A stretch of DNA of 64,000 bases from Alcaligenes sp. SDU_A2 (GTDB lineage Bacteria > Pseudomonadota > Gammaproteobacteria > Burkholderiales > Burkholderiaceae_B): contig NZ_CP151273.1 in the NCBI RefSeq assembly GCF_038237375.1, positions 2,604,001 to 2,668,000 on the forward strand, written 5' to 3'. The notes beneath the pieces were generated by a model, which was given only the letters and a program-made list of their open reading frames with translations, made no database searches and was not told where the DNA came from. Shown here piece after piece: positions 1-64,000 of this stretch; within the stretch, counting starts at the first letter, position 1; each line of letters begins with the position of its first letter. The translations under genes and the position numbers were made by a program.

Positions 1-636
1 GGACACGGGTCTTTGGCGTATGGCTCCTGCGTAGCGCGCCAGGACCTCGTCGCTGACATCGCCGCAGCCGTCCTGGACCAGGCGATCGCGCAAAGAAACA
101 TGTTCCAACCCCGCCAGGGAGAGCAGCACATGCAGATACGCCTGGCGAGGTCGGCTTTCGTGCTGCAGGCCCAGCCTGTACTTTTTCCAACCCGAATAGA
201 ACAGCGCCACCAGCCGATCGGAAAACAAATCAAAAAAAGCCTTGGCACCGGGATGACGTTTCAGGCTTTCAGCGTTGATCACGCGTTCGGAGTAGTGATG
301 CGGCAAAGCACCCTGCGCACCCAGCAACCCCATAAAGGCCGGCACAATTTCCACAACGGCAATATCACCCTGGGCAATGGCCTGACTTAGCCGATCAGAC
401 GAAATGGGCTTGCCCTCGTGGTCATAGGCTTGGACAGATTCAATTTCGCTGGGCGAAAAGGCCAAGGTCGTCGAATTGCGAAAACGGCGCTGTACGGGCG
501 GTGCGCGCTCCTGCCCTCGGGTCAGGGCGACATGACAGTCCCAACGATCCAGCAGGCGCATGGCCTGGAAGAAGCGAAAGCGCTGTGGACTGCGCAGAAA
601 CGCTTCGATCAAACCAGAATCGAGTCGCCGTTGCAT
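1..636 (-). CDS. tssG: T6SS baseplate protein TssG, 3' end missing
   Basis: The first 212 codons are present and the frame is open to the window edge, so the C-terminus lies outside. The protein begins MQRRLDSGLIEAFL, followed by a short-side motif RFRFFQAMRLLDR typical of TssG/ImpH/VasB. TssG forms the cytoplasmic T6SS baseplate wedge with TssE, TssF and TssK. The ATG at 636 lies inside the end of tssF, a 28-nt overlap that suggests translational coupling. Family assignment rests on the motif and on its position after tssF; the truncation is only the window boundary. Confidence 0.9.
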   Translation of the reverse strand, partial: MQRRLDSGLIEAFLRSPQRFRFFQAMRLLDRWDCHVALTRGQERAPPVQRRFRNSTTLAFSPSEIESVQAYDHEGKPISSDRLSQAIAQGDIAVVEIVPAFMGLLGAQGALPHHYSERVINAESLKRHPGAKAFFDLFSDRLVALFYSGWKKYRLGLQHESRPRQAYLHVLLSLAGLEHVSLRDRLVQDGCGDVSDEVLARYAGAIRQRPVS

Positions 637-2438
637 GGTTCACACCTCATGATTTCTGTCCCATCTCGCCTGTCCAGCACCAGAAGCTGCACAAAACTGT
701 TGGCATGGACGTACAGCGCAAAAAAATGGTTCAAGACACGCACAAAGGCATGCAGGCTGCTGCCCACGAAATAATCCATGTCCAGGCTCAGGCGAATTTC
801 CACGCCTCGCACGAAAGAGGCGAACGGCTCGCCCGGCATCCATAAAGTGGCGGGCTGGTAGTCCAGCCCCACCAGACCGTCGATCTGGCGTTGCGAGGAC
901 GATGAACCGGCAAGGTCATATAATTTGAGGGTTTCCTTCAGAGACGGCAGCCCGCCCTGAACCAGTGATAGATGGTTCAGGGACAAATGCGAAATCAGTC
1001 GCCAGTGCGTCCCCCGTCCCATGGGAAAGCGCAAACTGCGGGTAGGCCGACGCAACAGGCGTATTTCCCGCGCCGGCGAACCGCCTTCCAGCGTCAGGTC
1101 GCCGCCCGCATGTCCCACAGAAATCAACGCCGGCAGATCGCGATTGGTGCAGCTTAAATCCAGGCTCAAGGTCTCGATCTGCGGCGTTGTCGGGCTGGAG
1201 GCCAGATCAACCAGCGTCAGCTCGGTTTCGTAACCTGGACTGATGCGGGCCGTCGTCGGATTGCGACGGGCCAGCCAATACCCCGCCGTGCTGTCCGGCG
1301 AATCCCCGTGATGCAGTGAATAGAACGGTTTAAATTCGGTCAGCGAATCGCCATGCGCCGACTGCTTGATCTGGCAGACCCGATCAATACTGTAGACCTC
1401 GTAGGCATAGGCGCGACGCGCATCGGCCACTACCGGATAAGCCACTTCAGTATGGGTCAGACGAATGGGCTCTGCCTTCTTGTGAAACAGATTGATGACG
1501 GGCACGCAGTCGGTGCGGACATGATGACGCGTCGTGGTCTCGAGCAAACGTCCCAGACTGGAGTCAGCGGCAATGCCTTGCAGCATGAAATGCAGCGTCA
1601 CCCCACCGCCACCTGACAGCCTGGATATCAAAGGGGTCAGGTCCAGTTCGATAAAATTGAATTTTTCGGGAAAGGCAAAATGCTCCGCCAGCAGGCGGTA
1701 AGCCGGGTGCGAGGCGGCAGGAAAGTCGATCAGGGATTCGTGCTCCTGGTAGCCGCATGCCTGAAGCGGGATCTGCTCAAGTGGTTGCCAATCCTGATCT
1801 TGACCTTCATCGACGAAGGCCTGCACGGTTTTCAAAAGCAGCGCATCCCGCAACGCCGCTACCAGCGACGCATCCCCATGCAGATACAAGCGCAGGCGGG
1901 GCTGAAACGCAGCGCCATCGCGTTTCAGGGCCGATTTCAGGTGCAACGACAAGCGACTGCTTGCTTGAGGATGCACTCGTGCCTTGCTGGGTGCCGCCGG
2001 CGCGGCGGTGTAATGCACCTGATCCAACCACACCGGCAAAAGCGGCAGATCGTAGACCGTGCGGAAACTGCAGGTCACGCCTTGAACAGCGTGGGACTTG
2101 AGCACCGCCCCCCGAGGCAGCAAACCGGGAGCGGACAGCGCATCGTGGTCAAGCACGAACTGTGCAATAGAGCAGGAGGGGAAAGGACGCAAATAATGCG
2201 GATACAGCACATCAAACAGTGCGTGGGTCAGCTCCGGATAATCGTCGTCCAGCCGCTTGCTGACGCGCGCCGTCAGAAGCGCAAAAGACTCGATCAGACG
2301 CTCGACATGCGGGTCCTCGCACACCTCCGCCGTCAACCCCAACCCCGATGCTATTTTGGGATAGCGTTTGGAGAACTCTCGTGATGTGCCACGCAGAAAA
2401 GCCAGTTCCTGCTCGTAATAAGGCAATAACTCTTGCAT
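609..2438 (-). CDS. tssF: T6SS baseplate protein TssF
   Basis: 609 residues, the usual length of TssF/ImpG/VasA. The N-terminus MQELLPYYEQELAFLRGTSREF and the motif DPHVERLIESFALLTARV (about residues 42-59) are family hallmarks. TssF is the large wedge subunit of the T6SS baseplate in the cytoplasm and pairs with TssG, whose gene overlaps its end. The gene follows tssE by 18 nt, so the two are very probably cotranscribed. Start at ATG 2438 is supported by a weak GGAA purine stretch just upstream. Confidence 0.95.
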   Translation of the reverse strand: MQELLPYYEQELAFLRGTSREFSKRYPKIASGLGLTAEVCEDPHVERLIESFALLTARVSKRLDDDYPELTHALFDVLYPHYLRPFPSCSIAQFVLDHDALSAPGLLPRGAVLKSHAVQGVTCSFRTVYDLPLLPVWLDQVHYTAAPAAPSKARVHPQASSRLSLHLKSALKRDGAAFQPRLRLYLHGDASLVAALRDALLLKTVQAFVDEGQDQDWQPLEQIPLQACGYQEHESLIDFPAASHPAYRLLAEHFAFPEKFNFIELDLTPLISRLSGGGGVTLHFMLQGIAADSSLGRLLETTTRHHVRTDCVPVINLFHKKAEPIRLTHTEVAYPVVADARRAYAYEVYSIDRVCQIKQSAHGDSLTEFKPFYSLHHGDSPDSTAGYWLARRNPTTARISPGYETELTLVDLASSPTTPQIETLSLDLSCTNRDLPALISVGHAGGDLTLEGGSPAREIRLLRRPTRSLRFPMGRGTHWRLISHLSLNHLSLVQGGLPSLKETLKLYDLAGSSSSQRQIDGLVGLDYQPATLWMPGEPFASFVRGVEIRLSLDMDYFVGSSLHAFVRVLNHFFALYVHANSFVQLLVLDRRDGTEIMRCEPCNGDSILV

Positions 2439-2456
2439 ATGGATTCCATCGGCCGC

Positions 2457-2951
2457 TTAGGACAGCTTATCGGCTCCCGCCGTACGCGCGCGGCCGCGGC
2501 TAACCTCGTACTGCAAGGTCGTGGGCTGCAGGGTCGCGTCAAACGTCACCGGCTCATGCACCGGCCCGACATCCAGGACCGCCGAAATGGCAAAGAAAAG
2601 CACTGCCGTGGCCCGGGCATCCACTTCCAGCGCCACTTTGACGTTACGCAGGCGCGGCTCATGCCGGGCAATGGCATTTTCCAGCGATGTGCAGATAAAG
2701 AGCCGGTCATAATGACTGGCCAGGCTGCGCCCGGAAAAATCGTCCATGCCGTAAGTCAAGACAGAACGGCGTATCTGCGGAAACGCAGCGAGACTATCTT
2801 TGGAAAACACCATGCGCGTATTCAAAAGCGATTCGATATCACGGGCCACGGCCTGTTTCAGCTCCTCGATATTGAAGCGACGCACCTGGTGCCCCGCTCC
2901 CTCATCGGCAAAGAACAGCTTGTCAAGCAGAGTGGGTTCAAAACCTTTCAT
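2457..2951 (-). CDS. tssE: T6SS baseplate protein TssE (gp25-like)
   Basis: 164 residues with the gp25/lysozyme-like fold signature. The region around LAAFPQIRRSVLTYGMDDFSG corresponds to the conserved family core of an initial hydrophobic pair followed by a YG-[LM] turn. TssE is the baseplate component equivalent to phage T4 gp25 and helps nucleate sheath polymerisation. It lies between hcp and tssF on the same strand, with 86 nt to hcp. The last roughly 25 residues (RGRARTAGADKLS) look like a disordered tail. Confidence 0.93.
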   Translation of the reverse strand: MKGFEPTLLDKLFFADEGAGHQVRRFNIEELKQAVARDIESLLNTRMVFSKDSLAAFPQIRRSVLTYGMDDFSGRSLASHYDRLFICTSLENAIARHEPRLRNVKVALEVDARATAVLFFAISAVLDVGPVHEPVTFDATLQPTTLQYEVSRGRARTAGADKLS

Positions 2952-3037
2952 GCTTCAGGGCATCCTGGCCATCCACAAACAAGAGAGCGCTATGTTCTTG
3001 CGCAAAAAACCGCTCTCTTGAGGTCATATCAACACGA

Positions 3038-3541
3038 TCAGACCGAATAGGTCTTGTCGTTCTTGGTCAGGCTCCAGGCCCCCTGAGACACGCCGCCCTG
3101 GTTGCCGCCGATCTTTTGCTGGGTGTATTTCCACTGCACAGCGGCATACTTCAAGTGAAAGCGCTCCGAAGGCAAACCTTCCACTTCCACGGCGGGAGTG
3201 ATGCGACTGATCAGCGCATTCTTGAGCTTGACTTCCAGGTATTTGACGCGCTTGCCTTCGCCGTCGGCACGCATGAAATCGATGGTCACCTCATCGAAGG
3301 TAGTGCCGCCGGATGCGTGCTGATACAGCAGCGGACTGACCACATCCAAATCTTTGACAAACACCATGTCGCCATGCTCGGTGCGCTCGGACGTATGGCC
3401 GCCGGCGGTGGAAGCGGTTGCTGAACGCGGCTGAATGATGTCATGCTTCCAGGAGCTGACCTCGATCCAATCGGCATGATCCTTGTCTTGCGACTCACCT
3501 TTGATGGCAGGCGAGCCGAACTTGATGTAGATGTCTTTCAT
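3038..3541 (-). CDS. hcp: T6SS tube protein Hcp (TssD)
   Basis: 167 residues beginning MKDIYIKFGSPAIKGES, the standard Hcp opening, with the conserved GESQDKDHADWIEVSSW and a C-terminal WSLTKNDKTYSV. Hcp hexamers stack into the inner tube expelled by the T6SS and also act as effector chaperones. A good Shine-Dalgarno (AGAGGAAG) precedes ATG 3541. The position between tssC and tssE is the common Burkholderiales arrangement, and the gene is probably the most highly expressed of the cluster. Confidence 0.96.
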   Translation of the reverse strand: MKDIYIKFGSPAIKGESQDKDHADWIEVSSWKHDIIQPRSATASTAGGHTSERTEHGDMVFVKDLDVVSPLLYQHASGGTTFDEVTIDFMRADGEGKRVKYLEVKLKNALISRITPAVEVEGLPSERFHLKYAAVQWKYTQQKIGGNQGGVSQGAWSLTKNDKTYSV

Positions 3542-3584
3542 AGCTTCCTCTTAAGCTGAACGGGAACGAACCAAGAAAAAGAGC

Positions 3585-5078
3585 TCAGAGTTTCTGTGCC
3601 TGGGCCGGCAGCTCCGCTACCAGACGCAGGGAAATCGAGAGCTCGTCGAGCTGGAAATGCGGACGCAAAAACGCGACGGCGCGAAATACGCCGGGTTTTC
3701 CCGGCACTTCCGAAACAGTGACCGACGCCTCGCGCAACGGAAACTGGGCTTTCTGCTCTTGACTTGCGTTGTCATCGAGCAAGACATATTGGGACAGCCA
3801 ACGATTCAGAAAACTTTCCACGGACTGGGCCGATGCGAAACTGCCGATCTTGTCGCGCATCATGGACTTCAGGTAATGCGCCACCCGAGAAACCGAGAAG
3901 ATGTACTGCAGTTGTGACGACAGCACCGCATTAGCATTGGCACTGTCGCTGTTGTACTTCTTGGGTTTTTGCACCGATTGCGCACCGAAAAAAGCGGCGT
4001 AATCAGAGTTCTTACAATGCACCAGCGGAATCAGGCCAAGATCGCTCAACTCTTTTTCGCGTCGGTCCGTGATCGCCAGTTCGGTTGGGCACTTCAGGGC
4101 CACTTCGCCGTCATCGGTGCGAAACGTATGCGTGGGCAGATCCTCGACCAACCCGCCGCCTTCGACACCGCGTATGGCCGCGCACCAGCCGAAGTCGGAA
4201 AAAGCGTCGGTCAGACGCGCTCCGAACGCCCAGGCGGCATTGCACCAGAGGTACTTGGAGTGATCGGTACCGTCGACATCCTCGACAAAGTTAAATCCCT
4301 CGACCGTACTGCCTTCCTTAGGGTCATAAGGCAGACGCCCCAGAAATCGCGGCAAGGTCAAACCCACATAGCGCGAGTCCTCGGATTCGCGGAAGCTGCG
4401 CCATTTGACGTACTCCACCGTGTCAAATACCTTGGCCAGGTCGCGTGGCTTGCCCAGGTCGGCAAAGGACTCCAGACCCAACAGCTCGGGCGAAGCGGCA
4501 GCAATGAAAGGTGCATGCGCAGCTGCGGCCACGTGCGACATCTGTTCGATGAAATACATATCTTCGGGCTGGCGAGTAATCTCGAAATTGCCCAGCAGCA
4601 CGCCGAAGGGATCGCCGCCAAAGGTGCCGAATTCCTCTTCGTAGACCTTCTTGAACATGGCGCTCTGGTCAAACTCGATCGCAGTCTGGAAGTCGCGCAC
4701 CAGTTCGCGCTTTTTGGCATTGAGCAGGCGGATCTTCAAGGTCGTGCTGGTCTCGCTCTGCTGCACCAGGTAATGCAGTCCGCGCCAGGTGCTCTCCAGT
4801 TGCTGAAAGGCCGGCGCATGCATGATCTGACTGAGCTGTTCGGAGATCAATTGATCCAGCTCAGCCACCCGCGCATCCAGCGTGGCCGACAGATTGTCCG
4901 ATACCAGCACCGTGCCCTTCATGACTTCTTTCACCAGTTCGCCGATGATGTCCTTGGCGCGCACATGCTCCTCGTGCGATTTGGCGACCCGGCTTTCTTC
5001 CACAATCTGATCCAACAAGCCAGCCCCCTGCTCGGCAACCGGTGCTGTCTCCTGGGCAAGCGCATACTCTTTATTCAT
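3585..5078 (-). CDS. tssC: T6SS contractile sheath large subunit TssC
   Basis: 497 residues with the classic TssC core: PAFQQLESTWRGLHYLV (about residues 80-97) and, further on, MSHVAAAAHAPFIAAASP. TssC and TssB form the contractile sheath that surrounds the Hcp tube. An ATG at 5084 is also possible, but ATG 5078 has an AGGAGG Shine-Dalgarno at ideal 6-nt spacing, so I start there. The start overlaps the end of tssB by 8 nt, consistent with coupled translation of the two sheath subunits. Confidence 0.96.
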   Translation of the reverse strand: MNKEYALAQETAPVAEQGAGLLDQIVEESRVAKSHEEHVRAKDIIGELVKEVMKGTVLVSDNLSATLDARVAELDQLISEQLSQIMHAPAFQQLESTWRGLHYLVQQSETSTTLKIRLLNAKKRELVRDFQTAIEFDQSAMFKKVYEEEFGTFGGDPFGVLLGNFEITRQPEDMYFIEQMSHVAAAAHAPFIAAASPELLGLESFADLGKPRDLAKVFDTVEYVKWRSFRESEDSRYVGLTLPRFLGRLPYDPKEGSTVEGFNFVEDVDGTDHSKYLWCNAAWAFGARLTDAFSDFGWCAAIRGVEGGGLVEDLPTHTFRTDDGEVALKCPTELAITDRREKELSDLGLIPLVHCKNSDYAAFFGAQSVQKPKKYNSDSANANAVLSSQLQYIFSVSRVAHYLKSMMRDKIGSFASAQSVESFLNRWLSQYVLLDDNASQEQKAQFPLREASVTVSEVPGKPGVFRAVAFLRPHFQLDELSISLRLVAELPAQAQKL

Positions 5079-5589
5079 GGTCATCCTCCTGGGCAGCGGT
5101 TTCTTGTTCCAGCTGACGCAGCTTCTCGGTATTGGCCAGCACCGCGCTCAAAGCGTCCTCCAGCCTATCGTTGCCCGCCATCTTGTTGCGCAGGTCCGCA
5201 AGCTTGCTGCGCAGTTCAACCAGCTCGCGCAAGGGTTGAACCTTTTGCACCACGGCCTCGGGGCGAAAGTCGTCGATAGACTCGAAGGTCAGGTCCACGC
5301 CGAAACGGCCCCCTTCCTCGGTCAGGCGGTTCTCGGTCTGAAAGGCCGTGCGAGGTTTCAAGCCGGCCATCACATCGTCAAAATTGTCCCGGTCTACGCT
5401 TACGAACTTGCGATCGCGCAAGCGCGGCAGATCAACCTCGGACTGATCGCTGAAATCGCCCACTACCCCCACGACAAAAGGCAGCTCCTTCTGTTCGATG
5501 GCATCGCCTTTTTCGACGTCATAAGTCAGTTGGACACGCGGCGGACGCACTTTTTGCAGTTTCTTCTGGATGCTTTCTCGTTTCGCCAT
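5071..5589 (-). CDS. tssB: T6SS contractile sheath small subunit TssB
   Basis: 172 residues from MAKRESIQKKLQKVRPPRV, a standard TssB N-terminus that binds the sheath partner. FVVGVVGDFSD and the later FGVDLTFESIDDF regions also match the family. Two adjacent ATG codons occur at 5592 and 5589. The second has GGGAG at better spacing, and the longer upstream extension (MQACTGRDLD...) looks like leader sequence. First gene of a minus-strand sextet tssB-C-hcp-E-F-G except for the lipoprotein gene upstream. Confidence 0.95.
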   Translation of the reverse strand: MAKRESIQKKLQKVRPPRVQLTYDVEKGDAIEQKELPFVVGVVGDFSDQSEVDLPRLRDRKFVSVDRDNFDDVMAGLKPRTAFQTENRLTEEGGRFGVDLTFESIDDFRPEAVVQKVQPLRELVELRSKLADLRNKMAGNDRLEDALSAVLANTEKLRQLEQETAAQEDDHE

Positions 5590-5650
5590 CATCGGCTCCC
5601 TGGTATCTAGATCTCGACCCGTGCAGGCTTGCAAGCCCGGCAGCAGGCCG

Positions 5651-6343
5651 TCAATTGGATAGGACGTTCAGCAATCCCGAAAACGGGTTGCGTTCTTCTG
5701 CACCGCCTTTAGGAGCCGTTGCAGGCGCAGCGACTGGCGCGGCAGGCGGCGCTGTCACCGGAGCCGACGCGGCTTCGGCTGAGCGCTCGACAGAGGTCTC
5801 TGTGCCGGTCGATACGGGGCGAGCATCGACGGGCTTAGCACGAGCGCGACGCGGTGACCGCTTGCGCTCTTTGGGAAACAAAGCGTCTTGCCCGAGTGAG
5901 TCGCGCAAGGCCTGCGCCAGGGCTTGGGCATCCACCCGGGCATTGCCAGCCAGCAGCGCGTTATCGCGTATATCGGCCAGGGACTGCAAAGCGATGCGCA
6001 ATCCGCCCACCACACGCACCGACTTGGCCGTGAAATCATCCGGTTCGCGCTGCAGAGTTTCGTCGGCCGCCACAATGGCGGCACCATATTGCGCGTGATC
6101 GAAACGCAATTTGGCAATGTGCGACCAGACTAATCCTGATGAGGGATTGCGCCGGGCCAATTCCGTTAATTTCTCGATCGCCAGATCCAGATCATCGTCC
6201 TGTGCGGTTTGCAATGCCTGCGCAATAGCCGTGGTCAATTCGTTCTGAGATAAAGGCTCCAGTTCCTTTTGATTAGGCGACGAAGCACAACCCGTCACAA
6301 GAGCAAAAACAAGGCCACACGCCAAAAAACGAGGAAACATCAT
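5651..6343 (-). CDS. T6SS-linked TPR-like lipoprotein
   Basis: 230 residues. A type II signal peptide ends in ALVTGC with the lipidated Cys at residue 19. Residues about 35-115 are helical and TPR-like (LDLAIEKLTELARRNPSSGL, then FDHAQYGAAIVAADETLQREP), followed by a basic stretch and a Pro/Ala-rich linker ending in RNPFSGLLNVLSN. It lies 61 nt upstream of tssB and diverges from tssJ, so it is probably a cluster accessory protein in the envelope. I cannot name it with certainty. Similar TPR lipoproteins accompany some Burkholderiales T6SS clusters, and their role is not clear to me. Confidence 0.75.
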   Translation of the reverse strand: MMFPRFLACGLVFALVTGCASSPNQKELEPLSQNELTTAIAQALQTAQDDDLDLAIEKLTELARRNPSSGLVWSHIAKLRFDHAQYGAAIVAADETLQREPDDFTAKSVRVVGGLRIALQSLADIRDNALLAGNARVDAQALAQALRDSLGQDALFPKERKRSPRRARAKPVDARPVSTGTETSVERSAEAASAPVTAPPAAPVAAPATAPKGGAEERNPFSGLLNVLSN

Positions 6344-6538
6344 CTTTTTCCGTCAAGAAAAATAAATAAAAATCGGAGCAAATATAGCATCAAAATCAAA
6401 CAAAGATACCAGAACAAGAAAACAGACCATCAAACAAGCGGCCTCACAAAGAAAGAAAATCAGAGAAACAGCGTAAAATAAAATCGAATTGCAATACGAT
6501 AAATAAATTCAAATCATGAATAAAAAAGCGGCTTATAT
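6344..6538. promoter_or_regulatory. AT-rich divergent T6SS control region
   Basis: 195 bp between divergent start codons of the lipoprotein gene (minus) and tssJ (plus). It is extremely A-rich on the plus strand, with many AAAA and AATAAA runs, unlike the GC-rich genes on either side. It must hold the promoters of both T6SS halves. The composition suggests a target for an H-NS/MvaT-type silencer, which is inference. No single -10/-35 pair stands out clearly enough to call. Confidence 0.6.
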
Positions 6539-7153
6539 ATGAAATCTAAATCAATTAGGATGCGGGCTCGATTTTGGGCACTTATGCTGGTCGCACTACC
6601 GCTGTTGGAAGGCTGCGTCACTATGGGAGGGGCCAGTGCCATTGGATCTTTGGCAGGTGCTGCGCTAGAGGCCGCCGGTTTGAAAAAACCGGAAAATGCA
6701 CCGCTGGAAATTGCAGTAGCTATCCATGCCGGTAAGAACCTGAATGCCGCCTATGGTCATGGCGCCGCCGTGGTTACAAAAATATACTATCTAAATAATT
6801 ACGAAACATGGTTGCGCATGGATATGAAGACCATGCTGTCAAAAGACGAAGAAAAAACAGCCTTGGGATCAGATCTGGAGCAAGTTCGGGAAATATCACT
6901 GATACCCGGACGTGTATACAATTCAAAAGAACAGCTACCCAACACAATTCGCTATATAGGAATAGCCACATTTTTTCATTCGGCTTATCCGCAACGCTGG
7001 AAATATGTATTTGATGCCAAAGAGGCCGAAAAAACAGGTATTGTTCTAGGGGCGCATGCTTGCGCCCTGTCTGTCACGCGCGGAAAAGCAATAGAGCGTC
7101 GGGATATGCCCAGGCATGATCCCGCCAGCTTGAGCATGGTGCGTTGCGAATAA
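6539..7153 (+). CDS. tssJ: T6SS outer-membrane lipoprotein TssJ
   Basis: 204 residues. The signal peptide ends in the lipobox LLEGC with the lipidated Cys at residue 26. A Gly/Ala-rich stretch follows, and then the TssJ/VasD/Lip domain from about residue 58 (PLEIAVAIHAGKNLNAAYGHG) with the strand-rich region leading to LIPGRVYNSK. TssJ anchors the TssL-TssM-TssJ membrane complex to the outer membrane by binding the periplasmic end of TssM. No obvious Shine-Dalgarno precedes the ATG at 6539; the ATG at 6560 would still leave a plausible, shorter signal peptide. Confidence 0.88.
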   Translation: MKSKSIRMRARFWALMLVALPLLEGCVTMGGASAIGSLAGAALEAAGLKKPENAPLEIAVAIHAGKNLNAAYGHGAAVVTKIYYLNNYETWLRMDMKTMLSKDEEKTALGSDLEQVREISLIPGRVYNSKEQLPNTIRYIGIATFFHSAYPQRWKYVFDAKEAEKTGIVLGAHACALSVTRGKAIERRDMPRHDPASLSMVRCE

Positions 7154-7211
7154 AAGTCCTGCATGACCGGATTGACACTCCACATGCCATTTCCACTGTT
7201 CGTCATCGGAA

Positions 7212-8558
7212 TTGAACACTGTGTATTACGCAAAACCTTTATGGGGCGAAGGCTTGTTTTTGCGCCCCCAGAACTTTCAGCAACAAGACGCCTACCACGA
7301 GCATCGACTCGGCTACGCCAGCCGCGCCATCCAGCCCTATTGCTGGGGGCTGCAGCACCTGAAGATAGACCTGGACGCGCTGGCTGTAGGCCAACTGCAC
7401 ATTTTGGAAATCGCCGCGATTTTCCCCGATGGCGAACAACTGAGCGCCCCTTCACGCGACGCCCCTCCTCCCGCGCTCAAGCTGTCTGAACTACCCAGCG
7501 CAGACAGACTGGTGATCTCGCTGGCCTTGCCGCTACAAAAATCCATGGGCGACAACCTCAGCCAATCCCAAGAGGACCGAGAGGCCCGTTTTGCGGCACG
7601 CACCGAGCCCACGGCCGACCTTTACACCAAGGCCGTCACCGCCGACATCACCTACCTTAAAAAAAACACCCGCCTGATCGGCAGCCACTCTCCCAGCGAC
7701 CACCTGAGCACCATCCCTATTCTGCGCCTGATGCGCAATGCCAATGCCGGCTACGAGATCGACACTTCGTATATGGCACCGGCTCTCTCCATCCAAGCCA
7801 ATCCAGCCTTGTATGAACAGCTCAAGCAAACGCTGGATGCCTTACAGGCCAAGATCAGCGCGCTGTACGGATTTCACCGCGAACCCAGCCAACATATCAT
7901 CGAATTTCGTTCCGGCGACGTGGCATCCTTTTGGCTTCTGCACACGGCCAATGCCGCCCATGCGGCCCTGACCCACTTGTACCGCCACCCTCTCTTACAC
8001 CCGGAGCGATTGTTTCAGGAGCTGCTGCGCCTGGCAGGCGCACTGATGACCTTCTCCAAGCAATACAGCCTGGCTGACCTGCCGGTCTACCAACACGAGC
8101 AGCCCGAGGCAGGCTTCGTCAAGCTGGACATCCTGCTGCGCGATTTGCTGGAAACCGTAATCTCCACCCGTTATTTTTCGATTGCACTCAACGAAACACG
8201 GCCATCCATCCACAGCGGACGCCTGGACTCGGGCAAGATCGATGCCAAGACCTCTCTTTTCCTGGGCGTGGGTTCGTCCCTGCCCGTAGCCCAACTTGAA
8301 GAACTTGTGCCGCTGCGCTTTAAGATCGGCTCTCCGGACGATGTCGAAAAACTGGTTTTGGCCGCCATGCCGGGTATCGTGCTTAATTACACACCGCAAG
8401 TACCGGCCGCCATTCCCGTCAAGCCCGGCACCGCCTATTTCGCCCTGCAATCGTCAGGCCCCTTGTACGACGCCATGCTACAAGGTCAAAGCATCGCCAT
8501 TTATGCCCCGGCCGGCATTCCCGACCTGAAGTTAGATCTGGTCGCGGTCACGCAATAG
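7212..8558 (+). CDS. tssK: T6SS baseplate protein TssK
   Basis: About 448 residues. The N-terminus KPLWGEGLFLRPQNFQQQD is the diagnostic TssK/ImpJ/VasE motif. TssK trimers connect the baseplate wedges to the TssL/TssM membrane complex. The start is uncertain: TTG at 7212 has GGA only 1 nt upstream, while GTG at 7221 keeps the family's usual short N-terminus (fMet-Tyr-Tyr-Ala-Lys) with GGA about 10 nt upstream. No ATG is suitably placed, so a weak, non-ATG start is likely. tssL follows 22 nt downstream. Confidence 0.93.
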   Translation: MNTVYYAKPLWGEGLFLRPQNFQQQDAYHEHRLGYASRAIQPYCWGLQHLKIDLDALAVGQLHILEIAAIFPDGEQLSAPSRDAPPPALKLSELPSADRLVISLALPLQKSMGDNLSQSQEDREARFAARTEPTADLYTKAVTADITYLKKNTRLIGSHSPSDHLSTIPILRLMRNANAGYEIDTSYMAPALSIQANPALYEQLKQTLDALQAKISALYGFHREPSQHIIEFRSGDVASFWLLHTANAAHAALTHLYRHPLLHPERLFQELLRLAGALMTFSKQYSLADLPVYQHEQPEAGFVKLDILLRDLLETVISTRYFSIALNETRPSIHSGRLDSGKIDAKTSLFLGVGSSLPVAQLEELVPLRFKIGSPDDVEKLVLAAMPGIVLNYTPQVPAAIPVKPGTAYFALQSSGPLYDAMLQGQSIAIYAPAGIPDLKLDLVAVTQ

Positions 8559-8580
8559 CCTGTATTCGGAGATACCCACC

Positions 8581-9339
8581 ATGACCACCGCCGTCTCCCC
8601 GCCTCCCGATCTTGTCACCGTGTCGGACGCTGTCGCCAAGCCCACGCTGGTCGATCTGTTCTACGAAGGCTTTCTGATGCTGTTCCTGCTCAAGAACGGT
8701 TCGGAGCCCATCAGCGCCGCCGATTACACCCGGCGGGTCCAGGACTATCTGGCCGATGTAGATCGCCAGGCACGAGCGATGAACATCGCCGGACAAGACT
8801 GCCATGCCGCCAAATACGCCTTCTGCGCCACCGTGGACGAGATCATTCTGCAGTCGGATTTCGCCGTCAAGCAGGAGTGGTACATCCGCCCCTTGCAACT
8901 GACGCTTTTTGGCGATCAGTTGGCGGGTGCCAATTTTTTTGAGCGGCTGGAAGAGTTGCGACTGGAAGGGGCCGCCCGCCTGCCGTCGCTGGAAGTCTTT
9001 CACATGTGCTTGCTGTTGGGTTTCCAAGGCAAGTACGTCTTTGAGGGACAAGAAAAACTAGGCTTTCTGACCAGCAAACTGGGGGACGAGATTGCCCGTA
9101 TGCGCAACAAGCGCAGCGGCTTCGCTCCCTTCTGGGCGATACCCGACAAGATCAGCCACACCTTGAAGCGCGACATGCCACTTTGGGCGATGGCCGCTCT
9201 GGTATCGCTATGTGCCGTAGCGGGCTTCCTGGGCATCCGCTATGCCTTGGCCCAGGACACGCACGACATGCTGGGGCAGTATCAGCACATCGTCAGCGTA
9301 GGGCCTCGCTCGGCCCACCTGACCATCACCCTGCCCTGA
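8581..9339 (+). CDS. tssL: T6SS inner-membrane protein TssL (DotU-type, short)
   Basis: 252 residues with the DotU/TssL cytoplasmic hook: CHAAKYAFCATVDEIIL, WYIRPLQLTLFGDQLAGANFFERL and the LLLGFQGKY motif. One transmembrane helix lies near residues 200-220 (MPLWAMAALVSLCAVAGFLGI). The short tail carries no OmpA peptidoglycan-binding extension, which some TssL proteins have; a separate OmpA-domain protein is encoded at 16079. TssL recruits TssK and the baseplate and binds TssM. A GGAG ribosome-binding site precedes ATG 8581. Confidence 0.95.
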   Translation: MTTAVSPPPDLVTVSDAVAKPTLVDLFYEGFLMLFLLKNGSEPISAADYTRRVQDYLADVDRQARAMNIAGQDCHAAKYAFCATVDEIILQSDFAVKQEWYIRPLQLTLFGDQLAGANFFERLEELRLEGAARLPSLEVFHMCLLLGFQGKYVFEGQEKLGFLTSKLGDEIARMRNKRSGFAPFWAIPDKISHTLKRDMPLWAMAALVSLCAVAGFLGIRYALAQDTHDMLGQYQHIVSVGPRSAHLTITLP

Positions 9340-9359
9340 AGCTCCGGTATCGGTCGCGC

Positions 9360-10175
9360 TCAGGGTTCGGGCGATGCGGTCTGCTCAGCCAGGCAGGCTT
9401 CATGCGCCAGATGCGCGCGACAAACTTGCGCCCGACAAGACGGACGCTGGAAGAAACTTTGTCGGTCGCATTCCTGCAAACGCGCCGATATCTGATCCAC
9501 CGGAATGACGCGCATGCGCACTGCCCCGTCATCGACCAGTTGCACGCCAGCCAGATTGGACGACGGCAGGCCCATAGACAGCAAGCCGGCCAACACGGAT
9601 ACATCCACCTGCTTCTGGGCCGCAGCGCCCCGCCCCGGTATCGCTGACGGGGCCGGCTTGCCGGAAGAGGCGTGCGGCACGGTGCCTGACGGCGTGATGT
9701 GCGGCGCACGCGTCGAGCCTGCATCCCGCTCCGCTAACAAACCGGCAAGACCAGAACGCGGCGTGGCCGCCTGATCCAGCATCAGCAAGGGATTGCGCAA
9801 CTCCCCCTGGTCATGCGCATCCGCTTCGTGCGCGGCCTGCGGCCAATCCTCAAGAACAGCCGCTGTCGTTACCGACGCTTCGGGCAAGGCCGGCACGGGC
9901 ACTGTCGGAGCGTTCACGACGTTTTCCGAGCTGGTTGGAGCGGTAGAGATCCGAAATCCAGAACCGTTGTCCCGCGTCGCGGCGTACAGGGCAAGGCCTG
10001 CGCTCAGAACAAGCCCTGTCAGCAACATGGCGGTTTTGCGGCCTGCGCCGGTATTGGCAGGCTGGTCCCTGGCCCGAGCAGGTATTTGGACAACGCGCCC
10101 TTCCAATGCAGCCAGAATTCGGTGCTCTTTGTTCGGAGACGATCCGACTGCATTCATCAACGTAGGCACTGTCAC
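9360..10175 (-). CDS. T6SS-island membrane protein of unknown function
   Basis: 271 residues from GTG 10175, chosen because AAGGAG sits 5 nt upstream; a longer frame extends to 10223. The N-terminal about 45 residues are cytosolic, with one transmembrane helix at about 48-67 (TAMLLTGLVLSAGLALYAAT). A Pro/Ser/Ala-rich periplasmic linker then leads to a C-terminal domain (from about 190) with four cysteines spaced CDRQSFFQRPSCRAQVC...C. It is convergent with tssL and divergent from the tagX-like gene, inside the T6SS cluster. I do not recognise a family; a bitopic envelope component of the machine is the natural guess. Confidence 0.75.
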   Translation of the reverse strand: MTVPTLMNAVGSSPNKEHRILAALEGRVVQIPARARDQPANTGAGRKTAMLLTGLVLSAGLALYAATRDNGSGFRISTAPTSSENVVNAPTVPVPALPEASVTTAAVLEDWPQAAHEADAHDQGELRNPLLMLDQAATPRSGLAGLLAERDAGSTRAPHITPSGTVPHASSGKPAPSAIPGRGAAAQKQVDVSVLAGLLSMGLPSSNLAGVQLVDDGAVRMRVIPVDQISARLQECDRQSFFQRPSCRAQVCRAHLAHEACLAEQTASPEP

Positions 10176-10361
10176 GGCCACTCCTTTCTTGAAATTTCCC
10201 AGTTTTTTCAGCAAGCATATCAAATTCTCGTCACAAACAAATAATTAGCCGCCTTTTATTATTTACCTTATAAATCTCGCCTTAAACATTAATTAGATTG
10301 CAAAAAAACTATTTTTTATTTTGCTAAAATCATTTCTATTTTTTTCTCTTATCACGCCCGC
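10176..10361. promoter_or_regulatory. AT-rich divergent spacer before tagX-like gene
   Basis: 186 bp between the divergent unknown membrane gene and the tagX-like gene. From about 10230 to 10345 it is strongly AT-rich (runs such as CAAACAAATAATTA and AAAAAACTATTTTTTATTTT). It probably carries promoters in both directions. No ribosome-binding site is visible in front of the ATG at 10362. Confidence 0.45.
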
Positions 10362-11201
10362 ATGCACTTTGCCCTTCTGTTGTTTTTTTATTTCCTGCTG
10401 TCCTTGGCGGTGCTGTCGTTTCTGATATTCCCGCCCCTGCGACAGTGGGCAATCGCCGGCAGTCGCCAAGTCTGCCTGCGCGCCGGCCATCTGCTGTCGC
10501 GCATTGGGCGCTATGGTCTGCTGATCGTTACCGCGCCCGCCGAAAGCACGGCCAAGGCGGTGCGCCACGCAGGGCGAACAGGTTGGCACCGCAGACACGC
10601 ACTGGCAGTCGCCGCCCTCTTGCTGATACTGCCACCGCTGGTAGCGGTACTGGGACGAGACAGTCATGTATTTCGTCTGCACCAGGCGGCCCGTATCGAC
10701 GACCGCATACAGGCCCTGCTGACTGGCGAACGGCTGGCCACGCCAGCGGCCTTGCCGCCGGATATGTTCACCACGCGGGAAGTCGAGCTGATCCGTCCGC
10801 AGCTGGTCCAGGCAAGCCGCGACTGGGATCTGCTGGATGCGGAATTCCGCCATCGTCTACTGCTCATCTACCAGATCATGCGCGAAGAGCACGGCTATGA
10901 AATGGTGCTGCTAGAGGGCTACCGCAGCCCCGAGCGGCAGGAAAAGCTGGCTGCCATGGGAACACATGTCACTCAGGCCCGCGCCTTTCAGAGCTATCAC
11001 CAGTTCGGCCTGGCCGCGGACAGCGCCTTTCTGCGCAATGGCAAGATCGTCATCACCGAAAAAGATCCTTGGGCCATGCGGGGTTATGAGTTATATGGCG
11101 AAACAGCCGAAAAGGTCGGCCTGACCTGGGGCGGGCGATGGAAGATGATGGATTTCGGGCATGTCGAATATCGCCATCCTGGCGCACGGTCACAGCGCTG
11201 A
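10362..11201 (+). CDS. tagX: TagX-like M15 peptidoglycan peptidase of the T6SS
   Basis: 279 residues. N-terminal membrane segments lie at about 3-25 and 88-106 (LAVAALLLILPPLVAVLG). A peptidase M15/VanY-type domain occupies about 150-275, with the zinc-binding pattern SYHQFGLAADSAF (H-x3-G-x2-x-D) and a distal FGHVEY supplying the last His. TagX is known from Acinetobacter as an L,D-endopeptidase that lets the T6SS cross the cell wall. Here it sits directly before tssM. The family call comes from the motifs and context; the exact bond cleaved cannot be read from sequence. Confidence 0.82.
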   Translation: MHFALLLFFYFLLSLAVLSFLIFPPLRQWAIAGSRQVCLRAGHLLSRIGRYGLLIVTAPAESTAKAVRHAGRTGWHRRHALAVAALLLILPPLVAVLGRDSHVFRLHQAARIDDRIQALLTGERLATPAALPPDMFTTREVELIRPQLVQASRDWDLLDAEFRHRLLLIYQIMREEHGYEMVLLEGYRSPERQEKLAAMGTHVTQARAFQSYHQFGLAADSAFLRNGKIVITEKDPWAMRGYELYGETAEKVGLTWGGRWKMMDFGHVEYRHPGARSQR

Positions 11202-11341
11202 TATTTTTTGTTTCTAATTTCTTTCTTTTTCTTTTTCCCGTTTTATATGGACTTATTTCTCTCCCCTACATACACTTTTTCCTTTCTTGCATCGCATTGA
11301 TTTAATCAAACACTTCTATCACAGCGTGTACGACCAGCCTC
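11202..11341. promoter_or_regulatory. T-rich spacer upstream of tssM
   Basis: 140 bp between tagX-like and tssM. It is pyrimidine- and AT-rich (TTTTTTGTTTCTAATTTC, then TTTCTTTTTCTTTTTCCC), so it could hold a promoter for tssM-tagF-ompA or a termination site for tagX. It is the third compositional outlier of the cluster. No clear hairpin was found. Confidence 0.35.
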
Positions 11342-14300
11342 ATGCCGAACCCATCTGGATTCTTTTCCCGCCTTGCCAGTCTTTTTCATGATTTCCGGTA
11401 TTGGATCGGACGAATGATCGTCGCCCCGCGCACTTTTTCCCTATTGGGGCTGAGTGCGCTGATCATCATCTACTTTATGCTGGCCGACACTATGCAAACA
11501 GCAATGTGGTGGTCCGCATGGACGCTGCTTGTCTTTGCTGTTTTCGGCGCTGTCACGCTACTGTGGCGACGCCGCCGCAATCGCAAGGCCGGCCGCATCC
11601 TGGGCCAGGCCCTGGAAGAACAAGTACGGGCCAGCAAGACCCCCAGCGACCTGGGACAACTGCGCGAACGTCTACTGCACGCCGTGCGCTTGCTCAAAAC
11701 GTCCAGGATCGGCCAGACATCCGGTCATGCAGCTTTGTACGAATTACCCTGGTATATCGTCATTGGCAATCCGGCGGCCGGGAAAAGCAGCGCCATCACC
11801 CATTCGGGCTTGCAATTTCCCCTGGAAGACTCCACGGGGGCCGGCATCCGGGGCGTAGGGGGAACACGCAACTGCGACTGGTTCTTTACCACCGAAGGAA
11901 TTTTGCTGGACACGGCCGGCCGCTATTCAGTCCACGAAGAAGAGCGCACAGAGTGGCTGGGTTTTCTGGATCTGCTCAAGCGATACCGCAGCAAAGCGCC
12001 TATCAACGGCATCATCGTGGCCGTCAGCATCAGCGAACTGACTGCCACCGGACCCGAGTTTGCTATTGATCTGGCCAAAAACCTTCGCCAGCGCATTCAG
12101 GAACTGACCGAGCGCCTGGAAGTTATCGCGCCGGTCTACATCCTCTTCACCAAAACAGACCTGATCGCCGGCTTCACCGACTTCTTTGCGAACGAGAGCA
12201 ACCATCAACGCCAGCAGGTCTGGGGCGCAACTTTTCCGTACCAGGCGCAGGATGCGCGGGATGCGGTGGCCTTGTTCGACGAACATTTCGAGATCCTCCA
12301 CCAAGGACTCAAAGAAATCAGCACGGCCCAGATCGCCGCTCGGTCCACACATACCCTGCCGGCCGGTCTATTGACCTTTCCGCTGGAGTTCGCCGCGATC
12401 CAGCCGGCCCTGCGCACCTTTCTGGCCACGTTGTTCGAGCCCAACCCTTACCAGTACAAACCCATTCTGCGTGGGTTCTATTTCACCAGTGCTGTTCAGG
12501 AAGGTCAGGCACGCAGCAGTTCCACGCCGCATCTAAAAGCGTCCTTTGGCCTGCGCGGCGGCGAGGACAGCCAAAGCACGCCGGCCGCCCCAGAACGGCA
12601 CGGCTACTTCCTGAAAAACCTGTTTTCCAACGTTATCTTCGCCGACAAGAACCTGGTCAAGCAGCACGCCAATCCCGGCCGCATCCGTCTGCGCTACGCG
12701 GGATTCTTCATGATGGTGCTGGGCCTTGGTCTATCGCTGGGACTGTGGGGCTGGTCCTATTACGCCAATCAGCAACTGGTGCAGAACGTGCGCGCCGACC
12801 TGGATGCCGTCGTGCGGCTGCAGGCCGACCGAACCGACTTGCAAAGCCGCCTGGAAGCCATGGAGATCCTGCAGGACCGGATCGAACAATTGGACCGCTT
12901 TGATGCCGAGCGTCCCTGGGCGCTGCGTTTTGGACTGTACCAGGGCGGACAGCTCAAGCAGCAACTGCTGGCCGAGTACTATCACGGACTACGCCAGTTC
13001 ATGCTCACGCCGGTCCAATCCAGCGTAGAGGAATTTCTGTCCAAAATCCGCCTGCGCGCCGATGGGCCCGATGCCCTTGCGTCGACCGTAGCTGTGTCTG
13101 CCCCTGCAGACACGCTGTTCCAGGACGCCTCGCCATCCAATGCCGAAGACGTGCACAATGCACTGAAAGCCTATTTGATGATGGCCTCGCGTCAGCACGT
13201 GGAACCCAGCCATCTGGCCGATCAGATCACGCGTTTCTGGCGCGGCTGGCTGGAAACCAACCGCGGGGCTATGCCGCGCGACCAGATGATACGCAGTGCC
13301 GGTCGCATGGTGTCTTTCTATACTGGACGCCCGAGCGATCCGGCCTGGCCACAGATCGACCAGAATCTGGCCCTGGTCGAGAGCGCACGTCAAAGCCTGC
13401 GGGCGGTCATGCAAGGCATGCCTGCCCGCGAACGTGCCTACACCACGATCAAGGCGCGCGCCTCCACCCGTTTCCAGGCCATGACCGTGGCCCGCATCGT
13501 GGGCGATGCCGATGCCGACCTGATGACCGGCAGCTACGCCATTCCCGGCACCTTCACCCGCCAGGCTTGGCGTGAATATATCGAACCGGCCTTTCAGGAA
13601 GCCTCCCGCAAAGAGCTCCAGACTACCGACTGGGTGCTGGGGGTCAACAGCCGCGACGACCTGACCTTGCTGGGCAGCCCGGAACAGATCTTCAAGGGGC
13701 TGTCCGATATGTATAAGACGGAATACGCGCAAGAATGGCAAAAATTTCTGCGCGGGGTCAGCATCGCCTCGTTCAGCACCTTTTCCCAGGCCGTGGACGG
13801 CATGAACCGGCTGGGCCACCCCGATAACTCGCCCACCAAGAAACTGCTGCTGGAAGCCTATGCGCAGACCGCTTGGGACAATCCCCGACTGGTTTCTGCC
13901 GCTGCAGACACATCGCAGCCGCAGGCCGGCTGGTTCCGGCGCGTCATCCTGCGCCAGGACACACCAGACGCGCCCGACCCGGCTGCGCCCGCCACGGTCG
14001 AACCGGGTCCGGTCGGCGAGCAGTTCTCGGACATCGCCCGCCTTATCGCCGATCACGACGGCCAGTCTCTGTTGGGCAATTACATGGGGTCGCTGGCCAG
14101 CATCCGGACCCGCTTCAATCAGATCCAGAACCAGGGAGATCCCGGCCCTGGAGCGCTCATGCTCGTTCACCAGACCCTGCAAGGCAAAGGTTCGGAGCTA
14201 TCCGATGCGCTGCGCCTGGTGGATGAGCAAATTCTGGCCGGACTGAACGATACCCAGCGCCAGACCTTGCGTCCTCTGCTGGTGCGCCCGCTGTCCCAGA

Positions 14301-15097
14301 GCTTCGCGGCCGCGCTGCCCACGGCCGAGGCCGAACTGAACAAAACATGGCTGGCACAGGTTTACGAGCCTTTTCAGGATAAGCTGGCTGGAAAATATCC
14401 CTTCAACCCGCAAGGTACGATCGAAGCCGGACCCGACGAAATCGGACGGATTTTCGGCCCCGAAGGTGCCATCAGCCATTTTGTGTCCGACACGCTGGCA
14501 CCGCTGGCCATCCGGCGTGGCACCATCCTGACCAGCCGCACCTGGGGCGATCTGGGCATCACACTGCAGCCCGCTTTCACAGCCGGTTTCGCTCGCTGGG
14601 TGGCTCCGCTGTCCGGCGGTGCCGCAGGCAGCGCGCAGCAAGTACAGACCCATTTCCAGATCCAGCCCCGGCCGGCGGCAGGTGCCTCGGAATACACTAT
14701 CGAGATCGACGGCCAGCAACTGCGCTACCGCAATACGCCGCCCCAATGGGTCAACTTCATCTGGCCCAACCCGCAAGGCGCACCGGGCGTGCGCATCACG
14801 GCCCAGAGCTTCGAAGGCCGCACCGTGGACATTGTCCAGGAGCCCGGACGCTACGGTCTGGAGCGCCTGTTGGCGTCGGCCCAGCGCACGACCAATGCCG
14901 ACGGCTCATTCAACATGACCTGGAACGCATCCGGGGTGACTGTGCCTGTGCTGCTGCGCATCATCAGCAATACCCAGGCCAGCGCCGACGACGATGCGGC
15001 CAGCCAGGGCCTGTCGGGACTGGCCCTGCCGCGCAGCATTGCCGGCGGATCGGCCCCAGATGCTCCCGCCCCCTTGCAGGCGGGAGGACGGCCATGA
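11342..15097 (+). CDS. tssM: T6SS inner-membrane core protein TssM (IcmF)
   Basis: 1251 residues, a normal TssM length. Two N-terminal membrane helices lie at about residues 30-48 and 56-75, and a cytoplasmic NTPase-like domain carries the Walker A motif GNPAAGKSS at about 142. A third helix at about 458-478 (FFMMVLGLGLSLGLWGWSYY) leads into a large periplasmic domain that contacts TssJ. TssM spans the periplasm and opens and closes the channel. A recognisable Shine-Dalgarno is lacking. Its stop overlaps the tagF start (ATGA), so the two are translationally coupled. Confidence 0.97.
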   Translation: MPNPSGFFSRLASLFHDFRYWIGRMIVAPRTFSLLGLSALIIIYFMLADTMQTAMWWSAWTLLVFAVFGAVTLLWRRRRNRKAGRILGQALEEQVRASKTPSDLGQLRERLLHAVRLLKTSRIGQTSGHAALYELPWYIVIGNPAAGKSSAITHSGLQFPLEDSTGAGIRGVGGTRNCDWFFTTEGILLDTAGRYSVHEEERTEWLGFLDLLKRYRSKAPINGIIVAVSISELTATGPEFAIDLAKNLRQRIQELTERLEVIAPVYILFTKTDLIAGFTDFFANESNHQRQQVWGATFPYQAQDARDAVALFDEHFEILHQGLKEISTAQIAARSTHTLPAGLLTFPLEFAAIQPALRTFLATLFEPNPYQYKPILRGFYFTSAVQEGQARSSSTPHLKASFGLRGGEDSQSTPAAPERHGYFLKNLFSNVIFADKNLVKQHANPGRIRLRYAGFFMMVLGLGLSLGLWGWSYYANQQLVQNVRADLDAVVRLQADRTDLQSRLEAMEILQDRIEQLDRFDAERPWALRFGLYQGGQLKQQLLAEYYHGLRQFMLTPVQSSVEEFLSKIRLRADGPDALASTVAVSAPADTLFQDASPSNAEDVHNALKAYLMMASRQHVEPSHLADQITRFWRGWLETNRGAMPRDQMIRSAGRMVSFYTGRPSDPAWPQIDQNLALVESARQSLRAVMQGMPARERAYTTIKARASTRFQAMTVARIVGDADADLMTGSYAIPGTFTRQAWREYIEPAFQEASRKELQTTDWVLGVNSRDDLTLLGSPEQIFKGLSDMYKTEYAQEWQKFLRGVSIASFSTFSQAVDGMNRLGHPDNSPTKKLLLEAYAQTAWDNPRLVSAAADTSQPQAGWFRRVILRQDTPDAPDPAAPATVEPGPVGEQFSDIARLIADHDGQSLLGNYMGSLASIRTRFNQIQNQGDPGPGALMLVHQTLQGKGSELSDALRLVDEQILAGLNDTQRQTLRPLLVRPLSQSFAAALPTAEAELNKTWLAQVYEPFQDKLAGKYPFNPQGTIEAGPDEIGRIFGPEGAISHFVSDTLAPLAIRRGTILTSRTWGDLGITLQPAFTAGFARWVAPLSGGAAGSAQQVQTHFQIQPRPAAGASEYTIEIDGQQLRYRNTPPQWVNFIWPNPQGAPGVRITAQSFEGRTVDIVQEPGRYGLERLLASAQRTTNADGSFNMTWNASGVTVPVLLRIISNTQASADDDAASQGLSGLALPRSIAGGSAPDAPAPLQAGGRP

Positions 15098-16077
15098 GCA
15101 TCCATGCCACACAAAGAGTCAATACGGCCTACTTCGGCAAGATTCCCACGCGTGGCGATTTTGTTAAAAACGCCTCACACCCGCAACTGATGGCCAGCCT
15201 GGACAACTGGGTCGCCCACGCCATGGGTCAGCTGGAACAGGACCTGGACTGGAAGACGCTTTACGACAACCTGCACGCCGTACGCTTCGCTTTCCTGGGC
15301 TCGCGCAGCAAGCTGGCCATTGCCGGTCATCTGCAGCCCAGCCGCGACCAGGCAGGTCGGCGCTTCCCTTTTTTATGCGCCACATCCCTGCCTGTCCCCC
15401 ATTCGCTCGATTTCATCGCCCGCAGCCCCATGGCCTTCAGCCGAATATGGGGGGCAATGGAACGCTCCACGCAAAGCCTCATGACCAGTACCGCGCCTGA
15501 CCAAGCCTTGTCCGAGCTGGATAATCTGGCCGGCGAAGTGCGTACGCAGGCGGACGACGGATTCGACGCTTTCATCGATCTGCAGACTATAGACGGCATG
15601 GTCTCGTTGCTCGCCCAACACGAACACACCATCGACTTCCACGATCTGGTTCTGGCCCTGGGCGCGCTGATGACACCTCTGCAATCCAGTGGCCGCTCAC
15701 AGGCCGATCAGGGTCTGCTGCTGCCCCTACCCCGCGATCCTCTTTACATGAACCTGAGCGCTGCGTTCTGGCTCAGTCTGATCACTCCTTTTCTGGCGCG
15801 CGGCGACTTTGAACTGGCCGTCTTCGTGCTAAGGCTGGAAGGCCGGCAGCGTCTGGCGGTGGGGTTGCGCGGTGCACACCCCGATGATCTGGCCAGCCTG
15901 ATTTCCACGCCCGCGCAAGCCTACCGACAGTTCCTATGCCTGGACCAGCCAGCCTGGATCAAAGACTTGCCTCAGCTGGACAGTGGCCAAAGCAAGCTGT
16001 CCAGCTATCTGCGCCAGCCCAGGCTGTCCCTGCGCACCGTGCGCGACACATTTCACGATGTCTTCACAGGAGCCTGA
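15094..16077 (+). CDS. tagF: T6SS accessory protein TagF
   Basis: 327 residues starting MSIHATQRVNTAYFGKIPTRGDFVKN. The YFGKIPTRGDF motif is diagnostic of TagF/ImpM (PF09867). TagF proteins act as post-translational repressors of T6SS assembly in Pseudomonas, Agrobacterium and others. The start is at 15094, where the ATG overlaps the tssM stop and GGGAGG is placed upstream; a longer in-frame extension into tssM is not credible. The Fha, PpkA and PppA partners of the threonine-phosphorylation pathway are not seen in this window. Confidence 0.93.
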   Translation: MSIHATQRVNTAYFGKIPTRGDFVKNASHPQLMASLDNWVAHAMGQLEQDLDWKTLYDNLHAVRFAFLGSRSKLAIAGHLQPSRDQAGRRFPFLCATSLPVPHSLDFIARSPMAFSRIWGAMERSTQSLMTSTAPDQALSELDNLAGEVRTQADDGFDAFIDLQTIDGMVSLLAQHEHTIDFHDLVLALGALMTPLQSSGRSQADQGLLLPLPRDPLYMNLSAAFWLSLITPFLARGDFELAVFVLRLEGRQRLAVGLRGAHPDDLASLISTPAQAYRQFLCLDQPAWIKDLPQLDSGQSKLSSYLRQPRLSLRTVRDTFHDVFTGA

Positions 16078-16078
16078 T

Positions 16079-16882
16079 ATGCCCCGTCTGATCGGACTTT
16101 CCGGCTTGCTCGGTCTGTGTCTGAGCGCATCCGCGCTGGCAAGCGGATCGGCGACCGTCATCCCCGCCAACATCATCCCCCAGCCGGGCCAGGTCTTGGC
16201 CAGCGGTGCCGTACCCGACGAAAAAACCAAGGCCGATGTGCTGCAGCGCTTGCAACAACTATACGGCCTGGGCAATGTCATCGACCAGATCGAGGTCGGC
16301 GGCGTCGTGGCACCACCCAATTGGTCGGGCCACGTGAACAATCTGCTCGACAAATCACTACAGCAGGTACACCGGGGACAGCTTGAAATCGACGGCACGC
16401 AGATACGTCTGACGGGCGAAGTGGCCAATGAAGCCACACGCCAGCAAGTCGCCAGCACATTGGCCACGGCGCTGAATCCTACTTACCGAATCGCCAACGG
16501 ATTGCGCGTGGCCGGTGACCGCAATGAGCAAGCCCGGCTGGACAACACCCTGGCCGAGCGCATCGTCGAGTTTCAGACAGGCAGCGCCACTCTGACCAAT
16601 ACAGGTCGCCAACTGCTGGACGAACTGGCCGATGTGCTGCCGCAGATCAGCAGCCAACGGGTTCAGATCATCGGACATACCGACAGTTCGGGCAGTCGAG
16701 CCACCAACCTGGCACTGAGTCAGGCGCGCGCGGACGCCGTCAAAGCCTACCTGATCAATAAAGGACTGCCTGAATCGCGCTTCGAGACCAGCGGTGCCGG
16801 TCCTGACCAGCCCGTGGCCTCTAACGCGTCCGCCGAAGGACGCGCCAAGAACCGGCGCATCGAATTTCGCGCCAGCAACTGA
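16079..16882 (+). CDS. OmpA-domain peptidoglycan-binding protein of the T6SS
   Basis: 267 residues. A signal peptide covers about residues 1-21 (MPRLIGLSGLLGLCLSASALA). A middle region resembles BON-type repeats (LEIDGTQIRLTGEVANEATRQQ). The C-terminal OmpA domain (about 155-267) contains VQIIGHTDSSGSRATNLALS and ends in AKNRRIEFRASN, the diaminopimelate-binding signature. It starts 1 nt after the tagF stop. It probably anchors the membrane complex to peptidoglycan in place of an OmpA extension on TssL, a known division of labour in other clusters; that role here is inference. Confidence 0.88.
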   Translation: MPRLIGLSGLLGLCLSASALASGSATVIPANIIPQPGQVLASGAVPDEKTKADVLQRLQQLYGLGNVIDQIEVGGVVAPPNWSGHVNNLLDKSLQQVHRGQLEIDGTQIRLTGEVANEATRQQVASTLATALNPTYRIANGLRVAGDRNEQARLDNTLAERIVEFQTGSATLTNTGRQLLDELADVLPQISSQRVQIIGHTDSSGSRATNLALSQARADAVKAYLINKGLPESRFETSGAGPDQPVASNASAEGRAKNRRIEFRASN

Positions 16883-16898
16883 CCTGCCCTGCCGGGCG

Positions 16899-17987
16899 TC
16901 AGGACGAAGCCCGGCCCGCCACCACCCCCAATTGCTCCTGCAGACTGGCCAGCGTATCAGGATTTTTGATGACCTGCTCTAGCCACTGATGCAGCGGCAT
17001 CTCTCCCCAATCCGCCGCTTTCTGCGCCATGTACGCCACCGGACTGTGCGGTTCGGTTTCCCGGAAAAAAGCGGCTATCTGACGCAACTGTTCCAAGGCC
17101 TGTTGGCGCGAGCTGATCAAGACTGGGTGGGCAGACACGGCAAGGCGCTCCTTGGGGATGGTCAACGTAGGTTCAGTGCGAACGACTGCCTGGGTCACTG
17201 TAGGATGCACAGGCTGGACGGGCTGCAAATCCACGCCGGCCTGCGCGGCAAAGCGTTGTATCAGTTCGGCATTGCCGTCCAGTTCCGCTGCTAGTCCCGA
17301 CAGGGCCGGGCCTTCTTCGCCCAGCCGCTCCTGCAGCACCCGGTCCAACTCGGCCAAAGCCGAACGCGCGGCATCCAGCCCGGCCAGCGTCTGAACATAA
17401 TGCGCGGCAGGCGTGTCCGCCAAGGCCTGATTGAAGTCCTCTAATGTCAATCGTCCGGCCGACAAGGAAGAGGCTTCGTCGGGCGAGCGCCGGATGGCCT
17501 GCGCAAGCTGCTGCGCCGCATCCCAATAGGCAATGCCGTAGCGCCCGGCGTCGCTGTGGGCCAGCGGCACATAGCGCGCCAGTTCACGGGCCCGATTGAT
17601 GATCCAGGCCAGGTTGCCGACACGCGCCTGAATGTCATCGTCTTCCATGCGCGGATGCAAGCCGTCCCAGTAGCGATCGCATAAAGCAGCCAGAAAAGCC
17701 AGTCCGCCGGCCATGCCCTGGAATCCCTGCAACTTGATGCGGGACTCGATAAGCCAGCCCGCCACTCGCAAGTCCTTGGTCTGCTCGATCAGCAGGGCCT
17801 GCGCCATCTGCTGCACCTTGCTCCAGTCGGCCTCCTTGACCTCGCGCACCCAATCGCCCTGCTCAAGCTGCGGATCGTCTTCGCGTCGTGCCTCCTGGAT
17901 GCGATCAAACTGGATGGAAAACGACATATCCTGTCCGCAAGGGTCTTGCTCAGAAACAGGCGACAACAACTCCTCTACTGCTCGCAT
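16899..17987 (-). CDS. tssA: T6SS assembly protein TssA
   Basis: 362 residues with an N-terminal ImpA_N domain (LLSPVSEQDPCGQDMSFSIQFDRIQEARREDD, then DWVREVKEADWSKVQQMAQALL), which defines the TssA family. The C-terminus is a shorter variant ending in EMPLHQWLEQVIKNPDTLASLQEQLG. TssA primes baseplate and sheath assembly and may cap the growing sheath. The gene converges with the OmpA gene, separated by 16 nt, and closes the T6SS cluster. Confidence 0.92.
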   Translation of the reverse strand: MRAVEELLSPVSEQDPCGQDMSFSIQFDRIQEARREDDPQLEQGDWVREVKEADWSKVQQMAQALLIEQTKDLRVAGWLIESRIKLQGFQGMAGGLAFLAALCDRYWDGLHPRMEDDDIQARVGNLAWIINRARELARYVPLAHSDAGRYGIAYWDAAQQLAQAIRRSPDEASSLSAGRLTLEDFNQALADTPAAHYVQTLAGLDAARSALAELDRVLQERLGEEGPALSGLAAELDGNAELIQRFAAQAGVDLQPVQPVHPTVTQAVVRTEPTLTIPKERLAVSAHPVLISSRQQALEQLRQIAAFFRETEPHSPVAYMAQKAADWGEMPLHQWLEQVIKNPDTLASLQEQLGVVAGRASS

Positions 17988-18073
17988 TCCGGTCCCTCCC
18001 TGTACTGCGCCCCCTGGGCGCTGCTACAGCCATATTACGGCGCAATCGCAACGGTATGTGGCTAACCACTTTC

Positions 18074-18096
18074 GCTGCCATGAAGAGCATGGCAGC
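18074..18096 (-). terminator. Hairpin downstream of potI
   Basis: A perfect 9-bp inverted repeat (GCTGCCATG and CATGGCAGC) with a 5-nt loop lies 9 nt beyond the potI stop. No U-tract follows on the minus strand, so it is a weak intrinsic terminator, or a 3'-end-stabilising hairpin, for potFGHI. Confidence 0.5.
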
Positions 18097-18105
18097 CCTA
18101 CACGT

Positions 18106-18912
18106 TCAGGTGCGCTGTTCACGACGCACCTGAAGGCGGTTGGCGACAATAACAAATGTACCCACCACCAGAATGAACAGCGTGGCCAGGGCATTGATCT
18201 CGGGTTTGAGCCCCAGGCGCACGCGCGAGAACACCTCGACCGGCAAGGTCGTGAAACCTGGCCCTGATAGGAAGGAAGCGATCACCACATCGTCCAGCGA
18301 GAGGGTAAAGGCCAGCAGCCAGGCAGCCATCAGGGCCGGGGTAATCGAAGGCAGCACGATCTGAAAAAATGCCTTGAGTGGCGTGGCACCCAGATCCAGG
18401 GCTGCTTCCTCTTGGGAGCGGTCCAGCTCGCGGATACGCGACTGCAGAATTACCGTGGCATAAGCGGTGCACAAGACCACATGACCGATCCAAATGGTGA
18501 ACACACCGTTTTGCTCGGGCCAGCCCAACAGGGAATTGAGCTCGACGAACATCAACAGCAAGGAAATGCCCAGCACGACTTCTGGGATGACCAGCGGCGC
18601 GCTGACCAAGCCTATATACAAGACAAAGCCCTTGAAACGTCCCATGCGGGCCAGCACGTAACCGGCCCAGGTACCCAGCACCAGCGACATGGTGGCAGTC
18701 AGAAAGGCCACCAGAAAAGACAGACGCGCGGCCGACAGCAACACCTCGTCCTGGAACAGGGATTCGTACCAGCGCAGCGAAAATCCTGCCCAGGATGTCA
18801 TGATGGCCGAATCATTAAAAGAAAAGACCACCAGAAACAAAATAGGCACATACAGAAAGCCGAAGCCTATGGTCAAGGCCAGGGCGCGCAGCCAGGGATT
18901 GGGGCGGGTCAT
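18106..18912 (-). CDS. potI: Putrescine ABC transporter permease PotI
   Basis: 268 residues with six predicted membrane helices and the permease EAA loop (EEAALDLGATPLKAFFQIVLPSITPAL). It starts with the usual PotI-like stretch (LTIGFGFLYVPILFLVVFSFNDS). PotI and PotH form the inner-membrane channel of the PotFGHI putrescine importer. The start codon overlaps the potH stop by 4 nt (ATGA). PotC-type spermidine permeases are close relatives; the putrescine call comes from the whole operon. Confidence 0.9.
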   Translation of the reverse strand: MTRPNPWLRALALTIGFGFLYVPILFLVVFSFNDSAIMTSWAGFSLRWYESLFQDEVLLSAARLSFLVAFLTATMSLVLGTWAGYVLARMGRFKGFVLYIGLVSAPLVIPEVVLGISLLLMFVELNSLLGWPEQNGVFTIWIGHVVLCTAYATVILQSRIRELDRSQEEAALDLGATPLKAFFQIVLPSITPALMAAWLLAFTLSLDDVVIASFLSGPGFTTLPVEVFSRVRLGLKPEINALATLFILVVGTFVIVANRLQVRREQRT

Positions 18913-19829
18913 ACGCGGCCTCCTCGCTGAGACTCGATCTGACGCATCTGGCTGTACTGGAACAGAATGAGCGGGATAATGAGCAAGAGCACCATCATGC
19001 AGGTCACCGCCGCCGCCATCGGCCAGTCGGCATTATTAAAGAACTCGGTCCACATGACCCGGCCCATCATCAGGGTGTCGGCACCGCCCAGCATTTCGGG
19101 AATGACGTATTCGCCCACGGACGGAATGAACACCAGCATGGCCCCGGCGACCACGCCCGGCATGGACAGAGGCAAGGTGACCCGGCGAAACGCCGCCCAG
19201 GGACGTGCCCCCAGATCGTACGCGGCTTCCAACAGACGGACGTCCAGCTTGACCAGATTGGCGTACAGCGGCAGGATGAAAAACGGCAGATAGGCATAGA
19301 CCAAGCCGATGTACACCGCCAGATCGGTACGATAGATTTCCAGCGGGGCATCGATCAACCCTAACCAGAGCAGTACGTTGTTCAGCAGTCCGTCGTTGCG
19401 CAAAATGCCTACCCAGGCATACACACGCAGCAGCATGGATGTCCAGAACGGCAAAATGACAGCCAGCAACAGCACATTGCGCACCGCCGGAGACGAACGG
19501 GCAATGTAATAAGCCACCGGATAGCCGATCAGAATGCAACACAGCGTGGTCACTGCCGCCATCTTCAAGGAGCTGATGTAGGTGGCCAGGTACAGGCTAT
19601 CGCTGAACAGCAGAATATAGCCGCGCAGATTAAGCACGAAGGAAATGCTGTCATCGGCGAACTGCGCCAGCGGCGTGTATGGCGGCACGCCGAAATCCAG
19701 ATCCGCGAAACTGATCTTGAACACCAGCAGGAACGGCACCAGCAGGAACAGGATCATCCACAGGAACGTGGGCCCCACGACCAACATGCGGGTCGAGGGC
19801 AGCAATTTGCGCCAGGAAAAGTTCTTCAT
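18909..19829 (-). CDS. potH: Putrescine ABC transporter permease PotH
   Basis: 306 residues, six membrane helices, with the EAA loop LLEAAYDLGARPWAAFRRVTLP facing the cytoplasm and contacting the PotG ATPase. The N-terminus (LPSTRMLVVGPTFLWMILFLLVPFLLVFKISF) matches PotH. It overlaps both neighbours by 4 nt, potG upstream and potI downstream, so the three membrane-complex genes are tightly coupled. Confidence 0.9.
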   Translation of the reverse strand: MKNFSWRKLLPSTRMLVVGPTFLWMILFLLVPFLLVFKISFADLDFGVPPYTPLAQFADDSISFVLNLRGYILLFSDSLYLATYISSLKMAAVTTLCCILIGYPVAYYIARSSPAVRNVLLLAVILPFWTSMLLRVYAWVGILRNDGLLNNVLLWLGLIDAPLEIYRTDLAVYIGLVYAYLPFFILPLYANLVKLDVRLLEAAYDLGARPWAAFRRVTLPLSMPGVVAGAMLVFIPSVGEYVIPEMLGGADTLMMGRVMWTEFFNNADWPMAAAVTCMMVLLLIIPLILFQYSQMRQIESQRGGRV

Positions 19830-20956
19830 GCGCTCAGCACCGTTGCGCTATCATCGGACCAGGAAACGTACACCTCGTCATCCAGAACCGGCGCATCGGG
19901 CTGGGCCAGTGTGCCGCTGGGCATCTGCGCCTCGATCAGCATGCCGGCATCCAGACGGATCTGGTAGCGTGTGTAGCTGCCCATCCAGGCCACGTGCGTC
20001 ACAATGCCGTGCCCCCAATTGGTATCAAGCTCCGGCATGTCGCGGCTGACCTTGATCTGTTCAGGACGAATGGATACCGATACCTCCATGCCCAATGGTT
20101 CGCTGATGCCGTGGCTGACATACAGCGGGCGGCTCAGCTCTTCACATTCGATATGCACATAATCGGGTTCGTCCACGGAAATGACACCGTTAAACAAATT
20201 GGTCGAACCGATGAAACCAGCCACAAAACGCGAGTTCGGGAAGGCATAGACGTCGTAGGGCGTGCCGTACTGAATGATCTGCCCTTCGGACATGACGGCC
20301 AACCTATCGGCCATGGTCATGGCCTCTTCCTGGTCATGCGTAACCATGATGCAGGTAACGCCCACGCGTTCCAGAATCTTGACCAGTTCAATCTGTGTTT
20401 TCTGGCGGATCTGCTTATCCAGCGCAGACATGGGCTCGTCCAGCAAGAGCAGCTTGGGGCGCTTGACCAGACTGCGCGCCAGCGCCACACGCTGCTGCTG
20501 CCCGCCCGAGAGCTGGTTGGGCTTACGCCGGGAAAAACCGGCCATCTGCACCAGATCCAAGGCCTCGAAAACGCGCTCGTGGATCTCGTTGCGCGGCACC
20601 CCTTCCTGCTTCAGGCCGAAGGCCACATTGGCCTCCACGGTCATGTGCGGAAACAGGGCATAGGACTGGAACATCATATTGACCGGCCGACGGTACGGCG
20701 GCAGATCGGTAATATCCTCGTTGTCCAGATAGATCCGACCGGAGGTCGGCTCCTCGAAACCAGCCAGCATGCGCAGCAAGGTGGACTTGCCGCAGCCCGA
20801 GCTGCCCAACAGGGCAAAACACTCGTGGCGGCGCACATCCAGGCTGACCGACTTGACTGCGACCGTGTCGCCAAAAATCTTCACGACTTCGTCCACGCGC
20901 ACGAACGCATCCTCACCGCCCATCCAAGACGGCGCTCCGGTACGGATATCTTGCAT
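19826..20956 (-). CDS. potG: Putrescine ABC transporter ATPase PotG
   Basis: 376 residues from ATG 20956. Walker A is GSSGCGKST, the signature is LSGGQQQR, Walker B is KLLLLDEP and the H-loop is MVTHDQEEA. A C-terminal TOBE domain contains VSVSIRPEQIKVS. It powers PotF-dependent putrescine uptake from the cytoplasmic side. The frame can be extended to a GTG at 20989 inside potF, but the ATG just 5 nt after the potF stop gives the usual N-terminus, so I use it. Confidence 0.93.
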   Translation of the reverse strand: MQDIRTGAPSWMGGEDAFVRVDEVVKIFGDTVAVKSVSLDVRRHECFALLGSSGCGKSTLLRMLAGFEEPTSGRIYLDNEDITDLPPYRRPVNMMFQSYALFPHMTVEANVAFGLKQEGVPRNEIHERVFEALDLVQMAGFSRRKPNQLSGGQQQRVALARSLVKRPKLLLLDEPMSALDKQIRQKTQIELVKILERVGVTCIMVTHDQEEAMTMADRLAVMSEGQIIQYGTPYDVYAFPNSRFVAGFIGSTNLFNGVISVDEPDYVHIECEELSRPLYVSHGISEPLGMEVSVSIRPEQIKVSRDMPELDTNWGHGIVTHVAWMGSYTRYQIRLDAGMLIEAQMPSGTLAQPDAPVLDDEVYVSWSDDSATVLSA

Positions 20957-20961
20957 GATGC

Positions 20962-22068
20962 CTAGCGCCCCGACTTCAGTTCGGCCCACAGGCGCGTTTG
21001 CAAACGCTGTACCTTCAAGGGCTGCGGCTTAATGACGAACAAGGTCTTGGACACCTCGGGCGATGGATAAATCATGGGGTTGTCGGCCACTTCTTTGACC
21101 ACGAACTTGCGCGCTTCCTTGTTGGCATTCGGGTAGAACATGGTGTTGGTAATGGCCGCGTGGACTTCGGGCGTCTCGATGTAATTGATAAATGCATGCG
21201 CCTGCGCCACGTTGGCCGCGCTCTTGGGGATGGCCATCGTGTCAAACCATACGGGCGCGCCGCCCTTGGGAATGTAATAGTCGATAGCGTAGGGCTTTTT
21301 GGCCTCGCGGGCACGCGCGGAAGAAATCATGACATCGCCGGAAAAGCCGTAAACCATGCACAAGTCGCCGGCAGCCAGTTCGTCGATATAACCCGACGAG
21401 CTGAACTGGCGCACATAGGGACGAATCTGCTTGAGCAGGTCCAGCGCGGCGCGATAGTCGGCTTCGTTGCTGCTGTTGGGGTCTTTGCCCATGTAGTGCA
21501 GCACGGCAGGAAACACCTGAGCGGCCTCGTCCAGGATGGAAATGCCGCAGCCCTTGAGCTTTTCTGCATTCTCGGGCTTGAACAGCATGTCCCAGTTACC
21601 CAGGTCCACATCCGCGCCCATTATTTCCTTGACCTTGGTGACGTTGTAACCCAGGCCGTTGGTACCGTACCCCCAGGGAATCAGGTATTCGTTGCCCGGG
21701 TCTACATCGGACAACAGCGCCATGATGTCGGGGTCCAGGTATTTCCAGTTGGGGATCAAGCTTTTGTCCAGTTTCTGGAACAAACCGCCTTCGATCTGGC
21801 GGGCTGCGTAATGCGTGGACGGAACCACCACATCGTAGCCTGATTTGCCAGTCAGCAATTTGGCCTGCAACGTGTCGTTGCTGTCGTATACGTCGTAGCG
21901 CACGGTAATGCCCGTGGCTTTCTGAAAGCCGGACAGAGTGTCCGGTGCCGTATATTCGGCCCAGTTGTAGACGTTGACGACCTGATCCTGAGCCTGCGCG
22001 GCAGGCAAAATGGCAGCAGCGGCCAGAAGGCCGGCGAGTACCTGTGGCGTGTTCATCCCAAAAGACAT
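20962..22068 (-). CDS. potF: Periplasmic putrescine-binding protein PotF
   Basis: 368 residues. A Sec signal peptide ends near AAQAQDQ, followed by VNVYNWAEYTAPDTLSGFQK, the conserved opening of PotD/PotF polyamine-binding proteins. Aromatic and acidic residues of the binding cleft occur in the VYDSNDTLQAKLL and LIPWGYGTNGLGYN regions. ATG 22068 has GGGGA 7 nt upstream; the longer frame to 22197 is not needed. Given the PotG/H/I partners I call it PotF, with spermidine-binding PotD as the alternative. Confidence 0.93.
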   Translation of the reverse strand: MSFGMNTPQVLAGLLAAAAILPAAQAQDQVVNVYNWAEYTAPDTLSGFQKATGITVRYDVYDSNDTLQAKLLTGKSGYDVVVPSTHYAARQIEGGLFQKLDKSLIPNWKYLDPDIMALLSDVDPGNEYLIPWGYGTNGLGYNVTKVKEIMGADVDLGNWDMLFKPENAEKLKGCGISILDEAAQVFPAVLHYMGKDPNSSNEADYRAALDLLKQIRPYVRQFSSSGYIDELAAGDLCMVYGFSGDVMISSARAREAKKPYAIDYYIPKGGAPVWFDTMAIPKSAANVAQAHAFINYIETPEVHAAITNTMFYPNANKEARKFVVKEVADNPMIYPSPEVSKTLFVIKPQPLKVQRLQTRLWAELKSGR

Positions 22069-22144
22069 CGCGAGTCCCCTTCCTATCGAAAGCGAAAAAC
22101 CCAAAAGGCGAGATGATAAAGCTTTTTTGCGGCCAATAGTCGTA

Positions 22145-22864
22145 TTAAAACTGCATTTGCTGGCTGTAGAAGAAGAACAGTTTCTGCCACCAGTCATCGC
22201 CCGCCTGCCCGCACACTTTACGCAGCGAACGGCGCAGGCGTTGCAGGTTGCCCAAGGCCAGGGAACGACTCAATGTACCCTGGCGGGCGCGGTCAAAATC
22301 AATCAGCCAGACCTTACCACTCGCGTCCAACAAAATATTGTAGGCGTTAAGATCGGCATGCCAAACCTGGAATTGATGCATGCGGACAATCTCGCGCGCC
22401 ACCGCTTCGGGACACGCCGCTCCCAACACCTGGCACAAAGGGCGAACATCGGCCAGACGGCGGGTCATCAGGGCGGCCCGATAGCTTGGGCCACTGCGCC
22501 ACCAGGCGGCGGCCAGCACCGATGGCACCGCCAAACCTTTGTGGTGTAAATAAGACATCACCTGGAATTCCCGCCAACTGCGGGTGCGTTCCCGACCTTG
22601 CCACAAGTAGGCCGATTCGTTGAAACGCGCCACCAAGCCGCCACGCCGATAATGACGCAATACCGCCTGACCGAACGGCCCTTGCACAAACCAGGCTGCC
22701 TGACGCCCGCCCTGCCCGACCTTGACCGCCTGATCGCCATACGCCTGCGGCTCAAACCAGCGCTGTAGTGTTGCCGGCGTCAGATCCAAGCCATCGCGCA
22801 TCTCGGGGGCCAGCAAGGCCCCTCCGCCGGGCAAGGAAAAGACGGATTCGGACAAAGCGTTCAC
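22145..22864 (-). CDS. kdkA: 3-deoxy-D-manno-octulosonic acid kinase KdkA
   Basis: 239 residues with a small protein-kinase-like fold: the catalytic loop HADLNAYNIL (about 171-180) and the metal-binding WLIDFDRARQG (about 187-197). The region RHYRRGGLVARFNESAYLWQG is typical of KdkA. The enzyme phosphorylates Kdo on the lipopolysaccharide inner core at the cytoplasmic face, as known in Haemophilus and Bordetella. It is the last gene of a minus-strand series and is separated from potF by 76 nt. Confidence 0.88.
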   Translation of the reverse strand: MNALSESVFSLPGGGALLAPEMRDGLDLTPATLQRWFEPQAYGDQAVKVGQGGRQAAWFVQGPFGQAVLRHYRRGGLVARFNESAYLWQGRERTRSWREFQVMSYLHHKGLAVPSVLAAAWWRSGPSYRAALMTRRLADVRPLCQVLGAACPEAVAREIVRMHQFQVWHADLNAYNILLDASGKVWLIDFDRARQGTLSRSLALGNLQRLRRSLRKVCGQAGDDWWQKLFFFYSQQMQF

Positions 22865-22873
22865 GACAGCTCC

Positions 22874-23647
22874 TTAGACACGCGCCAGCAGCAAGGACAT
22901 GATCAGCACCAGCATGCAGGCAAAAATGAATTTCAACCGGACTTCAGGCAGTCTGTAGGCCAGGCGTACGCCGTACGGCACCAGCGCCAGGCTGCCTATG
23001 GCCATAGGCAGACCCACCTGCCAGTTGACCTGGCCATGCGCGGCATAGGTAAACAAGGCGACCAAGGTGCCCGGAATGATCATGGACAAGGCCAGCCCCT
23101 GCGCTCCAGTCTGGCTGTAGCCCATACGGCTGGTCAGAAACGGCACGACCAGCACCGAACCGCCCACACCAAACACACCGCCGGCCAAACCCGCCATCAT
23201 GCCTACCGCCACATACCAGAGCGCCCCAAAAGAGCCGGGGTCCGGACGCACGCTTTCCTTGGCCTGCCGACGCGCAGGCCCCAGACTTTGATAAAAATAA
23301 TACAGGGCGATGGCCAGCACAAACACCGAATAAATGCGGCGCAACAGTACGGCGTCCATACCCAGGGCCAGGCGCGCGCCCAACCAGGTAAAAACAATAG
23401 AGGACAATGCGCCCAAAGCGGCGCGGCGAAAATCGATATGATTGCGCCGATGGTACTGACGCACTGTCAACAGCACGGCCGGCACCACCATGACCAGCGC
23501 CGTACCCTGTGCCGTCTGCTGGTCCATGCCCAGAATCAGTCCCAGCAACGGAATGGCCAGCAGCCCGCCGCCGATGCCCAGCACGCCACCGCCAAAGCCG
23601 ATCAGCGCACCGCCCAGCAAACAGGCCAGAATCAATTCAATGCCCAT
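22874..23647 (-). CDS. TauE/SafE-family sulfite/sulfonate exporter-like protein
   Basis: 257 residues from ATG 23647, with about eight membrane helices and the glycine-rich repeat typical of the family (IGFGGGVLGIGGGLLAIPLLG near the start and AGLAGGVFGVGGSVLVVPFL in the second half). TauE/SafE proteins move sulfite, sulfoacetate or related organic anions across the inner membrane; the substrate here is unknown. It lies 7 nt downstream of radA and 9 nt upstream of kdkA, so it is cotranscribed. No sulfur gene is adjacent. Confidence 0.85.
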   Translation of the reverse strand: MGIELILACLLGGALIGFGGGVLGIGGGLLAIPLLGLILGMDQQTAQGTALVMVVPAVLLTVRQYHRRNHIDFRRAALGALSSIVFTWLGARLALGMDAVLLRRIYSVFVLAIALYYFYQSLGPARRQAKESVRPDPGSFGALWYVAVGMMAGLAGGVFGVGGSVLVVPFLTSRMGYSQTGAQGLALSMIIPGTLVALFTYAAHGQVNWQVGLPMAIGSLALVPYGVRLAYRLPEVRLKFIFACMLVLIMSLLLARV

Positions 23648-23654
23648 GCGAGCG

Positions 23655-25040
23655 TTACAGGTTTCGCAACCGCTCGACCGCGTCCTCGACCCGATCCACC
23701 GCCCAGATTTCCAAGCCTTCGATGGCCTGACGAGGCGCATTGCTCTTGGGAATCAAGGCAATACTAAACCCTAACTTGGCCGCTTCGCGCAGGCGCTCCT
23801 GGCCACGCGGCGCCGGACGAATTTCTCCGGCCAGCCCGATTTCGCCGAAGACCACCAGACCACGCGGCAAGGGCCGGTTGTTCAACGACGACAAAATCGC
23901 CAACAGCACGGCCAGATCGGCGGCCGGTTCGGTAATCTTGACGCCGCCGACGGCATTGACGAAAACGTCCTGATCGTAAGTGACCACGCCCGCATGGCGA
24001 TGCATCACGGCCAGCAGCATGGCCAGACGCGAACTTTCCAGGCCTACGGACAAGCGGCGCGGATTGGGCACATGGGCCGAATCCACCAGGGCCTGGATTT
24101 CCACCAGCAGCGGCCGTGTGCCTTCCTGGGTCGCCATGACGCAGGAACCGGCCACACTTTGCGAATGCTGCGACAAAAACAAGGCCGACGGGTTGCTGAC
24201 GCCTTTCAGGCCTTTTTCCGTCATGGCGAACACGCCCAATTCGTTGACTGCGCCGAATCGGTTCTTGAAGGCACGCACCATGCGAAATGACGAGTGCGTG
24301 TCGCCCTCGAAATACAGCACCGTATCCACGATGTGTTCCAGTACGCGCGGACCGGCCAGCGTGCCGTCTTTGGTGACGTGGCCGATGAAAATCATGGCTG
24401 TGCCACTTTGCTTGGCCAGCCGGGTCAATTGAGCAGCGCATTCGCGCACCTGCGACACCGAACCGGGCGCAGCGCTAAGTTGGTCCGAGTACAAAGTCTG
24501 AATGGAGTCGATGACCACGATGCGCGGCTGATGCGTCTGCAAAGCCTGACTGATCGATTCCAGACGGATCTCGGCCAGCAAGTCCACGCCATCGGTGGGC
24601 ACGCCCAGACGCCGGGCGCGCAGCGCCACCTGCTCGGCGGATTCCTCGCCGGTGACATACAGTACCTTGGTCTGCTGCGCCAAGGACGACATGGCCTGCA
24701 ACAGCAAGGTGGACTTGCCCACGCCTGGGTCGCCGCCGATCAGGATCACGCCGCCTTCCACCAGGCCGCCGCCCAGCACCCGGTCAAATTCGCCGATGCC
24801 GGTGGGCACACGCGGCAATTCCCGTGCCTGCACATCCGAGAGACTTTGCACAGGACTGGAGCCGGCCAGCGAAGCGAACCGATGCGCGGAAGCGGCCGCT
24901 GGCGACTCTACCGTTTCCTGAAGGCTATTCCAGGCTCCGCAGGCCGGGCACTTGCCCGCCCATTTAGGCGTGTCTGCCCCGCATTCGTTACAGACAAAAA
25001 CAATCTTGGCCTTGCGGCCGGCGCGCGCGCCTGTAGCCAT
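23655..25040 (-). CDS. radA: DNA repair protein RadA
   Basis: 461 residues. An N-terminal C4 zinc finger (CNECGADTPKWAGKCPACG) is followed by a RecA-like ATPase with Walker A GGDPGVGKST, then the RadA-specific KNRFG motif (KNRFGAVNELGVF). The C-terminus is a Lon-like domain (VNAVGGVKITEPAADLAVLLA). RadA is a branch-migrating helicase that processes recombination intermediates. It is followed within 7 nt by the tauE-like gene. The length is standard. Confidence 0.97.
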   Translation of the reverse strand: MATGARAGRKAKIVFVCNECGADTPKWAGKCPACGAWNSLQETVESPAAASAHRFASLAGSSPVQSLSDVQARELPRVPTGIGEFDRVLGGGLVEGGVILIGGDPGVGKSTLLLQAMSSLAQQTKVLYVTGEESAEQVALRARRLGVPTDGVDLLAEIRLESISQALQTHQPRIVVIDSIQTLYSDQLSAAPGSVSQVRECAAQLTRLAKQSGTAMIFIGHVTKDGTLAGPRVLEHIVDTVLYFEGDTHSSFRMVRAFKNRFGAVNELGVFAMTEKGLKGVSNPSALFLSQHSQSVAGSCVMATQEGTRPLLVEIQALVDSAHVPNPRRLSVGLESSRLAMLLAVMHRHAGVVTYDQDVFVNAVGGVKITEPAADLAVLLAILSSLNNRPLPRGLVVFGEIGLAGEIRPAPRGQERLREAAKLGFSIALIPKSNAPRQAIEGLEIWAVDRVEDAVERLRNL

Positions 25041-25049
25041 GCTGACTCC

Positions 25050-25766
25050 TTAGCGGCCGGCCAGGCTGCCGCCGCCATCCACACCTAGATTCTGGCCGGT
25101 GATGAACGCCGCCTCGTCGCTAAGCAGGAAGGTAACGGCCGCCGCTACTTCGGCGGCCTGCCCGAAACGTCCCAGCGGAATAGAGGCCAGACTGCGCTGC
25201 TCGGCTTCGCTGCCAACGGGATGCGACGCACGGAACAGCTCGGTTTCGATAGGACCGGGCGAGACGGCATTGACCGTAATGCCATAGGGGGCCAGCTCCA
25301 GCGCCCAGGTGCGGGTACAGCCCAGCAAGGCGCTTTTTGCCGCCGAATAACTGGTGCGTTCGCTGCCGCCATGCACCACTCGGCTACAGATGTTGACGAT
25401 GCGCCCTTCCTTGCGCGCCTTCATGGACGGCACAAACGCCTGCGTGACCTGCACAGCCACGCGCACATTCAAGTCAAACACCTGATACAAATTACCCAGA
25501 TCGACCTGGCCGATAGGCTCGGGAGACACCGCCCCTACATTATTGACCACCGCATCCACCGGGTATTTTTCGCGTATGACGCGCAGCATTTCCTCGGTTT
25601 CGCCCGCATTGCTCAGATCGCAGGAATACAAATAGCCGGGGAAATCGATATTTTCCGTGTGGCGGGCCAAGCCCACCACATGCGCGCCCGCATCGGCCAG
25701 ACGCTGACTGATCGCCCAACCTATGCCTTTGGTAGCGCCGGTAATTAATACACATTTATTTTTCAT
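25050..25766 (-). CDS. Short-chain dehydrogenase/reductase
   Basis: 238 residues from ATG 25766. The NAD(P)-binding motif is GATKGIG at about 10-16, NNVGAV follows, and the catalytic Tyr/Lys lie in YSAAKSA with the upstream Ser in the same stretch. VSPGPIETELF and the C-terminal QNLGVDGGGS are typical of FabG-like SDR enzymes. The substrate cannot be deduced: fatty-acid synthesis FabG is possible but usually sits in a fab cluster. It lies between alr and radA on the same strand, 9 nt from radA. Confidence 0.88.
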   Translation of the reverse strand: MKNKCVLITGATKGIGWAISQRLADAGAHVVGLARHTENIDFPGYLYSCDLSNAGETEEMLRVIREKYPVDAVVNNVGAVSPEPIGQVDLGNLYQVFDLNVRVAVQVTQAFVPSMKARKEGRIVNICSRVVHGGSERTSYSAAKSALLGCTRTWALELAPYGITVNAVSPGPIETELFRASHPVGSEAEQRSLASIPLGRFGQAAEVAAAVTFLLSDEAAFITGQNLGVDGGGSLAGR

Positions 25767-25783
25767 GGCCTGCCTTGGTGGTG

Positions 25784-26914
25784 TTAATCCTGGATGGTGC
25801 GCGGCACGCGCGGCGCAACCGCGCAAATCAGTTCGTAGCCCAGCGTGCCCGCCGCAGCGGCGACCTCGTCCACGCAAGGGCCGCCCTGACCAAACAACAC
25901 AACCTGGCTGCCCACGCCGGCAGCCGGCACGGGCGTCAGGTCCACGGCCAGCATGTCCATGGACACACGACCCAGCAAGCGCGTGCGCACACCGTTGACT
26001 ACAACCGGCGTGCCTGTGCCCGCATGGCGCGGATAACCGTCTGCATACCCGCAAGCCACGACCCCTACCCGCATGGCTTTTTCAGCCACATAGGTATGGC
26101 CGTAACCAATACCCTCGCCCTGTTTGACGCCGCGCACACTGATCAGTTCGGCCGCCAGCGTCATGCCGGCCTGCAAGCCGAAATCCTGGGCGCTGATGCC
26201 GGCAAAGGGCGAACTGCCATACAGACAAATACCGGGACGCACCCATTGCTCCGGCTCGGCAGGCATATAGGCTCCCAGATCGGGGCTGAGCGTCGCGGCT
26301 GAATTACAAATGCTGACTGGTCCGGGCAACTCGTCGGTAATGCGGGTAAAGCAACGGATCTGCTCCAGGGTGGCATCGATATTGTCATCGGCGCGGGCAA
26401 AATGGGTCATCTTGCCCACCACTCCCAGCTTGCCGGCCTTTTGCAAACGCTGAGCGCGCTCGAATGCGGCCGGGTAGTCGTCCACATTGAAACCCAGACG
26501 ATTCATGCCCGTATTGAGCTTGACCATTGCATTGAGCGCCCGCCCCGACTCCCACTGCTCCAGCATCTTGAGCTGCTCGTGGCCGTGGATGACCGTGGAC
26601 AGGTCGTAATGGGCCAGGACATCCAGGTCTTGGGGCTGGAAAAAACCTTCCAGCAACAAGATGGGTCGTGTCCAACCCGCTTCGCGGCAACGTATGGCCT
26701 CCTGGATGTCCAGCATCGCAAAGCCTTCGGCCGCCTGGAACGCGCGCACGGCGTTTTCGATGTCGTGACCATAGGCATTGGCTTTCATGACGGCCCAGAT
26801 ATTGGGTCGCCGCACACCGGTCATGGAGGTCGCGCTATTCAGGCTCTGGATGACGATATCAAGATTGTGGCGCAGCGACGATACATGAATAGTCGCCGAT
26901 ATAGGACGTGGCAT
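25784..26914 (-). CDS. alr: Alanine racemase
   Basis: 376 residues from ATG 26914, which has GGGGAG upstream. The pyridoxal-phosphate lysine is in WAVMKANAYGH (about residue 44) and the catalytic tyrosine is in GEGIGYGHTY. VKLNTGMNRLGF and RLLGRVSMDMLAVDL are also family blocks. It interconverts L- and D-alanine for peptidoglycan synthesis. It is the first gene of the minus-strand series and is divergent from hpnC. Confidence 0.96.
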   Translation of the reverse strand: MPRPISATIHVSSLRHNLDIVIQSLNSATSMTGVRRPNIWAVMKANAYGHDIENAVRAFQAAEGFAMLDIQEAIRCREAGWTRPILLLEGFFQPQDLDVLAHYDLSTVIHGHEQLKMLEQWESGRALNAMVKLNTGMNRLGFNVDDYPAAFERAQRLQKAGKLGVVGKMTHFARADDNIDATLEQIRCFTRITDELPGPVSICNSAATLSPDLGAYMPAEPEQWVRPGICLYGSSPFAGISAQDFGLQAGMTLAAELISVRGVKQGEGIGYGHTYVAEKAMRVGVVACGYADGYPRHAGTGTPVVVNGVRTRLLGRVSMDMLAVDLTPVPAAGVGSQVVLFGQGGPCVDEVAAAAGTLGYELICAVAPRVPRTIQD

Positions 26915-27069
26915 GGCTCTCCCCAAAGGAATTTGAGAGTCTAAACCAGCCCCTGTTGAAACGAAAGTGATGCGATGGCCTGCCCACCGTTTAGGACCGA
27001 TCCATGATCTGACCGCTGCATCCCAAAGATCCTGAACAGCCCCCCGGCTCTGCCGTATACTGGCGGGCT

Positions 27070-27930
27070 ATGTCTATCGAGCACTACGAAAACTTCCCTG
27101 TGGCCTCGGTTCTGCTGCCGCGCCGTCTGCGCCGCCCTGTGGTGGACATCTACCGCTTTGCCCGCAGCGCCGACGATATTGCCGACGAAGGCGACCTGAG
27201 CGCCGACGAACGCCTGGCCCTGCTGGATCAATTCCAGGCCGGCATCGAACAATTGCAATACCACCAGCCAGCCTTGGTGGATGCGCCGCACAGCCACATC
27301 TTTGTGCCGCTGGCCGCGACCATCCGCAATTACCAGCTGCCGCTCAAACCCTTTCTGGATCTGCTCTCGGCCTTCAGACAGGATGTCACTACCCAGCGTT
27401 ATGCCGACATGACCCAGTTGCTGGACTACTGTTCGCGCTCGGCCGATCCCGTTGGCCGTCTGATGCTGCATTTGTACCAGGCCCACGATCCCGAGCGGCT
27501 GGAGATGGCCGACGCTGTCTGTACCGGGTTGCAACTGGTCAACTTCTGGCAGGATGTCGCCCTGGACTGGCACAAAAATCGTGTCTATATCCCACAGGAG
27601 CTGTTGCAGCGTTACGATCTGGATGATGACTACATCCAGGCCCGCTGTTCGTTGCAGCGCCATCCCGGTGCCGACGAACGCTGGCAGGAACTGATGGCGC
27701 TGCTGACCAGCGATGCGCGCCAGCGACTGCAATCAGGGCTGCCGCTGGCCGCCCTTCTGCCAGGACGCATCGGCCTGGAGCTGAAACTGATGATTCTGGG
27801 CGGGCTACGCATTCTGGAGCGCCTGCAGGCCGTTCAGTTCGATATGTTCTCCCACCGCCCTACCCTGACGCGCCTGGATTGGCTGCGCCTGACTGCCCGC
27901 GGCCTGGGGCTGACCCGAGCTGTTCGCTGA
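27070..27930 (+). CDS. hpnC: Hydroxysqualene synthase HpnC
   Basis: 286 residues of the squalene/phytoene synthase fold. The first Asp-rich motif is DDIAD near residue 35 and the second is in LVNFWQDVALDWHKNRVYIP; the NFWQDV form distinguishes HpnC from HpnD. HpnC converts presqualene diphosphate made by HpnD to hydroxysqualene. It is the first gene of hpnC-hpnD-hpnE and is divergent from alr. A TATACT hexamer lies about 9 nt before the ATG, so the leader, if this is the -10 box, would be very short. Confidence 0.93.
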   Translation: MSIEHYENFPVASVLLPRRLRRPVVDIYRFARSADDIADEGDLSADERLALLDQFQAGIEQLQYHQPALVDAPHSHIFVPLAATIRNYQLPLKPFLDLLSAFRQDVTTQRYADMTQLLDYCSRSADPVGRLMLHLYQAHDPERLEMADAVCTGLQLVNFWQDVALDWHKNRVYIPQELLQRYDLDDDYIQARCSLQRHPGADERWQELMALLTSDARQRLQSGLPLAALLPGRIGLELKLMILGGLRILERLQAVQFDMFSHRPTLTRLDWLRLTARGLGLTRAVR

Positions 27931-27976
27931 ACCGCATAGATATGATTTCCTTAACCTCCCTGCGTCCTGAACATCC

Positions 27977-28840
27977 ATGAGCCCAGACGAGTACTGTCAG
28001 AACAAGGCAGCCCAGAGCGGCTCCAGCTTTTACTACGCCTTCCTGTTCCTGCCGCCGGAGCGCCGCCGCGCCATCACCGCCCTATATGCCTTTTGCCGTG
28101 AAGTGGACGATGTCGTGGACGAAGTCCACGAGGAATCCGTGGCACGCATGAAGCTGGTTTGGTGGCGCAACCAGGTAGCCGAACTGTATCAAGGCCGCAC
28201 CCAGCACCCAGTCATGCAGGCCCTGGCCCCGCATGTGCAGGCCTTTGGCTTGCCCCAGGAGCAACTGCTGGCCGTCATCGACGGCATGGAAATGGATCTG
28301 GATCAGGCCCGTTACGAAAGCTGGGAGGACCTAAAACGCTACTGCTGGCACGCCGCCGGGGTGGTCGGCCTGCTGTCGGCGCGGATTTTTGGTCAGACGC
28401 AAGAACAGACCAGCGACTACGCCGAAAAACTGGGCCTGGCTTTTCAGTTGACCAATATCATCCGCGATGTGGGCGACGACGCCCGACGCGGACGCATCTA
28501 CCTGCCCCAGCAAGAGCTGGACCGATTCGAGGTGCGCACCAGCGAGATTCTGAATCATCAGCATTCGGAACGCTTTGAAGCCTTGATGGCTTTCCAGACC
28601 GAGCGTGCGCAGGAACTGTACCGGGACGCCATGCGCGCCCTGCCCGCAGCCGATCGGCGCGCCCAGCGCCCCGGCCTGCTGATGGCCGCCATCTACCATG
28701 CCTTGCTGAACGAAATCGCGCGTGACCGTTGGCATGTGCTGGAGCAGCGCATTTCGCTCACGCCCATACGCAAATTATGGCTGGCATGGAAAACCTGGGT
28801 GTCGGGCGGACGCGGCCTGCAACGCAAACTAGGCCGATGA
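27977..28840 (+). CDS. hpnD: Presqualene diphosphate synthase HpnD
   Basis: 287 residues of the trans-isoprenyl head-to-head synthase family. The motifs are DDVVDE (about residue 41) and NIIRDVGDDARRGRIYLPQ (about 155-175), with the N-terminal SGSSFYYAFLFLPPERRRA. It condenses two farnesyl diphosphates to presqualene diphosphate, the first step to squalene and hopanoids. Its stop overlaps the hpnE start (ATGA). Confidence 0.94.
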   Translation: MSPDEYCQNKAAQSGSSFYYAFLFLPPERRRAITALYAFCREVDDVVDEVHEESVARMKLVWWRNQVAELYQGRTQHPVMQALAPHVQAFGLPQEQLLAVIDGMEMDLDQARYESWEDLKRYCWHAAGVVGLLSARIFGQTQEQTSDYAEKLGLAFQLTNIIRDVGDDARRGRIYLPQQELDRFEVRTSEILNHQHSERFEALMAFQTERAQELYRDAMRALPAADRRAQRPGLLMAAIYHALLNEIARDRWHVLEQRISLTPIRKLWLAWKTWVSGGRGLQRKLGR

Positions 28841-30138
28841 AGGTCGCCGTCATCGGCGCGGGCTGGGCCGGCTGCGCCGCTGCCTGGGCGCTGAAGTCCC
28901 AAGGCCATGCCCCTACCGTCTTTGAGTCTGCCCGCCATATCGGCGGGCGGGCGCGCCGCATCTACAGCCCTAAACTGCAACGCGAACTGGACAATGGGCA
29001 GCATATTCTGCTGGGTGCCTACACCCAGACCCTGGGCCTGCTGCGCGAACTAGGGCTAGACGAAAGCACACGCCTGCATCGTCAGGAACTGGACATCGTG
29101 GCTGCCCAGGGCGACTTTCGCCTGCGCAACCGCGCCCTGCCCGCCCCCTGGCATCTGCTGGCCGGCCTGCTGAGCGCCCAAGGCATAGGCTGGAGGCAAA
29201 AACTGAAGCTGGCCCGTTTCTGCCGCTGGCTTGAAACACAGCGCTGGCGCGCTCCCGACGGGCTGACCGTGCTGCAATTGTTAGACCGACACGGCCAGGA
29301 CGCGGACCTGATCCGCTTGTTCTGGCAGCCGCTGTGCGTGGCTGCCATGAACACGCCGATCGAACAGGCATGCGCCCAACTGTTCGCCCATGTGCTGCGC
29401 GATAGCCTGGGCGGCCCCCGTCAAGCCAGCCAGCCTTTGATTCCCTTGACCGATCTGGGGCGTCTTTGGTGCGAACCCGCGCTACACGAACTGGACGTAC
29501 ATCTGGGCCACCGCGTTCAGAGCCTGCAACTGACCAAGGACGGCGTAGACGTAGACAGCCAGCCGTTCGATGCCGCCATCCTGGCCTGCCCGCCCCCACA
29601 GGCCAGACGCCTGCTGTCCACCCTGCCAAGCACCGCGCACAGCGAACAACTATTAGCCGATCTGGACGCCATGCAGTACGTGCCTATCGCCACGCTGTAT
29701 CTGGATCTGAATCAGCCTTGGAACCTGCCCCACCCTATGCTGATGCTGCACGATGTCACCGGCAGCGCAGGCCAGTGGCTGTTCGATCATAGTGCCCTGA
29801 AACCAGACGGCCGGGAAACGCTGCTTGCCATCGTCGTCAGTGATGCGATACGCCTGCAGGCGCTGCCACGGGAACAAGCGATTGCAGCCATTGTGGAGCA
29901 GATACGCAGCCAGACGCAGCGTTTCGGCCCTATGCCGACCGTGCGCAACACGGAACTGATCATCGAAAAACGCGCCACCTTCGCGGCCGTGCCCGGCCTG
30001 CGGCGGCCCAGCGTTACGACTGCCTGGCCTGCGCTGCGGCTGGCCGGAGACTGGACCAACACCGGCTACCCCGGCGTACTGGAAGGAGCGGTGCGCAGCG
30101 GCCTTCAGGCGGCCCACAGCCTGGGAACGACCACGTAA
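28837..30138 (+). CDS. hpnE: Hydroxysqualene dehydroxylase HpnE
   Basis: 433 residues, an amine-oxidase-type flavoprotein: dinucleotide-binding VAVIGAGWAGCAAAWAL at the start, then FESARHIGGRARR. The C-terminal FAD motif is LRLAGDWTNTGYPGVLEGAVRSG. HpnE reduces hydroxysqualene to squalene, completing the HpnCDE route. The ATG at 28837 overlaps the hpnD stop by 4 nt; the longer upstream frame is a shadow of hpnD. A squalene-hopene cyclase is not in this window. Confidence 0.93.
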   Translation: MKVAVIGAGWAGCAAAWALKSQGHAPTVFESARHIGGRARRIYSPKLQRELDNGQHILLGAYTQTLGLLRELGLDESTRLHRQELDIVAAQGDFRLRNRALPAPWHLLAGLLSAQGIGWRQKLKLARFCRWLETQRWRAPDGLTVLQLLDRHGQDADLIRLFWQPLCVAAMNTPIEQACAQLFAHVLRDSLGGPRQASQPLIPLTDLGRLWCEPALHELDVHLGHRVQSLQLTKDGVDVDSQPFDAAILACPPPQARRLLSTLPSTAHSEQLLADLDAMQYVPIATLYLDLNQPWNLPHPMLMLHDVTGSAGQWLFDHSALKPDGRETLLAIVVSDAIRLQALPREQAIAAIVEQIRSQTQRFGPMPTVRNTELIIEKRATFAAVPGLRRPSVTTAWPALRLAGDWTNTGYPGVLEGAVRSGLQAAHSLGTTT

Positions 30139-30150
30139 CAACGGCTGCGT

Positions 30151-30711
30151 TTACTGCGCCGGCGGCGTCACCATCACCGTCTGGGCCGGCTTGTACCTGG
30201 CAAAAAAGTCCTGCTGAAACAAGCGCATGCGCACCACATCCCGATATTGGCCATTGATGAAGAACTCGTGCTTGAGCTCTCCTTCGACCTCGAAGCCAAA
30301 TTTCTTGTAAATATGAATGGCTTTGTGGTTTTCCTTGTCCACAATCAAAACGATTTTGTACAGATTCAACACACCAAAGCCATATTCGATGGCCTGCATC
30401 GTGGCACGCGACGCAATCCCCTTGCCTTGGTATTCGGGCGCAATAATGATCTGGAACTCGGCCCGTCGATGGACATGATCAATCTCGACCAACTCCACCA
30501 CCCCGACCGCCAATCCTTCCCATTGCACAATAAAGCGGCGTTCACGCTGGTCATGTATGTGTTCGTCGTAGAGCGCAACCAATTCCCCATAGGTTTCGTA
30601 GGGCTCTTCAAACCAGTAACGCATCACAATGGCGTTATTGTCCAGCAGGTGCACAAAGCGCAGATCCTCGCGCTCCAGGGGGCGCAGTTTGACATGGTGG
30701 TCGGTACTCAT
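30151..30711 (-). CDS. speG: Spermidine N1-acetyltransferase SpeG
   Basis: 186 residues of the GNAT family. It opens [20 protein letters not shown]. The acetyl-CoA loop lies at [19 protein letters not shown] (about residues 94-112), and the SpeG-typical [20 protein letters not shown] follows. It acetylates spermidine and spermine to prevent polyamine toxicity. It is convergent with hpnE (12-nt gap) and stands alone, with a long non-coding gap upstream. Together with potFGHI it gives the window two polyamine functions. Confidence 0.9.
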
Positions 30712-31055
30712 TGGGGGTTTCCTTTTCTGTTCAAGGGCTGAGCCTCTACAGCCGGTCTGAACGACTGGCCTGGATCATACCTAAGCCTCTTTATTTTCCA
30801 TGCCGGGAATCGATTTATAAAGTTAAAACCCATTCATTGTATTGATGCTTTTGGGGCTTAAAGGTACGAAAGCACCGAATCGAGCGCAGCTTATGCTGCC
30901 TGGAGTGTACGACTTTAGCCAAGCAAAGATGGAGCTAAATCCAGGACAGAGATGGGGACTAGGGCTGGGCTATCAGAGTCGGGGCCAGAGATTGGGAATA
31001 GGCTAAAAAGCGGTATGCAGCATTCGGCCGCCGTTCAGGCTACCCAGAGGTTTTC
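30712..31055. other. Non-coding gap upstream of speG
   Basis: No credible gene. The GC content is moderate, with an AT-rich patch around 30790-30850 that may include the speG promoter, and a small hairpin (GCAGC-TTAT-GCTGC) near 30887-30900. The region ends where recognisable fragments of the palindromic element begin. Confidence 0.5.
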
Positions 31056-31057
31056 TT

Positions 31058-31126
31058 GGGGCTGACTGCTTGCCGGGGCTACGCGCCGGTTCCCTGGTCG
31101 AACACGCGGCTCGGGTGCGCCTTGAA
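31058..31126 (-). repeat. Half copy of the palindromic element (copy E)
   Basis: 69 bp that align without gaps to 40517-40585 of copy C at roughly 80% identity. The segment contains the conserved GACCAGGG, hairpin P6 and the 3' strands of helices P2 and P3, in minus orientation. The 5' half and terminal hairpin are missing, so it looks like a truncated relic. It lies directly left of the longer homology shared by copies A and B. Confidence 0.7.
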
Positions 31127-31227
31127 CAGCTCACAACACCGATTACATAGCCCCGGCCATATGCGTTCAGTCCAAACAGAACATTCAGCGGATGGCTGAT
31201 ATGTTGGACAGCATACGCTGATGGTTC

Positions 31228-31525
31228 GCCGTTTGGGCCAAGCACAGCGGTGCCGTTCTCGCCAGGTCAGCCACAGTGGGCCAGCGGGCGAGTCAGGGCC
31301 TGCGCCGCAGGCAGGATGCCGGGGCGGGAGGCAAGGGGCGTGTTGTTCGAGCAGGACGCTTGTGATTCGTCCAGCGGACGAATCACCCTGCGAGTTCACG
31401 CCCCGCCCGCCCCGGTATCCTGACCAGGGAACCCGCGCACAGCGCGGGCGAAGGCCCCAGCCAAGCCGGCCCGCTGTGGCTGACCTGGCGAGAACCCGGG
31501 TTGCTTTCTGCCTGGCCCAAACGGC
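31228..31525 (+). repeat. Structured palindromic element, copy A
   Basis: 298 bp bounded by a perfect 13-bp inverted repeat (31228-31240 with 31513-31525). Inside it, 31255-31282 pairs with 31468-31495 (27 of 28 plus one wobble). P2 then pairs 31314-31328 with 31406-31420. The core starts GGGAGGCAAG at 31326 and ends in hairpin P5 (31364-31384, loop AGC). It lies 124 bp beyond the thrC stop and reads against thrC. Left-flanking sequence from about 31127 is also shared with copy B. Confidence 0.85.
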
Positions 31526-31566
31526 CCGCCCAATACGAAGGAGTCCCCGAAACATCTCGAAGAAGC

Positions 31567-31606
31567 AAAAAAAACCCATCAGTTGGAGATGTATCCAACT
31601 GATGGG
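31567..31606 (-). terminator. Rho-independent terminator of alaC-hom-thrC
   Basis: A perfect 13-bp stem (CCCATCAGTTGGA with TCCAACTGATGGG) with a 6-nt loop, followed on the minus strand by eight U residues. It ends the transcript 43 nt after the thrC stop, before copy A of the palindromic element. Confidence 0.92.
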
Positions 31607-31649
31607 GGTCGTTCACAAGCCAAGGGGATTGTTATCCCCGCGATACGGT

Positions 31650-33058
31650 TCAGACCGGCGCGTGCTCTTCGATGTAGCGACGCACCTGTTCCAGATCGGC
31701 ATCCATGACCACGACCTTTTGGGGCAGTTCGGCCAGACCGGCCAGATGGGCCGGGACAGGCGCGGGCTGACCGATGGCTTCTTCGATGGTTTCGGAGAAC
31801 TTGGCCGGCAAAGCGGTTTCCAATACCAGCATGGGAATGCCTTGATCGCGATGCGCCAGCGCCACTTTGACGCCGTCGGCGGTATGCGGATCGATCAGGG
31901 TCTGGTGCTGCTCGTACACCTGGGCAATGGTTTCCAGACGATCCTGGTGCGAACTGGCACCAGCCACGAAACCGTATTCGGCTTCAAAGCGCGGCAGATG
32001 TTCGCTAAGATCGAAATAACCATCACGCGCCAATTGTTCCCACAGCGCCTTGACCTTGGCACCGTCGCGTCCCAGCAAATCAAAAATGAAGCGCTCGAAG
32101 TTGGAGGCACGCGAAATGTCCATAGAAGGACTGGAGGTGGCGTAAGTGTGCTGCGAGCCGCGTGGACGGTAGATGCCGGTGCGAAAAAACTCTTCCAGCA
32201 CATTGTTCTCGTTCGTGGCCAGCACCAGCTTATGAACCGGCAGGCCCATCTGGCGGGCGATATGCCCCGACAAGATATTGCCGAAGTTACCCGATGGCAC
32301 GGCAAAGGATACTTTCTGGCCGGACGCCGAGGTGGCACGCAGCCAACCCCAGAAGTAGTAAACCACCTGGGCGCTGATACGAGCCCAGTTGATGGAGTTG
32401 ACTGCCCCCAGGTGCATGCGCGACTTGAACTCCAGATCGCCCGCCAACGCTTTGACGATGTCCTGGCAGTCGTCAAATACGCCCTTGACCGACAAGTTAT
32501 GGATATTGTCGTCCTGCAAGGAATACATCTGGGCGCGCTGAAATGCGCTCATGCGGCCAAAGGGCGAGAGCATGAACACGCTGACGCCGCGTTTGCCGCG
32601 CAGCGCGTATTCGGCCGCCGAGCCAGTATCGCCGGAAGTCGCTCCTACGATATTCAGGGTGCTGTTGCGTTTGGCCAGCACATACTCAAAAGCCTGGCCC
32701 AGAAACTGCATGGCCATATCCTTGAACGCCAAGGTCGGGCCTTGCGACAGGCCCAGCAATGCAAGACCAGGGGCCAGCGGCTTGACCGGCACGACCTGTT
32801 CGCTGTCGAATACGCCGGGCGCATAAGCGCGTTGGGTCAATTCCGCCAGTTCGCCCTTGGGTATATCGGTAACGAACAAGGACAGCACTTCGGCAGCCAG
32901 CTCGGGATAGCTGAGCGCGCGCCAGGACTCCAGCGTCTGGGCGCTGACCTGCGGGTATTGCTCGGGCATGGCCAGGCCGCCATCCGGAGCCAAGCCTTCC
33001 AGCAGGATGTCCGAAAACGGCTGCGGCGTCATGCCGCCGCGCGTGGATATGTAGTTCA

Positions 33059-33059
<1 letters not shown>
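31650..33059 (-). CDS. thrC: Threonine synthase
   Basis: 469 residues, the long ThrC class of proteobacteria. The pyridoxal-phosphate lysine is in PTLAFKDMAMQF (about residue 110); NIVGATSGDTGSAAEYAL and FAVPSGNFGNILSG are the phosphate-binding loops. It converts O-phosphohomoserine to threonine. The start codon overlaps the hom stop (TAATG), so it is cotranscribed and probably coupled. Homoserine kinase is not adjacent here. Confidence 0.96.
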
Positions 33060-34353
<1,294 letters not shown>

Positions 34354-34357
<4 letters not shown>

Positions 34358-35541
34358 TTAACAAAACCGTCCTTACGGAACATTTCTTTGATGCCGCGCA
34401 CCGCCTGACGGGTGCGTTGCTCGTTTTCGATCAGCGCAAAGCGCACGTAGTTATCGCCATACTCGCCAAAGCCGATGCCGGGGGATACGGCAACCTTGGC
34501 GTCGCTGAGCAGGCGCTTGGCGAACTCCAGCGAACCCATGTCCTTGTAGAACTCGGGAATCTTGGCCCAGATGTACATGGAGGCCTTGGGGATATCGACC
34601 ATCCAGCCGGCTTCGTGCAGGCCCTTGGCCAGCACATCGCGCCGCCGGCGATATTGCTCGACGACCTCGGACACGCAATCCTGCGGGCCTTCCAGAGCCG
34701 CAATAGCAGCGACCTGAATGGGCGTGAAGGTGCCGTAATCGTGATAGCTCTTGATCCGCGCCAGGGCGTTGACCAGGGTTTCGTTACCCACCATGAAGCC
34801 AATGCGCCAGCCGGCCATATTGTAGCTCTTGCTCATGGTGAAAAATTCCACGGCCACATCGCGCGCGCCTTCCACCTGCATGATGGACGGGGCCACATAA
34901 CCGTCGAAAGTAATGTCTGCATACGCCAGGTCATGCACGACCAGAATGCCGTGTTCGCGAGCCAGCGCGACGATGCGCTCGAAAAAGGACAGATCCACGC
35001 ACTGCGCCGTGGGATTGCTGGGAAAACCCAGAATCATCATCTTGGGCTTGGGAATGGACTCGCGCACCGCTTTTTCGATTTCATCGAAAAAATCCACACC
35101 CGGCACCATAGGCACGGAACGGATATTGGCACCGGCGATGACCGCGCCATAAATATGGATGGGATAGCTGGGATTGGGCACCAGCACGGTATCACCTTTG
35201 TCCAGCGTGGCCAGCATCAGATGGGCCAAGCCTTCTTTGGAGCCGATGGTGACGATGGCTTCGCTATCCGGATCCAGTTGCACGTTATAGCGGCGCTCGT
35301 ACCAATTCGTGATGGCGCGGCGCAGACGCGGGATACCTTTGGAGACGGAATAGCCATGCGTATCGGGGCGTGTCGAGGCCTCGACCAGCTTTTCCACGAT
35401 GTGCGCGGGCGTCGCGCCATCCGGATTACCCATCGACATGTCGATAATGTCCTCACCACGACGGCGCGCGGCCATCTTCAGCTCGCCGGTAATGTTGAAC
35501 ACATAAGGGGGCAGGCGCTCGATGCGCGGAAAGCGGATCAT
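34354..35541 (-). CDS. alaC: Alanine transaminase-like aminotransferase
   Basis: 395 residues, fold type I aminotransferase. The pyridoxal-phosphate lysine is in [14 protein letters not shown] (about residue 238), and [12 protein letters not shown] is also typical of AlaC/YfdZ enzymes. It most likely makes alanine from pyruvate and glutamate. The protein is commonly placed before hom-thrC in Burkholderiales, perhaps to balance amino-acid precursors. First gene of the operon. Confidence 0.9.
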
Positions 35542-35586
35542 GATATTCCTTGGAAAGACAATGGCGGCAGGCGCGATTGAAAAGGC

Positions 35587-35610
35587 GGGATTAAATCAAA
35601 GAGTTTAATC
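35587..35610. promoter_or_regulatory. Inverted repeat between alaC and Mth938-like gene
   Basis: A perfect 8-bp palindrome (GGATTAAA and TTTAATCC) separated by 8 nt, 45 bp upstream of the alaC start and about 100 bp upstream of the divergent gene. It could be an operator shared by the two promoters. No regulator can be named. Confidence 0.4.
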
Positions 35611-35709
35611 CATGATCGCGCATGTGAGAATCATTGCGCACAGCGCCGCCGCGCCCGTGGACCGTGCCGCTTTGCGCTATGATCAAGGCTGTAACGGGAG
35701 ATCTTCATC

Positions 35710-36153
35710 GTGCAACTGCAACGCGAACACAATCCGGCCTTAAATGCCATCACCGCCTACGGCGATGACTACGTGGCCATCAATTTCCAACGTCACGATC
35801 AATCCATCTTCTTTGCCCCCGACGGCCCGGTCCAGGAACTGGCCGTACAGCACGCCGCCCAGTTGACGGTCGAGCACCTTCGCGCCTTTGTCGGCCTGGA
35901 CAAGATCAAGCAAGACCCTATGGCATTTCTGGATGATGCGCCGCCAGCCCGCCCGGCCGACGCGCCGGAACTGCTGTTGATCGGCACCGGCCAACGCCAA
36001 CATTTCCTGAACCCTGCCATTACACAGGAATTGCTGCAATTGGGCATAGGTGTGGAAATCATGGATACCCAGGCCGCCGCCAGAACCTACAATATTCTCA
36101 TGGCCGAAGGACGCAAAGTCGTCGTCGCCCTACTGATACAGGAACCCGCATGA
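35710..36153 (+). CDS. Mth938-like domain protein
   Basis: 147 residues from GTG 35710, with GGGAG 9 nt upstream. The sequence has the DUF498/Mth938 fold marks: ELLLIGTGQRQHFLNPAI, then LLQLGIGVEIMDTQAAARTYNIL and a C-terminal RKVVVALLI. Bacterial members are uncharacterised; mitochondrial relatives (NDUFAF3) assist complex I assembly. It overlaps bcp by 4 nt, so it belongs to a two-gene unit with it. Confidence 0.85.
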   Translation: MQLQREHNPALNAITAYGDDYVAINFQRHDQSIFFAPDGPVQELAVQHAAQLTVEHLRAFVGLDKIKQDPMAFLDDAPPARPADAPELLLIGTGQRQHFLNPAITQELLQLGIGVEIMDTQAAARTYNILMAEGRKVVVALLIQEPA

Positions 36154-36617
36154 GCACCGTACAGACCGGATCACCTATTCCCGAGTTTTCCGTGCCAGCT
36201 ACCCACGGCCCATTTTCCACGGCCAGCCTACATGGCCAAAAAACCGTGCTGTATTTCTACCCCAAGGACAACACGCCGGGCTGCACCACCGAATCGCAGA
36301 ACTTTCGCGATGCCCTGCCCCAGTTCCAGGCGGCCGGTACGCAGATCGTTGGTGTTTCGCGTGATTCGCTGGCCTCGCACCAACGCTTTACCGATAAGCA
36401 AGAGTTGAATTTTTCCCTCGCCGCCGACACCGACGAAACCCTGTGCCAACTGTTCGGCGTCATCAAGATGAAAAACATGTACGGTAAACAGGTACGAGGC
36501 ATAGAGCGCAGCACCTTCCTGATCGACGCCCAAGGCGTGCTGATCCAAGAATGGCGTGGCGTGAAAGTGCCCGGCCACGTGGACGCCGTGTTGCAGGCGG
36601 CCCAAGAACTGGCCTGA
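36150..36617 (+). CDS. bcp: Peroxiredoxin of the BCP/PrxQ family
   Basis: 155 residues, thioredoxin-like fold. The peroxidatic Cys45 is in NTPGCTTESQNFRD, the Arg is in VGVSRDSLASHQRF. The resolving Cys that Escherichia coli BCP has five residues later is Gln50 here, so the enzyme resembles a one-Cys variant; the only other Cys is Cys99 (DETLCQLFGV). It reduces peroxides with a thioredoxin-type donor. Upstream overlap with the Mth938-like gene by 4 nt. Confidence 0.92.
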   Translation: MSTVQTGSPIPEFSVPATHGPFSTASLHGQKTVLYFYPKDNTPGCTTESQNFRDALPQFQAAGTQIVGVSRDSLASHQRFTDKQELNFSLAADTDETLCQLFGVIKMKNMYGKQVRGIERSTFLIDAQGVLIQEWRGVKVPGHVDAVLQAAQELA

Positions 36618-36669
36618 ACCCTTATCGCGCCGGCCCGCACGCCGGCGCACAACCAGGAGTACGTCCTAC

Positions 36670-38369
36670 ATGCCGCTACCCAAGTTGCCCACCAAGCTGG
36701 GAACCCTGCTTAGCGAAGACGACGTGACCGTCGTCGTTGCCGAACCGCCGGCACCGGCACCCGAGCCGGCCGCCACGGTGCCGCAAGCCAAGGCCAAGCC
36801 GGCCCGCAACAAACCGACAAGCGCTCCACGCAAGGCCGAACCGGCTCCTGCAGCAGCCCCTCGCGCCGCCGCCACACCCACTGCAACGCCCGCGCCCGCC
36901 GCCACTGCGCCGGCCGCCCCCAGCCCCGTCGCGCCCCAGGTGCAGCGCCCAAGCGCGCCCGCCTGTCGCCGCAACTGCGCAAGCTGTTCGTGCTGGACAC
37001 CAATGTGCTGCTGCACGACTCCAATTCCTTGTTCAAGTTCGAAGAACACGACATCTTCTTGCCCATGATGGTGCTCGAAGAGCTGGACCACCAGAAGAAA
37101 GGCCTGTCCGAAGTGGCCCGCAACGCGCGCCAGGTCAGCCGCTCTCTGGAAGGCCTGGTGGGCGATCACGGCCTGGACAAGCCCATCCATCTGGACGGCA
37201 TCGGCAATACCGAAGCCCTGGGTTCGGTCATATTCCAGACCGTCGCCCTGGACACCCGCCTGCCTATCGAGCTGCCGGTCGGCAAGGCCGACAACGCCAT
37301 CCTGGCCGTGGTGCATGCGCTTAAAGAGTCCATGCCCAAACGCGAAGTCGTGCTGGTGTCCAAAGACATCAATATGCGCCTGAAGGCCAAGGCGCTGGGC
37401 CTGCAGGCCGAAGACTACCGCCACGACCATGTCCTGGACGACTCGGATCTGCTCTACGACGGCGTCATGCCCCTGCCGGCCAATTTCTGGACCAAGCACG
37501 GCAAAAACATGGAGTCCTGGCAACAAGGCGGCACCACCTACTATCGCATCAGCGGCCCGCTGTGCAGCCAGTTCATGGTTAACCAGTTTGTCTTTACCGA
37601 AGGCGAAGAACCGCTGTATGCCCAGGTACGCGAAACCGCCGGCAACACCGCTGTGCTGGCAACCCTGCGCGACTACAGCCACGGCAAGAACAATGTCTGG
37701 GGGATCACGGCCCGCAACCGCGAGCAGAATTTCGCCCTGAACCTGCTCATGAATCCGGATTTCGACTTTGTCTCGCTGCTAGGCCACGCTGGCACAGGCA
37801 AAACGCTGTTGGCTCTGGCCAGTGCCTTGACCCAGACGCTGGAAACCAAGCGCTACAACGAAATCATCATTACCCGCGCCACGGTGCCGGTGGGTGACGA
37901 TATCGGCTTTCTGCCCGGCACCGAGGAAGAAAAAATGCAGCCCTGGATGGGCGCGCTGGAGGACAATCTGGAAGTTTTGCACCTGGGCACGGGCAAGTCC
38001 TCGACCAATCTGGGCAGCGGACAGGAGCCTCAGCGCAACTCGACCATGGAACTGATACGCTCCAAGATCAAGGTCAAGTCACTCAGTTTCATGCGCGGGC
38101 GCACCTTCATGAACAAGTTCCTGATCATCGACGAAGCGCAGAACCTGACACCCAAGCAGATGAAAACGCTGGTGACGCGCGCCGGTCCGGGGACTAAAAT
38201 CATCTGTCTGGGCAATATCGCCCAGATCGACACCCCCTATCTGACCGAAGGCAGCTCCGGTCTGACCTATGTAGTGGACCGTTTCAAGGGATGGCCGCAC
38301 GCCGGCCATATCACCTTGCAGCGCGGCGAGCGTTCCCGTCTGGCCGATTACGCCAGCGACGCACTCTGA
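36670..38369 (+). CDS. PhoH-family ATPase with PIN domain, frameshifted
   Basis: The N-terminal part, MPLPKLPTKLGTLLSEDDV plus a long Pro/Ala linker, is in one frame (36670 on, with AGGAG upstream). The rest, RARLSPQLRKLFVLDTNVLL to the end, is in the frame one base back. The break is at a C-run at 36948-36950: one more C would restore RPKRARLSPQLRKL. The frame-3 part encodes a PIN ribonuclease domain and the PhoH ATP-binding domain (Walker A GHAGTGKT). PhoH2-type proteins act in RNA processing and degradation. It may be a sequencing indel, a real mutation or programmed frameshifting. A restart at GTG 36990 would lose the start of the PIN domain. Confidence 0.8.
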
Positions 38370-38388
38370 CCGGTGCCACCGCATAACG

Positions 38389-38414
38389 AACCGGGTCCTG
38401 GACCCGGTTTTTTT
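38389..38414 (+). terminator. Rho-independent terminator after the phoH-family gene
   Basis: Ten-base arms (AACCGGGTCC and GGACCCGGTT) around a single T, followed by seven U residues. It lies 20 nt beyond the phoH-family stop, only 15 nt ahead of the pdxA start codon. Confidence 0.9.
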
Positions 38415-38429
38415 ATTGACATAGCGCAC

Positions 38430-39425
38430 ATGCACACACGCACAGAACACCCTGTCGGACTGACGATGGGCGATGCCGCCGGCATAGGCCCCGAAATCAT
38501 CGTCCGCCTTTACGAACAAGGCCTGCCCCATCCCGCCGTGGTCTACGGCGATGCACACGCCCTGCGCCGTGCCATAGCCTTGGTCGGCGCGCAGTCGCGC
38601 TGGCAGGTACAGGAGGTAGATACTCCGCTGCTCGCCCCGCCCGGCATCATTGCCGTGCTGAACCGCTGGCAGGCACTGCCTGAAGATCTGCCTTATGGCC
38701 AGGTCAATGCCCTGGCCGGACGCGGTGCCTACGAATATCTATGCCATGCCATCGACGACGCGCTGGCCGGACGCATCCGCGCCATCGTGACCGCGCCACT
38801 GAACAAACAGGCCATGCAGGCCGGTGGCATCGCCGCGCCCGGCCACACCGAGATCCTGGCCGCACGCAGCGGAACCGAACATTTCGCCATGATGCTGGCC
38901 AATGACGAGTTGCGCGTGATCCTGGTCACCATCCATGAAGCCCTTGCTCAGGTGCCCGCCCTGATTAGCCACGAACGCGTGTTGCAAACTATTTATCTAG
39001 CCCACCGCGCCTGCCTGCAAGCCGGTATTGCCCAGCCACGGGTGGCGGTGGCCGGGCTCAATCCCCATGCGGGCGAAGGCGGCAAGTTCGGCCATGAAGA
39101 AATCGAGCACATTGCCCCGGCCATTGCGCAAGCACGCCAGGAAGGACTGAATGTCAGCGGCCCCTGGCCGGGCGACACCATCTTTATGCGGGCCCGCCAA
39201 GGCGAATTCGACATTGTGGTGGCGCAGTACCACGACCAGGGCCTGATTCCCGTCAAGTATCTAGGGCTGGACCAGGGCGTGAACGTCACCGTGGGCCTGC
39301 CTTTCATCCGCACCAGCGTAGATCACGGCACCGCCTACGACATAGCCGGCCAAGGGCGTGCCGATGCCGCATCGCTGGCCAGCGCGTACCACCTGGCCCT
39401 GACCATGAGCGCGCACACCCCATGA
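38430..39425 (+). CDS. pdxA: 4-hydroxythreonine-4-phosphate dehydrogenase PdxA
   Basis: 331 residues. The metal-binding histidines are in APGHTEILA, GLNPHAGEGGKFG and AQYHDQGLIPVKYLGLDQG. It oxidises 4-phosphohydroxythreonine in vitamin B6 synthesis. It starts at ATG 38430, which lacks a Shine-Dalgarno and lies 15 nt after an intrinsic terminator; a longer frame from GTG 38373 would cross the terminator. The TTGACA hexamer just before the start is probably coincidental. The stop overlaps the next gene by 4 nt (ATGA). Confidence 0.94.
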   Translation: MHTRTEHPVGLTMGDAAGIGPEIIVRLYEQGLPHPAVVYGDAHALRRAIALVGAQSRWQVQEVDTPLLAPPGIIAVLNRWQALPEDLPYGQVNALAGRGAYEYLCHAIDDALAGRIRAIVTAPLNKQAMQAGGIAAPGHTEILAARSGTEHFAMMLANDELRVILVTIHEALAQVPALISHERVLQTIYLAHRACLQAGIAQPRVAVAGLNPHAGEGGKFGHEEIEHIAPAIAQARQEGLNVSGPWPGDTIFMRARQGEFDIVVAQYHDQGLIPVKYLGLDQGVNVTVGLPFIRTSVDHGTAYDIAGQGRADAASLASAYHLALTMSAHTP

Positions 39426-40393
39426 TAAAGCGCCTGCCCACCGACCCCTTCTTGCTCAAGCTGTTCGCGACCGTCGTGCTGGCCAGCCTGCTGCCCGCTC
39501 AGGGCTGGGGTGTTCCTCTGTTCCACCACGCCACCCAGATCGGCATCGCACTGCTGTTCTTTCTGCATGGCGCGCGTCTGTCGCGCGAGGCCATACTGGG
39601 CGGTCTGGCTCATTGGCGTCTGCACCTGGCCATTCTGTCGGTCACGTTTCTGCTGTTCCCGCTGCTGGGCACAGGCATGGCGGCCGTGCTGCGCCCCTGG
39701 TTGACGGAGAACCTCTACCTGGGCGTGCTGTTTCTGGCCTGTCTGCCCAGTACAGTGCAATCGGCCGTGGCCCTGACGGCGATAGCACGCGGCAACGTAC
39801 CGGCCTCTATCTGCAGCGCATCGGCCTCGACCTTACTGGGTGTATTCATCACTCCCTTGCTGATCAGTATTGTGTTGGCGGGAGCGACCTCCGCCCAGGC
39901 GGGCGTCTCTCTGGAGGCCGTCGGCAAGATCATGCTGCAACTGTTCTTTCCCTTTGTGTTCGGCCACCTGCTGCGGCCTTGGATAGGCGGCTGGGTGGGC
40001 AAGCACAATCAGTTGCTGAAAGTGGTGGATCAAGGCTCCATCTTGCTGGTGGTCTACACCGCTTTCTCGGGAGCGGTCGTGGGCGGCCTGTGGTCGTCCA
40101 CCCCGATCAGCGCCCTGCTGGTCATTGTGCTGGGCAACGCTGTTTTGTTGACGTTGGCGCAAGGACTGGCCTGGTTGCTGGGCGGCTGGCTGGGTTTTTC
40201 CCGGCCAGACCGTATCAGCCTGCTGATGTGCGGCTCTAACAAAAGCCTGAGCAGCGGCATTCCGATTGCCAATGTCCTGTTCGCCAGCAGTGCCGTCGGA
40301 GCCATCATCCTGCCCATCATGCTGTTTCACCAGTGGCAGTTACTGGTCTGCGCGTGGCTGGCGGGACGGCTGGGCCGAAACGGCCAGGACTGA
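39422..40393 (+). CDS. Bile acid:sodium symporter-family transporter
   Basis: 323 residues with about ten membrane helices and the SBF/YfeH-type pattern. The first helices include FHHATQIGIALLFFLHGARLS, followed by LACLPSTVQSAVALTAIARGN and, in the second repeat, SLLMCGSNKSLSSGIPIANVLF, where the CGSNKSLSSG block is diagnostic. Family members carry organic anions, but the substrate of this subgroup is not known. It is translationally coupled to pdxA, a pairing whose meaning is not obvious. Confidence 0.88.
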   Translation: MIKRLPTDPFLLKLFATVVLASLLPAQGWGVPLFHHATQIGIALLFFLHGARLSREAILGGLAHWRLHLAILSVTFLLFPLLGTGMAAVLRPWLTENLYLGVLFLACLPSTVQSAVALTAIARGNVPASICSASASTLLGVFITPLLISIVLAGATSAQAGVSLEAVGKIMLQLFFPFVFGHLLRPWIGGWVGKHNQLLKVVDQGSILLVVYTAFSGAVVGGLWSSTPISALLVIVLGNAVLLTLAQGLAWLLGGWLGFSRPDRISLLMCGSNKSLSSGIPIANVLFASSAVGAIILPIMLFHQWQLLVCAWLAGRLGRNGQD

Positions 40394-40488
40394 GGGGCGC
40401 TCGGAGCGAGGCGACGCCAGAACAAGGTTCTTCGCATCTTCTCGGGAACCACTGGTCATTCATGAGCAGAATACGAATGCCAGAAATC

Positions 40489-40721
40489 GCCGCTCAAGTC
40501 TAGGGCTGAGCCTCCTGGGCTGACGGCTTGCCGGTGCTGCGCACCGGTGCCCTTGTCAAGCACGCGGGCCGGGCGCAGCCTGAACTCCTGGGGTGTCTCG
40601 TCCACTGGACGAGACACAAGCACCCCAGTCGAACAGCAGGCCGCTTGCCTCCCGGCCCACGTACTTGCCGGCGGCAAGCCGTCTGACCCGCCCCCTCGCC
40701 CCAGCCCTAGACTTGAACGGC
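40489..40721 (-). repeat. Structured palindromic element, copy C
   Basis: 233 bp on the minus strand, 95 bp beyond the symporter stop. A perfect 15-bp outer repeat joins 40494-40508 with 40702-40716; a GCCG/CGGC clamp lies outside after one mismatch. Helix P2 is 17 bp with two wobbles. The core (GGGAGGCAAG to GAGTT) has the same 71-nt length as the other copies. The terminal hairpin is GTCTCGTCC-AGT-GGACGAGAC, and hairpin P6 has CCGGTGC arms. Confidence 0.85.
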
Positions 40722-40823
40722 TTGCACCGACTAGACGACGCATCAGTGGTCTTGAATACATCGCTACCACCCACGCCTCATCCCACTGACTCAATAGATC
40801 ACTCCAACGAAGAAACGCATTGA

Positions 40824-41056
40824 GCCGTTCGCAGGTGTGCGGGTCTCGTATGGGCGGGTAAGACGGTTTGCCGCAGGCGCAGGAACGATACGGGAGGCAA
40901 GCGCCGTTTTGTTCGAGCCCGACGCGTGTTGTTCGCCTGGGGGGCGAACAACCGGGCGAGTTAACGGCGCGCCCGTATCGCTCCTGCGACCAGGGTACCG
41001 GTGCGCAGCACCGGCAAGCCGTCAGCCCGAACGAGACCCGCACACCTGCGAACGGC
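40824..41056 (+). repeat. Structured palindromic element, copy D
   Basis: 233 bp bounded by a perfect 26-bp inverted repeat (40824-40849 with 41031-41056). Inner helices: GACGGTTTGCCG with CGGCAAGCCGTC, and P2 GGAACGATACGGG with CCCGTATCGCTCC. P3 is GCGCCGTT/AACGGCGC, P4 is GCCCG/CGGGC and P5 is TGTTCGCC/GGCGAACA. Same core length and loop sequences as copies A-C, but almost every helix has a different sequence. It lies 120 bp beyond the dnaB stop, reading against dnaB. Confidence 0.87.
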
Positions 41057-41115
41057 GGCTTCAGTCGTAACTCTTCCTTCCGACGACAAGTCCATTCCGA
41101 AGATCAGCGAAGAAC

Positions 41116-41154
41116 AAAAAAGCCAGTCAGCATAGAATGCCGGCTGGCTTTTTT
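41116..41154 (-). terminator. Rho-independent terminator of dnaB
   Basis: A-run, stem and T-run (AAAAAAGCCAG ... CTGGCTTTTTT) around a 17-nt loop region, giving a U-tract on either strand. It ends the dnaB transcript 22 nt after its stop and could act in both directions. Confidence 0.88.
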
Positions 41155-41176
41155 CACGAACGAACCGAATCCCGGC

Positions 41177-42547
41177 TTAGTTCGGCGTAAAGTTCAAGAA
41201 ACGCGTGCTGGCTCCGGCAAAGGTCAGGCGCACCGACCCGATGGGACCGTTACGCTGCTTGCCGATGATGATTTCCGCCGTGCCCTTGTCGGGCGAGTCA
41301 GGGTTATAGACTTCGTCGCGGTAAATAAACAGAATCAAGTCGGCATCCTGCTCGATAGCGCCTGACTCACGCAAGTCACTCATGACGGGCCGTTTGTTGG
41401 GGCGCTGTTCCAGGCTTCGGTTCAACTGCGACAGCGCAATCAGCGGACAATTCAACTCTTTGGCCAATCCCTTGAGCGAACGGCTGATTTCCGAAATTTC
41501 CGTAGCGCGGTTCTCGCCGCCGCTGGAGGACATCAGTTGCAGGTAGTCGATAATGATCAGCCCAAGCTGCCCGCATTGACGAGCCAGACGTCGGGCGCGG
41601 GCACGCACTTCCATCGAAGACAAGCCCGGCGTCTCGTCGATGTAGATCTGCGCTTCTTGCACCTGCTGCACAGCATGGGTCAGTCGCGGCCAGTCGTCGG
41701 CCGTAAGCTTGCCGGTACGCATGCGATGCTGATCTAGCATGCCTACCGAGCCGACCATACGCATGGCCAACTGCACCGCGCCCATTTCCATGGAAAACAC
41801 TGCCACGGGCAGGCCCTGCTCGATCGCAACGTGTTCGCCGATGTTCATGGAAAACGAGGTTTTACCCATGGACGGACGCCCTGCCACAATGACCAGATCC
41901 CCCGCCTGCAAGCCGGATGTCATTTTATCCAAATCGGCAAAGCCGGTAGGCACGCCGGTGACTTCGGAATCGCCTTCGCGGTGATAGAGCTCGTCGATAC
42001 GCTCGACGACCTGACTGAGCAAAGGCTGGATCTCCAGAAAACCTTGCGATCCGCGAGCACCTTCCTGCGCGATCTGGAACACACGTGTCTCGGCCTCGTC
42101 CAGAATCTGGCGCGCTTCCTTGCCTTGCGGGTTGAATGCAGCCGAAGAAATATCGTCAGCCACAGTAACCAGCTTGCGCAGCATGGAGCGTTCGCGCACG
42201 ATCTCGGCATAGCGACGGATATTGGCGGCCGATGGCGTGTTATGCGCCAGCGCATTCAGGTAGGCCAGACCGCCGACCTCTTCGTTCTTGCCGGCGACCG
42301 ACAAGGACTCGAATACAGTGACCACGTCAGCCGGGCGGGCCAGCCCGATCAGGCGGGTAATATGCTGCCAGATCAGTTTGTGATCGTGACGGTAGAAATC
42401 CTCGTCGGTGACAATGTCGGCCACCCGATCAAAAGCGGCATTATCCAGCAACAAGCCACCCAGAACGGACTGTTCCGCCTCGATGGAATGGGGCGGAACC
42501 CGCAAATAATCCAGGGTCGAATCGGTTTGAGCAGTCTTGCTTTCCAC
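41177..42547 (-). CDS. dnaB: Replicative DNA helicase DnaB
   Basis: 456 residues from GTG 42547, chosen because GAAGG lies 7 nt upstream; a TTG at 42568 also is in frame. The DnaB N-terminal domain is RVPPHSIEAEQSVLGGL. The RecA-like C-terminal domain has Walker A GRPSMGKTS, Walker B IIIDYLQLM and the arginine finger region RNGPIGSVRLTF. It is the hexameric helicase that unwinds the replication fork. Located downstream of the ribosomal protein operon rpsF-priB-rpsR-rplI, separated by a terminator. Confidence 0.97.
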   Translation of the reverse strand: MESKTAQTDSTLDYLRVPPHSIEAEQSVLGGLLLDNAAFDRVADIVTDEDFYRHDHKLIWQHITRLIGLARPADVVTVFESLSVAGKNEEVGGLAYLNALAHNTPSAANIRRYAEIVRERSMLRKLVTVADDISSAAFNPQGKEARQILDEAETRVFQIAQEGARGSQGFLEIQPLLSQVVERIDELYHREGDSEVTGVPTGFADLDKMTSGLQAGDLVIVAGRPSMGKTSFSMNIGEHVAIEQGLPVAVFSMEMGAVQLAMRMVGSVGMLDQHRMRTGKLTADDWPRLTHAVQQVQEAQIYIDETPGLSSMEVRARARRLARQCGQLGLIIIDYLQLMSSSGGENRATEISEISRSLKGLAKELNCPLIALSQLNRSLEQRPNKRPVMSDLRESGAIEQDADLILFIYRDEVYNPDSPDKGTAEIIIGKQRNGPIGSVRLTFAGASTRFLNFTPN

Positions 42548-42652
42548 GCACACACCTTCAAAAATCAAAAAATCCCATGCTGTATGGCTTATATGCCTGC
42601 CTGCAGCGTTGTGGAAAGTTTCCGCCTTAACTTAAAAGAAAAAGCAGAAAAC

Positions 42653-42680
42653 AAAAAAGCCGGCTTGCACCGGCTTTTTT
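42653..42680 (-). terminator. Rho-independent terminator of the rpsF operon
   Basis: AAAAAAGCCGG and CCGGCTTTTTT arms around a 6-nt loop. The symmetric A/T tails make it bidirectional; it lies 54 nt beyond the rplI stop. Confidence 0.92.
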
Positions 42681-42734
42681 GAGGCTTGGCCGGCACATTC
42701 CATAAAGGAATGTACCACGGGCGAAGCGGCAGGC

Positions 42735-43190
42735 TTAGGCGACGTCGCCCTGCACCACCACAGCGATGTCGGCCACGACATCAGCGTGCAACACGACTTG
42801 CACAGGGTACTCGCCAACGGCTTTCAGATGGCCGTCGGGCAGGCGAACCTGGGTCTTGACGATTTCGGCGTAGCCTGCACCCTGCAGGGCAGCGGCGATA
42901 TCCATCGTGGTGACCGAACCGAACAGACGACCGTCCACGCCGGCTTTCTGAACCAGCGTAAAGGATTGACCGCTCAGCTTTTCGTTCAGGGCCTGGGCGG
43001 CAGCCAGTTTTTCGGCTTGCAGTTTTTCCAGTTCGGCACGGCGTGCTTCAAATTCCTGCAGAGCGGCAGCCGTAGCACGGCGGGCGATCTTGCGGGGCAG
43101 CAGGAAATTGCGGGCATAACCATCACGCACGCGAACCACGTCACCCAGATTACCCAGGTTGGCGACTTTTTCGAGCAAAATGACTTGCAT
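42735..43190 (-). CDS. rplI: 50S ribosomal protein L9
   Basis: 151 residues. It opens [19 protein letters not shown] with the N-terminal RNA-binding domain, followed by the signature [12 protein letters not shown] and a long helical linker to the C-terminal domain. L9 binds 23S rRNA domain V and stabilises ribosome spacing and frame fidelity. It is the last gene of the rpsF-priB-rpsR-rplI operon, preceded by GAGGAAC. Confidence 0.98.
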
Positions 43191-43208
43191 GACTAATGTT
43201 CCTCTGGA

Positions 43209-43481
43209 TTATTTGTGGTTGTCGGTGTACGGCAACAGAGCCAGGAAACGCGCGCGCTTGATAGCGGTGTCCAGCTGACGCTGGTAGTGCGCTTTCGTGC
43301 CAGTCAGACGTGCGGGGATGATCTTGCCATTTTCCTGGATGAAGTCACGCAGGGTGTCCAGATCTTTGTAATCGATTTCTTCAACGCCAGCGACGGTGAA
43401 GCGGCAGAATTTGCGGCGCTTGAACAGTGGGTTCTGTTGTGCAAATTTGCGTTTTTTGTCTTTGCCTCTACGGAAAGCCAT
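43209..43481 (-). CDS. rpsR: 30S ribosomal protein S18
   Basis: 90 residues with the S18 core: [23 protein letters not shown], then [34 protein letters not shown]18 pairs with S6 on the small-subunit platform, and its gene lies 91 nt from priB and 18 nt from rplI. The N-terminus carries an extra lysine-rich stretch ([18 protein letters not shown]), common in this group. Confidence 0.98.
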
Positions 43482-43572
43482 TTTGAGCCTCGTTAGTAAC
43501 CGGACAAAGTCCGGGAGAATTCAGTGTGAAGCGATGTGTAAGTGAACACGTCGCGACGATCGAGCCAGACTG

Positions 43573-43890
43573 TCAGACCGTGGCGGTGGCCTGCCCTGCA
43601 AAGTGACGCTGAAATTGCTGCACATGCAGCACCAGACGCGTAGACCCTTTGCGGGCCGGGGCGATAAATCCCTGAACTTGCAGACGGGCTCCCAAAGGAG
43701 TGTCCACCAAGGCCAAAGCATGCTCACCCAAAGCCACCACCTGCATCGCCAGAGCGATTTGCCGGGGATGGCCGGCTTCCATCACGGAGGATTCGTGTTC
43801 CAGAGCCAATTCCAGGGCTGGGACACCGGCCGGCGTATAGCGCAGCGGCTTGATGTCGATAAGTTGCCCGTCGAGACTGATCTGGTTCAC
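43573..43890 (-). CDS. priB: Primosomal replication protein PriB
   Basis: 105 residues, an OB-fold single-strand-binding-like protein (YTPAGVPALELALEHESSVMEAG, then ARLQVQGFIAPARKGSTRLVLHVQQFQ). PriB binds ssDNA and helps PriA restart stalled forks by reloading DnaB. The location between rpsF and rpsR is the classical betaproteobacterial and gammaproteobacterial arrangement, and the gene is 13 nt downstream of rpsF. Confidence 0.95.
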   Translation of the reverse strand: MNQISLDGQLIDIKPLRYTPAGVPALELALEHESSVMEAGHPRQIALAMQVVALGEHALALVDTPLGARLQVQGFIAPARKGSTRLVLHVQQFQRHFAGQATATV

Positions 43891-43903
43891 GCAGTCGGAA
43901 CTA

Positions 43904-44287
43904 TTATTCTTCAGCTTCAGCCGCTGGTGCGCTGGCTTCTGCCGTTGCCTTGCGCGCTTCTTCGCGCTCGACGGACTTCATCATGACCGAAGCGCCTTCA
44001 GGGGCTTTCTTCGCGCCGGCGATGAGGTAACGCAGAATGGCGTCGTTGTAGCGGAAGGAATGCTCCAGTTCGTCCAGGATGGACTGACCGCATTCGATGT
44101 TCAGGCACACGTAGTGAGCCTTAACCAGTTTCTGGATGGGGTATGCCAGTTGACGGCGGCCCCAGTCTTCCAGGCGGTGGATGGTGCCGCCGGCGGAAGT
44201 GACGATCGCCGAATAGCGCTCGACCATGGCGGGCACTTGCTCGCTTTGATCGGGATGCACAATGAACACTACTTCGTAGTGACGCAT
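43904..44287 (-). CDS. rpsF: 30S ribosomal protein S6
   Basis: 127 residues from ATG 44287 (AAGGAG is 6 nt upstream). [19 protein letters not shown] is the standard S6 start, with [21 protein letters not shown] further on. An Ala/Glu-rich tail ([13 protein letters not shown]) follows the fold, as in S6 proteins that receive post-translational glutamates. First gene of the operon; the promoter at 44395-44424 is the best visible start site. Confidence 0.98.
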
Positions 44288-44394
44288 GAAACAACTCCTT
44301 GTGGATATCGCCTGTCTGCACCCCGCCAACTACGCAAAAGCACACCAGACGCGACAGCCCGCCCGCTAATTTCGGGTCGAGCAAGAAACCATAA

Positions 44395-44424
44395 ATTCTA
44401 GCACCAGGCCAGCACGGCTGACAA
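44395..44424 (-). promoter_or_regulatory. Likely sigma-70 promoter of the rpsF operon
   Basis: On the minus strand TTGTCA and TAGAAT are separated by 18 nt, very near consensus. The -10 box lies 107 nt upstream of the rpsF ATG, leaving a leader of about 100 nt that could fold for autoregulation by S6/S18, which is known in related operons. Confidence 0.65.
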
Positions 44425-44435
44425 GATGCAATGCA

Positions 44436-45239
44436 TCAGCCTTCTACGCTGGCGTAGGCGGAATGATTGTGGATGGACTCGAAATTCTCGGCCTCGATGC
44501 GATAACGCAACACTCCAGGCAAGGAACGCACGGTGACGGCCACATCGCGCACCAGGTCTTCGACAAATTTAGGGTTGTCGTAGGCCTGTTCAGTGACGTA
44601 TTTTTCGTCGCTGCGCTTGAGCAGCCCCCACAGTTCGCACGAAGCCTGGCTTTCCACACGCCGGATCAAGGCAGGCAGATCGATGGCAGCGGGATCGCTA
44701 AACACGGCCTGCACGGTAACGTGCGAACGCTGATTATGCGCACCGTATTCGGAGATGGCCTTGGAGCACGGGCACAGACTGGTGACCGGCACCAGCACGG
44801 ACAGCTCGAACTCGGGCTGCTCGCCCTGGGCCACGCGGGCGGTCCAGCTCAGCGTGTAATCCATCAGACTGGCCACGCCCGAAACCGGCGCGATTTTCTC
44901 CAGGAATACCGGAAAAGAGGCGCTGATGTCACCGCGCCCGGCATTGAGCAGCGGCAGCATTTCCTGGGCCATCTGCACGAAGCCGACCGGCGTCAAGGGC
45001 TGGCGACGGTATTGTTCGAGCAGCGCCACAAAGCGCGACATATGCGTGCCTTTTTCCTCGGGCGGCAAGGCCACCGTCAGCTCCCACTGAGCAACGGTGG
45101 GCACAGGCCCCTGCCCCAGGTCCAGCATCATCGGATGGCGAACCCCGCGCACGCCCACGCGCTGGATGGCAACATGGCGCGTATCCACGCTGCTTTGCAC
45201 ATCCGGCATGATCAAGGGTTTTTCCGACACTGTATTCAT
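44436..45239 (-). CDS. folE2: GTP cyclohydrolase FolE2 (type IB)
   Basis: 267 residues of the FolE2 family. The catalytic cysteine pair lies in [24 protein letters not shown], and [14 protein letters not shown]-type strands surround it. It makes dihydroneopterin triphosphate from GTP for folate synthesis and is a metal-tolerant alternative to zinc-dependent FolE. In several proteobacteria folE2 is induced by zinc limitation through Zur; a 12-bp inverted repeat in the upstream gap is a candidate control site but no regulator can be assigned. Confidence 0.95.
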
Positions 45240-45300
45240 ATCAGTCAGTCCGGTCGCCGCAGAGCGACAACCGCAATTAATCCGTAATAAGTGATTATCT

Positions 45301-45333
45301 TACGGTTATCGACCCGACAGTTCGATAACCGTA
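45301..45333. promoter_or_regulatory. 12-bp perfect inverted repeat upstream of folE2
   Basis: TACGGTTATCGA and TCGATAACCGTA flank a 9-nt spacer, 61 bp upstream of the folE2 start and 54 bp beyond the dxs stop. No U-tract follows on the minus strand, so an operator or a stable 5'-leader hairpin is more likely than a terminator. The GTTATC/GATAAC half sites recall Zur boxes, but the spacing does not match. Confidence 0.55.
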
Positions 45334-45387
45334 TGAACAAAGCGAATATTTACGTCTTTGCCGACCCACCAGAGCCGGCAAAGTGCA

Positions 45388-47265
45388 TCAGGCCTCAAGC
45401 AAACATGAGAAATGCTCACGGATGGCGTGCTCTATGCCCGTCGCATCCAAACCAAGTTCGGCAGCGATTTTTTTCTGGTCGCCGTGATCGATGAACTCGT
45501 CCGGATAACCCAACTGCAACACCGGCGCGGCAATACCGGCACGAGCGAAAAACTCCAGCACCGCACTGCCGGCCCCGCCCATGATGCAGGCCTCTTCCAG
45601 AGTGACAAATGCTTGATGCCCCTGTACCAGATCCTGCAGCAAGGTCTCATCCAGCGGTTTGACGAAGCGCATGTCCACGACAGTGGCATCCAGACTCTCG
45701 GCAGCCTTCAGGGCTTCGTACAGAATAGGGCCGAAAGCCAGCAAAGCCAGGCCCTTGCCCTGACGGCGCACCACACCCTTGCCCAGCGGCACCGTGGCCA
45801 GATCGTCGCCAGCCGGCACGCCCGCGCCTGCGCCGCGCGGATAGCGCACCGAACTTGGGCCGGGATGCTGATAGCAACAGGTCAACAGCAAGCGGGCTTC
45901 GCGCTCGTCGGACGGCGTGGCGACCACCATATTAGGGATGCAGCGCAGAAACGCAATATCGTAATTGCCGGCATGCGTCGCCCCATCCGCACCGACGATG
46001 CCGGCGCGATCCAGCGCGAAGGTAACATCCAGATTCTGCAGGGCCACATCGTGAATCAATTGATCGTAACCGCGCTGCAGAAAGGTCGAGTAAATGGCCA
46101 CGACTGGCTTTTGCCCTTCGCAGGCCAAACCGGCCGCAAAGGTGACGGCATGCTGCTCGGCAATGCCCACATCAAAATAACGACGCGCAAATTTCTGCTC
46201 GAACTCCACCATGCCGCTGCCTTCGCGCATGGCCGGCGTAATGCCGTACAGCCTGGGGTCTTCGGCGGCCATATCGCACAGCCACTGGCCGAACACCTGC
46301 GTAAACGTAGGTCGGGGCGGAGTGGCCGGCTGAACCAATCCTACTGATGGATCGAATTTGCCCGGACCATGATAAAGAACCGGGTCGGCCTCGGCCAGCT
46401 TATAGCCCTGCCCTTTACGGGTGACCACATGCAAAAACTGCAAGCCGCCTAATTCGCGCAGATTACTCAGCGTATCGACCAAGGCATCCAGGTCGTGGCC
46501 ATCGATAGGGCCCACATAGTTAAAGCCCAGTTCTTCGAACAGGGTAGCCGGTGTAAGCATGCCCTTGGCATGGCCTTCAAACTTCCGGGCCAGATCCAAT
46601 ACCGGCGGCACATGCTGCAGCACGGCACGACCTACATTCTTGGCCGCTGCGTAAAAGCGGCCCGACATCAGACGGGCCAGATAATGGTTCAAGGCTCCCA
46701 CGGGCGGGGAGATGGACATGTCGTTGTCGTTGAGTACGACCAGTACGTTGACATCTGGGGTGACGCCCGCATTGTTCAAAGCTTCGAACGCCATGCCCGC
46801 CGTCATGGCCCCGTCGCCGATGACGGCAATGTGCTGACGATCGATGCCGGCGTTACGCGAGGCCACCGCCATGCCCAACACAGCGGAGATCGATGTGGAC
46901 GAATGGGCTGTGCCAAAATCGTCGTAACGCGACTCGGAACGCTTGGGAAAGCCGGAAATACCGCCCTTCTGGCGCAAGGAACCCATCTGTTCGCGCCGAC
47001 CGGTCAGAATTTTGTGCGGGTAGGACTGATGGCCCACATCCCACACGATACGGTCGTGAGGGGTATCAAAGACATAATGCAGGGCCGTGGTCAGCTCGAC
47101 CGTGCCCAGATTGGACGACAGATGCCCCCCCGTTCTGGATACGGACTGCAGAACAAATTCCCGCAACTGACGGGCCAGTTCGGGAAGATCGCGCTGATCG
47201 AGCTTGCGCAGGTCAGCGGGCGACTGTATCTGTTCTAGAGAAACGGTTGTCATACTGAAGGACAT
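45388..47265 (-). CDS. dxs: 1-deoxy-D-xylulose-5-phosphate synthase
   Basis: 625 residues. The thiamine-diphosphate motif is [18 protein letters not shown]...VLNDND (about 151-180), [13 protein letters not shown] lies upstream and [18 protein letters not shown] is the pyrimidine-binding part. It makes DXP from pyruvate and glyceraldehyde phosphate, the first step of the MEP isoprenoid pathway. ATG 47265 has GGA nearby; ATG 47253 is the alternative. It follows ispA by 112 nt, so isoprenoid precursor and chain-elongation genes are neighbours. Confidence 0.97.
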
Positions 47266-47377
47266 CTATCCGGGCAAATAAGTGGAACGACGCTGCCAGG
47301 CAAGCGTCGTCAATCGGTTATTGTAAATCGCTTCGCGGCCAGCGCCAAAACCGGTGCCAAACCGCCTTGCACACGCC

Positions 47378-48286
47378 CTATCGGTCGCGACCCACAATAT
47401 AGTCGGCCAACTGGTTCAAGCGCGCTGCCGCCGGACCCACCGGCCGCAAAGCCAACTGGGCCTGAGTATTCAGGGTGCCCAGCAATTCGCGCGACCCATC
47501 CATGCCCAGAATGGAGACATAGGTGGGCTTATTGTCGGCCGCATCCTTGCCTGCCGTCTTACCAAGGGTGGCGGTATCAGCCGTTACGTCCAGGATATCG
47601 TCCACGACCTGGAACGCCAGACCCACGGCCTGGGCATAGTCTTCCAGGCCATTGCGTACATTGGACGAAGCTCCGGCCACAATGCCACCCAACAATACGC
47701 TGGCTTCCAGCATGGCACCGGTTTTCATGCTGTGCATGACCTGCAACTGCTCGCGATTTAACTGCAGACCCACGCTGGCGCAATCGATTGCCTGCCCACC
47801 CGCCATGCCTGCGCTACCAGCGGCACGGGCGAGCTGAGAAATCGCCTGCACCACCAAGGCCGGCGCAATCGGCATCTGCGCCAACAACTCAAAAGCCAGC
47901 GGCTGCAAGGCATCACCGGCCAGCATCGCGCAAGCCTCGTCGAACTGAACATGCACAGTGGGCCGTCCACGGCGCAACTGATCGTCGTCCATGCACGGCA
48001 GATCGTCATGCACCAAGGAATACGCGTGAATCAATTCGACCGCGGCCGCCGCCAACTCCAGTGCCTTTTGCTGCGCAGCCGCCATGGGCTTGCCTTGCAA
48101 GGCGGCCTCGCCTGCCGCGTACACCAGGGCGGCACGGACACGCTTGCCGCCGCCCAGCACAGCATAACGCATAGCCTGATGCAGGCGGCACGGCTCCTGG
48201 TCGGCGGCGGGCAATAACTGCTCCAGCACGACTTCGGTCTGTTCGACCCGTTGCTGCAACCACTCGGAAAAACTGACAGAACCCAT
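47378..48286 (-). CDS. ispA: Farnesyl diphosphate synthase IspA
   Basis: 302 residues from ATG 48286 (GGAG is 9 nt upstream), trans-prenyltransferase fold. The first Asp-rich motif is HDDLPCMDDD (about 85-95) and the second is FQVVDDILDVTAD. GGGKRVRAALVYAAGEA binds the allylic substrate. It makes farnesyl diphosphate, the substrate for HpnD elsewhere in this window. A single nucleotide separates it from xseB. Confidence 0.96.
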   Translation of the reverse strand: MGSVSFSEWLQQRVEQTEVVLEQLLPAADQEPCRLHQAMRYAVLGGGKRVRAALVYAAGEAALQGKPMAAAQQKALELAAAAVELIHAYSLVHDDLPCMDDDQLRRGRPTVHVQFDEACAMLAGDALQPLAFELLAQMPIAPALVVQAISQLARAAGSAGMAGGQAIDCASVGLQLNREQLQVMHSMKTGAMLEASVLLGGIVAGASSNVRNGLEDYAQAVGLAFQVVDDILDVTADTATLGKTAGKDAADNKPTYVSILGMDGSRELLGTLNTQAQLALRPVGPAAARLNQLADYIVGRDR

Positions 48287-48287
48287 A

Positions 48288-48554
48288 TTAAATGTCTCCA
48301 TCCGCCTCGTCCCCGGACAAGGGACGCAGCAGATTGCCTTGCAATACACTGACTTGTTCCTGCGCAACGTCCAACTTGCGCTGGCAGAATTTGGCAAGCT
48401 CCACACCCTGCTCATAGGCCTGCAAGGCCTGCTCCAACGGCAGAGCACCGCTTTCCATCCGCGCCACCAGAGCCTCCAGTTGCGCCAGCGCGGACTCGAA
48501 GTCCTGCCCGGCAGATGTGTCAACGCTCTGATTATCGTCGCGAGATTTAACCAT
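48288..48554 (-). CDS. xseB: Exodeoxyribonuclease VII small subunit
   Basis: 88 residues, the small helical XseB type. The domain DFESALAQLEALVARMESGALPLEQALQAYEQGVELAKFCQRKLD is diagnostic. It forms the multi-subunit nuclease with XseA, whose gene is not in this window, and processes mismatch-repair and damage intermediates. First gene of xseB-ispA-dxs, which is a common unit in gamma- and betaproteobacteria. Confidence 0.95.
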   Translation of the reverse strand: MVKSRDDNQSVDTSAGQDFESALAQLEALVARMESGALPLEQALQAYEQGVELAKFCQRKLDVAQEQVSVLQGNLLRPLSGDEADGDI

Positions 48555-48674
48555 AACTTTTCCTGATCTATGAGGACTGCCCGGGCGCGAGGACGCCCGC
48601 TCGAAAAACGCATTGTACGGGAGCCGGGCGCAGAGCGCCGTTCACAGGAGCCAGAGGCGTAAACAGATAGGCAG

Positions 48675-48698
48675 AAAAAAGGCCGCCCGGCGGCGGCC
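48675..48698 (-). terminator. Rho-independent terminator after sseA
   Basis: On the minus strand GGCCGCC and GGCGGCC arms around a 4-nt loop are followed by six U residues. It lies 17 nt beyond the sseA stop. Confidence 0.9.
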
Positions 48699-48715
48699 CA
48701 TGCACTGGCACCCGC

Positions 48716-49579
48716 TCAAGCGCGGGCCACGGGTCGGGCCGGATCGCTGACCCATTCGCTCCAGGAACCGGGATACAGATGCGAACCCTTGAGACCCGCC
48801 AGTTCCATAGCAAAAAGATTGTGACAAGCCGTAATACCCGACCCACACTGATGCACCACCTGCGCGGCCGGAACACCGCCCAAAAGGGCCGTAAACTCTT
48901 CGCGCAGCTGGGCTACCGGCTTAAAGCGCCCCTGCGCATCCAGATTGTTCTGGTGGGAACGATTCAAGGCACCTGGGATATGGCCGGCCACTGGGTCCAT
49001 CGGTTCGATTTCGCCGCGATAACGCTCGGGAGCGCGGGCATCCAACACGGTAAATACCGGTTTGGCGATATTGGCCAAAACCTGGGCGACCTGAACGGTG
49101 GGCATGGCTGCCTGACTGGGCAGGTTCAGGCTCTGAACTGCTTGCGCCTCGGACACCGAAGGCTGGCGCTGTCCGGTCTGCACCGGACCGCCCGCCGCCT
49201 GCCAGGCCTGCCAGCCACCATCCAAAATAGCAACATGTTCGTGCCCCAGCCAGCGCAACATCCACCAGACATGGCTGGCAAACAGTCCGCCCTGGGCGTC
49301 ATACACCACGACCTGCATGCTTGAGGTCAGGCCTTTAAGCCGCATCAAAGCGGCCAACTCCTGACGCGTAGGCAAAGGGTGGCGTCCGTTCAGACCGGTC
49401 TTGGGCGCGGCCAGATCGTTTTCGTGATCCAGAAACAAAGCGCCGGGAATATGCCCATGCTCGTAGGCGCGCTGTCCGGCGTGATGATCCGCCAAGTCGT
49501 GGCGCACATCGAACACCAGGCAATCGGGCCGCTCCAGGCGTGCCTGCAACTGCTGGGGGGTAATCAGAAAATCAAACAT
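48716..49579 (-). CDS. sseA: 3-mercaptopyruvate/thiosulfate sulfurtransferase
   Basis: 287 residues with two rhodanese domains. The N-terminal inactive half contains FDVRHDLADHHAGQRAYEHGHIPGALFLDHEND, and the active loop HQCGSGITACHN lies at about 239-250. The CGSGITA form is typical of mercaptopyruvate sulfurtransferases. It passes sulfane sulfur to thiophilic acceptors. It overlaps the EamA gene by 8 nt and is followed by a terminator. Confidence 0.93.
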   Translation of the reverse strand: MFDFLITPQQLQARLERPDCLVFDVRHDLADHHAGQRAYEHGHIPGALFLDHENDLAAPKTGLNGRHPLPTRQELAALMRLKGLTSSMQVVVYDAQGGLFASHVWWMLRWLGHEHVAILDGGWQAWQAAGGPVQTGQRQPSVSEAQAVQSLNLPSQAAMPTVQVAQVLANIAKPVFTVLDARAPERYRGEIEPMDPVAGHIPGALNRSHQNNLDAQGRFKPVAQLREEFTALLGGVPAAQVVHQCGSGITACHNLFAMELAGLKGSHLYPGSWSEWVSDPARPVARA

Positions 49580-50483
49580 GCTCAGCCTCCTTGGTGGGCG
49601 TCTCTGACATGGGCGCGGCTTGCCGCCCGCGCAAGATACGATCTTCGCTATAGGTACGCCACGCCGAGAGCAAACCTGACCCGATGATAAGCGCCATGCC
49701 GGCCCAGGCCAGCCAATCGGGCAGATCGCCCCAAAAAACGATGCCGATAAGGGCGGCGAAAATAATGGTGGTGTATTGCAAGGCGGCCGTCAACAGCGCC
49801 GAGCCAAGACCAAAGGCCCGTGTCATGGTCAACTGACCGAACAGTCCTGCCAGCCCGACCCCCAGCAAGGCCAGCCACGCGCGCCAATCCAGATCCCGCC
49901 AGCCATCGAGCAGCAAACCTACCAGGCTGGACGCCACCACGAAACAGGAAAAAATCAGCACTGTGCGCCATTCCGGCTCACCCGAGCGACCCAGTGCGCG
50001 CACCTGCATCATGGCCACTGCCGCCAGGGCTCCGGCGCTCAGGCCCAACATGGCGGCAAACCACTGCTCTTCGGAAATGCTGGGACGCAACACGCCAACC
50101 ACGCCCAAAAACCCCAGCAACACGGCCAGAATCCGTATCGGGTCACGCTGCGTGCCGCCCCAGGCCAGCATCCAGACGGCGATAAACAAAGGCGCGGTGT
50201 AGTTCAGACTGACCGCTGTCGACAAAGGCAGATAGGCCAGCGCGAAAAAACCCAGCCACATCGAAGTCACACCCGACACGTTGCGCCGTATGTGCAACTT
50301 CCAGCTTTTGGGTGCAATGGGACGGCGTCCGGCCTTGGCCCAGAAATAAAGCAGCAGAACCGATGGCAAGCCGCGAAACAGCACAATCTGGGGCATGGAC
50401 GCCCCTGCGTCGGCGGACACTTTGACACAGGCCCCCATAATGGCAAACATGGCACAGGCCACCAGCATCCACAATGACTGCAT
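49572..50483 (-). CDS. DMT/EamA-family transporter
   Basis: 303 residues with ten membrane helices and two EamA repeats (about 8-130 and 145-280). It opens WMLVACAMFAIMGACVKVSAD; the second repeat carries LALLGVGLAGLFGQLTMTRAF. These carriers export amino acids or other small metabolites; the substrate is unknown. It is upstream of and overlaps sseA, hinting at a sulfur compound, but that is a guess. Confidence 0.85.
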   Translation of the reverse strand: MQSLWMLVACAMFAIMGACVKVSADAGASMPQIVLFRGLPSVLLLYFWAKAGRRPIAPKSWKLHIRRNVSGVTSMWLGFFALAYLPLSTAVSLNYTAPLFIAVWMLAWGGTQRDPIRILAVLLGFLGVVGVLRPSISEEQWFAAMLGLSAGALAAVAMMQVRALGRSGEPEWRTVLIFSCFVVASSLVGLLLDGWRDLDWRAWLALLGVGLAGLFGQLTMTRAFGLGSALLTAALQYTTIIFAALIGIVFWGDLPDWLAWAGMALIIGSGLLSAWRTYSEDRILRGRQAAPMSETPTKEAEHV

Positions 50484-50725
50484 GCGAACAAACCAGAAAA
50501 GAAATTAGGGGAAGCCATTACTATACTCCCCTGACTTGTAAAAATACCCAGACGTCCCCATATTGAACAGACCATGCGACACGATTATTGCCGCCCCCGG
50601 CCGAAGCGATACGCACGCAGCCTGCCAGGGCCGGAATTTTCTTGCCGCCGCCCAGCCAAACAACGCTAAAATTTTCTGCGCGCCGCAGGCCGCCTTATTT
50701 TTCAGTCATACCGGAATCCGTCTTC

Positions 50726-51610
50726 ATGAAACGAATTGTTCTATTTCTGATCACCAACCTTGCCGTCATGCTGGTGCTGAGTGCCTCCATGAGCATTTTG
50801 GGTGTGGGACGATACATGAGCGCCCAAGGGCTGGACCTGACCCAGTTACTGATCTTCTCCTGTCTGGTCGGCTTTACCGGTTCCTTCATTTCGCTGCTGA
50901 TGAGCAAATGGATGGCCAAGCAAAGCGTCAATGCCCGCGTCATCGATCCGAACGCCCCCGCCAATGCTGAAGAGGCCTGGCTGGTCGATACCGTACACCA
51001 ATTGGCGGACCGCGCCGGCATAGGCCGTCCCGAAGTGGCCATCTACGACGGCGAACCCAATGCCTTTGCCACCGGTGCCTTCAAGAACGATGCGCTGGTT
51101 GCCGTGTCCACGGGCTTGCTGCGCGGCATGACCGAAGAAGAGGTCATGGCCGTGCTGGGCCACGAAGTCGCACACATTGCCAATGGCGACATGGTCACCC
51201 TGACCCTGATCCAGGGCGTGGTCAATACCTTCGTCATCTTTCTGGCCCGCGTCGCCGGCTACTTCGTAGACCGCGTGTTGCTGCGCAACGAGCGCGACTC
51301 GGTGGGCATAGGCTATTACGTTGCCGTTTTCGTGTTCGAGCTGATCTTCGGCGTGCTGGCTTCCATCATCGTGGCCTGGTTCTCGCGTCAACGCGAATAC
51401 CGCGCCGACGCCGGTTCGGCTCAACTGCTGGGTTCGCGTCAACCCATGATCCACGCGCTGGCGCGCCTGGGCGGCATGGAACCCGGTGCCCTGCCCAAGA
51501 ACTTCGAGGCCGCCGGCATCTCCGGGGGCGGTGCCGTCAGCGCCATGTTTGCTTCGCACCCACCCATCCCGGCCCGTATCCAGGCCCTGCAAAACGCCCA
51601 GTCCGTCTAA
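50726..51610 (+). CDS. htpX: Membrane zinc protease HtpX
   Basis: 294 residues from ATG 50726. Two N-terminal membrane helices are followed by the M48 active site [13 protein letters not shown] (HEXXH, about 138-150). Two further helices lie around 155-205 and the distal [12 protein letters not shown] supplies the zinc-ligand Glu. HtpX degrades misfolded inner-membrane proteins from the cytoplasmic side. In-frame sequence continues to 50588, but the usual [15 protein letters not shown] start is clear. Confidence 0.96.
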
Positions 51611-51632
51611 ACGCCTGCAGCCCGTATCCCCA

Positions 51633-51662
51633 CCCCGGCAGCCCTGGCTGCCGGGGTTTTTT
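51633..51662 (+). terminator. Rho-independent terminator of htpX
   Basis: CCCCGGCAG and CTGCCGGGG arms, a 6-nt loop and six U residues, 22 nt beyond the htpX stop. Confidence 0.93.
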
Positions 51663-51721
51663 ATTGCCTGGCACTGAGCTCGATCCGATCTTTGTAACAA
51701 TCGCTGCGCTATGATATTTGG

Positions 51722-53386
51722 ATGAAAGAAATATTCACACTCCTCGATTTCGGTGGCTATATCGCCCTGCTCATGTGGGGCGTACACATGGTGCAAAGTG
51801 GCGTACAGCGTGCCTTCGGCGCAGAACTGGGAGTTTGGATGGGGCGCGCGCTGGGTCGCCCCCGACGCGCTTTTCTGGCCGGCGCAGCCATTACCGCCGC
51901 CATCCAAAGCAGCACCGCTACCGGACTGATGATTACCAGCTTTGCCGCCGGCGGACTGGTGGCGCTGGTCCCTGGTCTGGCGGCCATGCTGGGTGCCAAT
52001 GTGGGTACGACCCTGATCGTGCAATTGCTGTCTTTTCAGCTGACTGCCCTGGCTCCGGCACTGATCCTGCTGGGTGTCTGGCTGTTTCGCGCCCACCAGT
52101 CGGGCCGCCGCCGCGACCTGGGCCGGGTCTTTATCGGTCTGGGCTTATTGCTGCTGTCTTTGCATGAGCTGGTTGCCCTGTTCTCGCCCATTCAAGACGC
52201 CCCTTTGCTCCAGACCTTGCTGCAAGCCCTGTCCGACTCGCCCGTCACCGGACTGGTGCTGGCGGCCTTGCTGACCTGGGCGGCGCATTCCAGCGTCGCT
52301 ATTGTTGTGCTGATTATTTCGCTGGCCGGTCACCATTACATGGACCCACAACTGACCTACGCGCTGGTGCTGGGTGCCAACCTGGGCACCGCCATCAACC
52401 CGGTCCTGGAAGGCACCGGCGGCGACAAAGATCCGGCCAACAAACGCCTGCCCCTGGGCAATCTGGGCACGCGCGTGGTCGGCTGCATCCTGGGCATGTT
52501 GCTGTTGCCCTGGATTCCCGCTCTGATGAACTGGTTGACCGATGATCCCGCCCGCGCCGTCGCCAACTTCCATACGATCTTCAATCTGGCGGTCGCTGCA
52601 CTGTTCATGCCGCTGCTCAAGCCTTACGCGCGCTTGCTCAGCCGCCAATTGCCACGCCGCAACGATCCGGATGACCCGGGCAAGCCGCTGTATCTGGACG
52701 AATCGGCCCACGAAGTGCCGGCGGTCGCACTGGGCAATGCCGCCCGCGAGGCCCTGCGCCTGTCCGATATGCTGCAAAGTATCCTGGGCACCGCCCGCCA
52801 GGCACTGATCAGCAATAGCGCACACAATCTGAATCACGCCCGCTATATCAATAACGCCGTCAGCCGGCTGGATCAGTTGATCACCGCCTACCTGGCACAT
52901 CTGGATCAAGAAAATCTAAGCAAAAACGATATGCGGCGCCTGAACGATATATTGGCTTTCTCCACCAATATGGCCCACGCCGCCACCATCAGCGTCAGCG
53001 GCCTGCTGACACATACCGGGAAATTGCGTAAACAGGGCTGGCTGCTGCAGCAGGATGAACAAGACGAGATCGCCAAAGTCATGGACAGGCTGATTCGCAA
53101 CCAGCGTCAGGCCGCCGCCCTGTTCGTGGCCGAGGACGTCAAGACGGCGCGCTTTCTGGCATTCGAAAAAGACTTTTTCCGCGACCTGGAATCCAGCGCC
53201 AGCGACCGGCACATCAGCAAGATCAAGTCCGGCCAACTGGATGCGGCCGACCAAGGATCGCTCTACCTGGAAATTTTACGCGACGTGCGCACCATTAATT
53301 CTTACCTGGTCAACGCCGCCGCCTACCCCATTCTGGCCAAACACGACGAGCTGCTGCCCAACCGAGTGCGCGACCCAGGCAATTGA
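51722..53386 (+). CDS. Na/Pi cotransporter-family protein
   Basis: 554 residues. The N-terminal half has about eight membrane helices with the paired QSS motifs of NaPi carriers (AITAAIQSSTATGLMITSFAAGG, then WAAHSSVAIVVLI) and GANVGTTL/GANLGTAINP. A cytosolic PhoU-like helical domain covers about 340-545. It probably imports phosphate with sodium, or exports it as proposed for YjbB. No Shine-Dalgarno is seen and a TATGAT hexamer lies 6 nt before the ATG, so the start of the transcript may be very close to the start codon. Confidence 0.9.
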   Translation: MKEIFTLLDFGGYIALLMWGVHMVQSGVQRAFGAELGVWMGRALGRPRRAFLAGAAITAAIQSSTATGLMITSFAAGGLVALVPGLAAMLGANVGTTLIVQLLSFQLTALAPALILLGVWLFRAHQSGRRRDLGRVFIGLGLLLLSLHELVALFSPIQDAPLLQTLLQALSDSPVTGLVLAALLTWAAHSSVAIVVLIISLAGHHYMDPQLTYALVLGANLGTAINPVLEGTGGDKDPANKRLPLGNLGTRVVGCILGMLLLPWIPALMNWLTDDPARAVANFHTIFNLAVAALFMPLLKPYARLLSRQLPRRNDPDDPGKPLYLDESAHEVPAVALGNAAREALRLSDMLQSILGTARQALISNSAHNLNHARYINNAVSRLDQLITAYLAHLDQENLSKNDMRRLNDILAFSTNMAHAATISVSGLLTHTGKLRKQGWLLQQDEQDEIAKVMDRLIRNQRQAAALFVAEDVKTARFLAFEKDFFRDLESSASDRHISKIKSGQLDAADQGSLYLEILRDVRTINSYLVNAAAYPILAKHDELLPNRVRDPGN

Positions 53387-53687
53387 ACGCCGCGTCCCTA
53401 AGCCCCCCCCTGTCTGAGCGGGAAGCACTTTTTTCTAGAGAACGATCCGGCAGCAAAAAAAGGGGCTTCGAGGAGTTCCGAACGTCAATTTACCCAGTCG
53501 ATGAGGAACTGGCTTTTTTGAAGATGCCATTCAAGGTGCAGCAAGACTGGAAGGCGCTGATAGCGCGCCGCGCCCTGGTCGGGCGTATGATCAGCGCGCT
53601 CCTAACTCCAGCGGTTTACATCCCGTCCCCGCGCCCCGCCTGGGGAAAACCATCCAACTCGCCCCTTCGAGCTTGCTGCATCTTCAA
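53387..53687. other. Non-coding gap downstream of the Na/Pi carrier
   Basis: About 300 bp without a credible gene or terminator. A 107-codon frame that begins with TTG overlaps the end of the carrier gene, but its sequence has no family resemblance. The palindromic element's shared left flank begins at about 53688. Confidence 0.5.
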
Positions 53688-53782
53688 CGGCTCAAAACAC
53701 CCATAACATAGCCCCGGTCATACGCATTCATGTCCAACAGAACATTCAGTAGATGACTGATTACGGCGTACGCGGACGTCCC

Positions 53783-54078
53783 GCCGTTTAGGCCAAGCAG
53801 AGAGCCTTGGGTTCTCGCCAGGCCGGCCATAGCAAGCCGGCGGGCGAGTCAGGGACTTCGCCGCAGGCGGGATACTGGGGCGGGAGGCAAGGGGCGTGCT
53901 GTTCGAGCAGGGCGCTTGTGATTCGTCCAGGGGACGAATCACCCTGCGAGTTCACGCCCCGCCCGCTCCAGTATCCCGACCAGGGAACCCGCGCACAGCG
54001 CGGGCGAAGAACCCAGCCAAGCCGGCCTGCTATGGCCGGCCTGGCGAGAACTGCACTGCTGTGCCTAGCCCAAACGGC
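53783..54078 (+). repeat. Structured palindromic element, copy B
   Basis: 296 bp closest to copy A. The main stem joins 53811-53841 with 54021-54051 (30 of 31); an outer stem is imperfect. P2 is GGATACTGGGGCGGG with CCCGCTCCAGTATCC, and the terminal hairpin (53920-53940) has arms GATTCGTCC/GGACGAATC. It lies 48 bp beyond the polA stop and reads against polA. No separate U-tract terminator was found there, so the element itself may stop polA transcription. About 95 bp to its left also match the left flank of copy A. Confidence 0.85.
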
Positions 54079-54126
54079 CCACCCCCGCAATCTGCACAGG
54101 ACTTTTTTACGCCCAAAACACCTTGA

Positions 54127-56844
54127 TCAGTGCGCCTGTTCCCAGTTATCGCCCACACCTACTTCGGCAACCAGCGGCACGGCCAGTTCGGCAACATGGC
54201 ACATCAAACCCGGCAACTGCTCGCGCAGTAGCTCCAGCTCGTCGGGCGGGACATCAAAAACCAGTTCGTCGTGTACCTGCATGACCATCTGTGTCTTCAG
54301 GCCCTTTTCCTGAATCCAGTTCTGCACCGCCACCATCGCCATCTTAATCAGGTCTGCCGAGGTCCCTTGCATGGGCGCATTGATCGCCGCGCGCTCGGCA
54401 CCGGCCATGCGCGGCCCCTTGGCCCCCTTGATCTCGGGCAACCACAGGCGGCGGCCAAAAACCGTTTCCACGAAACCTTGTTCGTGCGCCAGGGCCTTGA
54501 TACGAGTCATGTAGTCCGCGACACCTGGATAACGGGCAAAGTATCGGTCTATATAAGCACGCGCGGCATCACGGGTAATGCCCAGGTTGCTGGCCAGGCC
54601 GAACTCGCCCATGCCGTAGATAAGACCGAAGTTGATGGCTTTGGCCGCACGGCGCTGGTCAGAAGTCACCTGCTCGGCCTGTACACCGAAAATCTCGGCG
54701 GCCGTGGCCCTGTGTACGTCCCCACCCTGTTCAAAGACCTGCTGCAGATTCTTGTCGCCCGACACATGGGCCATGACGCGCAGCTCGATCTGCGAATAGT
54801 CGGCCGACACGACCTTGCCCTGCTCGGACACAAACGCCGTGCGCACGCGTCGGCCTTCAGCGGTACGAACCGGGATATTCTGCAGATTGGGATCGGACGA
54901 GGCCAGACGGCCGGTGACCACGGCCGCCTGTGCATAACGTGTATGCACTCGACCGGTCTGGGCATTGACCATCTTGGGCAGCTTATCGGTATAGGTAGAT
55001 TTAAGCTTGGCCAGACCACGGTATTCCAGCAATACCGCCGGCAAGGGGTAGTCCTGAGCCAAACGGGTCAATACGTCCTCGTCCGTGGAAGGCGCTCCAC
55101 TGGCCGTTTTGCGCACCACGGGAATGCCCAGCTTGCCGAACAGAATTTCGCCCACCTGCTTGGGGGAGTTCATATTGAAGGGTTGGCCGGCCAGCTCATG
55201 GGCCTTGCCTTCCAGCTCCAGCATCTTCTGACCCAACTCGTGGCTTTGTTGATGCAAGGCCTGCACATCCACCTTGACGCCATTGCGCTCCACAATGGTC
55301 AGCACATCGGATGCCTGAACTTCCAGCAGGTAAATGCGCTCCAGGCCATCGTGCTCCGCCACTTTGGGTCGAAGGCATTCGTGCAGGCGCAGCGTATAGT
55401 CGGCATCTTCGCAGGCATACCGCGACGCCGTGGCAATGTCCACTTCGTCAAAACCGATCTGCTTGGCACCCTTGCCGCAGATATCCTCGTAAGACATGCC
55501 TTTAATGCCCAGCCACTGCAAGGCCAGCTCTTCCATATTGACGCGCTTGTGCGACTGCAACACATAGGCCTGCAGCATGGTGTCCTCGCGTATGCCCCGC
55601 AAGGCCACGCCTGCATTGGCAAAAACATGGCTGTCGTACTTGGCGTTGTGCAACACTTTGGCGGCCTTGGCATTTTCCAGCCAAGGACGCAATGCATCCA
55701 GCACCACAGCCTTGTCCAACTGCTCCAGCTCGTGCGTAGCACGATGCGCCACCGGCACATAAAAGGCCTGGCCGGTACGCACCGCCACGGATATGCCCAC
55801 CAACTGGGCCAGCAGGGGATCGAGAGAGGTCGTCTCCGTGTCCAGGGCGGTCAGTTCGGCCTTGTTCAACAATTGGACCAAGGACTGCAGTTGCTGCTCT
55901 GTCGTCACCGTCTGGTAATCCAGCTCGGCAGGCAAAGCCGGCGTCTCGGTTTCCACTCGCGCATCCTGCGCTGGAATCCGTGTTGGATCGTCGGTCAGCT
56001 CGCGTAGCCAGGTGCGAAAGCCAAATGTTTCGTATACATCCTGCAGCACGGCTACATTGCGCGGTTCGGGCTCCAGCTCGGCAAAGCGGCCGCCAAAGCC
56101 GGGCACCTGGCAGTCAAGCTTGACCGTGACCAATTGACGGGTCAACTCGAACTTGGGACTGAAATCGCGCAGATTCTGTCCGGCAACCCCTTTGATACTG
56201 TCCGCATGACGCAACAGTTCGTCCAGGCTACCGTATTCGTTCAACCATTTGGCGGCGGTCTTGGGGCCGACTTTAGGCACGCCCGGAATATTATCGGACG
56301 TATCGCCGATCAGCATCAGGTAATCGATGATCTGCTCTGGACGCACGCCATACTTGGCCGTAACGCCCTCTACATCCAGACGCTCGTTGCTCATGGTGTT
56401 GACCAGTTGCACATGGTCGTTGACCAACTGGGCCAGGTCCTTGTCGCCGGTGGACACCACAGTATCTATACCCTGTTCGGCGGCCAGGCGGGCCAGCGTG
56501 CCGATGACATCGTCCGCCTCCACGCCAGGTTCGCAGATCAGGTGCCAGCCCAAGGCGCGCACGGTACGGTGGATGGGTTCGATCTGCACGGCCATATCCG
56601 GCGGCATGGAAGGACGGTTTGCCTTGTAGTCTTCGTAGAGATCATCGCGAAAGGTGCGGCCCTTGGCATCAAACACACACACCATGTAATCGGCCTGGTA
56701 ATCCTGCAACAGACGGCGCAACATATTGATGACACCGTACAGGGCTCCCGTAGGGTGGCCCTGCGCGTTTCGCAGATCGGGCATCGCGTGGTACGCTCGA
56801 TACAGATAGCTGGAACCGTCAACGAGCAACAAGGTTTTTTTCAT
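54127..56844 (-). CDS. polA: DNA polymerase I
   Basis: 905 residues from ATG 56844. Residues 1-300 form the 5' nuclease (TLLLVDGSSYLYRAYHAMP and LIGDTSDNIPGVPKVGPKTA). About 345-530 is the 3'-5' exonuclease domain with the intact motif ALDTETTSLD. The polymerase domain follows, with ADYSQIELRVMAH, DQRRAAKAINFGLIYGM and VHDELVFDVP. It fills gaps and removes RNA primers. A longer frame runs upstream to 56976, but the family starts MKKTLLLVDGSS. The start overlaps the divergent LOG-family start by 2 nt. Confidence 0.97.
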   Translation of the reverse strand: MKKTLLLVDGSSYLYRAYHAMPDLRNAQGHPTGALYGVINMLRRLLQDYQADYMVCVFDAKGRTFRDDLYEDYKANRPSMPPDMAVQIEPIHRTVRALGWHLICEPGVEADDVIGTLARLAAEQGIDTVVSTGDKDLAQLVNDHVQLVNTMSNERLDVEGVTAKYGVRPEQIIDYLMLIGDTSDNIPGVPKVGPKTAAKWLNEYGSLDELLRHADSIKGVAGQNLRDFSPKFELTRQLVTVKLDCQVPGFGGRFAELEPEPRNVAVLQDVYETFGFRTWLRELTDDPTRIPAQDARVETETPALPAELDYQTVTTEQQLQSLVQLLNKAELTALDTETTSLDPLLAQLVGISVAVRTGQAFYVPVAHRATHELEQLDKAVVLDALRPWLENAKAAKVLHNAKYDSHVFANAGVALRGIREDTMLQAYVLQSHKRVNMEELALQWLGIKGMSYEDICGKGAKQIGFDEVDIATASRYACEDADYTLRLHECLRPKVAEHDGLERIYLLEVQASDVLTIVERNGVKVDVQALHQQSHELGQKMLELEGKAHELAGQPFNMNSPKQVGEILFGKLGIPVVRKTASGAPSTDEDVLTRLAQDYPLPAVLLEYRGLAKLKSTYTDKLPKMVNAQTGRVHTRYAQAAVVTGRLASSDPNLQNIPVRTAEGRRVRTAFVSEQGKVVSADYSQIELRVMAHVSGDKNLQQVFEQGGDVHRATAAEIFGVQAEQVTSDQRRAAKAINFGLIYGMGEFGLASNLGITRDAARAYIDRYFARYPGVADYMTRIKALAHEQGFVETVFGRRLWLPEIKGAKGPRMAGAERAAINAPMQGTSADLIKMAMVAVQNWIQEKGLKTQMVMQVHDELVFDVPPDELELLREQLPGLMCHVAELAVPLVAEVGVGDNWEQAH

Positions 56845-57511
56845 GTCTAACAATAAAATCGTCCGTTTACCGGCCACAGAGCAGATTCCGACCATCATGC
56901 GGGAACTGCAGACTGCGGCCGATACATTAAAAGAAATGGGCGCTGGCGTCAGTGTATTTGGCAGCGCGCGCATCAAGCCCGGTCATCCGTACTACCAATT
57001 GGCTCAAGAAGTGGGACGACGCCTGGCCGGTGCCGGCGTCACCCTGATCGCCGGGGGTGGGCCCGGCCTGATGGAGGCGGCCAACAAGGGAGCCTTCGAG
57101 GCCGGCGGGCACAGTATCGGCCTGAATATACGCCTGCCCCACGAAACCACCAACAACCCCTACCAGACTCAAAGCCTGCAGTTTGAATATTTCTATTCGC
57201 GCAAGGCCACCTTTTTCATGCACAGCTGGGCCTATATTGCACTGCCCGGCGGCTTTGGCACCATGGACGAGCTGTTCGAGGTCATGACACTGGTGCAAAC
57301 CGGCAAAGTGCCGTCCGCTCCCATTGTACTGATCGGCACCGAGTTTTGGTCCGGCCTGATCGACTGGATTCGCAGCCAGTTGCTGACCCTGGGCCTGATC
57401 TCGCCCAAGGACCTGGATCTGTTGGTGATCACCGACGATCTGGACGAGGTCATGACCTATATAAACAAGTGTTGCGTACTGCCTAGGGCCGAACCCGCAT
57501 TGCCCCAGTAA
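56843..57511 (+). CDS. LOG-family phosphoribohydrolase (TIGR00730 type)
   Basis: 222 residues. It carries the Rossmann-like motif SVFGSARIKPGHPYY, then GGGPGLMEAANKGAFEAGG and the catalytic PGGFGTMDELFEV, diagnostic of the lysine-decarboxylase-like/LOG family (cytokinin riboside 5'-monophosphate phosphoribohydrolase). In bacteria it may hydrolyse nucleotide monophosphates such as AMP or modified AMP. The ATG at 56843 overlaps the polA start on the other strand, which is unusual; a start at ATG 56897 (MRELQTAADTL) is a sound alternative and would free room for promoters. Confidence 0.9.
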   Translation: MSNNKIVRLPATEQIPTIMRELQTAADTLKEMGAGVSVFGSARIKPGHPYYQLAQEVGRRLAGAGVTLIAGGGPGLMEAANKGAFEAGGHSIGLNIRLPHETTNNPYQTQSLQFEYFYSRKATFFMHSWAYIALPGGFGTMDELFEVMTLVQTGKVPSAPIVLIGTEFWSGLIDWIRSQLLTLGLISPKDLDLLVITDDLDEVMTYINKCCVLPRAEPALPQ

Positions 57512-57611
57512 GGCAGACGGGTTAAATTTGCATACTTTCTTCGGCCCTCCAACAGTAGGGCCGAATTTGTATTGAACGCCACAAGCCAGTCGATATTTGC
57601 AGGAGCACCAC

Positions 57612-58403
57612 ATGAACAAAATCCTAGCCCGCCTTCTGATGGCGGCTTTTTGCAGCGCGGCGCTGCCTGCTGTGCAGGCGGCCGGAATCGAGGAAATCCG
57701 CTTTGCCACCGAAGCCGGCTACCCTCCTTTTGAATACTTGAGCCCCAGCGGACAGTTGCAAGGCTTTGACATCGATATCGGCAACGAAATCTGTAAGCGC
57801 CTGCAAGCAAAATGCGTCTGGACCGACACCTCGTTCGACAGCCTGATTCCCGGTCTGCAGGCTCGCAAATTCGATCTGGCCAATTCCACCATGACGGCCA
57901 CCGCCGCGCGCGCCAAGGTGATCGACTTTACCGAACCCATGTACATAGTGCCGGTGCGCCTGGCTGCCCGCAAAGGCAGCGGTCTGGAGCCCACGGCCCA
58001 ATCGCTGGCCGGAAAACGCGTCGGCGTGCAGCAAGGCACCACCATGGAAACCTACGCGCGCCAGAACTGGGCCCCCAATGGCGTCACCGTGGTCGCCTAT
58101 CCCAGTTACACCGACGCCTTCAACGATCTGGCCGGGGGACGCGTGGATGCCACCTTCCAGGAAGCTCAAAATGCCGTGGAAGGTTTTCTGACCAAGCCGG
58201 CGGGTGCGGATTTCGAGCTGACCGGTGCTGTCATCACCGACAGCGCCATTTTGAACGAGCCTATCGCCATGGGTCTGCGCAAGGGCAACAAAAAGCTCAA
58301 AAATGCGGTCGATGAGGTACTGCGCGCCATGAAGGCCGACGGCACGCTGCAGACGTTCGCGGACAAGTATTTCCAGAAAGACAACATCCGTATTGCCCCC
58401 TGA
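57612..58403 (+). CDS. Periplasmic amino-acid-binding protein (HisJ/ArgT-like)
   Basis: 263 residues from ATG 57612, with AGGAG upstream. A signal peptide ends at about residue 24 (AAGIEE). The core carries FATEAGYPPFEYLSPSGQLQGFDIDIGNEIC, the SBP_bac_3 pattern, and DLANSTMTATAARAKVIDFTEPMY. It captures a basic or polar amino acid (lysine, arginine, ornithine or histidine are likely) for the two permeases encoded downstream. First gene of the operon. Confidence 0.9.
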   Translation: MNKILARLLMAAFCSAALPAVQAAGIEEIRFATEAGYPPFEYLSPSGQLQGFDIDIGNEICKRLQAKCVWTDTSFDSLIPGLQARKFDLANSTMTATAARAKVIDFTEPMYIVPVRLAARKGSGLEPTAQSLAGKRVGVQQGTTMETYARQNWAPNGVTVVAYPSYTDAFNDLAGGRVDATFQEAQNAVEGFLTKPAGADFELTGAVITDSAILNEPIAMGLRKGNKKLKNAVDEVLRAMKADGTLQTFADKYFQKDNIRIAP

Positions 58404-58418
58404 CCTGGACGCCAGATA

Positions 58419-59108
58419 ATGCTGCTTTACGGTTATGGGCCGCAATTGTTGGCCGGCACCTGGGAAACCATCAAACTGGCGATGCTCTCGCTGCTGGTAT
58501 CCCTGGTACTGGGCCTGCTTGCGGCTCTTATGAAGCTGTCCCGCGCGCCGCTGCTGCGGCTGGCGGGCGGCCTGTATACAACACTGATCCGGGGCATACC
58601 GGATCTGGTCTTATTGATGCTCTTTTTTTTCAGCCTGCAAATCTGGCTGAACGATGTGACCGATTGGCTGGAAGTGGACATGATAGAGATCGACCCCTTC
58701 GGTGCGGGGGTGGTCACCTTGGGCTTTATCTACGGAGCCTATTTTGCCGAAACCTTCCGTGGCGCCTTACTGGCCATACCCAAAGGTCAGATCGAAGCGG
58801 GCAAAGCGTGTGGCTGGAGTCCATTGCTGATCCTGCGCCGCATCCAGATTCCGCAAATGATGCGCTACGCACTGCCGGGCCTGGGCAATAACTGGCAGGT
58901 GCTGCTCAAGTCCACCGCTCTTGTGTCGCTGATCGGCCTGAGCGATGTGGTCAAAGTCGCGCAGAACGCAGGCAATGCCACATTCAACACCTTTTTGTTC
59001 GTAGGCCTGACGGCCTTGATCTACCTGGCGCTCACAGCGGTCAGCAACGTAGGGCTGCGCTACCTGGAGCGGCGCTACAACATGGGCGTTCGAGGAGCCG
59101 AATTCTGA
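58419..59108 (+). CDS. Amino-acid ABC transporter permease (HisQ-like)
   Basis: 229 residues, five membrane helices with the HAAP-type start YGPQLLAGTWETIKLAML. The EAA loop KGQIEAGKACGWSPLLILRRIQIPQMMRYALPGL faces the missing ATPase. It pairs with the downstream permease; the two genes overlap by one base. Confidence 0.9.
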   Translation: MLLYGYGPQLLAGTWETIKLAMLSLLVSLVLGLLAALMKLSRAPLLRLAGGLYTTLIRGIPDLVLLMLFFFSLQIWLNDVTDWLEVDMIEIDPFGAGVVTLGFIYGAYFAETFRGALLAIPKGQIEAGKACGWSPLLILRRIQIPQMMRYALPGLGNNWQVLLKSTALVSLIGLSDVVKVAQNAGNATFNTFLFVGLTALIYLALTAVSNVGLRYLERRYNMGVRGAEF

Positions 59109-59809
59109 TGGATGTACTGAACGAATTCTGGCGCGCCTACTTGTATCACAGCAACGGACAGCTCTCGGGGCTGGCCATGACCCTCTGGCTGCTGGTGCTA
59201 TCGGTCACGATAGGCTTTTTCCTGTCCATTTTTCTGGCGATGGGCCGCGTTTCGGCCCGGGCCTGGCTGTCGCGCCCGATCGGCGCCTTTACCTATTTCT
59301 TTCGCGGCACGCCTTTGTATGTGCAGATCCTGCTGATCTACACGGCCTTATACAAACTGGCCATCATTCAGGCCGTGCCACCGCTGGAAGCCTTTTTCCA
59401 AAGTGGGTTTAACTGCCTGGTGCTGGCCCTGACGCTGAACACCGTCGGTTACACGACAGAAATCTTTGCCGGTGCCATACGCAATATGCCGCCCGGCGAA
59501 GTGGAATCGGCCCGCGCCTACGGCATGTCGGGCTGGACGCTATACCGACGCGTGATCCTGCCCCAGGCGCTACGCCGGGCGCTGCCCGCCTACAGCAACG
59601 AAGTCATTCTGATGCTGCACGCAACCTCTCTGGCGTTCACCGCCACCGTGCCGGATCTGCTCAAGATCGCGCGCGATGCCAATGCCGCCACCTACCAGAC
59701 CTTTACCTCCTACGGCATTGCCGCCTTGATTTACCTGGGCGTGTCCTTTGCTCTGGTCGGCGCATTTCGTATCGTCGAAAAGCGCCAGATGGCGTTTCTG
59801 AACCGCTAG
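59108..59809 (+). CDS. Amino-acid ABC transporter permease (HisM-like)
   Basis: 233 residues, five membrane helices. The opening GLAMTLWLLVLSVTIGFFLSI and the EAA loop PPGEVESARAYGMSGWTLYRRVILPQALRRALPAY mark it as the HisM partner. It forms the membrane channel with the HisQ-like protein. The ATP-binding HisP-type gene expected next is absent here; the following gene on the opposite strand is unrelated, so the ATPase must be encoded elsewhere. Confidence 0.9.
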   Translation: MDVLNEFWRAYLYHSNGQLSGLAMTLWLLVLSVTIGFFLSIFLAMGRVSARAWLSRPIGAFTYFFRGTPLYVQILLIYTALYKLAIIQAVPPLEAFFQSGFNCLVLALTLNTVGYTTEIFAGAIRNMPPGEVESARAYGMSGWTLYRRVILPQALRRALPAYSNEVILMLHATSLAFTATVPDLLKIARDANAATYQTFTSYGIAALIYLGVSFALVGAFRIVEKRQMAFLNR

Positions 59810-59817
59810 CGTGCGCC

Positions 59818-59848
59818 GGCGGGGCGCTCCGTCAAGGAGTGCCCCGCC
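59818..59848. terminator. Hairpin between convergent hisM-like and DUF1641 genes
   Basis: GGCGGGGCGCTCC and GGAGTGCCCCGCC (one wobble) around a 5-nt loop, 8 bp beyond the permease stop. It lacks a U-tract but sits between converging genes and probably limits read-through in both directions. Confidence 0.6.
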
Positions 59849-59853
59849 GCGCA

Positions 59854-60312
59854 TTAATCGCCGGTATGGTCCAAATTCTGATAGCGCATCTGCTTACCCA
59901 TTACCCCGGCCGCCACTAAAAAGAAAGTCAGCCCGCGACGCACGTCCGGCTCTTTGGCCAAGCGCAGCAAACCCATCAATGAAGGTGTCTGCTCGGTAGC
60001 CCGTACCTGATCGGCGGCCATGCGCGCGGCATTACCCACCGCCCACACTGCACCTGTCCCCTCCTCCAGCGAACGCGCCAATTTCTCCACCATATAGTCA
60101 TCCGTCATGTCCACCAGATCGGCCATTAACGATGCCACATCCACCAATCGATTCAAGCGACCGCCGGCCAGCAGTGGCTCTATCTTGGCCAGCAGCTCTT
60201 CCAGCCCTTTGACGCCCGGGTCCTCGCCCAGCAACGCCTGCAGCCCCGTCGGTGCCTGGGCAGCCGCCGCTGCCAGACCTGGCTCCAACCCCGTGTCCAG
60301 TTGCGTCTTCAT
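59854..60312 (-). CDS. DUF1641 protein, partner of the SQR-like gene
   Basis: 152 residues from ATG 60312, chosen for AAGGAG at 6-nt spacing; ATG 60318 and 60330 are in frame upstream. The core has the DUF1641 pattern: LEELLAKIEPLLAGGRLNRLVDVASLMADLVDMTDDYMVEKLARSLEE, a helical hydrophobic region, then MGLLRLAKEPDVRRGLTFFLVAAGVMGK. DUF1641 genes often stand next to sulfide:quinone-oxidoreductase-like flavoproteins or formate dehydrogenases. Its start lies 14 nt after the SQR-like stop. The role is unknown. Confidence 0.82.
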   Translation of the reverse strand: MKTQLDTGLEPGLAAAAAQAPTGLQALLGEDPGVKGLEELLAKIEPLLAGGRLNRLVDVASLMADLVDMTDDYMVEKLARSLEEGTGAVWAVGNAARMAADQVRATEQTPSLMGLLRLAKEPDVRRGLTFFLVAAGVMGKQMRYQNLDHTGD

Positions 60313-60326
60313 ACCCATCTCCTTGC

Positions 60327-61517
60327 TCAAATCAATCCACGGGCCACGGCCCAGTACACGCCCCGATTAAATCCCTTGCGCATCAAACCACCCAATTTGG
60401 TGGGCGGCGTGGGATGCACGTCTTCCGTGTAGTCGTACCAAAGAGGCATGCCGCCCTCCAGCCCCATCTGGGCGACGGCGACCACACGTCCTTCGTACTC
60501 ATCACACGTGTGGCCAAAGCGAATTTCGGAAGCCAGATTATTGACCAATACCGGCGATTGGCTGTGGCAAGAGCCGCCTGCTTTGCTGATCGGTAGATCA
60601 ACCGTGTCTCCCAACACATAGACATTGTCCAGGCCCAGCACCTTCAGGGTCTGGTGGTCGGTCGGCACCCAGCCCTCGCCATCGGCTGCCTGCGAAATGC
60701 CCGAGTCGCGCACAGCCGGCACAGCAGTAATGGGCGGGGTGGCCATCAGAATATCAAAAGGCTCTTCGCCGCCTTCTTCCGAATAAGCGATCTTGCGTTC
60801 CGGATCGACGCGGCTGAGCGTAAAGCCACGCTGGTGATGGATACCCCGCTGCTCGAAAATGGGCGGCAGGACCTGGCAAACCTCATCCTGCAGAAATAGA
60901 CAATTGCGCAGCAACTGAGAAACCGTGGGATAGGTATACGATATCTGCACCTGATCGCGCACACCGCGCCGCCGCAGAAAATCGTCCAGCATCAACGTGG
61001 TTTCCACGGGCGCAATGCCGCACTGATGAGGCACATTGTGAGTCTTGGGGAAAGTCACGGTAATCAGCACTCGCCCTTTTTCCAGATGGCCCAGACGCTC
61101 GGCCAGCTGACGTGCAGGGGCATGCTGATAAAAATGATCCCCACCCTCTTTCAGACCTTCGATCTTCTCGGGAGCAGGCACGCAACCTGTCGAAAGGACC
61201 AGATAGTCATAGGAAATCTTCTTGCCGCTGGCGCAATACAGGCGACTGGCCGAAAAATCAAAACCGCTGACTTCCTCTAGCTGGAAATCGATCTCCGGGC
61301 GCAACAAGGAGCGTTGAGGACGCCGCAGTTCATCCCGAAAGAAAGCATTGAAAGCCACGTACATAAAAGCCGGCTTGTAATAATGCCAGGGCGAATTGGA
61401 TAAAAGAGTGATGCGAACCTTTCCGGAGCGGATTTCCGGATACAGTTTGGTGACCAGGTGATTGGCGGTCATGGTACCGCCTATCCCTCCCCCTACCACG
61501 ACAATATGCTGCGCCAT
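60327..61517 (-). CDS. Sulfide:quinone oxidoreductase-like flavoprotein
   Basis: 396 residues. The FAD motif is IVVVGGGIGGTMTANHL at the N-terminus, and the C-terminal FAD region is LDNVYVLGDTVDLPISKAGG. Cysteines typical of SQR chemistry occur in STGCVPAPEKIEG, HNVPHQCGIAPVE and GGSCHSQSPVLVNN. The C-terminus ends in an amphipathic stretch suited to membrane binding (GGLMRKGFNRGVYWAVARGLI). It probably transfers electrons from sulfide to quinone on the membrane, but other NDH-2-like activities cannot be excluded. It leads the DUF1641 gene. Confidence 0.85.
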   Translation of the reverse strand: MAQHIVVVGGGIGGTMTANHLVTKLYPEIRSGKVRITLLSNSPWHYYKPAFMYVAFNAFFRDELRRPQRSLLRPEIDFQLEEVSGFDFSASRLYCASGKKISYDYLVLSTGCVPAPEKIEGLKEGGDHFYQHAPARQLAERLGHLEKGRVLITVTFPKTHNVPHQCGIAPVETTLMLDDFLRRRGVRDQVQISYTYPTVSQLLRNCLFLQDEVCQVLPPIFEQRGIHHQRGFTLSRVDPERKIAYSEEGGEEPFDILMATPPITAVPAVRDSGISQAADGEGWVPTDHQTLKVLGLDNVYVLGDTVDLPISKAGGSCHSQSPVLVNNLASEIRFGHTCDEYEGRVVAVAQMGLEGGMPLWYDYTEDVHPTPPTKLGGLMRKGFNRGVYWAVARGLI

Positions 61518-61677
61518 CGGTGTTCTCCTTCAGGAAAAACGGACCGGCAAGACAGATGCCAAACGCCGGTCACAGGAACCAGCCATCGCATGACAGCAAT
61601 GTATCGCCCGGCCATCAGAAAACCGGAGCGAGACCCCAAAAAGAAAGCCAACCGGCAGAGGCTCTGCCTGCGCATAT

Positions 61678-61705
61678 AGATTAATAAAACCCTTTTTTAT
61701 TATCT
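61678..61705. promoter_or_regulatory. AT-rich inverted repeat upstream of the SQR-like gene
   Basis: AGATTAATAAAA and TTTTATTATCT arms (one bulged base) around a short C/T centre, in an AT-rich patch 161 bp upstream of the SQR-like start. A likely promoter or operator region; a small GGCAGAG-G-CTCTGCC hairpin lies near 61654. The rest of the 318-bp gap holds no gene. Confidence 0.4.
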
Positions 61706-61779
61706 ACAGTTATTAACCCCTAGCTGTTCATTGCGGGAAATGCCGTTCCTGCCCTACACATAAGCGTTGCCCAAAACGC

Positions 61780-61806
61780 AGAACGCCTGCACAAGGCAGG
61801 CGTTCT
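61780..61806 (-). terminator. Hairpin downstream of typA
   Basis: Perfect 11-bp arms (AGAACGCCTGC and GCAGGCGTTCT) with a 5-nt loop, 29 bp beyond the typA stop. On the minus strand it is followed by GCGTTTTGGG, a weak U-tract, so termination efficiency may be moderate. Confidence 0.75.
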
Positions 61807-61835
61807 GGTACTTCGTCAACAAACAGAAGCGGCGA

Positions 61836-63653
<1,818 letters not shown>

Positions 63654-63656
63654 AAC

Positions 63657-64000
63657 TCATCCTTCTGATTGAAGTTTCTTGGGCAAAATCTCGGTAGGCA
63701 AACTCTCGATGGCCAGCAAGGCCGACATCGGGTCTTCCATCGCCTGCAGCGGTTCAAGGCCATAAGCGTCGTCGATGTGAAAAGGACCCAGCTCCGTACG
63801 GCGCAAGGCCGACAGGTGGGCATAGCATCCCAGTGCGCGACCGATGTCCTGCGCCAGGGTCCGGATATAGGTTCCCTTGCTGCAGCGTACATACAGACGC
63901 GCGAAATGCGGCGTGCATTCCAGCACGTTTAACTCGCGAATCACGACCTGTCGTGCCTCGCGTTCCAGCTCTATGCCCTGACGGGCATATTCATACAGGG
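63657..64000 (-). CDS. truB: tRNA pseudouridine-55 synthase TruB, 5' end missing
   Basis: The C-terminal ~114 residues are present; the open frame continues to the window edge. The sequence [39 protein letters not shown] is the conserved TruB segment that binds the tRNA T-arm. TruB makes pseudouridine at position 55 of tRNA. It directly precedes typA, a common betaproteobacterial arrangement. A local ATG-like reading at 63944 is an internal GTG and not the gene start. Confidence 0.95.

Follow-up and report, generated by a model that had tools for sequence, protein, structure and literature searches.

What protein is encoded, on the opposite strand, between tssL and a tagX-like peptidase gene in a type VI secretion system (T6SS) cluster of Alcaligenes sp. 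SDU_A2, and what might it do there? We analysed a 64,000-nucleotide stretch of contig NZ_CP151273.1 (hereafter the window), in which the gene occupies positions 9360–10175 (minus strand, stop included) and encodes 271 amino acids. The original prediction had placed an open reading frame between tssL and an M15 peptidase gene within a T6SS cluster, and profile searches confirmed the arrangement: tssL (dotU) lies on one side (8581–9339, plus strand; PF09850, 5.7e-52; TIGR03349), and the divergent partner tagX, coding for an M15 peptidase, on the other (10362–11201, plus strand; PF13539, 1.1e-11), followed by tssM (11342–15097, plus strand; TIGR03348, 1.6e-214). The surrounding cluster further contains recognisable tssJ, tssK and tssA genes, a gene for a protein with a TagF N-terminal domain and, at the place of tagN, a gene for an OmpA/BON protein whose start is unsettled (16013–16882, plus strand; PF00691, 4.2e-26; PF04972, 9.2e-5). 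A lipoprotein-like gene upstream of tssJ (5651–6343) has a weak, below cut-off BamD-type match (TIGR03302, 3.1e-6) and may be a candidate for TagM, a label taken from PMC6612558. For the gene under study translation probably begins with the GTG at 10175, preferred over the TTG at 10223 given further upstream in the open reading frame list because an AAAGGAG lies 5 nt upstream of it and homologues begin near there. The whole gene is present as a single copy in its own genome, and a scan for promoters and terminators found no signal above chance.

Neither Pfam nor NCBIfam gave any match to the protein, and its family had been taken as unrecognised. The family is, however, already named and described: the protein is almost certainly TagY, an inner-membrane accessory protein of TagX-type T6SSs, introduced in PMC6612558 as BCAL0353 of the Burkholderia cenocepacia T6SS-1. 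The TagY section of that paper describes a gene in reverse orientation to tagX whose product has two short N-terminal motifs, a transmembrane segment about 55 residues in with the positive side inside, a low-complexity linker and, in most orthologues, a roughly 40-residue C-terminal region holding four cysteines; it reports TagY as limited to one type of T6SS. Set beside this published description of BCAL0353, the window gene likewise lies upstream of tagX in reverse orientation, and its product shares all of these features, two N-terminal motifs, one transmembrane segment of positive-inside character, the linker and the four-cysteine C-terminus. Single-sequence comparison found homologues with E values down to 3e-12. 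A profile of 11 relatives built without the window protein matched it over a helix motif and the cysteine block (probability 95.8, E 7.8e-9), and four of the 11 rows (L169, L138, L151 and L174) come from strains whose T6SS-1 clusters are among those that PMC6612558 lists as ending in tagY. The window member departs from typical TagY proteins: the near-invariant Gly and Trp that follow the third cysteine are missing, and its last cysteine spacing is x8 and not x9. A TagY-like protein of Ralstonia, described in passages of PMC11481896 and PMC6612558 as a TagY homologue from a T6SS of the same group, is reported without a cysteine tail, whereas the window protein has one. The neighbouring peptidase (10362–11201) belongs to the same M15/VanY-type family as the TagX proteins of Acinetobacter and Burkholderia treated in PMC5061870.

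The N-terminal region (10071–10175, minus strand), predicted to be cytosolic, carries two short motifs, PTLM and RILAALEGR, which align with PSLL and RILA-LEGR of the relatives, in keeping with the pair of motifs set out in the TagY section of PMC6612558. A single hydrophobic segment follows at about residues 48–66 (9978–10034, minus strand; 19-residue hydropathy window, mean 1.77). Four Lys/Arg residues precede it and two follow, which predicts an N-in, C-out topology, and an excess of Lys/Arg on the N side was found in 99 of 107 members. Beyond it lies a low-complexity linker of 123 residues, 68% of which are P, A, K, S, T, Q, E, G or N. Linker length varies across the family (minimum 67, median 156, with the largest values due to mis-set starts), so the linker is no strict ruler. 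The helix motif DVSVLAGLL (residues 191–199; 9579–9605, minus strand) is followed by the four-cysteine module C-x10-C-x4-C-x8-C (residues 236–261; 9393–9470, minus strand). The bitopic protein with a periplasmic four-cysteine tail that had been claimed thus has its one hydrophobic segment and its four cysteines, while "bitopic" and "periplasmic" are predictions. For a Paraburkholderia member, the model shows helices at the N-terminal motif, at the transmembrane segment (51–74), at the helix motif (232–244, pLDDT of about 76) and in the cysteine block, which forms two helices (pLDDT 86–88); its linker is mostly of low confidence. The C-terminal model of the window protein is of modest quality (mean pLDDT 59.7), rising to about 80 within the cysteine module, and structure and solved-sequence searches returned no solved structure resembling the protein.

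Co-occurrence with TagX, proposed as a check on the original prediction, proved strict. Among 151 genomes of the window's family, 11 encode TagX; the ten TagX genes with scores of 277.9 bits or more each have tagY beside them, six found by the first search and four (G100, G139, G077 and G120) by a broader profile. The eleventh (G012, 74.7 bits) has no TagY. Sampling 300 genomes of the order gave 32 TagX places in 30 genomes. All 19 places with at least 255 bits have TagY in the cluster, 17 of them adjacent and divergent; at the other two (G306 and G341) tagY lies by tssA, beyond it, instead of beside tagX. Three of the TagY assignments (L075, L080 and L081) have weak scores (E 1.7e-4 to 2e-5) and were accepted on position and common motifs. 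None of the 13 distant TagX places of this sample (155 to 174 bits) gave a TagY-family match (best E 0.13). Within the class sample TagX occurs in five of 369 genomes, the window's own among them; TagY is beside TagX in G715, G610 and G604 (188 to 259 bits), and G712, with TagX near a contig edge, was left out of the count. With double counts removed, TagY is present at 31/31 inspectable TagX places of at least 188 bits, the window's TagX type, and is adjacent and divergent at 29 of them; it was seen at 0/14 inspectable places scoring under 174 bits. Only a narrow gap separates the two classes of TagX. A second, more distant TagX type seen in L088–L100 adjoins tssJ in T6SS clusters where neither TagY nor an OmpA/TagN-like gene beside tssM was seen. 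In the family samples, six further genomes of the genus to which the window belongs (G001, G044, G074, G097, G117 and G136) gave neither TagX nor a TagY match, which suggests a sporadic distribution of this T6SS cluster within the genus.

The converse search ran the full-length profile against the same 300 genomes and is the one that also covers T6SS clusters lacking TagX; at a threshold of E 1e-4 it found 30 places and missed two TagX-linked members (G439 and G225). All 17 strong matches (E 4e-15 or better), eight of them rows of the profile itself, sit in TagX clusters, and the 13 weaker ones (E 1e-6 or worse) align solely with the middle low-complexity part. A contig search with the window protein alone as the query found no relatives; they did emerge once a more typical member headed the query alignment. 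A named collection was also assembled: a cysteine-tail pattern matched 200 stretches, of which 125 proved to be relatives, and 80 of those were retained. In 79 of the 80 the gene diverges from tagX, and the remaining one (L117) lies at the end of its contig; among the genera represented are Achromobacter, Bordetella, Paraburkholderia, Burkholderia, Caballeronia, Trinickia, Collimonas, Glaciimonas and Undibacterium. Because these 80 were found through the cysteine tail their cysteine counts are biased, and the 31 TagX-anchored places are free of that bias. We used TagX-anchored loci since a profile of the cysteine domain alone mixed true relatives with other envelope proteins. It had been considered that homologues might lie mostly outside T6SS clusters: for the whole protein this was not seen, but the cysteine tail by itself also occurs on non-T6SS envelope proteins.

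Which part of TagY outside the membrane is most widely kept? Four cysteines are present in 21 of the 31 TagX-anchored members and absent in 10, and similar blocks end non-T6SS proteins, so that the emphasis of the original prediction on the cysteine tail as the key feature is not supported. The most widely kept outer part is a short helix. A motif of the type D-[VA]-x-L-L-x-A-L occurs in 46/46 dereplicated members, whereas 500 shuffles averaged 0.03 and never exceeded 1. As the motif had been defined on the sequences in which it was counted, the shuffles show only that composition does not explain it; four sequences with truncated or mis-set starts (L117, L149, L170 and L083) were omitted. In L079 and L081 the helix motif stops one residue before the end of the protein. 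Polymorphism within two Achromobacter groups and one Paraburkholderia group, together 31 of the 80 named loci, gave pN/pS values of 0.01–0.09 for the helix motif, 0.00–0.12 for the cysteine block, 0.18–0.37 for the N-terminal region and 0.26–0.51 for the linker (the Achromobacter B group comprised nine of its ten loci; in the one lost, L114, the first 140 residues hold no start motif). Such family-wide selection on the helix motif and cysteine block (0.00–0.12) supports tagY as a genuine coding gene. The helix motif is not mentioned in the TagY section or Figure A1 legend of PMC6612558, nor in the available text of PMC11481896. Taking this further, it is possible, though we put it forward only tentatively, that the defining periplasmic element of TagY is a short docking helix, D-[VA]-x-L-[LI]-x-A-[LI]-[VIM], and not the published cysteine domain, the helix being kept where the cysteine tail is lost; that TagY is a tether with two ends, its linear docking motifs lying on either side of the inner membrane; and that the protein in the same slot beside TagX in Acinetobacter, Hyp3, is unrelated.

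For the function of TagY, the leading reading, which we hold with some reserve, is that of a flexible, non-essential tether that places and tunes TagX and the membrane complex. Consistent with it, TagY keeps strictly to one TagX type, both its ends are conserved and its linker is long. The short cytosolic motifs would rest against the secretion complex on its inner face, and the disordered linker, 123 residues in the window protein, would span towards the cell wall. There the conserved, putatively amphipathic helix may dock on a periplasmic partner such as TssM, TagX or TagN, and a helical hairpin, presumably stapled by disulfides, would provide a second contact in most lineages. TagX and the membrane complex could thereby be held at one spot and tuned, non-essentially. 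PMC6612558 reports, with results not displayed, that TssD secretion by a tagY insertion mutant of B. cenocepacia matched that of the wild type. TagY is therefore not an essential structural part under those conditions, which counts against the original idea of a structural envelope piece in that essential form, and, this being one strain, any role of TagY would be subtle or conditional.

The strongest competitor to the tether, though an unlikely one, is that TagY acts as a brake, blocking the activity of TagX or of the membrane complex until a cue arrives, so that its loss would raise or mislocalise activity. The argument comes from Acinetobacter, where Hyp3 (ACIAD2698/ACX60_11605) occupies the same slot between tssL and tagX and, like TagY, has one predicted N-terminal transmembrane segment and a predicted periplasmic part of low complexity. 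A Hyp3 mutant of A. baylyi is described in PMC5061870, in the passage concerned, as secreting more Hcp, and PMC6838775 suggests that Hyp3 may control TagX. Against this, the portion of PMC6565705 on ACIAD2698 calls it dispensable, secretion was unchanged in the B. cenocepacia mutant mentioned above, and Hyp3, tested as a candidate homologue of TagY, was rejected as not detectably related (hhalign probability 0.7; HMMER E 0.04–0.07, against one sequence and in a low-complexity region). Hyp3 is encoded on the same strand as tagX and has no cysteines. The Acinetobacter cluster used here comes from the plasmid collection, where an A. baumannii record holds it, as the marker search of the class sample yielded neither markers nor controls. 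Three A. baumannii records of that collection (L185, which is NZ_CP077849.1 and holds the T6SS cluster, NZ_CP064203.1 and NZ_CP104448.1), 3.7 to 4.1 Mb in size, carry tagX and look like chromosomes filed as plasmids.

A further likeness to Acinetobacter concerns another gene. At 44 of the 103 loci showing both tagX and tssM, a two-transmembrane protein is encoded between them whose similarity to ketoacyl synthases is weak (2.3e-11, below cut-off; for example L121:7209-8795, L102:7587-8960 and L123:7146-8612). A profile of seven such proteins matches A. baumannii TsmK (probability 98.5, E 2.5e-15), and the protein fits TagZ as outlined in the relevant part of PMC6612558. TsmK is described in PMC10564176 as Acinetobacter-specific and tied to the absence of TssJ; contrary to this, L170, L173 and L182 have both the TsmK-like protein and TssJ. 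No TsmK/TagZ-like two-transmembrane protein was found in the window's genome.

Less probable than a brake is the suggestion, made in the TagY section of PMC6612558, that the cysteines form an iron–sulfur or metal site, or sense redox state, and in this way adjust the T6SS. The four cysteines are indeed invariant in the aligned set, and of the four-cysteine members 95 of 97 have the spacing x10/x4/x9 and 90 of 97 have exactly four cysteines, a count that speaks against this reading, as does the position of the block in the predicted periplasm. Iron–sulfur sites are unlikely in the periplasm. The loss of the block from almost a third of TagX-anchored members likewise argues against such a site, and so does the occurrence of similar C-terminal blocks with other cysteine spacings on other envelope proteins of Burkholderiales, around which, where wider stretches were examined, no T6SS genes were found. 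The differing spacings on these other proteins, together with the predicted helices, point to a structural disulfide module instead. The window's own genome encodes, on contig C1 at about 105909–106082 (L053 and L193), a different predicted one-transmembrane envelope protein that ends in a similar four-cysteine block.

Slightly less probable again is a contact or envelope sensor that decides the site of T6SS assembly, as TslA does in Acinetobacter. The envelope position and the link to TagX are compatible with such a role, and TslA acts at cell–cell contacts and joins the TssM complex (PMC10564176). TslA/AsaA, which binds TssM, is, however, a periplasmic protein according to the abstract of PMC6602968, and by comparison of descriptions it differs from the window TagY, which has a predicted transmembrane segment and cytosolic tail. 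That TagY is a cargo-side immunity or adaptor protein for the downstream VgrG gene is very improbable: vgrG is indeed the next gene in Achromobacter and Bordetella, but most Paraburkholderia loci have no vgrG match adjoining tagY, so that tagY is largely kept without vgrG nearby, 79 of the 80 named loci have tagX close by, and the TagY blocks are conserved across genera and do not vary as effectors do.

The identification of TagY is in itself ordinary and the new biology modest; the conserved helix is a small, testable target. There is only a partial understanding of how a T6SS crosses the cell wall of its own cell without lysis, a step in which TagX is one of the enzymes given a part. TagY, found with one type of TagX in every inspectable case, is a natural candidate for placing or controlling TagX.
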